Shown: piece by piece, positions 1-42,177 of the stretch | Layout: each line of letters starts with the position of its first letter | Position numbering within the stretch: position 1 is the stretch's first letter | From: Minisyncoccota bacterium | GTDB taxonomy: Bacteria; Patescibacteriota; Minisyncoccia; Phycocordibacterales; UBA12079 | Assembly (NCBI GenBank): GCA_028689435.1 | Contig: JAQTWD010000003.1 | Coordinates: 1-42,177 of the forward strand | Length of the DNA stretch: 42,177 nt | Direction: 5' to 3' | Position numbers and translations under genes: made by a program | Notes under the pieces: model-generated | Seen by the model: the letters and a program-made list of their open reading frames with translations, nothing else | Databases searched by the model: none | Told to the model about the DNA's origin: nothing

Positions 1-38
1 TGCATATCGTATGCACAGTGGTTACCTTTTGTCGCCAT
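1..38 (-). CDS. 5' end of an unidentified minus-strand CDS running off the window (MATKGNHCAYDM...)
   Basis: ATG at 36-38 on the minus strand, open to the window edge; TATAAT-like hexamer just upstream (49-54). Too short to identify. Confidence 0.3.
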   Translation of the reverse strand, partial: MATKGNHCAYDM

Positions 39-90
39 ATACTCTTATTATACCTGAAAACCAAAGGTTTTCAGACTTTCCTATAAGGAA

Positions 91-112
91 ACCCCACAGC
101 AGAGCTGTGGGG
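91..112. terminator. hairpin CCCCACAG-CAGAG-CTGTGGGG, possible terminator
   Basis: perfect 8-bp GC-rich stem in the intergenic region downstream of mrdA. Confidence 0.5.
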
Positions 113-238
113 AATTAAGTATTAAAAATTTTACTTAGTATTCGGATAATTCGTAATTTGTAGTACCTGCCTCTTTTCTGAAAGAAAAGCAACGACACGG
201 CAGGCAGGTTCGGATAAATTTGTAGATTCGGATTATAT

Positions 239-1930
239 TTAGTTTTTAAAATACTCCGGTCTATTAATACTCATCCAGTCCAAAACTTGACGCATTACAT
301 ACAAACCTCCGACAGTATTTTCTTTTGGACCGTGTTCCATGATCACGGTAAAAGCATACTTTGGATTTTCATAAGGGAAAAATCCTATTATCCAAGCATT
401 AACATATTTTTTACTTACACCCAATTCGGCTGTACCTGTTTTGCCAGCAACTTTTGTATAAGGGACACTTAAACCTTGTGCCGTTCCTTCGGTAACCGCC
501 TGTCGCATTCCCTCTTTTACGATTTTAAAATTGTTTAAATCAATTGGAATTCTCTCAGGATATTTTTTATTTAATTCACTATCTTTAATAAAAGTCGGTT
601 TTAATAAATATCCATTATTAGCAACAGAGGCAGTTGCACGAACCGCTTGCAAAGGCGTTACTTGGAAACCATATTGTCCAATAGATGTGTGATAAGTATT
701 TCCCAGTGTCCAATCCTCTCCTTCAAAATTTTCTTTTTTCCATTCTGGATTTGGAACATTTCCAATTTCTTCTTTAGAAACCTCTGCCCCAGTCGGTTGA
801 CCAAATCCAAACATTTTCATATATTTATTTATTTTTGTAATTCCCAATCCTTTTTGATCTTCATACCCTCCTCCAACAGCATAAAAGTAAACATCGGAAG
901 AAACCGCAATTGCTTGTCTCATATCCACCCAACCATGAGCCTTCCAGTCTTTAAAAACTGTTTTTTGATCTGGGTTATAAGGGTTTTTAATAGAAATAGA
1001 ACCCGTACTCAAAATTTGTTTTTGCGGATCAATCAATCCTTCATTTAAAACACCCAAAGACATAAAAGGCTTTACAATAGATCCTGGAATATACAAACCA
1101 GAGGTTACTCTGTTCAAAAAAGGATTGCCTTCATCAAAAATATAACTCGCAACTAAATTGTTGTCTTCGCTATTTGAAAGAACATCCGAGCTATATTCGG
1201 GGTAACTAGTCAATGCCAAAATTTCTCCGTTTGTTACGTCCATAATCACACCGGCACCACCAGTAAAATGAACCCTGTTTGCAAGTGTTTGGATTGTTTC
1301 ATGCATATAAGCTTGCAATTCAGAATCTATAGATAGCGTTATATTTTCACCTTCAATTGATGGTTCAAAAATTGCCTCAGAGATAACCTCTCCTAAAGCA
1401 TCTACTTCGATAAGTTTTGTTCCATTTCTACCATTCAATTTTTCATCAAAAATTTTTTCAACACCATCTTTTCCGATAGTCTTTGTTTCATAATAATTTC
1501 CAGAACTATCTTTTTGAGGATAAGTTACGTAACCCAACACATGAGATAAACCACTTTTTTTTATATAAGCTCTTTTATTATGAGATTCTCCGTTAGTGTC
1601 TAGCTCGTTGGTGATTAACTCTTTTCCATTTCTATCATAAACAATACCTCTCTCTGAAAAAACAACAAAATGGTCTAAACGATTACTGTCTGATTTTGAA
1701 AAATTTTTTTCTCCATCAATAATCTGCAAGGCAAAAATCTTTGAAGTAAAAATAGCCAGAACGAGGAAAAAGAAAAAACCAAAAAACAAAAAAGTTCTTT
1801 TCCCGATTGGTTTCTCTATTGTTCCTTCAAATTGTTGTTTATCAAACTTTGGCAAATTTGAAGAATCCAAAAAAATTTCGTCTGGATTTATTTCTCCGTT
1901 AAATCTATTTTTTCTTTTAAAAAATCTCAT
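239..1930 (-). CDS. mrdA: penicillin-binding protein 2 (transpeptidase)
   Basis: PGSIVKPF (SxxK), SSDVYFY and KTGTAE motifs, N-terminal TM segment; upstream of it mreB-mreC-mreD. Confidence 0.93.
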   Translation of the reverse strand: MRFFKRKNRFNGEINPDEIFLDSSNLPKFDKQQFEGTIEKPIGKRTFLFFGFFFFLVLAIFTSKIFALQIIDGEKNFSKSDSNRLDHFVVFSERGIVYDRNGKELITNELDTNGESHNKRAYIKKSGLSHVLGYVTYPQKDSSGNYYETKTIGKDGVEKIFDEKLNGRNGTKLIEVDALGEVISEAIFEPSIEGENITLSIDSELQAYMHETIQTLANRVHFTGGAGVIMDVTNGEILALTSYPEYSSDVLSNSEDNNLVASYIFDEGNPFLNRVTSGLYIPGSIVKPFMSLGVLNEGLIDPQKQILSTGSISIKNPYNPDQKTVFKDWKAHGWVDMRQAIAVSSDVYFYAVGGGYEDQKGLGITKINKYMKMFGFGQPTGAEVSKEEIGNVPNPEWKKENFEGEDWTLGNTYHTSIGQYGFQVTPLQAVRATASVANNGYLLKPTFIKDSELNKKYPERIPIDLNNFKIVKEGMRQAVTEGTAQGLSVPYTKVAGKTGTAELGVSKKYVNAWIIGFFPYENPKYAFTVIMEHGPKENTVGGLYVMRQVLDWMSINRPEYFKN

Positions 1931-2237
1931 AAGAAAATGAATATACTAATATACGAATGATACAAATTATACTAATGCGATACAAATACTATAAACGATG
2001 CGAATCTAGAAGAATTTTTAATTTTTAAACAATTTTTAATGAAATAATTTTGTAAACATGACGGAATTTGCTTTAGTAAATTTCGTGTTTAAAAATTTAA
2101 ATATTATAAAATTTAATCATTGTTTAAAAATTAAAAATTAAAAAATTAAAAATTTTGCTTATTATTCGGATAATTCGTAATTTGTAGTATTCGGATTTTA
2201 ATTCGTGGTATTCGGATTATAACTATTCGGATTATAA

Positions 2238-2510
2238 TCAAACTCTCAATCTTTCTTTAAACCAACGCACAAAAATAAACAACACAAAAACAATTAATAC
2301 ATAAACAAACATTTTGCCGAAAAATAAATTTCTAGTAGTTGAATAGATAGAATCCATCATAAAAGCAAATAAAAACGCTTCGTAAAAATTACGATATAAA
2401 AAAATACCCAAAAACACTAAACCGAATGACAGCCACCAAGGAAAAGCCATTGCAATAAAAATAATTATCAAGAAGTCTATTATTATTCTGATTTTAATAT
2501 TTGAACCCAT
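2238..2510 (-). CDS. mreD: MreD-like rod-shape membrane protein (short)
   Basis: multi-TM small protein overlapping the mreC 3' end, between mreC and mrdA. Confidence 0.65.
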   Translation of the reverse strand: MGSNIKIRIIIDFLIIIFIAMAFPWWLSFGLVFLGIFLYRNFYEAFLFAFMMDSIYSTTRNLFFGKMFVYVLIVFVLFIFVRWFKERLRV

Positions 2511-3277
2511 TTTAACTCAAACAAATTAACAGGACTTTTAATCAAAACTAATTGAAAAGGATCTTTTGGGTCAAAAATTATCTCAGCGACATTGCCCAAA
2601 ACACGAGCCTCTGTTCCAGCGATAAAAACAGGGTCATCTACTTTTATATCTATGTCTCTCGGTAATTTAATTTCAAAATTACCCGCCCCACGACCAACTG
2701 CTGTAGCCTCTATATTATACAAACCAACCATAACAGAAACCTGCTCTTTGAAAGATGAGTAAAATTTTACCTTAGAAATATTTTTTGAAACCTCAGCAAT
2801 TTCTCCTATCAAAATATTTCCCTGCACGAAAATCTTGTCTCCAACTTTTATACCCAAATTATTTCCAACATCAATTATTGCTGTGTCATAAAGAGATGCA
2901 TTTGGTTTTGCCAAAACAGACGCCAAAATCATATCATCTGTAATCAAGCGACCCATAAATTCTTTCAACTCCAAGTTTTCTTTTAAAAGCAAATTTCTGT
3001 CTGCGAGCATCATTTCTGCCTCTAGCAAATCTTTTTTTAATTGTTCATTAGCAGAAAGTAATTTTTCTTTCGTTGAAAAAAATCCAAAAAGATTTAGAGA
3101 TTTTTCTTCTAATTTGTTTTCGCTATTCCAAAAAGGAGTAAGAGCTGATTTGAAAACACCGCTGAATAAATTGGCAATCTTTGGATAAGCAAAGATTATG
3201 AGAACTACCAAGACAAACCAAAAAAATTTTCTGCTCTTCTTTCTATTATTAGTTTTTAAGTGGTAATTCATCGTCAT
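2483..3277 (-). CDS. mreC: rod shape-determining protein MreC
   Basis: TM plus coiled coil plus MreC beta domain (GDKIFVQGNILIGEIAEVSKNISKVKF); overlaps the mreB 3' end. Confidence 0.9.
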   Translation of the reverse strand: MTMNYHLKTNNRKKSRKFFWFVLVVLIIFAYPKIANLFSGVFKSALTPFWNSENKLEEKSLNLFGFFSTKEKLLSANEQLKKDLLEAEMMLADRNLLLKENLELKEFMGRLITDDMILASVLAKPNASLYDTAIIDVGNNLGIKVGDKIFVQGNILIGEIAEVSKNISKVKFYSSFKEQVSVMVGLYNIEATAVGRGAGNFEIKLPRDIDIKVDDPVFIAGTEARVLGNVAEIIFDPKDPFQLVLIKSPVNLFELKWVQILKSE

Positions 3278-4328
3278 TTTGAATCAACATTTCTCTATAA
3301 TTATCCAAATCTTCCAAAACAATCCCTGTTCCTCTAGCAACAACAGTCAAAGGCTCGTCAACAATATAAACAGGAACTTCAATATATGCACTCAATAATT
3401 GGTCCAGCCCTTTTATCAAAGCACCTCCTCCTGCCAAATATACTCCTCTGTGAATTATGTCCGAAACAATTTCGGGAGGGGTTGTTTCCAAAACCTCTTT
3501 CACTGCATCCAATATTATATCAATAGAAGGACCGATTGCTCTTCTTATATCTTCATCCGTTACACTAATTTCTCGCGGAAGCCCTGTAACGAGATCCCTT
3601 CCTCTCGCCAGATATTTTTCTTTTTGTTTCTGGGCAATTAACGATCCAATTGCTACCTACAAGTTTTCCGCCGTTTTTTCACCAATTAGCATCTTATATT
3701 CATCTCGCATATAAGAAATAATATCTTGGTTAAATTTATCTCCTGCAATTCTCAAATTTTTAGCGTTTACAATACCACCAAGTGAGATAACAGCAATATC
3801 AGTTGTTCCGCCCCCGATATCTATAATCACACTTCCCACGGGTTCTTTTACAGGCAGACGATGTCCAATAGCGGCAGCTACTGGTTCTTCAATGATATGT
3901 ACTTCGCGAGCTCCCGCATTTCTAGCAGCGTCTCTAACTGCTCTTGTTTCAACATTTGTAATTCCCGATGGAACTCCGACAAGGACTCTCGGTCCGATCA
4001 TTTTTTTAGAATCTTTTTGTGCCTTATTGATAAGATAAGCAATCATTTCTTCTGTTACTTCAAAATCCGAGATCACTCCATCAACCAAAGGCTTTATAGC
4101 AATAATATGACCAGGGGTTCTTCCTAGCATTTTTTTTGCCTGTTCTCCAATTGCAACAACTCTTCCTGTTTTTTGGTTTACAGCGACAACAGATGGTTCA
4201 TCCAAAACAATCCCTTTGCCTCTTCTGTAAACCAATGTATTAGCAGTACCAAGATCAATCCCAACATCATTGGCAAACCAGCCATCAAACTTTTTCTTTA
4301 TTTGTTCATTTATATTTAGAAAAACCAT
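3249..4328 (-). CDS. mreB: rod shape-determining protein MreB, interrupted by one in-frame TAG at 3657-3659
   Basis: VGIDLGTANTLVYRRGKGIVLDEPSVVAV...IIDIGGGTTDIAVISLGG upstream of the TAG; downstream, same frame, VAIGSLIAQKQKEKYLARGRDLVTGLPREISVTDEDIRRAIG...VYLAGGGALIKGLDQLL. 1080 nt = 360 codons in one frame. Confidence 0.9.
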
Positions 4329-4527
4329 CCCGATAAAAATTTTAATTCAAGTAAACTTTGTTTTTAATGTAAAAATTTGCAATTTTCACACAAAGACAAC
4401 TCCTCGTTAGAAAAAATTTCTGACGGGACTCGCTAGCTTAATATTACACAAAAGAAAGACAAAAGACAAATTTTAAAGACTCAGACGCCTACGACGCCCG
4501 AGCCTTTATTTTTCAACATATTTTGTC

Positions 4528-5787
4528 TTATTTTAATAATCCAACGAGGTCATTTATTGAAACAATCTTTCCATCATTTTCTGCTCTCTTTTTTAATTCT
4601 ACTCCACCTTGAGACAAAGATTTTTCTGAGACAACTACACGATAAGGGATGCCTATTAAATCACTATCTGCAAATTTTTCTCCTGCTTTTTTATCTCGAT
4701 CATCAAAGAGAACCTCTATGCCATTTTCTTGTAACTGATTATAAATTTCTTCTGCTTGCTTCTCTGCACCCAAACTTAATAGATGGACTTTGAAAGGAGC
4801 AACTGTCTCTGGCCAAATAATTCCTTTTTCATCACTATTCAATTCAACGACAGCTCCCATCAAACGAGATGGACTCATGCCATAAGAGCCCATAAAAACA
4901 GGTTTTTCTTTTCCCTCTTCATCTTTAAAAGTTAGATTAAAAGCCTCAGAGAATCTATAACCAAGAGTATAAATATCCCCGACTTCTATTGATCTATGTC
5001 CTTCCAATTTATTTTTGTCCAAACTCAAATTAAAATCTTTCAAAATCTCATCATTAAAATCCTCTTTATTTATAGCGATTTTTTTGTCTTCATCGACAAT
5101 ATAAACAATGTCTTCTCCTGCTTCTGAAAGTGTTTGAAATTCGTAAGAATATTTTGAAAAACTTCCTCCCGAAGAAATTGTTATGTATGTTTTTTCTCCC
5201 ATTCCTAAACGATTGAAAACATTCATGTAAACATCTTTCATTTTTTCATAAAAATCATTGTGTTCATTTTCGTCTTTGCAGAAAGAATACAGATCTTTCA
5301 TAAAAAACTCTCGCCCTCTCATCAAACCAGATTTTGCACGAGATTCGTTTCTAAATTTTGTTTGAATTTGATAAGCAGAAAAAGGAAGGTCTTTGTAAGA
5401 CGAAACAAAATTGGACATAATTTTTGCGATTACTTCTTCGTGAGTAAATCCAAGCCCAAGCTCTGTTCCGTTTTTTAATTGTGTCTTGAACCAATTGTCC
5501 ACGACATCATCACTCCACCTACCTGTCTTTTCCCAAGTTTCTTTGTCCTGCAACGCCGTCATAAAAATTTCCTGACTACCTGCTTTATTCATTTCGTCAC
5601 GAATAATATTTGAGATTTTGTTCAAAACACGAAGTCCCAATGGCAAATAATTGTAAGCTCCTGCAATTTCTTTTACCACGAAACCTGCTTGTGTTAAAAG
5701 TTGTGCGTTTTTTGACACTTCATCTTTTGGCGCCTCTTTTCTTGTTTTTGTAAATAATTGTGATTGTTTCATTTTTCTTATGAGCAA
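4528..5787 (-). CDS. proS: prolyl-tRNA synthetase lacking the INS editing domain; likely start at 5772 (MKQSQLFTKTRKEAPKD)
   Basis: TFRNE-like FRNESRAKSGLMRGREFFMKDLYSF class II motif 2, C-terminal anticodon-binding domain; 419 aa, shorter than typical bacterial ProRS (about 570 aa). Confidence 0.92.
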   Translation of the reverse strand: MLIRKMKQSQLFTKTRKEAPKDEVSKNAQLLTQAGFVVKEIAGAYNYLPLGLRVLNKISNIIRDEMNKAGSQEIFMTALQDKETWEKTGRWSDDVVDNWFKTQLKNGTELGLGFTHEEVIAKIMSNFVSSYKDLPFSAYQIQTKFRNESRAKSGLMRGREFFMKDLYSFCKDENEHNDFYEKMKDVYMNVFNRLGMGEKTYITISSGGSFSKYSYEFQTLSEAGEDIVYIVDEDKKIAINKEDFNDEILKDFNLSLDKNKLEGHRSIEVGDIYTLGYRFSEAFNLTFKDEEGKEKPVFMGSYGMSPSRLMGAVVELNSDEKGIIWPETVAPFKVHLLSLGAEKQAEEIYNQLQENGIEVLFDDRDKKAGEKFADSDLIGIPYRVVVSEKSLSQGGVELKKRAENDGKIVSINDLVGLLK

Positions 5788-5935
5788 AGCGAATTAGAAA
5801 AATGAAACCCAGCTGTACTTTTAGCAAAAAACTATCTCATTTTTGAGTTTATTAAACTCAAAAATAATCTTTATTTATTACTTTGTGACAATCAATCACA
5901 AGACAATAAATTTTTTCGTAAAAGTACGGCTTGGG
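5766..5935 (-). promoter_or_regulatory. structured proS leader; nested inverted repeats including one over the start codon
   Basis: 5766-5778 (gtttcatttttct) exactly complementary to 5796-5808 (agaaaaatgaaac); CCCAGCTGTACTTTT (5808-) with AAAAGTACGGCTTGGG (-5935); internal hairpin tttttgagttta/taaactcaaaaa. Confidence 0.5.
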
Positions 5936-6011
5936 TAACTTTAATAAGTCACTAAACTCTATTCTTTATATATTATATTCTTAATAATACATCAAAAACA
6001 AAAAAATAAAA

Positions 6012-6044
6012 AATACCCCCGTAACGCTACGGGGGTACTCCTGA
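6012..6044. terminator. hairpin GTACCCCCGTAGCG..-type terminator (taccccc gtaacgctac gggggta)
   Basis: GC-rich stem with A/T flanks. Confidence 0.7.
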
Positions 6045-6368
6045 CATGAATTCGGGAAATTGTTTTATTTGCAGATCTCCACACGGCAAAAGGTTTAAGC
6101 AACAAGAGCCTTCTCCGATATAGATGCAAACGATTCGTCTCTGTAAACTGAAAATAAATGGGGCATTACGAATTATTTTCAAACAATAATTGAGTCGGAG
6201 ATTCTTTTCTAAATCACAAGCCGGAACATCTGACGGGCTCGGCATCTCCCCTTCAGAAGAAGATCCGTATACTAAAATAATTTCAAAACAATCTTTTTCT
6301 TCGAAACACAAAGATAAAATTCTTGCCTCTATTGAATCTATGCCCACAACAATGCAATCTCTATCCAA
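6027..6368 (-). CDS. hypothetical protein
   Basis: TTG start at 6366-6368 with AGGAGA about 7 nt upstream; 113 aa; 3' end overlaps a terminator-like hairpin. Confidence 0.5.
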   Translation of the reverse strand: MDRDCIVVGIDSIEARILSLCFEEKDCFEIILVYGSSSEGEMPSPSDVPACDLEKNLRLNYCLKIIRNAPFIFSLQRRIVCIYIGEGSCCLNLLPCGDLQIKQFPEFMSGVPP

Positions 6369-6453
6369 TTTTTTCTCCTATGAAGAATATTAAAATAATT
6401 GAATAAAAAATTAATTTTTAAAATAGAAATTATTACAAATTTCCTACCAAGTC

Positions 6454-6508
6454 AAGTAAGATAAAAATAACTCAAATTTTTATAATTTGAGTTATTTTTA
6501 TCTTACTT
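6454..6508. repeat. 25-bp perfect inverted repeat with 5-nt loop
   Basis: aagtaagataaaaataactcaaatt / aatttgagttatttttatcttactt. Confidence 0.9.
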
Positions 6509-6620
6509 TTATTCGGAACAATTTTTAGATTTTTAGATAATTTTTGACAATTTTAGTTTAAATAATTTTGAATAATTTGAAATAATTTTGAATAATTTTG
6601 AATAATTTTATTTCAAAAAA

Positions 6621-6660
6621 TTTACGTAAAATTAGTCCGACCGGACTAATTTTACGTAAA
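6621..6660. repeat. 40-bp hyphenated palindrome, left copy, flanking the Cas2/PaaX-like gene
   Basis: TTTACGTAAAATTAGTCCG-AC-CGGACTAATTTTACGTAAA. Confidence 0.97.
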
Positions 6661-6746
6661 AAATTTTCAGCTTTTTTAATTATTTTTAATGTTATTTAGC
6701 ACTATATTTACAATTTATATATTCATAATACGAAAAAGTGTGCTAA

Positions 6747-7376
6747 TTAGTATAGACCAAATTCTTCTTTCAGCCATTTATCGTTTTCCAAACAATCAAC
6801 TGTCATATATAAAACATCTTTACCTAGAAACAAGTTAGACTTCATCAGTATGACAAGTTCCTCACAATCATAAGGAAATATCCAAACACTATTTTGTAAT
6901 TTAACAAAACCAAAATTAATTAAAGTGGTTCTTAATAATTTTCTAGTACTTTTTCTGGTCTCTTTTATATCAAACATCACTACCCTCCATTTTTTATCCC
7001 ATTTTTTAGGTTTTTTTATTTCCAAATCCCCTACTTCATATTTAGCTAATTGTTCTTTTCCTTTTTCTGTTATACGAAGAAACTTTTTCCCATTTTTTTC
7101 TTCCCAAACCAGATTACCTTTTTGAACAAGGTTTTTTATTGATTTGTTTAAATAATATTTTTGATCACCTTTTCTATATTTTTTCTTACCAGAAAACTGT
7201 CCGAAAACTTGCAAAACATTAGGTGCCAAAACAGCAACACCAACCAACCCAACTGTTGCGACAGTTGCCAAAATTATTTTCTGTACATTTATGTTTTTAT
7301 TTTTCACTCTACAAACAAAGAATCTTACTAAACAATTTAGAAAGGACTGATCTCGATAATTAAAATTAATCAACAA
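6747..7376 (-). CDS. Cas2-like / PaaX C-terminal-like domain protein with N-terminal TM and winged-helix-like region; true start may be downstream
   Basis: WRVVMFDIKETRKSTRKLLRTTLINFGFVKLQNSVWIFPYDCEE resembles the Cas2 ferredoxin-like fold as in CPR PaaX/Cas2-like proteins. Confidence 0.75.
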   Translation of the reverse strand: MLINFNYRDQSFLNCLVRFFVCRVKNKNINVQKIILATVATVGLVGVAVLAPNVLQVFGQFSGKKKYRKGDQKYYLNKSIKNLVQKGNLVWEEKNGKKFLRITEKGKEQLAKYEVGDLEIKKPKKWDKKWRVVMFDIKETRKSTRKLLRTTLINFGFVKLQNSVWIFPYDCEELVILMKSNLFLGKDVLYMTVDCLENDKWLKEEFGLY

Positions 7377-7381
7377 TATAA

Positions 7382-7421
7382 TTTACGTAAAATTAGTCCG
7401 GTCGGACTAATTTTACGTAAA
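7382..7421. repeat. 40-bp hyphenated palindrome, right copy; exact reverse complement of 6621-6660
   Basis: TTTACGTAAAATTAGTCCG-GT-CGGACTAATTTTACGTAAA. Confidence 0.97.
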
Positions 7422-7583
7422 TTATAACACACAACATACAACACACAGCACAGAACACACAATCCTCCACAACAAACAGAATAAATGATTATTGATTTAA
7501 AAGCCCTTTGCTAAAAAAATTTTTGATTTTTTTGCTGCAATCTTACTATTGATATTATGCCAAGTAATGTGGTTTTTTTGACA

Positions 7584-8105
7584 CTATGTTATTTTAATAA
7601 TTCCTTTAATTGCACCGGCCTTGTTTTCAGGCTCTTTGAAAACAAAACCATCTTTTTTTATGTCGTTCCTACCTTCGTATTTATGGGCAACCTTTTTCAT
7701 TTTGGCACGATCATAGAGAATGATAACATCAAGCTTAATCGGTTTTTCTCCAAATTTTTTAGGCCAAAAATAAAACGGTTCAATAAATTGCTCGAGATAT
7801 TTTCCTTTTTCAGTAATTTTAAAATCGAGAGCAAAGATATCAATTTGTTTATTCTCAACATTTTCGTATCTATCGCCTTTGCGATTCGGGTCGTACCTGT
7901 CCGTGCCTATTTTTTTTATAATCTTAATTAAATCATCAGTCGATTTTCCTGGGTGATCTTGCGAGCCAATGCCACGAATAGCTAATTTCTGGTCTAAAAA
8001 ATGCTTGATAATGCATCTATCTATTTTAGCACCAATAGTCTTGAAGTCTGGTTGAACATCAGTTTGATATTCAGGGACCTTAACTTGATAAATTGGTATA
8101 CTCAT
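7584..8105 (-). CDS. hypothetical protein
   Basis: 173-aa ORF with ordinary coding composition; no family recognised. Confidence 0.65.
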   Translation of the reverse strand: MSIPIYQVKVPEYQTDVQPDFKTIGAKIDRCIIKHFLDQKLAIRGIGSQDHPGKSTDDLIKIIKKIGTDRYDPNRKGDRYENVENKQIDIFALDFKITEKGKYLEQFIEPFYFWPKKFGEKPIKLDVIILYDRAKMKKVAHKYEGRNDIKKDGFVFKEPENKAGAIKGIIKIT

Positions 8106-8190
8106 AACCTAAAAAGATCGTTTTGTTTCTAAAATTGTGTCTAATGCGATCCCAAATAAAAATTTCACTTAACTATACATTTGTTAAACC

Positions 8191-9285
8191 TTAAAACAAT
8201 TTCAAAATGTCATTATAGGTTACTGCGATCATTAAAATAATTAGTAGAACAAATCCTATTGTATTAAGAGTATTAGTTACAATTGGTTTTATATTTTTTC
8301 TTACGATAGACTCAATCACGATAAACAGCAATCTCCCTCCATCCAGTGCAGGAAAAGGAATAGAATTGATAATTGCCAAGTTAATAGAAATAAATGCGAC
8401 AAAGTTTAATAGATAAACCCAACCAAATTGAGAAGCATCCCCCACCATTCCAACAATACCGATGGGACCAGCTAGATTTGAAAAGTTACCCGTTCCATCA
8501 AACAAACTCGTAATAAACCCCGCAAAACTTTCTACAATTGCGACAAGTAAATCTTTTGTCAATTTAGCACTTTCCCACAACGCATCAAAGAATGAAAGTT
8601 TTGCAATTCCAACAACATCTGTTGCAATCCCTATAGCATATCCTCCCTCGAGTATTCCAGCAATTGGTATAGCCGAGGTTGTTATCATGTTCTTTTTTCC
8701 TCTTTCAATAACTATTTCTATTTCCTCTCCTCCATGCAAAGAAATAAATCTTTTCATTTCTTCTTCACCAAAGTCTTTTATCGTCTCCGATTCAGTACCC
8801 AAAGAAACCAATTTATCACCTATGTGCAGATCTGCATTCATTGCAGGCGAATCTTTCTTAACATCAACAATCACCACTTTTTGATCCAAAGCATTTTCAA
8901 AACCAGGCTGGTCAACAGAAACCGGCAAACCAATCATAAAACCGATAGCTATTAAAAACCAAGCAAAAATTACGTTGGATATAACACCAGCAGAGATTAC
9001 AATCGCTTGTGCCCACTTTGGTTTATTTACCAAACTTCTTCCTTTATCTGGACCATTTATAGAGGCATCGTCAGGATCTTCTCCAAAAATTTTAACAAAA
9101 CCTCCTAAAGGAACTGAATTTATAGAATATTCTGTTTCGCCTTTTTTAACAGCAAAAATTCTTGGAGGAAATCCCACTCCAAATTCATCTACTCTCATTC
9201 CCAATTTTTTTGCAGTAATAAAGTGTCCAAATTCGTGAACCAAAATCAAAACCGCAAGAACTATAATAAATAAAATAATTGTCAT
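8191..9285 (-). CDS. rseP: RIP metalloprotease (site-2 protease), PDZ domain
   Basis: LVHEFGHFITAKKLG zinc motif, GGFVKIFGE, PALDGGRLLF. Confidence 0.93.
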   Translation of the reverse strand: MTIILFIIVLAVLILVHEFGHFITAKKLGMRVDEFGVGFPPRIFAVKKGETEYSINSVPLGGFVKIFGEDPDDASINGPDKGRSLVNKPKWAQAIVISAGVISNVIFAWFLIAIGFMIGLPVSVDQPGFENALDQKVVIVDVKKDSPAMNADLHIGDKLVSLGTESETIKDFGEEEMKRFISLHGGEEIEIVIERGKKNMITTSAIPIAGILEGGYAIGIATDVVGIAKLSFFDALWESAKLTKDLLVAIVESFAGFITSLFDGTGNFSNLAGPIGIVGMVGDASQFGWVYLLNFVAFISINLAIINSIPFPALDGGRLLFIVIESIVRKNIKPIVTNTLNTIGFVLLIILMIAVTYNDILKLF

Positions 9286-9355
9286 GTTTTATAAGCTTAC
9301 AGCTGACAGCCCACACCTGCCTCGCCGGCAGGCAGGGCTGACAGCACCATAATTG

Positions 9356-9832
9356 TTAATTTTTAATTTTTTCTGCTACCTCCCTTATTTCATCAGCGAT
9401 ACCATCAATCAGATCATATTTGTCCAAATCACTCACCTCGACCCAAGCGTAATCAACACTGTCATCATCCAGTTTAACACCTCCTGAAACATAATTACAG
9501 TAAAAACTCAACACCACAACAGGAATACCATCTGATCTAATAAAAGTCAAATCTAATAAATATTGAGGTTTATCAACTTCAAGATTTACTTCTTCTTTTA
9601 TTTCTCTTCTCAAAGCATTTTCAACTGCATAATACCACTGACCAGCTTCGGTTGTTGGTTTTGTGTTGGTGTAATCATCGGTTTCCAAACCTCCACCTGG
9701 AACAGTCCATTTTCCAGGAAAAGCTTTTTTGTCTGAACTTCTTTTGGTAATTAAAAATTTTCCATTTTTGTGAATAATAGCGGTCAAAGCAATTCTATGT
9801 AATTCTTTTGAGATAAACATACTAATATACAA
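9356..9832 (-). CDS. NUDIX hydrolase
   Basis: GKWTVPGGGLE...ALRREIKEEVNLEV Nudix box with an insertion. Confidence 0.88.
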   Translation of the reverse strand: MYISMFISKELHRIALTAIIHKNGKFLITKRSSDKKAFPGKWTVPGGGLETDDYTNTKPTTEAGQWYYAVENALRREIKEEVNLEVDKPQYLLDLTFIRSDGIPVVVLSFYCNYVSGGVKLDDDSVDYAWVEVSDLDKYDLIDGIADEIREVAEKIKN

Positions 9833-9921
9833 ATGATACTAATAATACGAATAAATACAAATGTTATAAACTCATGTTCGTAGCCATTCGTATCATTCGT
9901 AAAATTCGTATATTGATATGT

Positions 9922-10476
9922 CTAACTCGAAATCTCTTTTTCTTTTTTACTAAAAATTTCTTCAAATTTTCGATTTGTTTCATCAACATATTTTTGCATT
10001 TCTTCTTTCAATCTAAATTTTTCGTCTTCTCCTATCTCGCCGTTTTTTTCTTTCTTTTGAATATCTTCCCAAACTTTTTCTCTTTCCCCTCTCAAAGAAA
10101 CTCTCGCCTTTTCTTGCTTTTCTTTTGCAGATTTAATTAACAAAACTCTTCTTTCAGAAGTCAATTCTGGAAATATCACTCTCACCCCAGCACTATCCGA
10201 AACAACAGAAACACCTAGATTTGCGTCATTTATTGCCTTTTCTATCGCTCTGACCTGGACCTGAGATTTGTCCCAAGGAGAAACTCTGATCGTGCGGGCA
10301 TCTTCTGTGCCAACAGTTGCTAATTGATTAATTGGCATAAAAGAACCGTAGCTTTCAACTTTTACACTATCCAAAAGTGCAGGAGATGCCATCCCTGTTC
10401 TAATTGTTGTATATTCTTTTGTTAACCAACTTTCTATTTCAGAAAGTTCTTTTTTAAATTTTGAAAAATCGTACAT
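9922..10476 (-). CDS. frr: ribosome recycling factor
   Basis: YTTIRTGMASPALLDSVKVESYGSFMPINQLATV...RTIRVSPWDKS. Confidence 0.96.
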   Translation of the reverse strand: MYDFSKFKKELSEIESWLTKEYTTIRTGMASPALLDSVKVESYGSFMPINQLATVGTEDARTIRVSPWDKSQVQVRAIEKAINDANLGVSVVSDSAGVRVIFPELTSERRVLLIKSAKEKQEKARVSLRGEREKVWEDIQKKEKNGEIGEDEKFRLKEEMQKYVDETNRKFEEIFSKKEKEISS

Positions 10477-10602
10477 AAATTTTTATTCTAAAAATTTTAA
10501 ATCCTAAACCCTAATATCTAAATCCTAAAAACATTTTTATATTTTATAATTTTGAAATTTGAATTTATTTAGAATTTAGAATTTAGTGCTTAGTGTTTAA
10601 TC

Positions 10603-11439
10603 TTATTTACAAATATTTTTTGCTTCTACCAAAACTTTTTCTGCTCTTTGCCCAGATATTCCTACTGTACCAAGAATATTTTCTCCGCCCCCTATAATAT
10701 CTTTACACAAAACAATTCCTTGATTAAGAAATTCTTGTTTTTCTTTTTTTGTTAAAGATACTAGACAAGTCAGAGGATGTACCTTTGTCTCCTCTACTAA
10801 ATCTTGAAGATTTCCCTGAGAAGGATAGTTCCATCCTATCAGATTTAAACCGGCACAATTACCATACTGAATTGCTCTTCCACTGAATTTTGTATTTGTT
10901 ATCAGATAATGTTTTATTTCTTTCCCTTCTCCGAAACGCTGATAAAAATCACCCTCTTTTATATCATCAAGTCGTGCCTTTACATAAAGAGCAACTTTTA
11001 AGTCCGATTTCAAACCAGTATCGTTGTGAAATTTTATTTCCCCAACAATAATTTCCTTTTCATTGTGTGCGATAACATCCATCTCGTGCATAACACACTT
11101 GCCATTAACAGTTTGCCCCACCTCGACATTATAACCTTTTGCCCTAAATATTTCTCCTATGAAATCCTCAAAAGGAAAACCGTGAGGACCAAGACCTTCT
11201 ATTGCTCTACGTACAGAATATTTACTCGCAATTACTTTATCTTTTTTTCTAAGAAAAGAAAAAGCTTTTTTATATATTTTTGTTGTAGTCGTTCCGTCCT
11301 TTAGTTCCCCGACTATCTTTAAAGAGATTTCCTGAATTGATTTTTCATCAGCACCAGCTCTCCTTAAAGAGTTTTTTAATTTCGTTATATCAAACAGTTC
11401 TCTTTCCCCATTTAATTTTACTATGTATATATCTTGCAT
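10603..11439 (-). CDS. ATP-cone domain fused to a restriction-endonuclease-like (PD-(D/E)XK) domain
   Basis: N-terminal ATP-cone-like VKLNGERELFDITKLKNSLRRAGAD...; MHEMDVIAHNEKEIIVGEIKFH nuclease-like core. Confidence 0.75.
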   Translation of the reverse strand: MQDIYIVKLNGERELFDITKLKNSLRRAGADEKSIQEISLKIVGELKDGTTTTKIYKKAFSFLRKKDKVIASKYSVRRAIEGLGPHGFPFEDFIGEIFRAKGYNVEVGQTVNGKCVMHEMDVIAHNEKEIIVGEIKFHNDTGLKSDLKVALYVKARLDDIKEGDFYQRFGEGKEIKHYLITNTKFSGRAIQYGNCAGLNLIGWNYPSQGNLQDLVEETKVHPLTCLVSLTKKEKQEFLNQGIVLCKDIIGGGENILGTVGISGQRAEKVLVEAKNICK

Positions 11440-11527
11440 ATATCAAAAATTATAACATAAAAAAATAAAATGTTTTAAAAATTGACTTTTTAACAAAAAC
11501 TATTGGCTATCGGCTATTAGCTATCAA

Positions 11528-12697
11528 CTAACTTATTATTCCTCCTCCCAAACAAACCTCGTTATCATAAAAAACAACCGATTGTCCAAATGAAACCGAT
11601 TTTTGAGGTTCATCAAAAATAATATTAAAACATCCCAAAACCGAGTTTCTTTTGATTTTACAAGATTGTAGTGGTTGTCGATATCTTATTCTTGCTTGAT
11701 ATTTTTTATCTAAATCTGGTTCTTTTCCAGAAATCCAATTTACATTTTCAATTTCGATTTCTTTTTTATCAAAAATATTTTTTTCGCGAAGTTTTTCTGA
11801 GACAGTAATTGTATTTTTTTCTATATTTTTATCAATAACAAAATATGGTTTTTCATCGGGGGTTTTTTCTGTAATTATAAATCCATGTCTCTGTCCAAAG
11901 GTATAATAAAAAGCCCCATCATGATATCCAATTATCTCTCCTTTTTCATTTAACACATCTCCTTTCTTTTCTGGCAAAAATCTTTTAAGAAAATCTTTCA
12001 TCTCTACCATACCAACGAAACAAAGACCTTGGCTATCTTTTTTTTCAGCCGTTAATAAATCATATTTTTTTGCTAATTTCCTCACCTCTAGTTTTTCTAA
12101 ATGACCCACAGGAAATAAAATATGTTTCAATTGATCTTGAGTTAGTGTCCAAAGAAAATAGGACTGATCCTTATTTTCATCCTTCCCTGCCAACAACTCA
12201 AATCTATTCTCTAATTCTTGAGAATTAGAGAATTCCTTCTTTGAAAATTGAAAATTAGAAATTGGAAATTCACGCTCCACAGACCGTGCATAATGTCCCG
12301 TCGCAACATAATCTGCACCGTTATCCAAAGCAAATTTCAAAAATCCGCCAAACTTGATCGCTTTATTGCACATTACATCTGGGTTAGGGGTTCTTCCGTT
12401 TTTGTATTCTTCAATCATATAATCAAAAACTTGTTTTTTATATTCTTCTTCTAAATCCAAATCTTTAAATGGTATGTCCAATTTTGCACAAATACGCATA
12501 GCGTCCAATCTATCTTCTCTCCAGTCGCATTTTACAAATTCTGGTTGCCAAACCTTGATAAAAACGCCCGTGACATCATATCCCTGATTCTTTAATAAAA
12601 CAGCAGAAACAGACGAGTCTACCCCGCCCGACAAGCCAACAAATACTTTTTTTCCTTTCGAAGTTTTGGCAAAGAAGGATTTACCTTTATTTTCCAT
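11528..12697 (-). CDS. mnmA: tRNA-specific 2-thiouridylase MnmA, with a repeat-like insertion
   Basis: VGLSGGVDSSVSA PP-loop, NPDVMCNKAIKF, TGHYAR, DQSYFLW, GLCFVG. Confidence 0.95.
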   Translation of the reverse strand: MENKGKSFFAKTSKGKKVFVGLSGGVDSSVSAVLLKNQGYDVTGVFIKVWQPEFVKCDWREDRLDAMRICAKLDIPFKDLDLEEEYKKQVFDYMIEEYKNGRTPNPDVMCNKAIKFGGFLKFALDNGADYVATGHYARSVEREFPISNFQFSKKEFSNSQELENRFELLAGKDENKDQSYFLWTLTQDQLKHILFPVGHLEKLEVRKLAKKYDLLTAEKKDSQGLCFVGMVEMKDFLKRFLPEKKGDVLNEKGEIIGYHDGAFYYTFGQRHGFIITEKTPDEKPYFVIDKNIEKNTITVSEKLREKNIFDKKEIEIENVNWISGKEPDLDKKYQARIRYRQPLQSCKIKRNSVLGCFNIIFDEPQKSVSFGQSVVFYDNEVCLGGGIIS

Positions 12698-12746
12698 ACG
12701 GTTATATTATATATTTAAATTAGATAAGTAAAGAAAATAAAAACAC

Positions 12747-12784
12747 ATATAACTTTAAGAAACGATCGTTTCTTAAAGTTATAT
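12747..12784. repeat. 38-bp perfect palindrome
   Basis: atataactttaagaaacgatcgtttcttaaagttatat. Confidence 0.9.
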
Positions 12785-12844
12785 TTATTTCTTGAAAAAA
12801 GAAAAATCCCGATATTACTCGAGATTTTTCTTTTTGAGAATTAT

Positions 12845-13012
12845 TTATTTTCTCTTCTTTGCTGCTGCCTTCTTCTTTGCTACTTTCTTAACTGCTTTCT
12901 TCTTTGGAGCAGCTTTTCTCTTTGCTACTTTTTTAACAACTTTCTTCTTTGTTACTTTTTTAGCAACTTTCTTCTTTGTTGTTTTTTTAGCAGCTTTTTT
13001 CTTTGTAGGCAT
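12845..13012 (-). CDS. histone H1-like lysine/alanine-rich DNA-binding protein
   Basis: MPTKKKAAKKTTKKKVAKKVTKKKVVKKVAKRKAAPKKKAVKKVAKKKAAAKKRK, 55 aa. Confidence 0.85.
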   Translation of the reverse strand: MPTKKKAAKKTTKKKVAKKVTKKKVVKKVAKRKAAPKKKAVKKVAKKKAAAKKRK

Positions 13013-13325
13013 GTTATTTAAAAAATTAAATTTTTTAATAAAAAGATTCGACCTTTCCGTTAGACTTATTTTCAAAAAATCTTTTTCTAAAAAATTTTTG
13101 AAAATAAGTCTAAACAAAAAATGTTTTTTCTTTACTATAATTATACAACTTTTTTCAAAGTAAAAAACTTTTTTTTACAAAAAGTGTGGATAATTTTTTT
13201 ACAAAAATTTTTTTACAAAAAATTTATTTTTTATTTTTAAAAAATATTTTTGTGAAAAGAAAATTTTTATAAATATTTGAAAAATAAAAATCTATTTTTA
13301 AATATTTTAAATTTAAAATCCCACT

Positions 13326-13380
13326 AAACAAACCATCTTAAAATTTTGACGGTCGTCAGAATTTTAAGATGGTTTGTTTT
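13326..13380. repeat. imperfect long inverted repeat (aaacaaaccatcttaaaattttgac / gtcagaattttaagatggtttgttt)
   Basis: about 24-bp arms with one mismatch, upstream of the 49-aa ORF. Confidence 0.85.
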
Positions 13381-13437
13381 TTAGATTTTTATTTGTTAAT
13401 CTAATAAAAGATAGTAAAAACTTTTTGAGGAGAAATC

Positions 13438-13587
13438 ATGACAAAAAAAGAAACCCCACAAAGAGACAAAAATATGTTCAAGGGTAATTGCATTTTAAAC
13501 CACCTCAAACAAATTGAGAAAAATCCTCCTTGGTGGACGATTCTCATAAATGGATTGCCCCATAGAAAAGAACGGCATCAAGAATAA
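13438..13587 (+). CDS. small protein, 49 aa: MTKKETPQRDKNMFKGNCILNHLKQIEKNPPWWTILINGLPHRKERHQE
   Basis: GAGGAG Shine-Dalgarno about 7 nt upstream of the ATG; terminator hairpin right after the stop; absent from the ORF track because of its length. Confidence 0.7.
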   Translation: MTKKETPQRDKNMFKGNCILNHLKQIEKNPPWWTILINGLPHRKERHQE

Positions 13588-13591
13588 AAAA

Positions 13592-13620
13592 CCTTCCGCC
13601 AATCGGCGGAAGTTTTTGTT
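13592..13620 (+). terminator. rho-independent terminator CTTCCGCC-AAT-CGGCGGAAG-TTTTTGTTTT
   Basis: stem plus T-tract on the + strand. Confidence 0.85.
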
Positions 13621-13720
13621 TTGCAAAATTGTTTTTTTAGTTTATAATCAACAGATAATAAATACGTCCATATTGGATAATATTTACAATAGAATATAGT
13701 AGAATATAGAATAAATGCAC

Positions 13721-13738
13721 GCGTCGGTACTCAAGTGG
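13721..13738 (+). pseudogene. partial copy of the tRNA-Tyr 5' end (acceptor strand and D-arm start)
   Basis: gcgtcggtactcaagtgg identical to 13900-13917, with duplicated upstream sequence. Confidence 0.85.
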
Positions 13739-13899
13739 ATAAAAAGCGTTTAAGCTTTTTATCCGGTTCCGAGCAAAGCGAGGAAATTGCCGAAGTTGAG
13801 CGAAGCGAAACAGGCAATAGGTGGACAATGGGGCAGACCAATCTGCCCGAGTGAAAAATCGCTCGCATAAATTTACAATAGAATATAGAATAAATGCAC

Positions 13900-13981
13900 G
13901 CGTCGGTACTCAAGTGGTCAACGAGGGCAGACTGTAAATCTGCTGGCTTAGCCTTCGCAAGTTCGAATCTTGCCCGGCGCA
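13900..13981 (+). tRNA. tRNA-Tyr (anticodon GTA)
   Basis: GCGTCGG/CCGGCGC acceptor (one G-U), anticodon region cagactGTAaatctg, long variable arm, GTTCGAATC T-loop. Confidence 0.92.
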
Positions 13982-14181
13982 CAAAATAAAATACAGAGTT
14001 TTTTGCTCTGTATTTTTATTTTGTAAGTCGAAAGAAAAGTGCCTGCGTACTTTTCGTCAAGATGAGAAAGGAGAAGTCATGTTTTTCGTAGCAAAGCGAA
14101 GAAAAACAGACGAGCCCGGGTAGGAGCCACTTAACGAACACGAGTCCCGAAGGGCGAAGTGTGAGTTTTGTGAGCTGACGC

Positions 14182-14201
14182 CGAATCTTGCCCGGCGCAC
14201 A
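14182..14201 (+). pseudogene. partial copy of the tRNA-Tyr 3' end
   Basis: cgaatcttgcccggcgcaca identical to 13964-13983. Confidence 0.85.
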
Positions 14202-14206
14202 AAAAT

Positions 14207-14234
14207 AAAAAACGGGGTTTCCCCCGTTTTTTCA
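14207..14234. terminator. bidirectional terminator AAAAAACGGGG-TTT-CCCCCGTTTTTT
   Basis: GC stem with A/T tails. Confidence 0.85.
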
Positions 14235-14237
14235 ATT

Positions 14238-14456
14238 CTATTGTTTTTTAAAAAGAGAAGACATGCTGTTTATCGTGTCTTCCCAATCTCCTGATTCAAA
14301 CAAAAGTGATTCAACATTAGGAAAACCCCAAGGAAATTTATGCCCTGTTTCCTTTTCCCATTTCTTAATCCCCATCGCTTTTTGATGAGGATCTTGTATC
14401 TTGTTCACCGCCAAAGCCGTCATATATTCTTCATACTCAATACCAAGTGGGTGCAT
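14238..14456 (-). CDS. hypothetical protein
   Basis: 72-aa ORF with a GAGAGAGGA-type RBS upstream; no family recognised. Confidence 0.6.
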   Translation of the reverse strand: MHPLGIEYEEYMTALAVNKIQDPHQKAMGIKKWEKETGHKFPWGFPNVESLLFESGDWEDTINSMSSLFKKQ

Positions 14457-14557
14457 TTTTCCTCTCTCTTCTTTGATTGTTTGTAGTAAAATTTCCTAAA
14501 AAGAATAATACCAGATACCGCATAAAAAACAAATAGCCCCAAAGGGCTATTTGTTTT

Positions 14558-17230
14558 TTATGCTTTTGTTTTTACTTTTTTTCTAACGGAATTTCCGTTT
14601 GATTTCTTTTTAATATCAAAGACAAATTCTCCGTTCTTTTCATCTACATAAACACCGCCTCCCGACATCATATTATTTTCAATCATTCTGTTTGCAATTG
14701 GAGTCAAAATTTTATTTTGAATTAATCTCTTCAACGGCCTTGCTCCATACTGAGGATTGTATCCCTCTTTTGCTAAATGTTCTATCGCTTTTGGAGAAAT
14801 TTCAAATTTAACATCTTTTTCTTTCAATCTTTCTCCTATCAATCCAACTTGAATATCAACAATTTTTCTAATTACCTCTGGAGACAAAACATCAAAGATA
14901 ACGATTTCGTCTAATCTGTTTATAAATTCTGGGCGGAAATTATCTTTCAATGCTTTCATTACATTTGTTTTTGCATCACGATAATTTTCTACATCGCTTT
15001 TATTTTGTCCGAAACCAATTGCTTCCATTTTGTCTATAAATTCTGAACCAACGTTTGAAGTCATGATAATAACTGTATTTTTAAAATTGACCGTTCTTCC
15101 TTTTCCGTCAGTCAAATTTCCGTTATCAAGAACTTGCAAAAGGACATTGAAAACCTCGGGGTGAGCTTTTTCTATTTCATCAAACAAAACAATAGAATAT
15201 GGTCTATGACGAACTTGTTCAGTAAGCTTTCCTCCTTCATCATGTCCGATATATCCCGGAGGAGAACCAATCAATTTTGAGACAGAATGTTTCTCCATCA
15301 ATTCGGACATATCTACCCGTATCAAGGCTTTTTCATCGTCAAACAAAAATCCAGCAAGTTTTTTCGTTAATTCTGTTTTACCAACACCAGTTGGCCCTAA
15401 AAACATAAATGATCCGATTGGTCTGTTAGGATCAGCAATTCCTACTCTTGATCTCTTGATCGCATCAGAAACTTTTCTAATAGCGTCTTCTTGTCCGATT
15501 ACACCTTTTTTCAATTCGTCTTCTATCCTGTTTAATTTTTGTACTTCTTCTTCCAGCATTCTTGTTACTGGCACACCAGACCAACGACTGACAATGTCGG
15601 CAATTTCATTTTCATTTATTTCTTCGTTCAAGATTCTTCTTGATTTTTGAAGTTTTTTTAACTTGTTTGTATTTACTTCCAATTCTTTTTCTAATTGAGG
15701 AATTTTTACATAACGAATCTCGGCCGCTTTTGACAAATCTGCTACTGCTTCGGCCTGATCAGCTTCTGATCTTACTTTTTCCAATTCACTTTTTATTGAT
15801 TTAATACCAGAGAGAGCGTCTCTTTCATTTTTCCACTTCAATTCCAATTCAGATGTTTTTTCTTTTAATTCTCCGATTTCAGAATCAATCACTTTCAATC
15901 TAGCATTATTTTTCTTTCCATCTTTTTCTTTAGTCAAAGCCTGTTTCTCTATCTCTAATTGCATTATCTTTCTATGAGCATCTTCCAAAATAGGCGGTTT
16001 GTTTTCAAGAGAAATTTTTAACGAAGAAGCTGCTTCGTCAATCAAATCAACAGCCTTGTCCGGCAAAAATCTGTCTGTAATATAACGGCTAGACAAATCC
16101 ACCGCCGCAACAATAGCATCGTCGGTTATTTTTACACCATGAAACAATTCATATTTTTCTTTTAGTCCACGCAAAATAGCTCTCGCATCTTCGAGAGATG
16201 GTTCGTTTACCATAACTGGCTGAAATCTTCTGGTTAAAGCTGGATCTTTTTCAATATATTTTTGATATTCCTTTAAGGTGGTTGCTCCGATTGCACGCAA
16301 TTCACCACGAGCCAAAGCGGGTTTTATCATATTTGATGCATCCATTGATCCCTCAGACGCTCCTGCTCCAACAATTGTATGTATTTCATCAATAAACAAA
16401 ATCACCTTTCCGTTTGATTTCTCAACCTCTTTCATTATTGCCTTTAATCTATCTTCAAACTCTCCTCTATATTTTGTTCCAGCAACCAACAACCCCAAAA
16501 CATGAGAAAGCAATTCTTTTCCCTTTAACGACTCTGGCGCATCACCCTGAACAATTCGCAAAGCCAATCCTTCTACAATTGCTGTCTTTCCAACTCCTGC
16601 TTCTCCAATCAATATTGGATTATTTTTTGTTCTTCTGGATAAAATCTGAATTATTCTTCTTATCTCAGAGTCTCTTCCGATCACTGGATCAAGTTTGTTG
16701 TCCAAGGCCAGCTGAGTCAAATTTCTCGTATATTTAATAAGGGCTTTAAATTTTTTTGGCTGTTTCATTTCAGAAACTTTTCCTTCTCTCACTTCTTTAA
16801 TCACTTCTTCCACTACATCCTTTTCAATTTTAAATCTTGAAATAAGTTCTTTTGTACTTCCCGAAGAATCCAACAATGAAAGCAAGAAATGCTCTGTTGA
16901 AATAAATTCGTCTCCCATTTCTGACGCAATTTTTGTGGAATTTTCCAAAACAGTCGCCAATTCTGGAGTTAAATAAATTTGATATGAAGGATTAAGTGTG
17001 GATGTTCTTTCTGGCTCTTCAAGTAATTCAAAAAGTGATTCGGTCAAAAGCATTGTATCAACACCCAGTCTTTCCAAGACAGAGATAACAATACTTTCTT
17101 CTTGTAACATCAAAGCAGTAAAAAGATGCACAGGACCGACATGATTTTGCCCTCTTTCTATAGCAAGTTCATGCGCTTTCTTAATCGCTTCTTTTGCTTT
17201 TGTTGTTAGTTGATTTAATGGCGGCATCAT
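14558..17230 (-). CDS. clpB: Clp ATPase ClpB (AAA+ disaggregase / Clp ATP-binding subunit)
   Basis: Clp_N repeats, GEAGVGKTA and GPTGVGKTE Walker A motifs, [11 protein letters not shown] linker, Clp C-terminal domain. Confidence 0.93.
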
Positions 17231-17308
17231 AAAAATTTAAAATTAAAATCTAAAAATTCAAAATTTTGATAATTTCAGATAGTCTTACAATATAATATAT
17301 TTCAGTGG

Positions 17309-18166
17309 TTAGTCAACCTTTTTCGGAGGATCCTGACTCAAGATATTTTTTATATCAAAAGATACAAAATCTATCGGAATAAATGAGTTTGTTCCAGTCT
17401 CAACATTTATTCCAACTACTTCCCCCTTCAAATTTAACATAGGAGCTCCTCCAAAAACACTTGTTGGAGAAATGTTTGTCTTTATTGCTAAAGTTACCAA
17501 ATCTTTTATTTCTGATGTTGTTGACGCTGTGTTGTCAGACACGCTATCTCTGACAAATCCTGAAACGATACCAGTAAATACTTCTGTAGATTCAATTCCA
17601 CCCAAAACAACAATTGATTGTCCGAGTTTTAAAGAATCAGAGCTTGCTATATTTGCCTCTTTAAAAAAAGTTTTAAATATCTGAGAATCATTTTGGACAA
17701 CTTTCAAGTAAGCAACATGTTTACTTTCATTTATACTTATTTTTTGTAAATCGATTTTTTTATCTTCTATATAAACGGCATAATTTCCTCCCTCAACGAG
17801 ATTTGAACTATCAGTAACAAGTATTCCGCTTTTATCAACAAAAAAACCAAATCCGACAAATATTTCTCCACTCTCCGTTTTGTTTACGATTCTGACAAAA
17901 ATTTCTTTCATTTTATCAACTACATCAGCAACTGAATTTTGTTCTTTAACAACAACTATATCGTTTTTCGCGGAAGCGGTTTGTGTGTTTTCTGGTGCGA
18001 CTGTTTCAATTGTTTTTGTAACAACCCTCTGAATTGTTTGAGTTATAGCAGGAGGAGCTTGATCCATCAAAGTAACAGTAACAATACCTGTAGCAATAGA
18101 AGTAACAAAGCTGACTAGCAAAGTCAAAAGAACAGTTTGTGCTTTTGTTAGTTTTTCTATATCCAT
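17309..18166 (-). CDS. HtrA/trypsin-like fold membrane-anchored protein, probably catalytically inactive
   Basis: N-terminal TM; GFGFFVDKSGILVTDSSNL and SVFGGAPMLNLKGEVVGINV align with HtrA motifs but lack the catalytic residues. Confidence 0.75.
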   Translation of the reverse strand: MDIEKLTKAQTVLLTLLVSFVTSIATGIVTVTLMDQAPPAITQTIQRVVTKTIETVAPENTQTASAKNDIVVVKEQNSVADVVDKMKEIFVRIVNKTESGEIFVGFGFFVDKSGILVTDSSNLVEGGNYAVYIEDKKIDLQKISINESKHVAYLKVVQNDSQIFKTFFKEANIASSDSLKLGQSIVVLGGIESTEVFTGIVSGFVRDSVSDNTASTTSEIKDLVTLAIKTNISPTSVFGGAPMLNLKGEVVGINVETGTNSFIPIDFVSFDIKNILSQDPPKKVD

Positions 18167-18280
18167 CCCGTTAGAGATAGGACGCGGACTTTGTTAAATC
18201 TCACATACTATCTATTTAAATTAATTTTGATAAATTGCTTTGGTTAAATATATTGTTTCGTGTCCGCTATCTCTAACGGG
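18167..18280. mobile_element. IR element copy A (114 bp), termini CCCGTTAGAGATAG/CTATCTCTAACGGG, flanked by ATCCAT direct repeats
   Basis: 14-bp perfect terminal inverted repeat; 6-bp direct repeats at 18161-18166 and 18281-18286. Confidence 0.75.
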
Positions 18281-18326
18281 ATCCATTAATACTATGATAA
18301 CCTATTGGAAAAAACTTATCAAATTT

Positions 18327-19295
18327 TTAGTATTTTCTCGCCGACTGAACCAAATGATCAATAAATTCTGAGAGGTTTGATCCCGATGCTTCCAATATTC
18401 TATCTAATACGGAGCCTTCTTGAATATCAGGGGTAAAATTTGTCTCAAGCAAATATACCTCGCCTTTATTTGTGATAATAAAATCAGAGTGAGAATAATG
18501 ACCTAGATCCAAAGCATTATGAGCATCAATAGTAATTTGTTTTATTTTTTCTTTTTGAAGATGGCTTAAATCAGTCGGAATTATCAGATCAAAATCTTTG
18601 TTCAATTTTGACAGATTGCAAAGAAACGGCTTGTTCTTTTTTATTTCAGCTGGTAAAAAAGTATAATTCTTCGTTCCTCTAAAATTGTCTATTACTCCAC
18701 ACACAATCTCTTTTCCTCTAATATATTCTTCAACAAGCACCATATCGGACAATTCCAAATTTCCTTCAATCAAATTTATTAGTTCTTCCAAGGTATATGC
18801 CAAATCAACACCAAAAGAGACATCTGTATTTACAGGCTTTACTATAAAAGGTGCTGGCATTTCTCTAAAAACCTGATGAGCTTTTTTTCTATCGTAATCT
18901 TCTTTTTTAAACAAAGCATGATAAGGTGTTTTAATACCACTGTCTTGGTATATTTTTTTAGTCAAAAATTTATTTGTTGCCAATGCAGAAGCTAAAGTTT
19001 TTGGTCCTGTATAAGGAACACCAAAGTCATCCAACATTCTTTGAATTTTTCCCCTTGAATACTCTCCCTTCAAAGCATTAAAAACCAAATCAATCCTCCC
19101 TAGTAATTTTTCAGGAGTTATTGAAATACCATTTAAAAACCAATCGCCATTTCTAGAGATAGAAACATCGTAGACAACATATTTTTCGGAAGATAAATTT
19201 TTTAAAACATAAGAGCCTGCATTCATTGAGGATTCATATTCAAGACCAGGGCCTCCTCTCAAAACAGCTACTTTTAATTTGTATATCATAGACAA
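18327..19295 (-). CDS. ddl: D-alanine--D-alanine ligase-like ATP-grasp protein
   Basis: VAVLRGGPGLEYESSMNAG, PYTGPKTLASALATNKFLTKKIY, PFIVKPVNTDVSFGVDLA, LLETNFTPDIQEGS. Confidence 0.85.
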   Translation of the reverse strand: MSMIYKLKVAVLRGGPGLEYESSMNAGSYVLKNLSSEKYVVYDVSISRNGDWFLNGISITPEKLLGRIDLVFNALKGEYSRGKIQRMLDDFGVPYTGPKTLASALATNKFLTKKIYQDSGIKTPYHALFKKEDYDRKKAHQVFREMPAPFIVKPVNTDVSFGVDLAYTLEELINLIEGNLELSDMVLVEEYIRGKEIVCGVIDNFRGTKNYTFLPAEIKKNKPFLCNLSKLNKDFDLIIPTDLSHLQKEKIKQITIDAHNALDLGHYSHSDFIITNKGEVYLLETNFTPDIQEGSVLDRILEASGSNLSEFIDHLVQSARKY

Positions 19296-19334
19296 ATTAT
19301 ATCAGATTTTTTTAAAAAAAATCTGATATAATTT
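19294..19334. repeat. 20-bp perfect inverted repeat (AAATTATATCAGATTTTTTT), possible terminator between trmD and ddl
   Basis: arms 19294-19313 and 19315-19334. Confidence 0.85.
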
Positions 19335-19468
19335 AAAAATACAAAACACAGGATACCAAAGATTACCAAACAAATTCTAAAGCACAAACATCGACTTTTG
19401 TGTTTTTATTTTTTGTGTTTTGTTTGGTTTTTTGGGTTCTTGTGTTTTGTGTTTTTAAAAATAAATAT

Positions 19469-20107
19469 TTATTTATTTTTAGATTTTCTCCATTCTTCTA
19501 TTTCTTTGTGGTTTCCCGAAAGTAAAACTTTTGGCACTTTATAATTTTTATTTTTATATTTAAAACTTTCTGGTCTGGTATAAACTTCGGGTGACGCGTT
19601 TCTGTTTTCTTCAAGAGATTGAATATCGCCCAAAACACCCTCTATTTGTCTTGTAATAACATCCACCATCAACATCGCTGGTAATTCACCACCCGTTAAG
19701 ACATACGGCCCGACAGTAATATCCTCTGTTTTAAATATTTTTTTGACTCTGGCATCTATTCCCTCATAATGGCCTGCAATAATGATTATATTTTTATAAC
19801 CTTTTGCTATTTTTTTTGCATACAAATTATCAAACTGCTTGCCTGATGGTGAGAGAAAAATTATTTTTGACTTTGTGTCTTTGCCCTTTGCTTTTTTGAT
19901 CGCTTTTATTACCGGCTCTGCCTTGATAACCATTCCCGGGCCACCACCATATGGCTTGTCGTCTACTTGTCTTTTATTATCAGCAAAATCGCGTGGATTA
20001 TAAAATTTAATTTTTATTTTCTTGGATTTTATTGCACGTGCCAAAATAGACTCGTTTATATACGAATCAAAAGAATTTGGGAATAATGTGATTATGTGAA
20101 AATTCAT
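19469..20107 (-). CDS. trmD: tRNA (guanine-N1)-methyltransferase
   Basis: ITLFPNSFDSY, VDDKPYGGGPGMVIKAEPV, VGPYVLTGGELPAM. Confidence 0.96.
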   Translation of the reverse strand: MNFHIITLFPNSFDSYINESILARAIKSKKIKIKFYNPRDFADNKRQVDDKPYGGGPGMVIKAEPVIKAIKKAKGKDTKSKIIFLSPSGKQFDNLYAKKIAKGYKNIIIIAGHYEGIDARVKKIFKTEDITVGPYVLTGGELPAMLMVDVITRQIEGVLGDIQSLEENRNASPEVYTRPESFKYKNKNYKVPKVLLSGNHKEIEEWRKSKNK

Positions 20108-20206
20108 CCCGTTAGAAATTTTAATACTTGTAATGCTTTAACTTTTTGAAAATTGAAATACTGTTTTTCAAATTATAACCCCGTTTAAATAAAAATTTCT
20201 AACGGG
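20108..20206. mobile_element. IR element copy C (99 bp), flanked by ATTCAT direct repeats
   Basis: CCCGTTAGAAATTTT...AAAATTTCTAACGGG; ATTCAT at 20102-20107 and 20207-20212. Confidence 0.75.
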
Positions 20207-20397
20207 ATTCATAAAAAATTTTAATAAAAATTAAAATTTGAAACTCTAATTTCTAATATCTAAATCCTAAACTTTTTGTATTTTGGTCATTTGAATTTTT
20301 AATTTGTTTAGTATTTAGAGTTTAGTGTTTAGAATTTCTATTATATAAACAAAAGCCGTATACAAATGATACGACTTTTTGTTTATATAATCAAAGA

Positions 20398-20724
20398 TTA
20401 CATCTTTAGATCTTCTAGCGCTTCGTCAACGCTTGCGCTATCAGCAGCCTGAACCATATTTGAAGCTGATCTCATTCCACCTTCTGGTTCGTTGATTTTC
20501 AAGTTAACACGAGCATTGTTTTTCATCCCAACTACTCTTAACAATGTTCTTATAGCTTTAGCAGTATTACCGCTTCTGCCAATAATTTTACCCATATCTC
20601 CTGATGCAACATCTAGAGTCATCAAAACTCCCATTTCGTCAACTTTTCTTTCAACCTTAACAGCTGAAGGTTCGTCAACTAGAGACTTTACTACAAACTC
20701 CAAAAATTCTTGATCTCTTTCCAT
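20398..20724 (-). CDS. KH-domain RNA-binding protein (KhpA-like)
   Basis: GKIIGRSGNTAKAIRTLLRVVG KH motif. Confidence 0.88.
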   Translation of the reverse strand: MERDQEFLEFVVKSLVDEPSAVKVERKVDEMGVLMTLDVASGDMGKIIGRSGNTAKAIRTLLRVVGMKNNARVNLKINEPEGGMRSASNMVQAADSASVDEALEDLKM

Positions 20725-20971
20725 CTTTATTTCAATAAAACTTCTAATCGTGCAGGTAATTGACTAGATTACTGCTAGAAATAATAATAACAGGGTTTTA
20801 AAAATCCGCAAGTTTAGAAAATTAAGAAGCGAAGCGACTATAATTTTCTTAACCCCTTACCATTTCTTTGATTACATTATTATTTAAACAACCAAATAAA
20901 TTAAAATACTTATTATAAATAATTGAAAAAAATTTATTAAGAAATGGTGTGCGGGTTTAGAAACAAAAATA

Positions 20972-21003
20972 ATCCCAGTAGCCTTGCTACTGGGATTAAG
21001 TTT
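20972..21003. terminator. hairpin AATCCCAGTAG-CCTTG-CTACTGGGATT
   Basis: 11-bp stem directly after the 21005 ORF on the minus strand. Confidence 0.8.
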
Positions 21004-21004
21004 A

Positions 21005-22216
21005 TCAAACTTTTTCAGTGAAAAAATGGAGCAATTTTTCTGGCGGACTAGTTAGCAACCGTTCGTTCAAAATATCATGCAGGTTGATAGTATTTTTTGT
21101 ATAAAAAATCCACGCATCAGCAAAATCCCTGTATAATCTAGAAACCGCTTCACACACAACTTCGTTACTTGGAGCGGGCTTATGTTTTTGAAACAAAAAA
21201 CTCTCCTGCACACAACGACCCTTTCTGATACTTATATAGTTTTTATTTTCTTCTCGGTCTTCTTTGGAAAACAAGTTAAAACTGTTATCAAACAAAAACT
21301 CCAGTCTTAGCAAAGCATAAAGATTGCCGTCATTACGACCATCCCTCGGATTAAGTTCTTTGCTAAAAATCAGAGTCCCCTCTTTTCGTTTATTAAGAGA
21401 ATCTATCGGCCAGAAAACATCAATGGATTCACAACATCCTCCATAATAATTCCAGCTGTAAATTGAAAAAACTTTATAAAAGCGAGAATAGGTTTCACCC
21501 GCTTGAGGTTTAACCTTTACTATCTGACTCCTGACGACAAACCTGTCTTTAATGAAGATTCTGTAGAAAAACCGAATTGGATCAAATCCATACAAAGAAT
21601 CGTTGTCCATTTTTGAAAAACTTATTTCATAGCCCTCGATAGATCGCTGAGTTCTGTCAAAATAACGATCTCCCCAAAACGATTCGTCTAATTTATCAAT
21701 TTCCAAAAATACAGCATCGGAATTTTGTGCGTCAACGCTTGTATCAAACAAACCTTCTTCAGGAATCGCAAATTCCCTAAGAAAAAGGGGCCAATTATCA
21801 TGAGTTGCAATTTTAGAAGGCAATAAATTCAGTCCCTTGGAGAAGATAAGTTTTTTTACACCCTTTAATATATCTGATTCTGGTATATAACCAAAGACAA
21901 ACAAATCTGACAAACGACTACCTTTCGGCTTTTTTAACAAGTCTGGCCAAATTTCTTTTTTTGCATTCATCTTGATACGGACGGCATTTTTTACCGCTCT
22001 TGCCAAATGGTGTTTGTTATCTAAATACTCAAATTGACTCAGGATATATTTTTCTGCCGACCTAATTGATGCTGACTCTTCTACAATGGAAAGCAAAATA
22101 GGGTTATGTAATACCCAACCATAATTGACAATTAATTCTTGCAAAACCAACTCTTGGTCTTCCCGATCTTCCTCTGAAACCACTTTTGACGGATCTTTCT
22201 CTTTGATCAGCAACAT
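21005..22216 (-). CDS. hypothetical protein (about 403 aa)
   Basis: ATG at 22214-22216 preceded by GGAGG; the longer ORF to 22336 probably over-extends. Confidence 0.8.
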   Translation of the reverse strand: MLLIKEKDPSKVVSEEDREDQELVLQELIVNYGWVLHNPILLSIVEESASIRSAEKYILSQFEYLDNKHHLARAVKNAVRIKMNAKKEIWPDLLKKPKGSRLSDLFVFGYIPESDILKGVKKLIFSKGLNLLPSKIATHDNWPLFLREFAIPEEGLFDTSVDAQNSDAVFLEIDKLDESFWGDRYFDRTQRSIEGYEISFSKMDNDSLYGFDPIRFFYRIFIKDRFVVRSQIVKVKPQAGETYSRFYKVFSIYSWNYYGGCCESIDVFWPIDSLNKRKEGTLIFSKELNPRDGRNDGNLYALLRLEFLFDNSFNLFSKEDREENKNYISIRKGRCVQESFLFQKHKPAPSNEVVCEAVSRLYRDFADAWIFYTKNTINLHDILNERLLTSPPEKLLHFFTEKV

Positions 22217-22334
22217 ACAATTTCCTCCATTTTTTTCCACTTTGATCAACAAAGCGGATTTTAAAGGTACGGTGGCTTTGGTCAACAAAGCCGGTTTCCT
22301 CACTATTCTTAACCAAGGACGAAAAAATGTCAAC

Positions 22335-22455
22335 AAAAAAATCCCCGCAGGGATTTTTTGTTACTATCAGCTATAAGCTATTGGCTACCAGCTGTCTTCA
22401 TGAGCCATCTCTCGGATTCGAACCGAGGACCTACGGTTTACAAAACCGTTGCTCT
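22335..22455 (-). pseudogene. partial tRNA-Thr copy (22403-22455) with its duplicated downstream terminator region
   Basis: about 119-bp direct repeat with 22596-22714; tRNA identity ends in the D-loop (gctct|cccacc). Confidence 0.85.
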
Positions 22456-22661
22456 CCCACCTATTTCCTATTCGTCTTTCGACAAGCTCAAGACTCATAA
22501 CGGAAATTTTTTGCTAAAGCAAAAACCGGATAAAAAGCAAAGCAGTTTGCTTTTTATCCAACTGAGCAAACGCTCAGTCGTTAGAACAACAAACGAAAAA
22601 TCCCCGCAGGGATTTTTTGTTACTATCAGCTATCAGCTATTGGCTACCAGCTGTCTTCATG

Positions 22662-22734
22662 AGCCATCTCTCGGATTCGAACCGAGGACCTACGGTTTAC
22701 AAAACCGTTGCTCTACCGACTGAGCTAAGATGGC
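22662..22734 (-). tRNA. tRNA-Thr (anticodon TGT)
   Basis: GCCATCT/AGATGGC acceptor, ACGGT-TTTGTAA-ACCGT anticodon arm, GGTTCGAATCC T-arm. Confidence 0.93.
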
Positions 22735-22800
22735 GACTACCAACTACCAACTACCAACTACCAACTACCAACTGCAAAATTATATATTATTATAAAAAAA

Positions 22801-23181
22801 TTACAACTTTTTGTTTCTTTCTTTTTCTTCAGAAATTGTCTTTAAAAAAAGAGAAACTGATCCCCTATTTCTATCGATGTCTTTGATATTGTGAATATTC
22901 AAAGCTCGGATTACTTTTGTTGCAATTCTGTCTCTCTTTCTTGCAAAAAATTTCTTCAAATCTTTTTTTATCTCTTCAAAAAATCTAGGCAGTTTATAAA
23001 TTTCAAACAAGAATTTTCTATAATAACGAAAAATAAAAATAAAGAATTGCTTTAATTTATCGTCACTCTTATTTAAAGTTTCCCTAGAAATGACTACTTT
23101 GTTTGTTTTGGTTTCAAAAATTTTTAGACCGAACAACAAAGCTATCAAACTCAAGGAAACTATAAATGATATAATTGTCAT
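22801..23181 (-). CDS. hypothetical membrane-anchored protein
   Basis: N-terminal TM, lysine-rich cytoplasmic tail; upstream tsf-rpsB. Confidence 0.6.
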   Translation of the reverse strand: MTIISFIVSLSLIALLFGLKIFETKTNKVVISRETLNKSDDKLKQFFIFIFRYYRKFLFEIYKLPRFFEEIKKDLKKFFARKRDRIATKVIRALNIHNIKDIDRNRGSVSLFLKTISEEKERNKKL

Positions 23182-23197
23182 AATTTATAATTATAGC

Positions 23198-23776
23198 TTA
23201 GACTTGGAATCTAACAAACTTACCAATTTCCATTCTTTCACCAAATTTGTGAACAGCTCCTTCAACAAGCTTGCTGATTGTGCTTTCTGGATTTTTGATA
23301 AAATCTTGTTCTGTCAAAACCTTATCCTTGAAATATGAATTTAATTTCCCTTCTAGAATCTTTTCTCTCATCTCAGTTGGCTTGTCTTTTACTTCTTCTT
23401 CAAAAACAGCGATTGCTTTTTGTCTATCATCTTCTGTGATATCTTCTTTTTTTACAAAAGTTGGATTTGTTGCAGCTATTTGCATAGCAATATCATAAGC
23501 CAATTTAGTGAATTCTTCGTTCTTGGCAACGAAATCTGTTTCACACAAAAGCTCCACCATAGAACCAACTTTTCCATTACTATGAACATAAGTCGCGATA
23601 GTTCCTGATTTTAACATTCTGTCTGATTTTTTCGCAGCAAAGTCGCCTCCTTTTTTACTCAAAATAATAGTGGCTTTTTCTATATCACCCCCTGCTTCTT
23701 CTAAAGCCTTCTTACATTGACCGATTGAGATTCCGGTCTTTTCTCTTAATTCTTTAATTTGATCTATTGTAACCAT
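23198..23776 (-). CDS. tsf: elongation factor Ts
   Basis: IKELREKTGISIGQCKKALEEAGGDIEKA; VELLCETDFVAKNEEF. Confidence 0.97.
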   Translation of the reverse strand: MVTIDQIKELREKTGISIGQCKKALEEAGGDIEKATIILSKKGGDFAAKKSDRMLKSGTIATYVHSNGKVGSMVELLCETDFVAKNEEFTKLAYDIAMQIAATNPTFVKKEDITEDDRQKAIAVFEEEVKDKPTEMREKILEGKLNSYFKDKVLTEQDFIKNPESTISKLVEGAVHKFGERMEIGKFVRFQV

Positions 23777-23943
23777 AATTTTTAATTTAAATTAAAAACA
23801 ATTTCTAAATTCTAATATCTAAACACTAAACAAATTAAAATTTTTTAATTTCTTAAATTCAAAACGTTTTGTGTTTTTGAATTTTGATAATTCAAATTTG
23901 TTTAGAATTTAGAGTTTAGTATTTAGGATTTAATAAATAAGTT

Positions 23944-24660
23944 TTATTTTACTTTCTTATCCTCTGCAACTTTCTTAGGAGCATTTTTCTTTCCTTCATT
24001 AAAAGCCGAAACTATTTCATCCATGAAAAATTGAATACTTGATCTTGATGAGTCATTTGCAACGATAGGATATTTGATACCTTTGATATTACAATCTGAA
24101 TTTGCAAGAGCAATTACAGGGATATTTTTTTCAAAAGCTTCTTTTACAACAATCTCTTCTTTTTTAGGGTCAACCACAAACAAAGCTGCTGGCATCCCTT
24201 CCAAGCTAGTCAATCCTGAAAATTTCTTTGCCAATTTTTCAATTTCTCTATCAATAAGCAATCTTTCTTTTTTAGTGTATTTCGCCAAAAGCCCCTTATC
24301 TCTATCATTCAATAATTTTTGATATTTACTTACTCTTTTTCTTATTTCTGTCGCGTTGGTCAAAGTTCCTCCGATCCATCTTCCTGCAACAAAAGGAGCG
24401 TTTATTGATAAAGCTCCTGTTTCAACAGCTTCTTTTGCTTCGCTTTTACTTGAAACAAAAAGAATTTGTTTTCCCGAAGAAGCCAAATCTCTTACAAAAG
24501 TTTTTGTATCTTCCAAAGATTTAACTGTTTTCTCCAAATCAAAAATTTCTACTCTATTTTTTGCACCAAAAATAAACTTCTTTACAGAAGGATGTCTTTT
24601 TGTTTTTGAGTACCCAAAGTGAGCACCCACACTAAACATTTTATCAATTATATTTTCCAT
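23944..24660 (-). CDS. rpsB: 30S ribosomal protein S2
   Basis: GAHFGYSKTKRHPSVKKFIFGAKNRVEIFDLEKT; FVAGRWIGGTLTN. Confidence 0.97.
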   Translation of the reverse strand: MENIIDKMFSVGAHFGYSKTKRHPSVKKFIFGAKNRVEIFDLEKTVKSLEDTKTFVRDLASSGKQILFVSSKSEAKEAVETGALSINAPFVAGRWIGGTLTNATEIRKRVSKYQKLLNDRDKGLLAKYTKKERLLIDREIEKLAKKFSGLTSLEGMPAALFVVDPKKEEIVVKEAFEKNIPVIALANSDCNIKGIKYPIVANDSSRSSIQFFMDEIVSAFNEGKKNAPKKVAEDKKVK

Positions 24661-24939
24661 TATTTTTACAAAATCCGAATGCCCCGAATTATATCCTAAT
24701 ACCTAGAATTACGAATTGTCCAAATTTGATTCGGATTGTATTCGTAATTTGTAGTACCTGCCTGCCGGCAGGCAGGTTCGGATACAATTTGTAGTATTCG
24801 AATTATACTTATTTTAATAAACTTGGATTCTTACGGCTCTCGCCCATCAAAGCACTTCTTTGACAGAACCCGCATACCCAAAGATACTACCAAATTAAAG
24901 GCTGTTTTGCAACAAAAATTTAAAAAACAAATATACTTA

Positions 24940-25482
24940 TCATTGGCAATAGCCACTCAGAGGAATAGTATAAGATTGATCGTCAGAGGTGCTTCTTACA
25001 CCATCAGGGCCTGCTGTACGAATAGTGTCTTTTCTAGGACAATCTGCAGGGAATTCCCCTTCATTTTCGTCTACAAGATATGGACTTCCCCAGGGATCTC
25101 TTTTCATATTACCAATACCACTAATCAAACCATTTGATGATTGTTCCAATTTTGTTAAAACATTTATCCATCTTGTGTAACAAGCGTGAGTATCAGGTAT
25201 ATTTCTTAAATCTCCCACACAAACAGTACAAAGACTACAACCCGATCCTGTTATTTGTTGGAGGGTCTTGTCACTTTCATCTCGAACAATAATAATTGTC
25301 TTTATAAGATCATTTTGCTCCATCTTAGTTTTTGAATACATTGCTTTTACTCTAGCAGAATTCAAGCTCGTCAAAACAACACTAGACAACATTCCAATAA
25401 TTGAAATAACAACCAACAACTCTATTAAAGTAAATCCCTTACTTTTTTTAAATCGTTTAAAACTGTTCATCATAAATTTCAA
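24940..25482 (-). CDS. type IV pilin-like prepilin
   Basis: KSKGFTLIELLVVISIIGMLSSVVLTSLNSAR cleavage/methylation motif. Confidence 0.92.
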   Translation of the reverse strand: MKFMMNSFKRFKKSKGFTLIELLVVISIIGMLSSVVLTSLNSARVKAMYSKTKMEQNDLIKTIIIVRDESDKTLQQITGSGCSLCTVCVGDLRNIPDTHACYTRWINVLTKLEQSSNGLISGIGNMKRDPWGSPYLVDENEGEFPADCPRKDTIRTAGPDGVRSTSDDQSYTIPLSGYCQ

Positions 25483-25726
25483 CGTTTTCGCCTTCTAAGC
25501 CCTTGGGAGGCTTATCAACACCATTAAAAAGATCAAAAAAAATAAATAAAGTTATAAATAAAAATATCAAAGCAACTAAAAACAAAAAATAATTTGCCTG
25601 CTTTTCACTTTTTATTAAGCCTCCTGAAATTTTTCTAACAAAAATAATCATATTGGAAGATTTTTCATCTTCAGAAAAATAATTTGATTTATAATTATCT
25701 TCTTCAAATTGAACATTATTTACCAT
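25457..25726 (-). CDS. small TM protein, pilin-associated, paralogue of 27798-28052
   Basis: NVQFEEDNY N-terminus plus TM; upstream of a prepilin. Confidence 0.7.
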   Translation of the reverse strand: MVNNVQFEEDNYKSNYFSEDEKSSNMIIFVRKISGGLIKSEKQANYFLFLVALIFLFITLFIFFDLFNGVDKPPKGLEGENVEIYDEQF

Positions 25727-25775
25727 ATAAACAATGATAACATAATAAATAAATTATTGAAATATATAATTATTT

Positions 25776-26720
25776 TTATTTTAAATCTTTAAATTCATCC
25801 ACTATTGGTTGTAAATCACCATTCAATATATTTTCTATATTTGACCAAGATTCTTTCAGTCTATGGTCTGTGATCCGATCTTGTGGGTAATTGTATGTTC
25901 TGATTTTTTCAGATCTGTCTCCTGTCCCAACCAATTGACTCCTTTCTTCTAAAATTTTTGCCATGTCTTCTTCATCTTTCTTTTGTTCCAATTTTGCGAT
26001 CAAAACAGCCATCGCCTTTTCTCTATTTTTTAACTGACTTCTCTCTGATGTACACCTGACATCAATCCCTGTTGGTTTATGAATCAAACGGACAGCGGTT
26101 TCAACTTTGTTAACATTTTGACCACCAGCACCACCTGAGCGAGAAAGTTCCATTTCTATGTCAGACGGATCAATAACAAACTTGGTTTTTTTTCTCATTG
26201 GAAGAATAACAACCGAAGCAGTTGACGTGTGAATCCTCCCTTGTTTTTCAGTCACTGGAATTCTCTGTACTCGATGAACTCCGTTTTCAAATCTTAAATC
26301 TTTGTATACATCCAACCCTCTAATCTCAAAAACAACTTCTTTATAACCACCCATCGTTCCCAAAGATTCTTCTGTTTTCTTGAATTGCCACCCTCTTTTC
26401 ATTGCATATTTTTCATACATCTCAGCCAAATTTTGAGCAAACAGCGACGCTTCGTCCCCTCCTGCTCCCGCTCTAATCTCCATAATAATTTCATTGGGGA
26501 ATTTTTCTTCTTTTTCTTCTTGAGAAACAATTTCTTCCATTTGTCTAAATATTGCTTCTTTTTGTATTTTCAAATTATTTTTTTCTTCTTCAACAAGATC
26601 TTTCATAGACAAATCCAAAGAAAGCATCTCATCGATGTTCTTTTCTTCTCTTTCAAGTCTCTCGTATTCTCCTGCCAGAAAACTTGTCTTTTGGTTTTCT
26701 TTAAACTTCTTTATTTCCAT
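25776..26720 (-). CDS. prfA: peptide chain release factor 1
   Basis: GGQ motif in [38 protein letters not shown]. Confidence 0.97.
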
Positions 26721-26729
26721 AGGAATTAG

Positions 26730-26862
26730 TATACCCCCACACCAATGGTTTTATCAATAGGTCATTTGATGGAAAGATAATAATAGATTGTAAAAATACT
26801 CAAATAATTTGTTGTTATAAGAATAGTTTCAAAAACAATAAAACCATTGGTGTAGGGGTATA
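26730..26862. repeat. 133-bp MITE-like element with 24-bp terminal inverted repeats (one mismatch)
   Basis: TATACCCCCACACCAATGGTTTTA (26730-26753) vs reverse complement of TAAAACCATTGGTGTAGGGGTATA (26839-26862). Confidence 0.8.
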
Positions 26863-26965
26863 GAATAGTAAGTAGTAAGTATCAAGTACAAAAACGTAAA
26901 AAATTTTGCAAAGTAATTTTTTTAACTTATTACTTAAACCTTGTTACTCGCTAAAAAATCAAAAT

Positions 26966-27000
26966 AAAAAAACTTGGACAGATGTCCAAGTTTTTTTATT
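26966..27000. terminator. terminator hairpin AAAAAACTTGGACA-GA-TGTCCAAGTTTTTTT
   Basis: perfect stem with T-tract after rpmE. Confidence 0.85.
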
Positions 27001-27211
27001 TTGATTTTTTAGCTGCTGCCACTCTTTTCTTAAATTTATCCACTCTTCCGGCTGTGTCCATAACCTTTTCATTTCCTGTGTAAAACGGATGACAAGCACT
27101 ACAAATTTCCACCTCAATCTTGTCTTGGGTAGATCCTATTGTAAATTTGTTTCCACAAGCACAAACCACCTGAGCTTGTGAATTGTATTTTGGATGAATA
27201 TCTTTTTTCAT
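26996..27211 (-). CDS. rpmE: 50S ribosomal protein L31
   Basis: [46 protein letters not shown]. Confidence 0.96.
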
Positions 27212-27260
27212 ACCCAGTATTTATATCACAAAGTTAATTTCTAAGCAAATTTAAATAATC

Positions 27261-27788
27261 TTATTGTCTCTCGAATCTTCCGATCACCCAATCCATCTCA
27301 TTTTGCCAATTTCTACTTGGACAACTCCAACCAACACTTTCTGGATGTGGCCTAGCGCTGGTTTCCATATCGGTCACACCCAAGACATAATATGCTCCCT
27401 TTGATACAGGACATCCGTAGGAACCTGCACTATATCTATAATACCTATAACCATTACAATTGCCTGTTCCAACAGCATCCTCGGGTGGGTTGGGCATAGA
27501 TTGAACTAAACCACCACTTATAAAGGGAAAATCTTGATTACCAACATCCCATCCTCCGCAACCATCAACATCAGATGATGGATATCTGCCATTTTCGTCA
27601 TAATAAAATTCCAACGCTTTTTGAATTTCTTTCATGTCTATCAATCTTTTTGCATCTCGTCCCATTTTTCTAGCATCGTGCATATTTGTTAATATGACAC
27701 TTGATAAAAGAGAAATTATCCCAATGACAAAAAGAATCTCAATCAATGTAAAACCAGAATTATTTTTTATTTTTTTAAGGTCAAACAT
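27261..27788 (-). CDS. type IV pilin-like prepilin
   Basis: NSGFTLIEILFVIGIISLLSSVILTNMHDARK. Confidence 0.92.
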   Translation of the reverse strand: MFDLKKIKNNSGFTLIEILFVIGIISLLSSVILTNMHDARKMGRDAKRLIDMKEIQKALEFYYDENGRYPSSDVDGCGGWDVGNQDFPFISGGLVQSMPNPPEDAVGTGNCNGYRYYRYSAGSYGCPVSKGAYYVLGVTDMETSARPHPESVGWSCPSRNWQNEMDWVIGRFERQ

Positions 27789-27797
27789 ATATAAATA

Positions 27798-28052
27798 TTA
27801 TTCAGCTGGAACATAATCGGGGTCACCGATCTCTACACTATCATAATCACTTTTAATAGAAGAAAAAAGAAAGAAAAATGACAAAACAAGGACCATCAAA
27901 GAAACGCCAAATATTATTTTTTTTGCTTTTTCAATATCAGAAACAATGCCTTTTTCTACCAAAAAAACCATCGTCTTACCAACGATACTTCTAGGTGTTG
28001 TTTCATGACTCGTTCTTGAAACATATTTATCTTCTTCAAATTGTACATTCAT
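27798..28052 (-). CDS. small TM protein, pilin-associated, paralogue of 25457-25726
   Basis: MNVQFEEDKY N-terminus plus TM; immediately upstream of a prepilin. Confidence 0.7.
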   Translation of the reverse strand: MNVQFEEDKYVSRTSHETTPRSIVGKTMVFLVEKGIVSDIEKAKKIIFGVSLMVLVLSFFFLFSSIKSDYDSVEIGDPDYVPAE

Positions 28053-28081
28053 AATTAAAAATTGAAAATTAATAATTTTAT

Positions 28082-28123
28082 CCAGCACTCAACTTTTTCT
28101 TTAAAGAAAAAGTTGAGTGCTGG
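28082..28123. repeat. 42-bp perfect palindrome
   Basis: ccagcactcaactttttcttt/aaagaaaaagttgagtgctgg. Confidence 0.9.
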
Positions 28124-28157
28124 GTGAAAAAATTCTTGACTTATAAATCCCAGAACA

Positions 28158-28280
28158 AAAACTTACAAAATTGAGTGCAGTTCGAGGAAGTTTATGAAAA
28201 ATTGTTTGAGACGTATATAAAGTACGTTGAAAATAATTTTTTATAAACTGACGAAGAAATGTGCCAATTTTGGAAGTTTT
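28158..28280. ncRNA. candidate structured element copy 1 (strand undetermined)
   Basis: outer stem AAAACTTacAAAATTG/CAATTTTggAAGTTTT, middle stem AGTTTAT../..ATAAACT, inner CGTA/TACG hairpin; homologous to 33082-33225. Confidence 0.5.
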
Positions 28281-29714
28281 CTACAAATCAAGCGTGTCTA
28301 TATCTTTCTGGAACTGTATCGCTCTCTCAGCAACTTTGTATCCATAACTGTATTTTGAATACATATGCTTTGCATAATTTCCCCCCGCATAATATCTAGC
28401 AGCGGAACAACTCCAAATCTCAAATTGACTCGTAAATTTTGCGGAACAAGAAGCTCTTGCATCACTCAAATAACTTGCAGTTCCTACAAAAGCATCCAAA
28501 TTAACAAACGGCGAAGGTGCACTTATTCCCAACACCTTTGCAACTCTTGTTTTATATCCATAGCCTGTATCAATATCATACCAAGTTTTTGGCATAAATT
28601 GAGAAGGTCCCATCGCTCCTCCATAATTTCCATCACCATAAATAGGACAAGAAACAGGTGTTGTGTTTGGGTCCATCCCCAATTCTTTCATAATTGCCAA
28701 GAATGATGGTTTTTGAGAATTACTCATAACAGTTCCGGCACTGTTGTTTGCAGTTTGATTATAAGTACACCTACCCAAATTTTTACCGATTACTCCGTCA
28801 ATTGCAGATTCTTGAGTCAAAACAGCCAAAACCAAAGCGGATTCAATGCCAATTGCGTCTTCGTAAGGTTGAATCAGTCTTAATGCCTCACCAAATTTCA
28901 TTTCGGTACCGCCGACTGTTCGAAAGATTCTATTTCTTATTTCATTCTTTATCCTTTCTTTTTCAGCAATTGTCTTTTTGTATTCATCTTCTTGCGCTCT
29001 GTTAATACTTAACAATTTATTATTTTCACTTTTATAAGCTTCTGTTTTTCTTTTTTCCTCTTCTTTTGCAATTTTCAAAGCCAACTCATTTCTTTGTTGC
29101 TCTTCCAAAATTTGTTGAGCGGTCATTGTTTCCCCTTTGATTTGTCTTATCGCTGTCAGATTGTTTTGCAGGTCACTTTCCAAAATATCAAAATCATCAA
29201 AATCAACAAAAAATTCAGAAATACTTTCTTGTGAAAGCAATGCTTCTACAACAGAAAAATCATCTAGCTCATTTGTCTTTTTTATGATACTTGATATAGA
29301 TTCCAAAGTTCTTTCGGATCTCTTGTTTAGTTCAGCCAGTGTTTCTTTTTTAGCTGAAATACCCTGTTTTAATTGATAGATCTTTATATCTTTTGCTTTG
29401 ATATCAGATTGTGCCTTTGTAATTTTGCTATTAAGAATATCAATGTCTCTTTCTATGGTGACAGATTCTCTTTGTTTTTGTTGAAGCAATGCATTTTGTT
29501 CAGCGATTTCTTCTTCACATTTTTTCAAAGCTATTTTTAATTCCTCGTCTGTTTTTCCATCAAGATTAATACTACAAGTAACTTCTGATTTTGTCAGATT
29601 TGGAAAAACTAAAAAAACAACCATTAGCAACATTATGCTTGAATATATTACGCTTTTTTTCATTGTCCTTATTATAACTTTTTTCCCTTTTTGAGAAAAG
29701 GGTGAAAAAAACAA
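28281..29714 (-). CDS. secreted coiled-coil protein with lytic transglycosylase (MltB/SLT-like) domain
   Basis: signal-like N-terminus, long coiled coil, IESALVLAVLTQESAIDG...NYGGAMGPSQFMPKTWYDI. Confidence 0.9.
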   Translation of the reverse strand: MFFSPFSQKGKKVIIRTMKKSVIYSSIMLLMVVFLVFPNLTKSEVTCSINLDGKTDEELKIALKKCEEEIAEQNALLQQKQRESVTIERDIDILNSKITKAQSDIKAKDIKIYQLKQGISAKKETLAELNKRSERTLESISSIIKKTNELDDFSVVEALLSQESISEFFVDFDDFDILESDLQNNLTAIRQIKGETMTAQQILEEQQRNELALKIAKEEEKRKTEAYKSENNKLLSINRAQEDEYKKTIAEKERIKNEIRNRIFRTVGGTEMKFGEALRLIQPYEDAIGIESALVLAVLTQESAIDGVIGKNLGRCTYNQTANNSAGTVMSNSQKPSFLAIMKELGMDPNTTPVSCPIYGDGNYGGAMGPSQFMPKTWYDIDTGYGYKTRVAKVLGISAPSPFVNLDAFVGTASYLSDARASCSAKFTSQFEIWSCSAARYYAGGNYAKHMYSKYSYGYKVAERAIQFQKDIDTLDL

Positions 29715-29746
29715 AAACCCTGCGTCACAATGACGCAGGGTTTTTA
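29714..29746. terminator. hairpin AAAACCCTGCGTCA-CAA-TGACGCAGGGTTTTT
   Basis: perfect stem with T-tract after rplY. Confidence 0.85.
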
Positions 29747-29756
29747 AAAATTCTTA

Positions 29757-30386
29757 TTATTCAACAGGTTCTTCCTCTTCTTTCTTTCCTTTCTTTTCAA
29801 TTTCTACACTTGAAATATCCACAGGTTCGCTTTCTTTTTCTTCTTCTGCTTGTGTAATCAAAACAATTACCTCTTCTGCATCATCAGTTACAGTAACACC
29901 TGTTGGTAAAACCAAATCTTTTACAGCAATCTGACTATCCATGTCTATCAAAGAAGAAATATCCACATTAATATGTTGAGGCAAATCTTTTGGAAGAACT
30001 TCTATATTCAATTCTCTCAAAACTTTAACTAAAACACCTCCCAGTGTTTTAACAGCTGGAGCTTCTCCAATGAATTCCAAAGGAACTGTCGTTTCCATCT
30101 TCTGCCCTCTCTTAACAACATAAAAATCAATATGTCTTACTTGATTGCTTACAGGATCAATATCCATATCATGAATTACTGCCTCTCTTTCGTCTTTCAA
30201 CCCTTTTAGATTAATAATTGATGAATTTCCTCCTTTTTTCCAAACACTTTTGAATTCGCTTGCAGAAACAGAGATCGGTGTTGATTTAACTTCTCTACCA
30301 TAAAAAACAGCGGGGATTTCTCCTCCCTTTCTAATATCGCCCAACTTATTCTTTAAATCTCTTGTTTTTACGTTAAGTGTTAACAT
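29757..30386 (-). CDS. rplY: 50S ribosomal protein L25/Ctc
   Basis: IPAVFYGREVKSTPISVSASEFKSVWKKGGNSSIINL; HIDFYVVKRGQKMETTVPLEFIGEAPAV. Confidence 0.93.
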   Translation of the reverse strand: MLTLNVKTRDLKNKLGDIRKGGEIPAVFYGREVKSTPISVSASEFKSVWKKGGNSSIINLKGLKDEREAVIHDMDIDPVSNQVRHIDFYVVKRGQKMETTVPLEFIGEAPAVKTLGGVLVKVLRELNIEVLPKDLPQHINVDISSLIDMDSQIAVKDLVLPTGVTVTDDAEEVIVLITQAEEEKESEPVDISSVEIEKKGKKEEEEPVE

Positions 30387-30505
30387 GTTTCAAATTAAAA
30401 ATTTAAATCTCAAAATTCAAAATTAATTAAAAATGAGATGATATAAAAACCCTCTAAACAGTGATAAAGATACTATATTATGCTACAAAAAGCAAATATT
30501 TTTAA

Positions 30506-31372
30506 TTATTTACTAAACAATTCTAATCTTTTTTTGACCACATCTTTTATAGCCAAAACAGATTTCTCCATTATTTTATAAGGGGCGATTTCTTCACCAC
30601 AGTTAGCAAAGCTTTCTTTGGCAGATTTTTTGTAGGCAAGTCTTATCTCTGTATTTATATGAACAATTGCAATTCCAGATTTTATAGCATTAACAAAATC
30701 TTCATCCGCTATTCCAGATCCTCCATGTAAAACCAAAGGAACGCCTGCTTTTTCTCTGATTGCTTTTATTCTTTCAATGTCCAGTTTTGGATTGTTCATA
30801 TTCTTTAACATTCCGTGAATGTTTCCCACAGCAGGCGAAAACAAGTCCACTCCGGTTTCTTGAACAAATCTTTCGGCATCCTCTGGTTTTGTCATCGCTT
30901 CATTCATTGCTACCCCATCAGGAATACTGTCTAGCAATTTTGAGGAATCTCCGATATATCCGGTTTCTCCTTCTACCACAATTTCCGGATTAACACTTTT
31001 TGCATATTCAACACATTTTTTTGTTTCTTTAATATTTTCGTCCAGCGAAAGTTTTGCACCATCATATATAACCGCATCAAATCCAGTGTCTACTGCCTCT
31101 TTAAAACTTTCATATGAATGACAGTGATCGGCATTGCAAAAAATTGGATAATCAAATTCTTCTCGCAAACTTTTTACCACTGCAACAATTTGTTTTGTTC
31201 CAAAAAATTTTCTCTCTCCTTCTGATGCCCCAATTATTACAGGAACATTTAATTCCCTCGCCCCATTAAAAATACCCCATAAACCTTCTATATTAGAAAT
31301 ATTAAAATGCCCGATTGCTATTTTTCCGTTATCAGCTTCTTGAATAATTTGTTTCAATATTTTAGTACTCAT
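30506..31372 (-). CDS. class II fructose-bisphosphate aldolase family protein
   Basis: AIGHFNISNIEGLWGI, NADHCHSYESFKEAVDTGFDAVIYDGA, PLVLHGGSGI, VHINTEIR. Confidence 0.9.
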   Translation of the reverse strand: MSTKILKQIIQEADNGKIAIGHFNISNIEGLWGIFNGARELNVPVIIGASEGERKFFGTKQIVAVVKSLREEFDYPIFCNADHCHSYESFKEAVDTGFDAVIYDGAKLSLDENIKETKKCVEYAKSVNPEIVVEGETGYIGDSSKLLDSIPDGVAMNEAMTKPEDAERFVQETGVDLFSPAVGNIHGMLKNMNNPKLDIERIKAIREKAGVPLVLHGGSGIADEDFVNAIKSGIAIVHINTEIRLAYKKSAKESFANCGEEIAPYKIMEKSVLAIKDVVKKRLELFSK

Positions 31373-31391
31373 GCAATATATTCTAGCACAG

Positions 31392-31425
31392 AAAAAAGCA
31401 TGCGGAGTACTTACTCCACATGCTT
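31392..31425. terminator. hairpin AAAAGCATGCGGAGT-ACTT-ACTCCACATGCTTTT
   Basis: long stem with T-tract. Confidence 0.75.
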
Positions 31426-31446
31426 TTATATGATATCGATATATAA

Positions 31447-31686
31447 TTAATTTTTAATATCTACCTTCACAGAGAAATAATATCCCCAATATAAAGGAGC
31501 ATCTGGACAACGGCAATCAATTTTAATCTTCTTTCCAGATTTTAAGTTTAATTCTATACAATTCTCTTTTTCACAAAAACTTAATCCACAACAAACATCT
31601 TCTTTAATTAAAGAAGAAACTATTTTTGATGCTTCATCAATCGTTACATCCTTCGTTTCACCGTCTCTAATTCTCAAAAGTGCCAT
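31447..31686 (-). CDS. hypothetical protein, Cys-rich
   Basis: 79-aa ORF, DVCCGLSFCEKENCIEL. Confidence 0.6.
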   Translation of the reverse strand: MALLRIRDGETKDVTIDEASKIVSSLIKEDVCCGLSFCEKENCIELNLKSGKKIKIDCRCPDAPLYWGYYFSVKVDIKN

Positions 31687-31867
31687 TTATTACCTCTTCT
31701 TTCTTTTTTAAAACAAAACATTATCCTAAATAAAATCTACCACAAACAATACATTTATTCAACAAATTTGAGTTTTTTAATTACCTTACACCTTAACCCT
31801 TACTCCTTACACCTTTCTCCCCACCCTGTACTTGCTACTTATTACTTACTACTCTAAACTTAATTAC

Positions 31868-32890
31868 ATGTTTGGATTAAATAAAAAAAATAAAGACCTA
31901 GATTTCATCGCTATCGGCGATATTGTTATTGATAATTTTATAGAATTGATAGAAGCAGAGACATACAAAGAAGACGGAAAAGAAAAAATCTGTATGAACT
32001 TTGCTGATAAAATTCCTTACAGAAAATCAACGGAAATTTCAGCTGTTGGAAACAGTCCCAACGCTTCTGTTTCAGCTTCACGATTGGGATTAAGATCTGC
32101 ACTAATTGCAGAAATTGGAAATGACAGTAACGGTCAAAAATGTTTAGCATCATTAAAAAAAGATGGCGTTATTACAGATTTTGTTAGAACTCACGAAAAC
32201 TTTCCTACAAATTATCACTTTGTTTTGTTATTCAAATCCGACAGAACAATCCTAGTAAAACACGCAAAATTTGATTACAAATTGCCAAACATTGGAAAAC
32301 CAAAATGGATTTATTTAAGCTCTTTGGCAGAAAATTCTCTTGACTATCAACTAGAGATCTCAAAATATGTGAAAGAAAATCCAGAAATAAAAATGGCTTT
32401 TCAGCCAGGGACATTTCAAATTAATTTGGGATATGAAAAATTAAAAGATGTTTATGAAGTTTCCGAATTATTTTTCTGCAATACAGAAGAAGCCCAAAGA
32501 ATATTAAAACCACTGGGAAAAAATGTAGACAACGCTGATGTCAAAGAACTAATGAAAATGATGCGAGAGTTAGGCCCAAAAATCGTTGTTATTACAGATG
32601 GTCCAAACGGTGCTTATACATACGACGGAAACGAGATGTGGCATATGCCGATCTATCCTGATGAAAAGCCTCCTTTTGATAGAACAGGTGCCGGTGATTC
32701 TTTTTCTTCTACATTTACATCTGCTTTGGTTTTGGGAAAATCAATAGACGAAGCTTTAATGTGGGGGCCGATCAATTCAATGTCGGTTGTTCAATACCTA
32801 GGGGCACAAGAGGGATTGTTGACCATAAAGAAACTAGAGGAATACTTAAAAAACGCTCCTGAAAGTTATAAACCAACAAAAATAAACTAA
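31868..32890 (+). CDS. PfkB-family carbohydrate kinase
   Basis: FIAIGDIVIDNF, GNSPNASVSASRLGL, PFDRTGAGDSFSSTF; the only large + strand gene. Confidence 0.92.
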   Translation: MFGLNKKNKDLDFIAIGDIVIDNFIELIEAETYKEDGKEKICMNFADKIPYRKSTEISAVGNSPNASVSASRLGLRSALIAEIGNDSNGQKCLASLKKDGVITDFVRTHENFPTNYHFVLLFKSDRTILVKHAKFDYKLPNIGKPKWIYLSSLAENSLDYQLEISKYVKENPEIKMAFQPGTFQINLGYEKLKDVYEVSELFFCNTEEAQRILKPLGKNVDNADVKELMKMMRELGPKIVVITDGPNGAYTYDGNEMWHMPIYPDEKPPFDRTGAGDSFSSTFTSALVLGKSIDEALMWGPINSMSVVQYLGAQEGLLTIKKLEEYLKNAPESYKPTKIN

Positions 32891-32908
32891 AGAAAGCACA
32901 AAACAAAA

Positions 32909-32945
32909 TCCACGGAAGCAAGGCTTCCGTGGATTTTGTTTTTTT
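32909..32945. terminator. hairpin AAATCCACGGAAG-CAAG-GCTTCCGTGGATTT-TG
   Basis: strong stem after the pfkB-family gene. Confidence 0.85.
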
Positions 32946-33081
32946 AACAATCTAGCTCGTTTATTTGCCAACATAATCAAGAGTTAGCATCGTTTATCGT
33001 GGATTGCTTCGTTTCACTCGCAAAGACGAATTTTGCCAAAGGCAAAATTCGTCCCCTATATGCTATCCACTAATTTTAAAT

Positions 33082-33225
33082 AATTTTAAAATTGAATGAA
33101 GTTTGTCGTTGCTTCGAATTTGAAAATCCGAAGAGGAAGTGAAAGAAAAAACCCTGAGACGTATTTTACATACGGCGAAAGGTTTTTTCTTGAAACTGAC
33201 GAAGAAATTCGTCAATTTTAAAATT
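33082..33225. ncRNA. candidate structured element copy 2 (strand undetermined)
   Basis: outer stem AATTTTAAAATTGA/TCAATTTTAAAATT, middle stem AAGAAAAAACC/GGTTTTTTCTT, inner CGTAT/ATACG; shares GAGGAAGT, GAGACGTAT and AAACTGACGAAGAAAT with copy 1. Confidence 0.5.
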
Positions 33226-33231
33226 ATTTTT

Positions 33232-33708
33232 TTATTTAAAATAAACCGTTAATTCCAAAGCATCATCATGTTCTGGTAAACCAGACGGATTATCTTTTTT
33301 CAAAATCAACGCCCCTCTCCTACTAAAATCTCCTATATTTTGTGGATTTTCAAATTCCAAACTGGCCGTAAAAGGAACAAACTCCTCGGTCATCCAATCA
33401 TCTGTTGCAGTCGCAATACCTTGTGCAATTATTCTTCCGTCCCAATCAACCAGCGACACAGGAAAACTTGCTTCAAAAAACCAAGTCCCCCTTGCTTGAC
33501 CTTTTATTACAAGAGGGCTTGTTACTATTTCTTCTGGAAGTGGACTTTCAAGAATAACCAGATCTTTATAATTCAAAAAATCCTTTAATGGTTCTTCTGT
33601 ATTTCCATTTTCCACAACATCGTCATTATCTTTCATCTTCAAACCAACTTGCCACAAAAAACCAGCAATGATTACGAGAATACCCACAAAAAATAAAGTT
33701 TTTTTCAT
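33232..33708 (-). CDS. Gmad2 immunoglobulin-like domain protein, membrane anchored
   Basis: VILESPLPEEIVTSPLVIKGQARGTWFFEASFPVSLVDWDG. Confidence 0.85.
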   Translation of the reverse strand: MKKTLFFVGILVIIAGFLWQVGLKMKDNDDVVENGNTEEPLKDFLNYKDLVILESPLPEEIVTSPLVIKGQARGTWFFEASFPVSLVDWDGRIIAQGIATATDDWMTEEFVPFTASLEFENPQNIGDFSRRGALILKKDNPSGLPEHDDALELTVYFK

Positions 33709-33892
33709 CCCGTTAGAGATAGGAAATCGCTCTTAATAAAAAACGGTTTCTCATCTATTTAATTATTATTAATAAACTTATTGTATTATATTTTTTTAAA
33801 AATTTCCGCCTGTACTATCACGTTCAACTATATAATCAATCCTGTCATGTACATTATACACCCGATATATGCATCTTTTAATCTCTAACGGG
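33709..33892. mobile_element. IR element copy B (184 bp), flanked by TTCAT direct repeats
   Basis: CCCGTTAGAGAT (33709-33720) / ATCTCTAACGGG (33881-33892); tTTCAT/aTTCAT flanks. Confidence 0.7.
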
Positions 33893-34023
33893 ATTCATAG
33901 TTTTTATTTAATCCGAATCTACAAATTTATCCTAATGCCCCAAATTTCGAATTGATCCGAATGGCAATTCATTGCCATTGATTTTATTCGGATTAATTCG
34001 TAATTCGGGTCATTCGGATTCTA

Positions 34024-34998
34024 TTATATTAATAATTTTTTAACCGCTTTAATAATAGACCCAGAATCTAATTTATATAATTTGATAAGTTCTTCTGGTT
34101 CACCTGATTGTCCAAACTCGTCATTGATAGCAATAAATTCAATTTTTGTGGGATATTTTTGCGACAACAATTCAGCAACTGCCGAACCCATACCACCTGC
34201 TTTTTGATGTTCCTCTACAGTGACAATTCCTTTAACATTTTTTGCCAAATCAATAATTGCTTTTTCATCTAATGGTTTGATTGTTGAAAGATTTATTACT
34301 TTAACCCCGATTCCTTGGTACTCTAATTTTTTTGCCGACACAAGAGCTTCATAAACCAAATGACCGGATGCAATGATACCCACTTGTGATTTTTTCTTTG
34401 ATTCAAAAAAAGTTTGTGCTTTTCCAATCTTAAAAGGAGTTTTTTCTGTTGTAATAACGGGCGTATTATTTCTCGCCAATCTAATATAAGCAGGACCATC
34501 AATTTTTGCCATTTCCAAAACCGCTTTTTTTGCTTCAAAATAATCGCAAGGATAAATCACTGTCATTCTTGGGATAACACGGGTCAGTGCAATATCTTCT
34601 ATTGCCTGATGAGTTCCTCCGTCTGGACCAACAGAAACCCCCGCATGAGCACCGACGATTTTTACATTTGTATTGTTATAACAAATTGTTGTTCTAATTT
34701 GCTCCCAATTTCTCCCCGGAGAAAACATGGCATAAGAAGAAATAAAAGGAATCTTTCCCATTCTCGCCATACCAGATGCGACACTCGCCATATTTTGTTC
34801 TGCTACACCAACCTGAACAAATCTTTCTGGAAATTTATCCGCAAATAAATTTGTAAATGTAGAGTGAGTTAGATCAGCACAAAGAGCGACAACATTTTTG
34901 TCTTTCATTCCTGCTTCTAAAAGTCCCTCACCATATCCGAGGCGGGTATAAACTTTTTCAACATCTTTATCAAATAATTTTGGGTTTAAATTTTTCAT
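34024..34998 (-). CDS. transketolase, C-terminal subunit
   Basis: GVAEQNMASVASGMA, ALCADLTHST, GGTHQAIEDIALTR. Confidence 0.93.
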   Translation of the reverse strand: MKNLNPKLFDKDVEKVYTRLGYGEGLLEAGMKDKNVVALCADLTHSTFTNLFADKFPERFVQVGVAEQNMASVASGMARMGKIPFISSYAMFSPGRNWEQIRTTICYNNTNVKIVGAHAGVSVGPDGGTHQAIEDIALTRVIPRMTVIYPCDYFEAKKAVLEMAKIDGPAYIRLARNNTPVITTEKTPFKIGKAQTFFESKKKSQVGIIASGHLVYEALVSAKKLEYQGIGVKVINLSTIKPLDEKAIIDLAKNVKGIVTVEEHQKAGGMGSAVAELLSQKYPTKIEFIAINDEFGQSGEPEELIKLYKLDSGSIIKAVKKLLI

Positions 34999-35094
34999 CT
35001 TTAAGATTGCTTTTTTTTTATAAATTGTTATTATTTAAATACAAATCGTCACATAGGCGCCCTCCTCTTGCGAGGAGTAAAAATAATTGAAAAC

Positions 35095-35478
35095 TCACCT
35101 AATTAAATCGGTGAGTTTTCTTTTTATCAAATCAAAATCACCACTGCTTACTTTACCATAACGAAATTTTAATCTTTTTGAATCAAACAATCTAACCTGA
35201 GACAAAATCGCTGTGCTATCGCCACCTTTAAATTTGAAAGTGCAATAAAATAATCTATCTTTTTTAATTTTTGTAAGAGGAACTCCCAAAAAAATCATTT
35301 TATTAAATTTTTTCAAAACAACAACAGGCCTCAAATATTCTTCCCCTTTTCCATCTTGCTCATACCCGACATTCAAACCCATATTAATAAACCAAACTTC
35401 TTTTTCTCGAAAATTTCTATTTATAGAGCTAGATTCAATCTGTTTCTTATTTTCATTCCAATTATCAAAATCTTTCAT
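35095..35478 (-). CDS. PemK/MazF-like toxin family protein
   Basis: REKEVWFINMGLNVGYEQDGKGEEYLRPVVVLKKFNKMIFLGVPLT. Confidence 0.8.
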   Translation of the reverse strand: MKDFDNWNENKKQIESSSINRNFREKEVWFINMGLNVGYEQDGKGEEYLRPVVVLKKFNKMIFLGVPLTKIKKDRLFYCTFKFKGGDSTAILSQVRLFDSKRLKFRYGKVSSGDFDLIKRKLTDLIR

Positions 35479-35479
35479 C

Positions 35480-36343
35480 TTATTTTTCTCTTAATTCTTT
35501 AATTGCTTTTTCGGCCTCTTCTTTTGTAGGAGGTTTTCCGTGCCATTCATATTTTTTCTCCCATTCTTTTACTCCTTTCCCAGGAATTGTATAAGCAATT
35601 ATCACCACAGGCTTTTCGGTAATTGCTTTGGCTTCGTTTACCGCATTGTTTATTTGCTCAAAATTGTGTCCGTCAATTTCGATCACATGCCAGTTAAATG
35701 CTTCAAATTTTTCATCCAGCGGTTCCAGTGGCATTATATCTTCCACATTTCCCTCTGTCTGAATATTGTTTCTATCAATAATTGCAATTATGTTTTGCAA
35801 TTTTTCTTTTCCTGCCAACATTATAGCTTCCCAAGTTTGTCCTTCTTGGATTTCGCCATCACTCATTAAACAATAAAAAGTTTTGTCAGATGTTACTCCA
35901 TTATCTATTCTATCAGCAATCGCCATACCTACTGCCTGTGATAGACCAGACCCCAAAGGACCCGAGCTTGTTTCAAGTGATTTTAACCAATCTCTGTGAG
36001 GGTGCCCTTGCAAAGGTGATCCCAATTTTCTCAAATTTTTAAGTTCTGATTTTGGAAAATATCCAGCATAAGCCATTGTGACGTAGAGGACTGGACAAAT
36101 ATGTCCATTTGATAGAATCAAATAATCGCGGTCTTTCCAATCTGGTTTTTTGGGATTATGTTTCATAATATGAAAGTAGAGAGCGGTAAAAATATCTGCC
36201 ATTCCCAAAGGTCCTGCGGTATGTCCAGACCCAGCCGAGACCAAAGATTCCAAAACAGCAACCCTGATATCGGTTGCCTTTTTTTCTAATTCTTTTATTT
36301 TTTTTTCGTCCATCATAAATTTATATTTCCTTAAACTGTTCAA
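35480..36343 (-). CDS. transketolase, N-terminal subunit
   Basis: GSGHTAGPLGMADIFTALYF, SNGHICPVLY, MSDGEIQEGQTWEAIMLAG. Confidence 0.93.
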   Translation of the reverse strand: MNSLRKYKFMMDEKKIKELEKKATDIRVAVLESLVSAGSGHTAGPLGMADIFTALYFHIMKHNPKKPDWKDRDYLILSNGHICPVLYVTMAYAGYFPKSELKNLRKLGSPLQGHPHRDWLKSLETSSGPLGSGLSQAVGMAIADRIDNGVTSDKTFYCLMSDGEIQEGQTWEAIMLAGKEKLQNIIAIIDRNNIQTEGNVEDIMPLEPLDEKFEAFNWHVIEIDGHNFEQINNAVNEAKAITEKPVVIIAYTIPGKGVKEWEKKYEWHGKPPTKEEAEKAIKELREK

Positions 36344-36974
36344 TGACTTTTTCTATATTGTCACTTTCAAAAATTGTAGACCCAGCCACTACTCTACTAA
36401 CACCCGCTTCTTTCAGTCTCTTTGCATTTTCCAAATTTACCCCACCATCAATACTTATTATAACATCAGGTTTTCTTTTTCTTAAATCAGCTATTTTTTC
36501 AAAAATTTTCTCTGAAAAAGGTTGCCCTTGAAAACCAATTTTTTCTATCCCCATCAGCTGAATAAAATCTATTTTGTCTAATAGATGTGCATATAGATCA
36601 AAAGATGTTTCAATATTAAAAGCTAAACCAACACCTACATTTTTTCCTTTTATATCAGAGATCAGTTGTTCCAAATTATCTGTTGATTCAACATGGATGA
36701 CAATTCTACTTGCTCCTTCCAGAATCCAATCATTAATTGTTTTCTCAGGGTTTTGAATCATCAAGTCAAATTCAAAATTACATTCATTACAAAATGGCAT
36801 ATCCAAAAAAATTCCCTCTGACCAAACAGAGTCCGAATATGGCCAACTGGTTGATGGAACAAAAACTCCATCTGTTATATCAATCTGAACAGAATGAGAA
36901 AAATCTTTAACCAAAGAAATCTTTTGTCTCAAATCTTCATAACTTTTTGGAATGATTGCGGGAGTAATGTTCAT
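36321..36974 (-). CDS. rpe: ribulose-phosphate 3-epimerase family
   Basis: VQIDITDGVFVPSTSW, VIISIDGGVNLENAKRLKEAGVSRVVAGSTIF. Confidence 0.88.
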   Translation of the reverse strand: MNITPAIIPKSYEDLRQKISLVKDFSHSVQIDITDGVFVPSTSWPYSDSVWSEGIFLDMPFCNECNFEFDLMIQNPEKTINDWILEGASRIVIHVESTDNLEQLISDIKGKNVGVGLAFNIETSFDLYAHLLDKIDFIQLMGIEKIGFQGQPFSEKIFEKIADLRKRKPDVIISIDGGVNLENAKRLKEAGVSRVVAGSTIFESDNIEKVIEQFKEI

Positions 36975-37060
36975 AGATTTTAGTCTATAGTCTATAGTCT
37001 ATAGTCTATAGTTGATAATAATCTGTTTAAATTAAATAAAGATAATCTATTGACTAATAT

Positions 37061-37507
37061 CTATAGACTATCGACTTTTTTAATTCTTCTTAAATGTCTC
37101 TCATCCTCAGAAAAGGCTGTGTTGAGCCATAAATTGACTGCATTTTTTGCCGTATCAAAAGAAATAAACCGCGCTCCCAAAGACAAAACATTTGCATCGT
37201 TGTGTTCGCGAGACAGTTTAACTATGTCCATATCACCCCCGTAATAAACAACGGCACGAACATTTTTAAAACGATTAGCGACAATAGCCTCTCCTTGTCC
37301 TGAACCACCCAAAATAATTCCTTTAGAATTTTTCGGATCTTTTGAAACCTTTTCTGCTACCTTTGAAATGAAATCTGGATAATCATCTTGCGCATCAAAT
37401 TCAAATGCTCCCTCGTCAGAAACATCAAAATCCTCGTTGATTAAATATTCAACAATTTCTTTTTTTAACGAAAAACCGGCATGATCCGATCCAACATAAA
37501 TTTTCAT
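37061..37507 (-). CDS. rpiB: ribose 5-phosphate isomerase B (RpiB/LacAB)
   Basis: MKIYVGSDHAGFSLKKEIVEYL, GIILGGSGQGEAIVANRFKNVRA, REHNDANVLSLGAR. Confidence 0.93.
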   Translation of the reverse strand: MKIYVGSDHAGFSLKKEIVEYLINEDFDVSDEGAFEFDAQDDYPDFISKVAEKVSKDPKNSKGIILGGSGQGEAIVANRFKNVRAVVYYGGDMDIVKLSREHNDANVLSLGARFISFDTAKNAVNLWLNTAFSEDERHLRRIKKVDSL

Positions 37508-37540
37508 ATATTCATTATACTACAATAAAAAATACAACCC

Positions 37541-37571
37541 AAAAAGTTGGCGGTCCAACCGCCAACTTTTT
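37541..37571. repeat. REP-like palindrome 1 (loop CCA), overlapping the RAYT stop codon
   Basis: AAAAAGTTGGCGGT-CCA-ACCGCCAACTTTTT. Confidence 0.95.
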
Positions 37572-38244
37572 AATCCCCATATCTTTTTTCATTTATATTT
37601 TTTGCTATTCCTTCTGAAATCTTTTTATAATTATTTATATCTGTGTATTGTCCTAGAATAATTCCCTTTTCACACAAATTATACTTGCTATTTTTATTAG
37701 TGTATTCATCCCAACTAGATCTATTTGGTATTGAATCCAAAAAATGTTTTCCGAATTTTTCAAATTTTGGGTGAACTTTGTTATTTAAGTTAACATAAGC
37801 GCTTGCATACAATAATTGTTCATTTGTTTCTATATGAACAGCCTTGAATTTGCCTTGAAATAACGCCCCACTTCTTTCGTATTTATTATTGATATACCAA
37901 GTATAGCCACCATTTAATCTTTTCATAAATTCACTTATTCCACCTTCAACCAACTGTTCTAATATAAAATGGTAGTGATTTGGATTTAAACAATAACAAA
38001 TGATATTTACCAATCTTCTTTTATCTCCAGAAAAGTTGGCGGTCCAACCGCCAACTTTTCTAATCTTTTTAGATTTATTTATAAGAAATATATCATTGCC
38101 AGATTCGACATTATTAAATTCTTCCATACTTTGAAGAAATCTAAGTGCGTCATATTTATCCATAAATATATGCCTTTTATCTACCCCTCTGTTGAAAATA
38201 TGATAATATTCCTTTTGAACAAATGGTGTTTTTCTATTTCCCAT
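37570..38244 (-). CDS. REP-associated tyrosine transposase (RAYT / IS200-like Y1 family)
   Basis: YYHIFNRGVDKRHIF, CYCLNPNHYHFIL (HUH), GISEFMKRLNGGYTWYINNKYERSGALFQGKFKAVHI; ATG at 38242-38244. Confidence 0.92.
   Translation of the reverse strand: MGNRKTPFVQKEYYHIFNRGVDKRHIFMDKYDALRFLQSMEEFNNVESGNDIFLINKSKKIRKVGGWTANFSGDKRRLVNIICYCLNPNHYHFILEQLVEGGISEFMKRLNGGYTWYINNKYERSGALFQGKFKAVHIETNEQLLYASAYVNLNNKVHPKFEKFGKHFLDSIPNRSSWDEYTNKNSKYNLCEKGIILGQYTDINNYKKISEGIAKNINEKRYGD
38030..38060. repeat. REP-like palindrome 2 (loop CCA), inside the RAYT CDS
   Basis: GAAAAGTTGGCGGT-CCA-ACCGCCAACTTTTC; translated as RKVGGWTANFS. Confidence 0.95.
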
Positions 38245-38259
38245 ATTTGTATATAATAA

Positions 38260-38294
38260 CACAAAAGTTGGCGGTTGGACCGCCAACTTTTGTG
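38260..38294. repeat. REP-like palindrome 3 (loop TGG, opposite orientation), just upstream of the RAYT
   Basis: CACAAAAGTTGGCGGT-TGG-ACCGCCAACTTTTGTG. Confidence 0.95.
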
Positions 38295-38316
38295 GATATT
38301 TTCTATATTTATATTT

Positions 38317-39411
38317 TTACAAATTTCTACCTGCAGAAAGTACGTGTCTAACGAGAGCGCTCGTATACCCCATTTCATTATCGTACCAAGCCAACACTTT
38401 TACCAAATTTCCTCCCACAACACGTGTAAATGCCAAATCAGCGATGGAAGCAAAACGACTACCAACAATGTCTGACGAAACAATTGGTTCTTCGGTGATA
38501 GCAAACAAATTTTTCCAATTTGGATCCTCGCTCGCTTTTTTCAAAATATTATTTATTTCTTCTACTGTTGTATTTCTCTTTGCAATGAAAGTTATATCCA
38601 AAATAGATCCAGAAATAACTGGCACACGAACAGCAATACCGTCAAAATTTCCTTTCAAATCTGTGATTACCTGTGTTGTTGCAACAGCGGCCCCTGTTGT
38701 AGAAGGAATAATATTTTGTGCTCCTGCTCGACCCTTTCTAAAATCTTTTTCACTTGGAGAATCAACCATTTTTTGTGTAGCTGTATAACCGTGAATTGTA
38801 TTTAACATTGCTTTTTCAATCCCAATTTCTTTTCTCAAAATTTCCAACACAGGACTACCTGCGTTGGTTGTGCAAGAAGCGTTAGAACTAATTTTACATT
38901 TTTTCAAATCATCTTCGTTTATTCCCATTAAAACAGTCGCTCCAATAAAACCGTAATTAGGTGTGTCTGTCATCTGTGTTTTGTTTTCTGTTTGGTCATC
39001 TTTGGAATTTGTGTTTTGTGTTTTGTCTTTAACTGGTGCAGTTATAACAACTCTCTTTGCACCCGCCTCAATATGAGCGTTTGATTTTTCATAAGAATTA
39101 AAAACTCCTGTTGATTCAACCACTACATCTATGTCCAAAGACCCCCAAGGTAAATTCTTTGGGTCTTTCTCACTCAAATATTTTATTTCCCTACCATTGA
39201 TAGAAAGAAAACCATTTTCAACCTTTATATCCAAATCACTTTTTCCATAGGCACTGTCGTATTTCAAAAGATATGCGATGTTTTCAACGCTACCCAGATC
39301 ATTTACTGCGATTACTTCCAATTGTGGATTTTCTTCGGCCAATTTCAAAAACGCTCGTCCGATACGCCCAACTCCGTTTACCGCTATTCTTAATTTTTTA
39401 GTATTACTCAT
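38317..39411 (-). CDS. gap: glyceraldehyde-3-phosphate dehydrogenase, with a repeat-like insertion
   Basis: IAVNGVGRIGRAFLKLA, SSNASCTTNAGSPVL, WYDNEMGYTSALVRHV. Confidence 0.95.
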   Translation of the reverse strand: MSNTKKLRIAVNGVGRIGRAFLKLAEENPQLEVIAVNDLGSVENIAYLLKYDSAYGKSDLDIKVENGFLSINGREIKYLSEKDPKNLPWGSLDIDVVVESTGVFNSYEKSNAHIEAGAKRVVITAPVKDKTQNTNSKDDQTENKTQMTDTPNYGFIGATVLMGINEDDLKKCKISSNASCTTNAGSPVLEILRKEIGIEKAMLNTIHGYTATQKMVDSPSEKDFRKGRAGAQNIIPSTTGAAVATTQVITDLKGNFDGIAVRVPVISGSILDITFIAKRNTTVEEINNILKKASEDPNWKNLFAITEEPIVSSDIVGSRFASIADLAFTRVVGGNLVKVLAWYDNEMGYTSALVRHVLSAGRNL

Positions 39412-39426
39412 ATATTTTAATTTAGT

Positions 39427-39705
39427 TTATAATTTTTGTTCCCCCGTTAGAGATAGGAAACGTTTTAGTCGATTTTTTAAATATTTCTTTCCTGGTCCAG
39501 ATTTTAAATATCTTTCTCTATCATAGGCATCATATATATTTAAACATGCTTCATAATAAATAATTTCAAGAGGACCTCTTCCTTTTGTAGATAAAACAAG
39601 TCCATCACAATGCTCCCTAAAACGTTTCCGTAAATCTTTAGAGCAACCTGTATACCATCTACTATCTTTTTTACTTTGTAATACATAAACGTAATACATA
39701 AACAT
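39427..39705 (-). CDS. GIY-YIG nuclease family protein
   Basis: MFMYYVYVLQSKKDSRWYTGCSKDLRKRFREHCDG...GPLEIIYYEA; start at 39705, the ORF to 39726 probably over-extends. Confidence 0.9.
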   Translation of the reverse strand: MFMYYVYVLQSKKDSRWYTGCSKDLRKRFREHCDGLVLSTKGRGPLEIIYYEACLNIYDAYDRERYLKSGPGKKYLKNRLKRFLSLTGEQKL

Positions 39706-39716
39706 CTCTAACGGGG
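39442..39716. mobile_element. IR-bounded unit copy D (275 bp) containing the GIY-YIG gene
   Basis: CCCCGTTAGAGAT (39442-39454) / ATCTCTAACGGGG (39704-39716), perfect 13-bp inverted repeat. Confidence 0.65.
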
Positions 39717-39887
39717 CGAGCCACATCCGTTTATTGCTACTTTTATTTTTTTCTCCATAATATTTTTTAAATTTTTAATTTTTTAAATATAATCCGAATC
39801 TACGAATTTATCCGAATACTACAAATTACGAATTACCCTAATAATCAACAAATCTACCATTCAAATAATAATCAAAAATTCTTCTGG

Positions 39888-40003
39888 ATTGCTTCGTCAC
39901 TCCGCTTCGCTCTATTCCTCGCAAAGACGAATCTCCTTCGGAAATTCGTTGACGGATTTTGCAAAGCAAAATCCGTCTTCGCGAGCGACAGCGAAGCGAT
40001 CCA
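39888..40003. repeat. GGATTGCTTCGTC...GCGAAGCGATCC inverted-repeat element
   Basis: nested palindromes (gacgaatctccttcggaaattcgt; gacggattttgcaaagcaaaatccgtc); related sequence at about 32995-33052. Confidence 0.7.
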
Positions 40004-40032
40004 CATTGTCCATTCGTCTTCGTTACTATCGA

Positions 40033-42177
40033 CTATAAACTATCGACTACCGGCTCAGTTGTCGTAGCCACTGGCTCTGCTTGCCCCGTTAGAGGCAGAC
40101 TGTCGGAGACAGTCGTGGTCTCTAATGGGGTCACTTGCCCCGTTAGAGGTAGACTGCTGGAAGCAGTCGTCAGCTCTAATGGGGTCGCTGTCGGCTCTAA
40201 GCTATCAACTATCAGCTCTTCCACAATCACCGTCCTCGTACTTGTCGCAGTATTCGTTCCATCAAACACTGTATAAGTAACTATGTATTCTCCTGCTGTT
40301 GTTGTGTCTACTTTGTCTGCGTCTATTGTATCTACGATGAGAGAGTGTCCTTGGCTATCTACTGCTGTGGCTCCTAGATCAGCGTAGGTGCTTCCGATTA
40401 TTATTGTAGCTGGGTTGTTGCCGGTGACGGTTATAATCGGAGCTGTGTATGTTGCGGTACTGTCTACTGTAGACTGTGAACTATCGACTGTATCGCAGGC
40501 TCCTGCGATATTTACCATTGCTCCATTTTGAATTCTCACACAATAAATTTCTCCTGTTACTTCGTCCACCATCTCAATTCCATTCGTAACAACCTTTTCT
40601 GCTGTCAAAGTCTTTACGACAACATCTTTGAAGTAAGCGATCCCGTCAACAAATTTTGCGCCTAAACTTTCTAGATGAGAAAGGACAGAATCAACAACCC
40701 CTGTTGAAACAGTCGGCGTTGAAGAAGCAATAGCTGAGATTTTTGTATTGATTTCCTTAATCGCATTTACCAAAACCGAAGTCAATTTTGGATAATCAAG
40801 GTTCATAATGGTGCCTTTGTCGTCGTGTCCGATTACTTCTGGGATAAGGGTATTTACTTCTTCTGCGATGAATCCGATTTGAGTTGAAGAAGAATTGATA
40901 AAGTCTGATTTCCAATTGAATGATACAGGACGTAATTGAAGTACTGTGTCTAGACCGTATGTTAGATCGTTGATGTTTGTTTTGAATCTTTCTGACGATG
41001 CTCCACAGGCGGTTGTTGATGTTGCTAGTTCTCCGCTGGTTGATATACAAGCGTAATAACCTGTTCCGTCATTGGTTAGACCGGTGAAAGCGGCTGTTCC
41101 GTTTACTGACAAAGTTCTCCATGGGGTGGTGGTGCCGATGCCGACGTTGCCAGTACCATCTGAAACAGTAAGCCATTTATTAACAAAATTTTCATTTCCA
41201 ATATAAAAGTTACTATCTCCATCGTCAGCTAAACCAATGTGGAAATTAGTTGTTCCAACTGTTCTTAAAATTATTCTAGCGTCTCTGGATGTTGCTCCTC
41301 TATCCAAAATTAGATTGGCATCACTCCCAGAATCTAGCTGAAAATTAATAGAATATCCACTCCCTCCTGTTTCTAATTTCTGATTTACAGCTGATGTATT
41401 ACTATATAGATGGAGCATCTCGCTCGGACTCGCCGTCCCCACCCCCACATTCCCATTATTCAACACAGCAAACAAAGAAGTGGTTGCACTTGCTGTAGAG
41501 CTGGCAATGTTAAATAGTGTTGTATTTGTTTCTCCGTTGTTTGCATGGATTGAAAGTTTTGCAAAAGGTGTGGTGGTGCCGATGCCGACGTTGCCATCTC
41601 CTTGCAAGGTCATAATATTTGATTGTGATATGGTGTCCACTACATTATGTAAAAGAAAATTCATCTTATTGCCTGACGCACTAGTATTTGTGACTGTAGT
41701 ATAAATTGAATGATATCTAATATTTGTATCGACATCGGACCTCCCAAATCTTATTTGTTCAGAACTAACTCCAAATATTCCATTTCTTACCGAAGTAATT
41801 CCTCCTTTTATATCAAGTTTTCCTAAGGGTCCGGTTATCCCCACCCCAACATTCCCATTATCCAAAACAGTAAATTTTGGTGAGTTGGCAGAGTCGGCAA
41901 CTTGAAAAGCCGAGCCAGTACCTGTTCCGGTTCCTGTTACTGAAAGTTTTGCAAAAGGTGAGGTGGTGCCGATGCCGATGTTGCCGTTATTAAGAATGTG
42001 CAAGCTATCAACATATGCTCCATTATAGAATGTTTTAAATGCATACCCACCAAGAGTTTGAATGGTTAGGCCAAAATCAGAAGCATTTGTGTATAAGCCG
42101 ACATAAGAGTTCCCATATGTATTTCTCAATTTCAAACCATTTGAATAAGTCATCCCATTTACATCCAATTTATCAAC
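40033..42177 (-). CDS. large surface/tail-fibre-like protein with S74 intramolecular chaperone domain and DUF5011-like Ig domain; 5' end outside the window
   Basis: repeated GNVGIGTTTPFAKLSV; SERFKTNINDLTYGLDTVLQLRPVSFNWK...IGFIAEEV; PIITVTGNNPATIIIGSTYADLGATAVD. Confidence 0.88.
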   Translation of the reverse strand, partial: VDKLDVNGMTYSNGLKLRNTYGNSYVGLYTNASDFGLTIQTLGGYAFKTFYNGAYVDSLHILNNGNIGIGTTSPFAKLSVTGTGTGTGSAFQVADSANSPKFTVLDNGNVGVGITGPLGKLDIKGGITSVRNGIFGVSSEQIRFGRSDVDTNIRYHSIYTTVTNTSASGNKMNFLLHNVVDTISQSNIMTLQGDGNVGIGTTTPFAKLSIHANNGETNTTLFNIASSTASATTSLFAVLNNGNVGVGTASPSEMLHLYSNTSAVNQKLETGGSGYSINFQLDSGSDANLILDRGATSRDARIILRTVGTTNFHIGLADDGDSNFYIGNENFVNKWLTVSDGTGNVGIGTTTPWRTLSVNGTAAFTGLTNDGTGYYACISTSGELATSTTACGASSERFKTNINDLTYGLDTVLQLRPVSFNWKSDFINSSSTQIGFIAEEVNTLIPEVIGHDDKGTIMNLDYPKLTSVLVNAIKEINTKISAIASSTPTVSTGVVDSVLSHLESLGAKFVDGIAYFKDVVVKTLTAEKVVTNGIEMVDEVTGEIYCVRIQNGAMVNIAGACDTVDSSQSTVDSTATYTAPIITVTGNNPATIIIGSTYADLGATAVDSQGHSLIVDTIDADKVDTTTAGEYIVTYTVFDGTNTATSTRTVIVEELIVDSLEPTATPLELTTASSSLPLTGQVTPLETTTVSDSLPLTGQAEPVATTTEPVVDSL

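Follow-up and report, generated by a model that had tools for sequence, protein, structure and literature searches.

Our analysis indicates that copy A, a short inverted-repeat element, is a MITE that recently entered the start codon of an HtrA-like gene, and that a GIY-YIG nuclease is probably the mover of its family; we put the probability of this reading at about 70%. Copy A lies in a 42,177-nt stretch of a Minisyncoccota genome, referred to here as the window. Elements of this family insert at gene starts of the form ATG(A/G)A, duplicate about 5 bp including the ATG, and turn the same end towards the host ATG; after insertion an intact second ATG is left for the host gene. A larger form, with only a GIY-YIG gene between the same ends, likewise occupies start codons with the polarity unchanged, and its presence varies between sister genomes. 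We infer from sequence that the GIY-YIG protein mobilises both forms, while it could instead be cargo or a homing nuclease, with another enzyme acting in trans.

Copy A (18167-18280, minus strand) is non-autonomous and belongs to a subfamily of about 114 bp. Its right, host-proximal end is at 18167, where the terminal inverted repeat CCCGTTAGAGATAG (18167-18180) adjoins the host ATG; the left repeat is CTATCTCTAACGGG (18267-18280). The host gene (17309-18166, minus strand) encodes an HtrA/trypsin-like protease of 285 aa (Pfam Trypsin_2), and its start codon is the insertion site. The first-pass annotation had described a 114-bp element with perfect 14-bp inverted termini, bracketed by ATCCAT and ending directly at the ATG of the downstream HtrA-like gene, and it is present exactly as described, with ATCCAT at both 18161-18166 and 18281-18286. 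The same annotation had read these flanks as a matched 6-bp direct repeat. The flanks are indeed duplicated, but the true duplication is 5 bp. On the minus strand it reads ATGGA, once at 18162-18166, the host-proximal copy that holds the host start codon, and once at 18282-18286, the distal copy; position 18281 is a T borne by the element.

The length of the duplication was examined over 94 copies. In the left flank, position 6 is always T (94/94 copies) regardless of the target, and shows no within-copy agreement; for this reason we assign it to the element and reject a 6-bp duplication. At flank positions 4-5, non-consensus bases matched within a copy 5 times against 0.52 expected, and 0 of 20,000 shuffles reached 5, so that the within- versus between-copy comparison suggested at the outset gives a within-copy excess. 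The target duplication therefore measures 5 bp (ATGNN), or else 4 bp if the A is supplied by the element. The possibility that the flanks merely reflect a repeat consensus holds for the sixth base, always T, and for a shared preference for ATGAA; otherwise it fails.

The target-site duplication is further supported by empty sites. We aligned the flanks of every copy to the whole chromosome of G004, a member of the same genus available as a single contig of 752,630 bp. At the copy A locus G004 has no element, and the flanks join at a single ATGGAT (401290-401295). G004 is the closest of four relatives with an uninterrupted start of the copy A host gene (87% protein identity); in the other three (G001, G002 and G006) the same gene start is likewise uninterrupted and reads through ATGGATATAGA. 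The search for relatives lacking copy A, proposed with the original observation, thus succeeded in four genomes. Nine further clean empty sites were found in G004 (C4, C8:17832, C8:32288, C22:2472, C28, C37, C40:5778, C40:9876 and C43), and at C17 a newer element sits inside the left ATGAAT of an older one common to G004 and the source genome, G000. Both target duplication and empty sites, as expected of MITEs, are therefore observed. Tandem arrays also occur in G000 at C18:3024-3482 (L069) and C22:280-675 (L071), with only ATGAAT or ATTAAT between elements, as would be expected if new elements kept entering the left ATGAAT of a copy already in place.

A second element in the window, copy C (33709-33892, minus strand), is 184 bp long; its host, whose start codon it occupies, is a Gmad2-domain gene (33232-33708). 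The flanks of copy C had been given as ATTCAT on both sides, which is wrong, as only one side has ATTCAT and the other has TTTCAT. The interiors of copies A and C are dissimilar, as had been noted, and the reason is that they are members of different size groups. G000 contains three such groups (about 99, 114 and 184 bp) with good alignment within each, and both the 114-bp and the 184-bp subfamilies have relatives of their own elsewhere in the genome. When the members of a size group are oriented by the neighbouring gene, the same end faces the gene. In the 114-bp group, 98.6% of cells are paired when both stems are taken together, and three pairs of the sub-terminal stem are compensated. A hairpin under selection, whether as DNA or as RNA, would fit this, the compensating events being few.

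The compensated pairs, together with the position of the elements immediately 5' of start codons in fixed polarity, could also be expected if the repeats were conserved cis-regulatory leader RNAs of the riboswitch or attenuator type and not mobile DNA. We consider this highly improbable. The elements were checked for, and found missing, in orthologous genes of close relatives, their target genes share no common pathway, and insertions are nested in tandem. Moreover, an Rfam scan of the window at gathering thresholds returned two tRNAs only, with no group I or group II intron and no leader RNA.

In the 747-kb genome G000, the 14-mer end occurs 27 times and the 11-mer CCCGTTAGAGA 58 times, against 0 for a reversed control pattern. 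Every CCCGTTAGAGA end finds a partner within about 300 bp, and with all ends paired they form some 36 elements of 97-295 bp plus a few hairpins of 33-45 bp. Only 1 of the 36 elements carries a recognisable gene, the GIY-YIG gene, and the rest are non-coding. Short non-coding DNA with terminal inverted repeats in many dispersed copies is what defines a MITE, and this is what G000 contains. Besides the GIY-YIG element, 28 elements adjoin a host gene and 7 lie in tandem arrays off gene starts. By hand count, all 28 gene-adjacent elements end exactly at the host ATG, in one polarity. Host reading frames are open at the adjoining ATG, and in 20 of 22 host proteins examined the family match starts there. 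These families include ribosomal proteins L21 (rplU) and L36 (rpmJ), signal peptidase I, TsaD, TsaE, Fmt, YsxC, KsgA, dUTPase, LepA (lepA), PGK (pgk), SecE and RuvX, as well as a glycosyltransferase, a HAD hydrolase, an M16 peptidase, an exonuclease, an HI0933-like protein and, in the window, the trypsin-like and Gmad2 proteins. Many elements thus stand before essential genes.

Few ATGAA sites are gene starts, so the placement of 28/28 elements is far from chance: in G004 predicted gene starts account for 188 of 2306 ATGAA sites, or for 188 of 428 after excluding coding sites. Either start codons are targeted directly, or insertions elsewhere have been lost. The sequence ATGA is found at 26 of the 28 gene-adjacent copies, whereas among G004 gene starts the corresponding base is A in 48%; copies from relatives were gathered with a pattern ending in ATGAA, and target base frequencies are consequently valid from G000 only. 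Ends of the CTAACGGGATGAA type are present in 35 of 99 relatives from the order, and CTCTAACGGGATGA in 10 of 192 genomes sampled across the phylum.

Further information about the family came from its protein-coding relative, which, like the genome-wide targeting of start codons, the first-pass annotation had not noticed. In the window, a GIY-YIG gene lies inside the same inverted ends (39443-39715, minus strand), the right end encoding the C-terminus FLSLTG; the ORF spans 39427-39726 on the same strand (PF01541, E=1.6e-13). Protein-coding elements with these ends carry only this nuclease of about 86 aa. Residues Y3, R26, E50 and Y16 are invariant in 14 GIY-YIG sequences, and the PF01541 match with conserved catalytic residues places the protein in the GIY-YIG superfamily. 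Its profile also matches a solved structure, the UPF0213 protein BH0048 (1zg2, E=4.3e-10). The MITE-like copies therefore have a coding relative with the same ends and target, whose role in mobility is putative.

Several features tie the coding form to start codons. GIY loci are found at ATGA start codons in 38 of 110 cases, where the stop of the GIY gene, ...CGGGA[TGA] (CTA ACG GGA TGA), overlaps the host ATG. In 21 of 34 suitable loci (hand count) the GIY frame is open from the duplicated left ATG (ATG AAT CCC GTT AGA GAT, MNPVRD); this fusion is absent from about one third of GIY elements. Elements of about 184 bp retain the GIY coding end at their right end (TTTCCTATCTCTAACGGG, encoding FLSLTG). 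At one and the same gene start codon, G008 has a GIY element and G009 a short element, while G007 and G010 are empty. The target gene in G008 and G009 encodes a protein with an HGHYDH motif, metallo-beta-lactamase-like by inspection. This comparison tells us that both forms share one target site and polarity, and that the GIY form is polymorphic. In G000, however, the sole end-bearing GIY gene is off a start codon, with C/G and not T/A beside its ends, and G004 has private short copies yet no end-bearing GIY gene. From these two cases, the helper may have been lost or may come from elsewhere.

Similar GIY genes occur in 78 of 99 relatives from the order, and in named genomes of Patescibacteria, Omnitrophota, Planctomycetota, Desulfobacterota, Elusimicrobia, Acidobacteria and other groups. 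Most are tightly bracketed by inverted repeats that vary among loci and match within a locus (CCCGTTAGAGAT, CCCGTACGAAAT, CCCGTTCCAGAA, ACCCTGTTAAAT). An end-pair score of at least 14 was reached by 57 of 80 true pairs compared with 21 of 240 swapped pairs, a control that bears on co-variation of the ends only and not on their presence, the ends being similar across loci. The sequence TTTCGTACGGGATG is found in 7 genomes of the order, including G036, G043 and G057, whose GIY genes bear CGTACG-type ends. A phage origin was rejected, with one weak GIY match among 50,697 phage records. Other GIY genes (L230, L232 and L234-L237) have ends of the ACCCTGTTAAATAA...TTATTTAACAGGGT type, encode a protein ending in SYLTG and are not at ATGs; their stops lie within GGGTAA or GGGTGA, and they are possibly a second targeting mode. 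At 39380-39760 in the window, the GIY element follows a 5' fragment of gapdh and is itself followed by an intact gapdh. In an unrelated genome (L245:1380-1900), a GIY element occupies the identical codon of gapdh, and 38 bp from the 5' end of the gene are perfectly duplicated. There is perhaps a gapdh-targeting GIY lineage that leaves the gene intact.

The role of the nuclease has to be weighed against two other explanations. The short elements could be ordinary MITEs of a conventional transposase, possibly lost, the GIY-YIG gene being captured passenger cargo. It is general knowledge that MITEs usually need a DDE or similar transposase and that duplications of 4-5 bp are common for such enzymes, and GIY-YIG proteins are not established transposases. 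We nevertheless regard this explanation as unlikely, because the ends in G000 pair within about 300 bp and frame no other recognisable gene, and PF01609 is absent from G000 and G004. GIY is also the gene that such ends enclose in Patescibacteria, Omnitrophota, Planctomycetota, Desulfobacterota, Elusimicrobia and others. A DDE insertion sequence of the IS4/IS5 type was specifically rejected: the one DDE family searched, DDE_Tnp_1 (PF01609), gave no match to a helper transposase in G000 or G004, and an end spacing of about 300 bp is too short for a DDE gene.

Alternatively, the GIY genes could be site-specific homing endonucleases spread by homologous repair, with the short elements as decayed remnants that are not independently mobile. 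GIY-YIG is a classic homing-nuclease fold, 9 of the 14 members match a group I intron endonuclease model weakly, and the shared gapdh codon in two unrelated genomes, with the 38-bp 5'-end duplication in one of them, would suit such a lifestyle. Nevertheless, a single genome has short elements at about 28 gene starts that are unrelated to one another; many of these elements are missing from a sister species, and their duplications of about 5 bp come with no shared flanking homology. Homing cannot reach unrelated sites, and we judge this explanation quite improbable. Mobilisation by the GIY-YIG protein is thus the reading that we prefer.

According to that reading, the GIY-YIG protein would nick or cut ATGAA targets and the element ends, and would move the short copies in trans. 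The GIY form would take over the host promoter and the left start codon, giving the MNPVRD... fusion, and would hand ribosomes to the host gene via the TGA/ATG overlap (ATGA). An insertion of this kind would create an instant two-gene operon, tolerated for that reason even in essential genes. Operon-style coupling does not in general account for the short elements, since we found neither an excess of read-through mini-ORFs coupling translation across them (29/71 observed, 32.3 expected from shuffles) nor a leaderless promoter brought by the element (TANNNT, -14 to -11 of the host ATG), though the genome uses this register. Leaderless starts look common in the genome. None of 26 insertion sites has a Shine-Dalgarno motif, which 17-19% of background starts possess, and 42% of the sites have a -10 box immediately ahead of the ATG, a feature of 21-25% of background starts. 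Although based on small numbers, this suggests that genes with leaderless starts are either preferred or tolerated as targets.

MITEs, Rickettsia palindromic elements (RPEs) and GIY-YIG homing nucleases are known kinds, and the elements described here resemble each of them in part. Like MITEs, they are short, non-coding and dispersed, with terminal inverted repeats, target duplications, empty sites and a coding relative with the same ends. They differ in standing exactly at start codons in fixed polarity, and in having as coding partner a GIY-YIG nuclease and not an IS transposase; neither 'start codon' nor 'GIY-YIG' occurs in a review of prokaryotic MITEs from 2024 (PMC10969869). RPEs are likewise palindromic, about 100-150 bp long, and enter protein-coding genes of a reduced genome that survive the insertion. 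However, RPEs are in-frame fusions inside genes (PMC10969869), whereas the elements described here are found at the start codon, which they duplicate, and the host protein is not altered. We rejected the RPE assignment because host N-termini are canonical at the host-proximal ATG and the distance from left to right ATG is not kept a multiple of 3. With free-standing or intron-encoded GIY-YIG homing endonucleases they share the PF01541 catalytic domain, a tiny selfish gene and a spared host gene. They differ in that compact inverted ends encode the C-terminus, short non-coding derivatives exist and the targets are many and unrelated.

REP/RAYT systems (IS200-like Y1 transposase) also combine a small nuclease with dispersed palindromes, and one is present in the window (37570-38286). 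However, its AAAAGTTGGCGGTC... palindromes are unrelated in sequence to the ends of our elements, and this candidate was rejected, as the Y1 gene of the window is bracketed by AAAAGTTGGCGG palindromes and not by CCCGTTAG ends. The RAYT-type Y1 gene lies between AAAAGTTGGCGGTC palindromes at 37524-38309, with a third palindrome within the gene (about 38028-38059). The window contains other repeats. Two 45-bp hairpins with CCCGTTAGAG...CTCTAATGGG ends are located at 40085-40183 inside a repeat-rich ORF of 711 aa, a palindrome family in coding sequence. At 6619-7423, a PaaX/Cas2-like gene (6747-7376) is enclosed in a 49-nt inverted repeat of 94% identity with a palindrome (ACGTAAAATTAGTCCG...CGGACTAATTTTACGT), and looks like another small mobile unit. 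Finally, TAACTGA repeats of Beggiatoaceae immediately precede start codons, most of which lack a ribosome-binding site (PMC4679880). They share that position with our elements, but are 7-bp tandem direct repeats, far shorter, with no inverted ends described.

Our search of the literature for GIY-YIG genes associated with inverted repeats, for MITEs, for start codons, and for COG2827 or the terminal sequence itself, with preprints and most subscription journals outside its scope, found no description of such elements. In the literature searched, start-codon targeting was not found together with fixed polarity and a coding partner consisting only of a GIY-YIG nuclease, and the elements with their GIY-YIG kin may be a little-noticed kind of transposon. 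A broader proposal, on which we see the odds as even, is that of a widespread class of elements with a nuclease of about 86 aa as sole enzyme, which would target start codons, take over the host promoter and ATG, regenerate the ATG by duplication, hand translation over at TGA/ATG and leave short non-coding offspring.

If this is true, few known coding transposons would be as small as these (about 270 bp), and DNA transposition would be driven by a nuclease family that is not known for it. A gene-dense, highly reduced genome would be occupied at the one position where parasite and host gene both work. The elements would also offer a way into the study of translation in Patescibacteria, a group in which leaderless genes appear common and in which essential genes such as rplU and secE carry start-codon insertions. 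The short GIY-YIG frames that are known from many phyla as lone endonucleases would thereby gain a function.

Follow-up and report, generated by a model that had tools for sequence, protein, structure and literature searches.

The window, that is, the whole stretch of 42,177 nt of Minisyncoccota DNA analysed here, contains a tRNA-Thr and a tRNA-Tyr gene, each of which stands intact beside a broken copy of itself. At both loci the break coincides with a compact folded element, termed E, and a second type of element, T, lies downstream of the tRNA-Tyr gene. In the feature list, R1 denotes a covariance model of E built from three copies, R2 a later model of E, and R3 a model of T.

tRNA-Tyr locus
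13721–13738, plus strand: partial copy of tRNA-Tyr, positions 1–18 (100% match), which stops at the D-loop GG
13737–13824, plus strand: E element, Tyr copy, three hairpins (R1 113.9 bits, as founding sequence; R2 96.6 bits; fold z −4.1)
13825–13849, plus strand: remainder of the tRNA-Tyr copy, in which the anticodon stem snaps back in antisense (GGGCAGA..TCTGCCC; from the sequence, 10-nt antisense run)
13867–13917, plus strand: duplicated promoter region and tRNA-Tyr 5' end, restoring the gene (direct repeat D1; empty site in CP011215.1)
13900–13982, plus strand: intact tRNA-Tyr(GTA) (ARAGORN, RF00005)
14064–14185, plus strand: diverged T element of the T-loop type, downstream of tRNA-Tyr (R3 27.5 bits, E 1e-4)
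14182–14200, plus strand: displaced tRNA-Tyr 3' end, positions 65–83 (100% match), closing the T cassette
tRNA-Thr locus
22661–22734, minus strand: intact tRNA-Thr(TGT) (ARAGORN; RF00005 74.7 bits)
22572–22590, plus strand: antisense D-arm copy, complementary to the tRNA-Thr D-arm (inverted repeat I2, 19 nt, 89%; antisense 10–28)
22558–22567, minus strand: 5' part of a sense D-arm, GCTCAGTTGG, preceding E (from the sequence)
22457–22559, minus strand: E element, Thr copy, three hairpins (R2 72.7 bits; fold z −4.8)
22337–22458, minus strand: displaced tRNA-Thr part, from the D-loop to the 3' end, with terminator

At tRNA-Thr, the first-pass annotation had recorded a direct repeat of 119–121 bp and a second tRNA truncated at its D-loop. 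Both are real: the repeat links 22337–22458 with 22596–22717 over 122 nt at 98% identity, and the truncated copy retains the D-loop-to-3' part and the terminator, while its missing 5' acceptor strand is replaced by the reverse-complement D-arm at 22572–22590. Just upstream of tRNA-Thr, the heptamer ACTACCA is repeated 5.4 times (22736–22773); a similar TAGTTGG array occupies the same place by tRNA-Thr in CP011215.1. At tRNA-Tyr, the broken piece is the 5' part (positions 1–18) and not the 3' part. The promoter region upstream of the gene is also repeated alongside this partial copy, repeat D1 comprising 13695–13738 and 13874–13917. Given the diverged T behind it, the tRNA-Tyr gene of the window carries both E and T.

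The window contains exactly two instances each of the motif pair GGATAAAAAGC-N-GCTTTTTATCC (shuffles predict 0.00) and of AATAGGTGG (0.24 expected), in each case at the two positions first noted. The common hairpin start and AATAGGTGG end are thus genuine, but they underestimate the shared unit, which is the entire three-hairpin structure of 88–103 nt.

Structure and distribution of E

E has the architecture GG-(hairpin 1)-GG-(hairpin 2)(hairpin 3)-AGGTGG, with three adjoining hairpins in 87–103 nt, GA-rich internal loops, and GAA triloops closed by GC. Four copies in the source genome, the two of the window plus those at loci L003 and L004, have fold z-scores of −3.7 to −6.6. Across 68 distinct aligned sequences, two-sided changes are found in 27 of 28 pairs, with 308 compensatory cells compared to 74 ± 9 in shuffles and with 97.6% of cells paired; the alignment is model-fitted and hence favours pairing, yet slid controls pair at just 42–58%. 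Some of the lowest scorers among the 69 E matches are partial or opposite-strand palindromes. G.U pairs make up about 2.6% of the pairs in E, compared to 4.0% and 4.5% in tRNA stems from these genomes, a difference that selection for pairing as DNA would predict. GCGAAGC forms an unusually stable DNA mini-hairpin. The GC-closed GAA triloops and the low G.U share therefore point to DNA rather than RNA as the form of E, although the contrast in G.U is small and neither feature is decisive. Rfam matched only tRNA in the window; its other matches, obtained at permissive E-values, remained far below gathering score, and several of these sub-threshold matches fall on the tRNAs themselves.

The proposal of an element family of roughly 88–103 bp targeting tRNA D-loops gains support from related genomes. 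With R1, E was found in 10 of 13 genomes searched. Among 61 order relatives, 19 had it at E ≤ 1e-4; these comprise every one of the 11 genomes of the host's family and also members of other families of the order. With R2 under strict filters, 6 of 380 phylum genomes contained it, all from the host's order, so that E looks lineage-specific. The genome searches were blind to tRNA positions; within the genus, a single genome yielded up to about 10 strong copies. The first-pass annotation had conceded that the shared position would be coincidental if the hairpin occurred mainly away from tRNAs, but 67 of the 74 copies taken as loci have a tRNA no more than 500 bp away, on the same strand in 66 of the 67 cases. 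Among the remainder, three are at contig ends, one adjoins tmRNA (L045), and three (L146, L151 and L155) come from loci that contain no tRNA. The closed genome CP011215.1 (G004) has 9 E hits, none of them more than 700 bp from a tRNA or tmRNA; the zone so defined covers 5.7% of the genome.

On its left, E usually joins the D-loop GG in a partial copy of the tRNA next to it, as seen for Tyr, Thr, Ser, Leu, Lys, Ile, Val, Asn, Phe and Glu; at Leu-TAG, E occupies an anticodon-loop position (L083, L087). In most D-loop cases, the GG is kept on the left, and the nucleotide T next to it in the intact tRNA gives way to a purine on the right of E. One E directly follows another at L066, and in several loci E is nested at a like place in T, namely at a G-run inside the T core (e.g. 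L132). In 21 of 47 upstream E cassettes, a run of 12 nt or more is antisense to the local tRNA, compared to 0.2 cases expected. In IMG/VR viral contigs, the one match to E stems was a long perfect hairpin without an adjoining tRNA and no proven E, and T patterns gave no T-like context; with no viral-contig match proving to be E or T, we rejected a phage origin.

T elements, partial tRNA copies and empty sites

T is a second structured element, found downstream of many tRNAs and inserted at T-loops. It is bordered on the left by an antisense tRNA 3' end (positions ~72–52) and on the right by a sense copy (54–74), and in 17/17 extracted units these two tRNA arms pair and close the structure. R3 detects T in all 11 family genomes, with 15–20 copies per genome in the genus; it occurs in tandem at Gly and Ala tRNAs. 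All 17 T hits of CP011215.1 have a tRNA or tmRNA within 700 bp, and 14 of them lie downstream of it on the same strand.

A survey of tRNA neighbourhoods detected partial self-copies within 700 bp of 23/36 tRNAs in G004 and 23/37 in G000 (46/73). Under a strict criterion, which demanded runs of 15 nt with no more than one mismatch, copies of the tRNA itself were present upstream in sense at 17 and in antisense at 8 of the 73, and downstream in sense at 22 and in antisense at 10, compared to 0–2 of 73 with another tRNA as query. At loops, sense copies frequently turn back into antisense. Certain partial copies are devoid of E, so that duplication may precede insertion. At L129 (G000, tRNA-Ile GAT), tandem partial tRNA-Ile copies without E are accompanied by a different core near the anticodon arm.

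We compared G000 with CP011215.1 at tRNA-Tyr and tRNA-Phe. At tRNA-Tyr, G000 has E together with a 51-bp duplication of the promoter region and positions 1–18, whereas in CP011215.1 the copy is single and uninterrupted. At tRNA-Phe, G000 carries about 226 bp that are absent from CP011215.1; this insertion starts exactly in the T-loop and contains a tRNA 3' end, a new terminator-like hairpin, an antisense arm and T. The original 3' end has been displaced in G000 together with its flank, and both still match CP011215.1. Both tRNAs are intact with and without the cassette. The cassettes that we read measure about 180–230 bp and restore the split tRNA end. These empty sites could also represent precise losses instead of insertions; the comparison does not polarise gain and loss.

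Possible origin and mobility of the elements

We tend to favour, with some reservation, the explanation that E and its sister T are non-autonomous, fold-dependent mobile DNAs that parasitise tRNA loops. E encodes no protein and would act via a folded single strand, single-stranded DNA being its probable active form. It would insert after GG exposed in the hairpin loops of tRNA genes, mainly the D-loop, and T likewise at T-loops. Insertions would persist only as cassettes that put back the split tRNA end, with the broken copy remaining beside the intact gene: D-loop cassettes would put back promoter and 5' half, T-loop cassettes the 3' end with a new terminator. By bringing spare tRNA halves, the insertions would leave the real tRNA gene working; selection presumably spared such tRNA-restoring events, while others were lost. 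Mobility would be conferred by a recombinase or transposase supplied in trans.

It seems unlikely, if conceivable, that the cassettes are instead scars of integrative elements, that is, tDNA islands with tyrosine integrases that were deleted to their attachment regions, E and T being conserved folded att sites. The Islander study defined tDNA islands by a regenerated tRNA plus a displaced fragment and required an integrase and at least 2 kb (PMC4383910). The same signature is found at the Tyr and Phe empty sites and in T cassettes, tandem in places, and tmRNA is likewise a target. In splitting and then restoring a tRNA, displacing a fragment and forming tandem arrays, E/T cassettes would operate as tDNA islands in miniature, but differ from them in size and gene content: they comprise about 200 bp and contain no integrase, and CP011215.1 has no Phage_integrase (PF00589) match. 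Islander sites are the anticodon loop, the T-loop and the T/acceptor junction, which includes the site of T but excludes the D-loop, the main site of E, and only 159 of 3919 islands are 5'-fragment islands (PMC4383910), whereas 5' restoration with promoter is common here. The strongly folded core, the antisense tRNA copies and the insertion of E into E and T also set the cassettes apart. Partial tRNA genes resulting from island integration are widespread (PMC9897764).

We consider it rather improbable that E and T are structured RNAs, functional parts of tRNA-linked transcripts whose antisense segments switch tRNA pairing. The covarying structure on the tRNA-sense strand, the segments antisense to the adjacent tRNA in those 21 of 47 upstream cases, and the promoter region duplicated upstream at Tyr would all fit such a role. 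However, presence at the same tRNA varies between congeners, T lies beyond a terminator-like hairpin, E interrupts both T and E, and the structures are low in G.U and without an Rfam family. A related suggestion of the first-pass annotation, splicing of the interrupted copies, did not hold up: those that we read miss 5' or 3' parts, and removal of E leaves no complete tRNA in them, for which reason we rejected a tRNA intron. As no interrupted copy read equals a complete tRNA and an intact gene adjoins, splicing is unlikely. We also considered tRNA-Pro of CP011215.1 as an interrupted gene, but in this 'complete' chromosome it was simply not found by RF00005 and BLAST; relatives have an intact gene, and its absence is possibly due to an assembly gap.

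As a special case of fold-dependent mobile DNA, E could be a REP-type or IS200/IS605-type element moved by a genomic Y1 transposase, for which we see a low probability. IS200/IS605-derived MITEs have subterminal hairpins, generate no clear target-site duplication and insert 3' of a short fixed motif. E likewise has hairpins and may share the lack of a clear target-site duplication, its target being kept on the left, and RAYT-like Y1 genes are present in every genome of the host's family. Unlike these MITEs, E targets GG in a tRNA hairpin loop, comes with duplicated tRNA halves and is not linked to a TnpA. With REP/BIME it shares being short, non-coding hairpin DNA in several copies and tandem arrays; unlike REP sequences with their RAYTs, it has three hairpins in 88–103 nt, is essentially confined to tRNA loops and is rarely found at RAYT genes. 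Among 22 loci searched around Y1_Tnp genes, just three carried E, all near tRNAs, and a full element with E ends was not recognised at any. Y1_Tnp (PF01797) had no match in the E carriers G013, G040, G047 and G052. As neither linkage (3/22 loci) nor co-occurrence (exemplified by G013) supports it, we rejected RAYT/Y1 as mobiliser. The RAYT-like Y1 transposase ORF of the window (37570–38286, minus strand) has its own hairpin, AAAGTTGGCGGT..ACCGCCAACTTT, with three copies flanking and inside it, a REP-like set unlike E. Only at L149 (G042) does E lie near an IS200-type Y1_Tnp gene, which carries a stop.

Replication template switching at tRNA/terminator palindromes, generating partial copies with E and T carried by gene conversion, is very improbable: it would agree with sense copies snapping back into antisense at loops and with partial copies lacking E, but leaves the conserved fold, the repeated insertion after GG and the like place of E in T unexplained.

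Returning to fold-dependent mobile DNA, a tyrosine integrase and a reverse transcriptase were rejected as movers too, the former for want of a Phage_integrase match in CP011215.1, the latter with no RVT_1 match in CP011215.1 or G013. For each of the three enzyme types (Y1 transposase, tyrosine recombinase, reverse transcriptase) there is a carrier genome that lacks it, and the mover may be an enzyme acting in trans and present at times, or a host process.

Relation to known systems and implications

Folded att sites are known from integron attC and CTX phage, where the stem of an imperfect hairpin regenerates a double-stranded attachment site. T resembles them in its succession of antisense arm, core and sense arm, but its stem follows each local tRNA, its core is a three-way junction, and it has neither integrase nor cargo gene. 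Double-hairpin and repetitive hairpin elements of sponge mitochondria are found mainly in intergenic regions and rnl (PMC2800124); E and T are similarly small, possibly mobile and without genes, but are located in tRNA loops and accompanied by tRNA restoration. In the open-licence literature, we found no description matching E/T, and the family seems undescribed. Tentatively, it might constitute a new class of protein-less mobile DNA that reads tRNA loops as hairpins (E the D-loop, T the T-loop) and is copied together with the local tRNA half, each insertion rebuilding the gene it splits, at about half of the tRNA genes of the genus; the mover would then be an unrecognised enzyme or a host process.

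Large islands classically land in tRNA genes; they come with an integrase and in most cases restore the 3' end. In the present case, gene-less pieces of about 200 bp restore tRNAs at both ends, at the D-loop as well as the T-loop, and in a reduced genome (Candidatus Campbellbacteria) such partial copies are present at the majority of tRNA loci. A testable question follows, namely what brings folded DNA into the hairpin loops of tRNA genes: a particular enzyme, or a process of repair or transformation in the host. With such partial copies abounding, caution is called for in the annotation of Patescibacteria tRNAs.

Two further tRNA loci are unusual in themselves. At L138 (G000:C37), the acceptor stem of tRNA-Arg(GCG) differs on both sides from that at L105 in CP011215.1, and the old 5' end remains about 30 bp upstream, as in a replaced or hybrid tRNA. 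At L108 (G004:C1:309869-309949), an odd tRNA-like gene has an insertion-like CTCTCTCTT in its D-loop region and an unusual anticodon loop.

Follow-up and report, generated by a model that had tools for sequence, protein, structure and literature searches.

The bacterial MITEs RUP, Correia, ERIC and Nezha are short, non-autonomous, palindromic, intergenic and multicopy, and are often part of UTRs. The repeats bcr1–bcr3 of the Bacillus cereus group have been described as MITE-like and as frequent components of UTRs (PMC3446304). REP elements of the GTAG and CGTC superfamilies are small palindromes found mostly downstream of ORFs, and the CGTC group has no assigned transposase (PMC3733652). In addition, a 74-bp intergenic stem–loop family of 36 copies, Bhal-1, has been described in the Bacillaceae genome of Bacillus halodurans (PMC2267715).

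We analysed a 42177-nt stretch of DNA (the window) from a 747-kb Campbellbacteria-like genome, and compared an element present in two copies within it with these systems. Like the bacterial MITEs, the element has versions in related phylum members, those ended by TAGGACTTACGC, with terminal repeats and target duplications; it differs from them in its two conserved purine internal loops and strand-specific fold, in a right end that lies flush with stop codons in a fixed orientation, in the absence of a target duplication in the window's genus and in that no autonomous partner was found. As with the CGTC REPs, no transposase is assigned to it, and its GACG is complementary to the CGTC tag. However, at 106–125 bp or more with two internal loops it does not have the CGTC REP plan of 20–40 bp, with an unpaired CGTC tag, an 8–9 bp stem and a CCA tail, when sequence and structure are set against the published description (PMC3733652). 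Like the REPINs mobilized by RAYTs, it is dispersed and forms hairpins in ssDNA, and the genome does hold RAYT genes; unlike REPs, it does not flank these genes, which sit with unrelated palindromes of their own (as at the RAYT-like genes of L152 and L154). Bhal-1, compared by description only, might be the Bacillaceae form of the element.

Copies were located with a covariance model (R1) built from seven clean copies, which has 106 positions and 41 pairs, 16 already compensated within the seven. The features of the two window copies are as follows.

28157–28281, + strand: element copy 1, approx. 125 bp with 9-nt terminal arms; the strand given is the GAGGA strand, i.e. the folding strand (from the R1 match, the arms and the fold)
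28184–28188, + strand: outer internal loop of copy 1, 5′ side GAGGA, with the 3′ side GACGAA at 28250–28255 (from the sequence, and conserved across the family alignments)
28208–28211, + strand: inner internal loop of copy 1, 5′ side GAGA, closing the CGTA/TACG stem 28212–28215/28223–28226 (from the sequence and the A1/A2 alignments)
28281–28283, − strand: stop codon (CTA on +) of the 477-aa ORF 28281–29714; copy 1's right end lies flush against it
33078–33229, + strand: element copy 2, with extended, perfect 18-bp terminal arms and a left-arm insertion (from the R1 match and the arms)
33103–33131 (boundaries approximate), + strand: insert in the left arm of copy 2, with a small hairpin of its own (from comparison with other copies)
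33232–33234, − strand: stop codon (TTA on +) of the 158-aa Gmad2-domain ORF 33232–33708, adjoining the right end of copy 2

In the genome search, R1 matched copy 1 at 28166–28272 (104.7 bits, E = 1.8e-26) and copy 2 at 33115–33220 (67.7 bits, E = 1.2e-15). Copy 1 forms a single long hairpin in which an outer stem (arms 28158–28173/28265–28280, 94% complementary) is followed by the GAGGA/GACGAA loop, a middle stem of 16–19 bp, a GAGA/TTGAAA inner loop and the CGTA/TACG stem, the inner arms lying at 28189–28215/28223–28249. Copy 2 follows this plan with the insertion added, its left arm carrying some 30 additional nt; its terminal arms lie at 33078–33095/33212–33229 and its inner arms at 33143–33164/33170–33191. 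The predicted fold of copy 1 has −44.2 kcal/mol (z = −12.2) on the + strand and −18.5 kcal/mol (z = −6.2) on the − strand. For copy 2, the z-scores of −3.3 (+) and −7.2 (−) do not by themselves favour the + strand, because its − strand is predicted to form three separate hairpins rather than the common long one.

Both copies and their common blocks were present where the sequence-only reading had placed them, and both do lie just past minus-strand stop codons: the outer stem of copy 1 runs up to 28280, immediately before a stop starting at 28281, and copy 2 ends at 33225–33229 with the stop starting at 33232. As an observation, the folded copies are confirmed as real and general. The link that had been drawn to envelope-protein genes was not borne out. 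The 477-aa ORF has no Pfam hit, the 158-aa ORF is a Gmad2-domain protein and the host genes elsewhere are so diverse (including homologues of EF-Tu, L12, L2, S7, SecA and LepA, assigned by size and C-terminal sequence only) that there is no envelope theme.

Other palindromes occur in the same window. At 37544–38293 there is a RAYT-like gene (ORF 37570–38286, − strand; PF01797, NF047646 below cut-off), whose own palindrome, AAAGTTGGCGGT..ACCGCCAACTTT, is found three times, i.e. at each end and inside the ORF at 38033. The palindrome AATCCACGGAAGCAAGGCTTCCGTGGATT, at 32900–32942 after a pfkB-like gene, is also found on the flanks of, and within, a second RAYT-like gene of the genome (C28; L152 1248–2016), so that every RAYT seems to be accompanied by a palindrome of its own. 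Short units of the CGTC REP-like type (GGATTGCTTCGTC...GCGATCC) stand as inverted pairs around small hairpins at 33001–33053 and 39886–40002, and similar units recur elsewhere in the genome (L020, L021 and L024).

Allowing up to two mismatches, the motif ACTGACGAAGAAAT was found at 40 places in the 747-kb genome and its reversed control at five, and R1 finds approx. 27 copies there, so the two window copies are not chance look-alikes. With a unit of 106 positions in this many copies, the element is a short, non-autonomous, multicopy repeat, as MITEs are. R1 also matched 24 of 61 relatives, in which counts were patchy (0 to approx. 30), and 19 of 290 genomes phylum-wide. A scan of named genomes added Kerfeldbacteria, Saccharibacteria, Gracilibacteria, a Desulfobacteraceae bin and, most prominently, Bacillaceae; E-values reached 1e-29 over many genomes. 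In Lysinibacillus the unit lies between the 23S and 5S rRNA genes, the GAGGA strand being co-oriented with transcription, in Bacillus strains it lies between tRNA genes and in Psychrobacillus it forms tandem 5S-fragment/element units. At one such locus, in Psychrobacillus vulpis (L386 2700–3736), an intact 5S gene stands beside tandem 5S rRNA fragments, with the element after each.

Rfam 15 gave no family match above the gathering threshold for the element, phage and plasmid BLAST searches returned no element matches and literature searches with the element sequences found nothing relevant. A generic scan for GAGGA/GACGAA hairpins outside the R1 copies revealed none with immediate stem pairing, and a pattern scan of viral contigs was set aside as its matches were chance-like.

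All copies have in common the two purine internal loops (GAGGA/GACGAA and GAGN/YGAA) inside one long hairpin. The covariation score was 0.528 for 77 distinct genus rows, compared with at most 0.098 with slid partners, and 0.621 compared with at most 0.128 for 67 rows mostly from other genomes; these alignments were made to the model and therefore lean towards it, although the gap to the controls is large. Nearly every stem pair of the family shows a compensated change and, judged against the slid-partner controls, the covariation is that of a structured-RNA family. The GAGGA strand is the more stable one in 195 of 199 copies, with DNA parameters too, and G.T cells outnumber A.C cells (182 compared with 41, or 86 compared with 41 without two fixed wobbles), indicating that one strand of that polarity, either ssDNA or RNA, is kept folded. 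Covariation of this strength would not usually be expected of a repeat that is purely selfish, and it suggests that the fold of the single strand is selected. By eye, the purine loops may be represented as tandem G.A pairs on either side of a G-C pair.

The conserved purine loops and compensated stems first seen in two copies recur, as a two-loop hairpin with massive compensated change, in the many further copies and genomes that the covariance model brought in, their stems kept. The step that had been taken from covariation to a structured RNA holds for the fold, which covariation establishes, but is not supported for a regulatory RNA. In these bacteria the best-folding strand is antisense to the adjacent mRNA, the copies vary in presence and can be nested or in tandem, and related versions have terminal repeats and 5-bp target duplications, all of which are features typical of mobile palindromic DNA.

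The position of the copies follows a clear rule. In 57 of the 71 genus copies, the stop codon of an opposite-strand gene lies inside or just past the right terminal arm, mostly 2–12 nt from the model end, with the folding strand antisense to that gene, compared with 2.7% of random intergenic points. The orientation is fixed, with the right end of the element facing gene ends. In other genomes the rule is obeyed by 33 of 59 copies, a sense stop stands at the left end in 2/59 and several of the remaining copies are 7–17 nt upstream of a start codon on the right. The element is found at EF-Tu and L12 in three genomes (G000, G002 and G004) and at S7 in two (G000 and G002), and stop-flush copies at such highly expressed genes probably occur likewise in two further families, going by C-terminal residues only. 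All 16 copies in G004 are opposite to the leading strand. We rejected replication-strand bias as the cause, since wherever GC skew and gene direction conflict it is the gene that sets the orientation of the element, so that gene orientation explains the correlation with replication direction.

A functional cis-acting RNA, i.e. a structured RNA or a 3′-UTR hairpin with a role in processing, stability or termination, might be selected at gene ends with dispersal being secondary. This would fit the extreme covariation, the conserved unpaired purine loops and the stop-flush placement at the highly expressed EF-Tu, L12 and S7 genes, as well as the 23S–5S and tRNA spacers of the Bacillaceae, in which the GAGGA strand is in the transcribed sense. 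The same strand is, however, antisense to the adjacent mRNA in the CPR, so transcript polarity is not conserved, and no U-tract was found past the hairpin in the gene-sense direction, nor any A enrichment at −10 to −18 of the left flank. As most copies are also not common to close species, we regard such an RNA as a rather unlikely primary explanation.

This turnover was clear between G000 and its close relative G004, which have 95–98% protein identity at most of their common genes. Of the 16 copies in G004, no more than five are next to the corresponding gene in G000, and element-free counterpart sites could be aligned in both genomes (G000 C10:2835 and C33:13685; G004 C1:9650 and approx. 117716); the presence/absence variation between relatives is that of MITEs. 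Newer copies have also gone in beside or within older ones: at L12 the stop codon and an older copy are separated by a second, inserted copy, at L2 a newer copy stands beside an older one and at a 698/700-aa gene half of the same old copy has been replaced by different new copies in the two species. One copy (L245/L220) has been vertically inherited with few changes, including one wobble-to-pair change, and no arm conversion. At the same locus, a 20-bp palindrome, CCTGCCTGCCGGCAGGCAGG, occurs twice within hairpins in G000 (C18); G004, whose locus can otherwise be aligned, lacks it. In other genomes (L436, L443 and L446), this palindrome is also found within copies of the element.

In four related members of the phylum (G340, G231, G270 and G033), near-identical copies end in TAGGACTTACGC...GCGTAAGTCCTA, most of them being 123–175 bp long and up to 239 bp with inserts, and several of the TAGGACTTACGC-ended elements are R1 matches. 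Exactly 5-nt direct repeats flank 17 of 24 such elements, compared with a mean of 0.9 and a maximum of 5 on shuffling. The terminal inverted repeat TAGGACTTACGC is shared by G340, G231 and G033, whereas arms in the window's genus, though complementary, differ from copy to copy. A comparable test detected no 5-bp duplication around the 71 genus (Campbellbacteria) copies, and the window copies therefore have no transposon signature of their own. A TA duplication, suspected from TAGG...CCTA ends, was superseded by the 5-bp result. A separate expanded subfamily in G267 (L416–L426) ends near AGAAACCTCTC...CAGAGGTTTCT, with terminal arms that differ between copies and are complementary throughout.

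No transposase with the same terminal repeats was found in searches with PF01609, PF13701 and PF00665 and of the stretches around unpaired ends, and DDE_Tnp_1, DDE_Tnp_1_4 and rve were missing from, or unlinked to, the TAGGACTTACGC carriers tested. RAYT/IS200 (Y1_Tnp) was rejected as the mobilizer because it did not track copy number and the RAYTs carry their own palindromes; four element carriers, G040 (with seven matches), G015, G020 and G047, gave no Y1_Tnp hit. Reverse transcriptase (RVT_1) was likewise rejected, as it did not track copy number and is absent from G004 and G007, which both have copies.

Given the antisense placement at stops, the turnover and nesting, and the 5-bp duplications in relatives, we favour, with a probability of approximately two-thirds, a non-autonomous mobile palindromic repeat family that is MITE/REP-like, spreads in trans and is retained at or targeted to stops, rather than a single regulatory RNA. 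The family is previously unlabelled, is not an Rfam family and works like a MITE or REP; we say ‘works like’ rather than ‘is’ because the window copies have no target duplication and no partner transposon. A host- or IS-encoded transposase, acting in trans, would recognize the single-stranded purine-loop hairpin, and the conserved loops and strand bias would reflect this recognition. In Campbellbacteria, insertions would be targeted to, or kept at, stop codons, where a unit would provide the mRNA with a long hairpin at its 3′ end and leave the protein undamaged, any effects on mRNA 3′-end processing or stability being secondary. An RNA stage or function is possible, the same strand being in the sense of rRNA and tRNA transcription in the Bacillaceae.

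Transposition alone does not account for a right end that abuts stop codons so precisely. The element might have a specific, one-way integration at the 3′ ends of genes, in which a structured single strand is joined to the gene-sense strand just after the stop, after which its end folds back and copies the target to give an inverted arm of fixed length. Such a route, which would be distinct from those of IS200/IS605, DDE transposons and group II introns, we consider quite doubtful. In the genus copies, the outer helix ends a near-constant 8–10 nt past the model, independently of where the stop lies, and each arm matches no arm but its own partner (score of 13.4 compared with 4.6 when shuffled).

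The complementarity of the stems might also be a product of mutation and not of selection, if the arms of the DNA palindrome keep correcting each other by fold-back template switching and if, at each insertion, new terminal arms are made as an inverted copy of the target. The near-constant helix end with its perfect match to its own partner is as expected from this, as are the G267 arms, and at G000 C10:2835 the left arm ACAATCTAA mirrors the last codons and stop of the gene, the site in G004 being element-free. However, that match is also explicable by element-owned arms joined at an AAATAA microhomology, the L245/L220 copy was inherited without arm conversion and the strand bias is not predicted, all of which makes mutational complementarity improbable. 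That the element is simply an intrinsic terminator, or an inverted repeat that arose by chance, is already contradicted, in spite of the gene-end location and A/T-rich stem base, by the present data, i.e. the covariance-model E-values, conserved purine loops, fixed orientation and lack of a U-tract, and is extremely improbable.

If the element is indeed a mobile palindromic repeat, one unlabelled structured repeat connects the ultra-reduced genomes of the CPR with the rRNA operons of the Bacillaceae. It would provide a test case for how a mobile palindrome is confined to stop codons, and a warning that mobile DNA can yield strong covariation in intergenic ‘RNA motifs’. Lysinibacillus, as a culturable carrier, would then offer a testable system.
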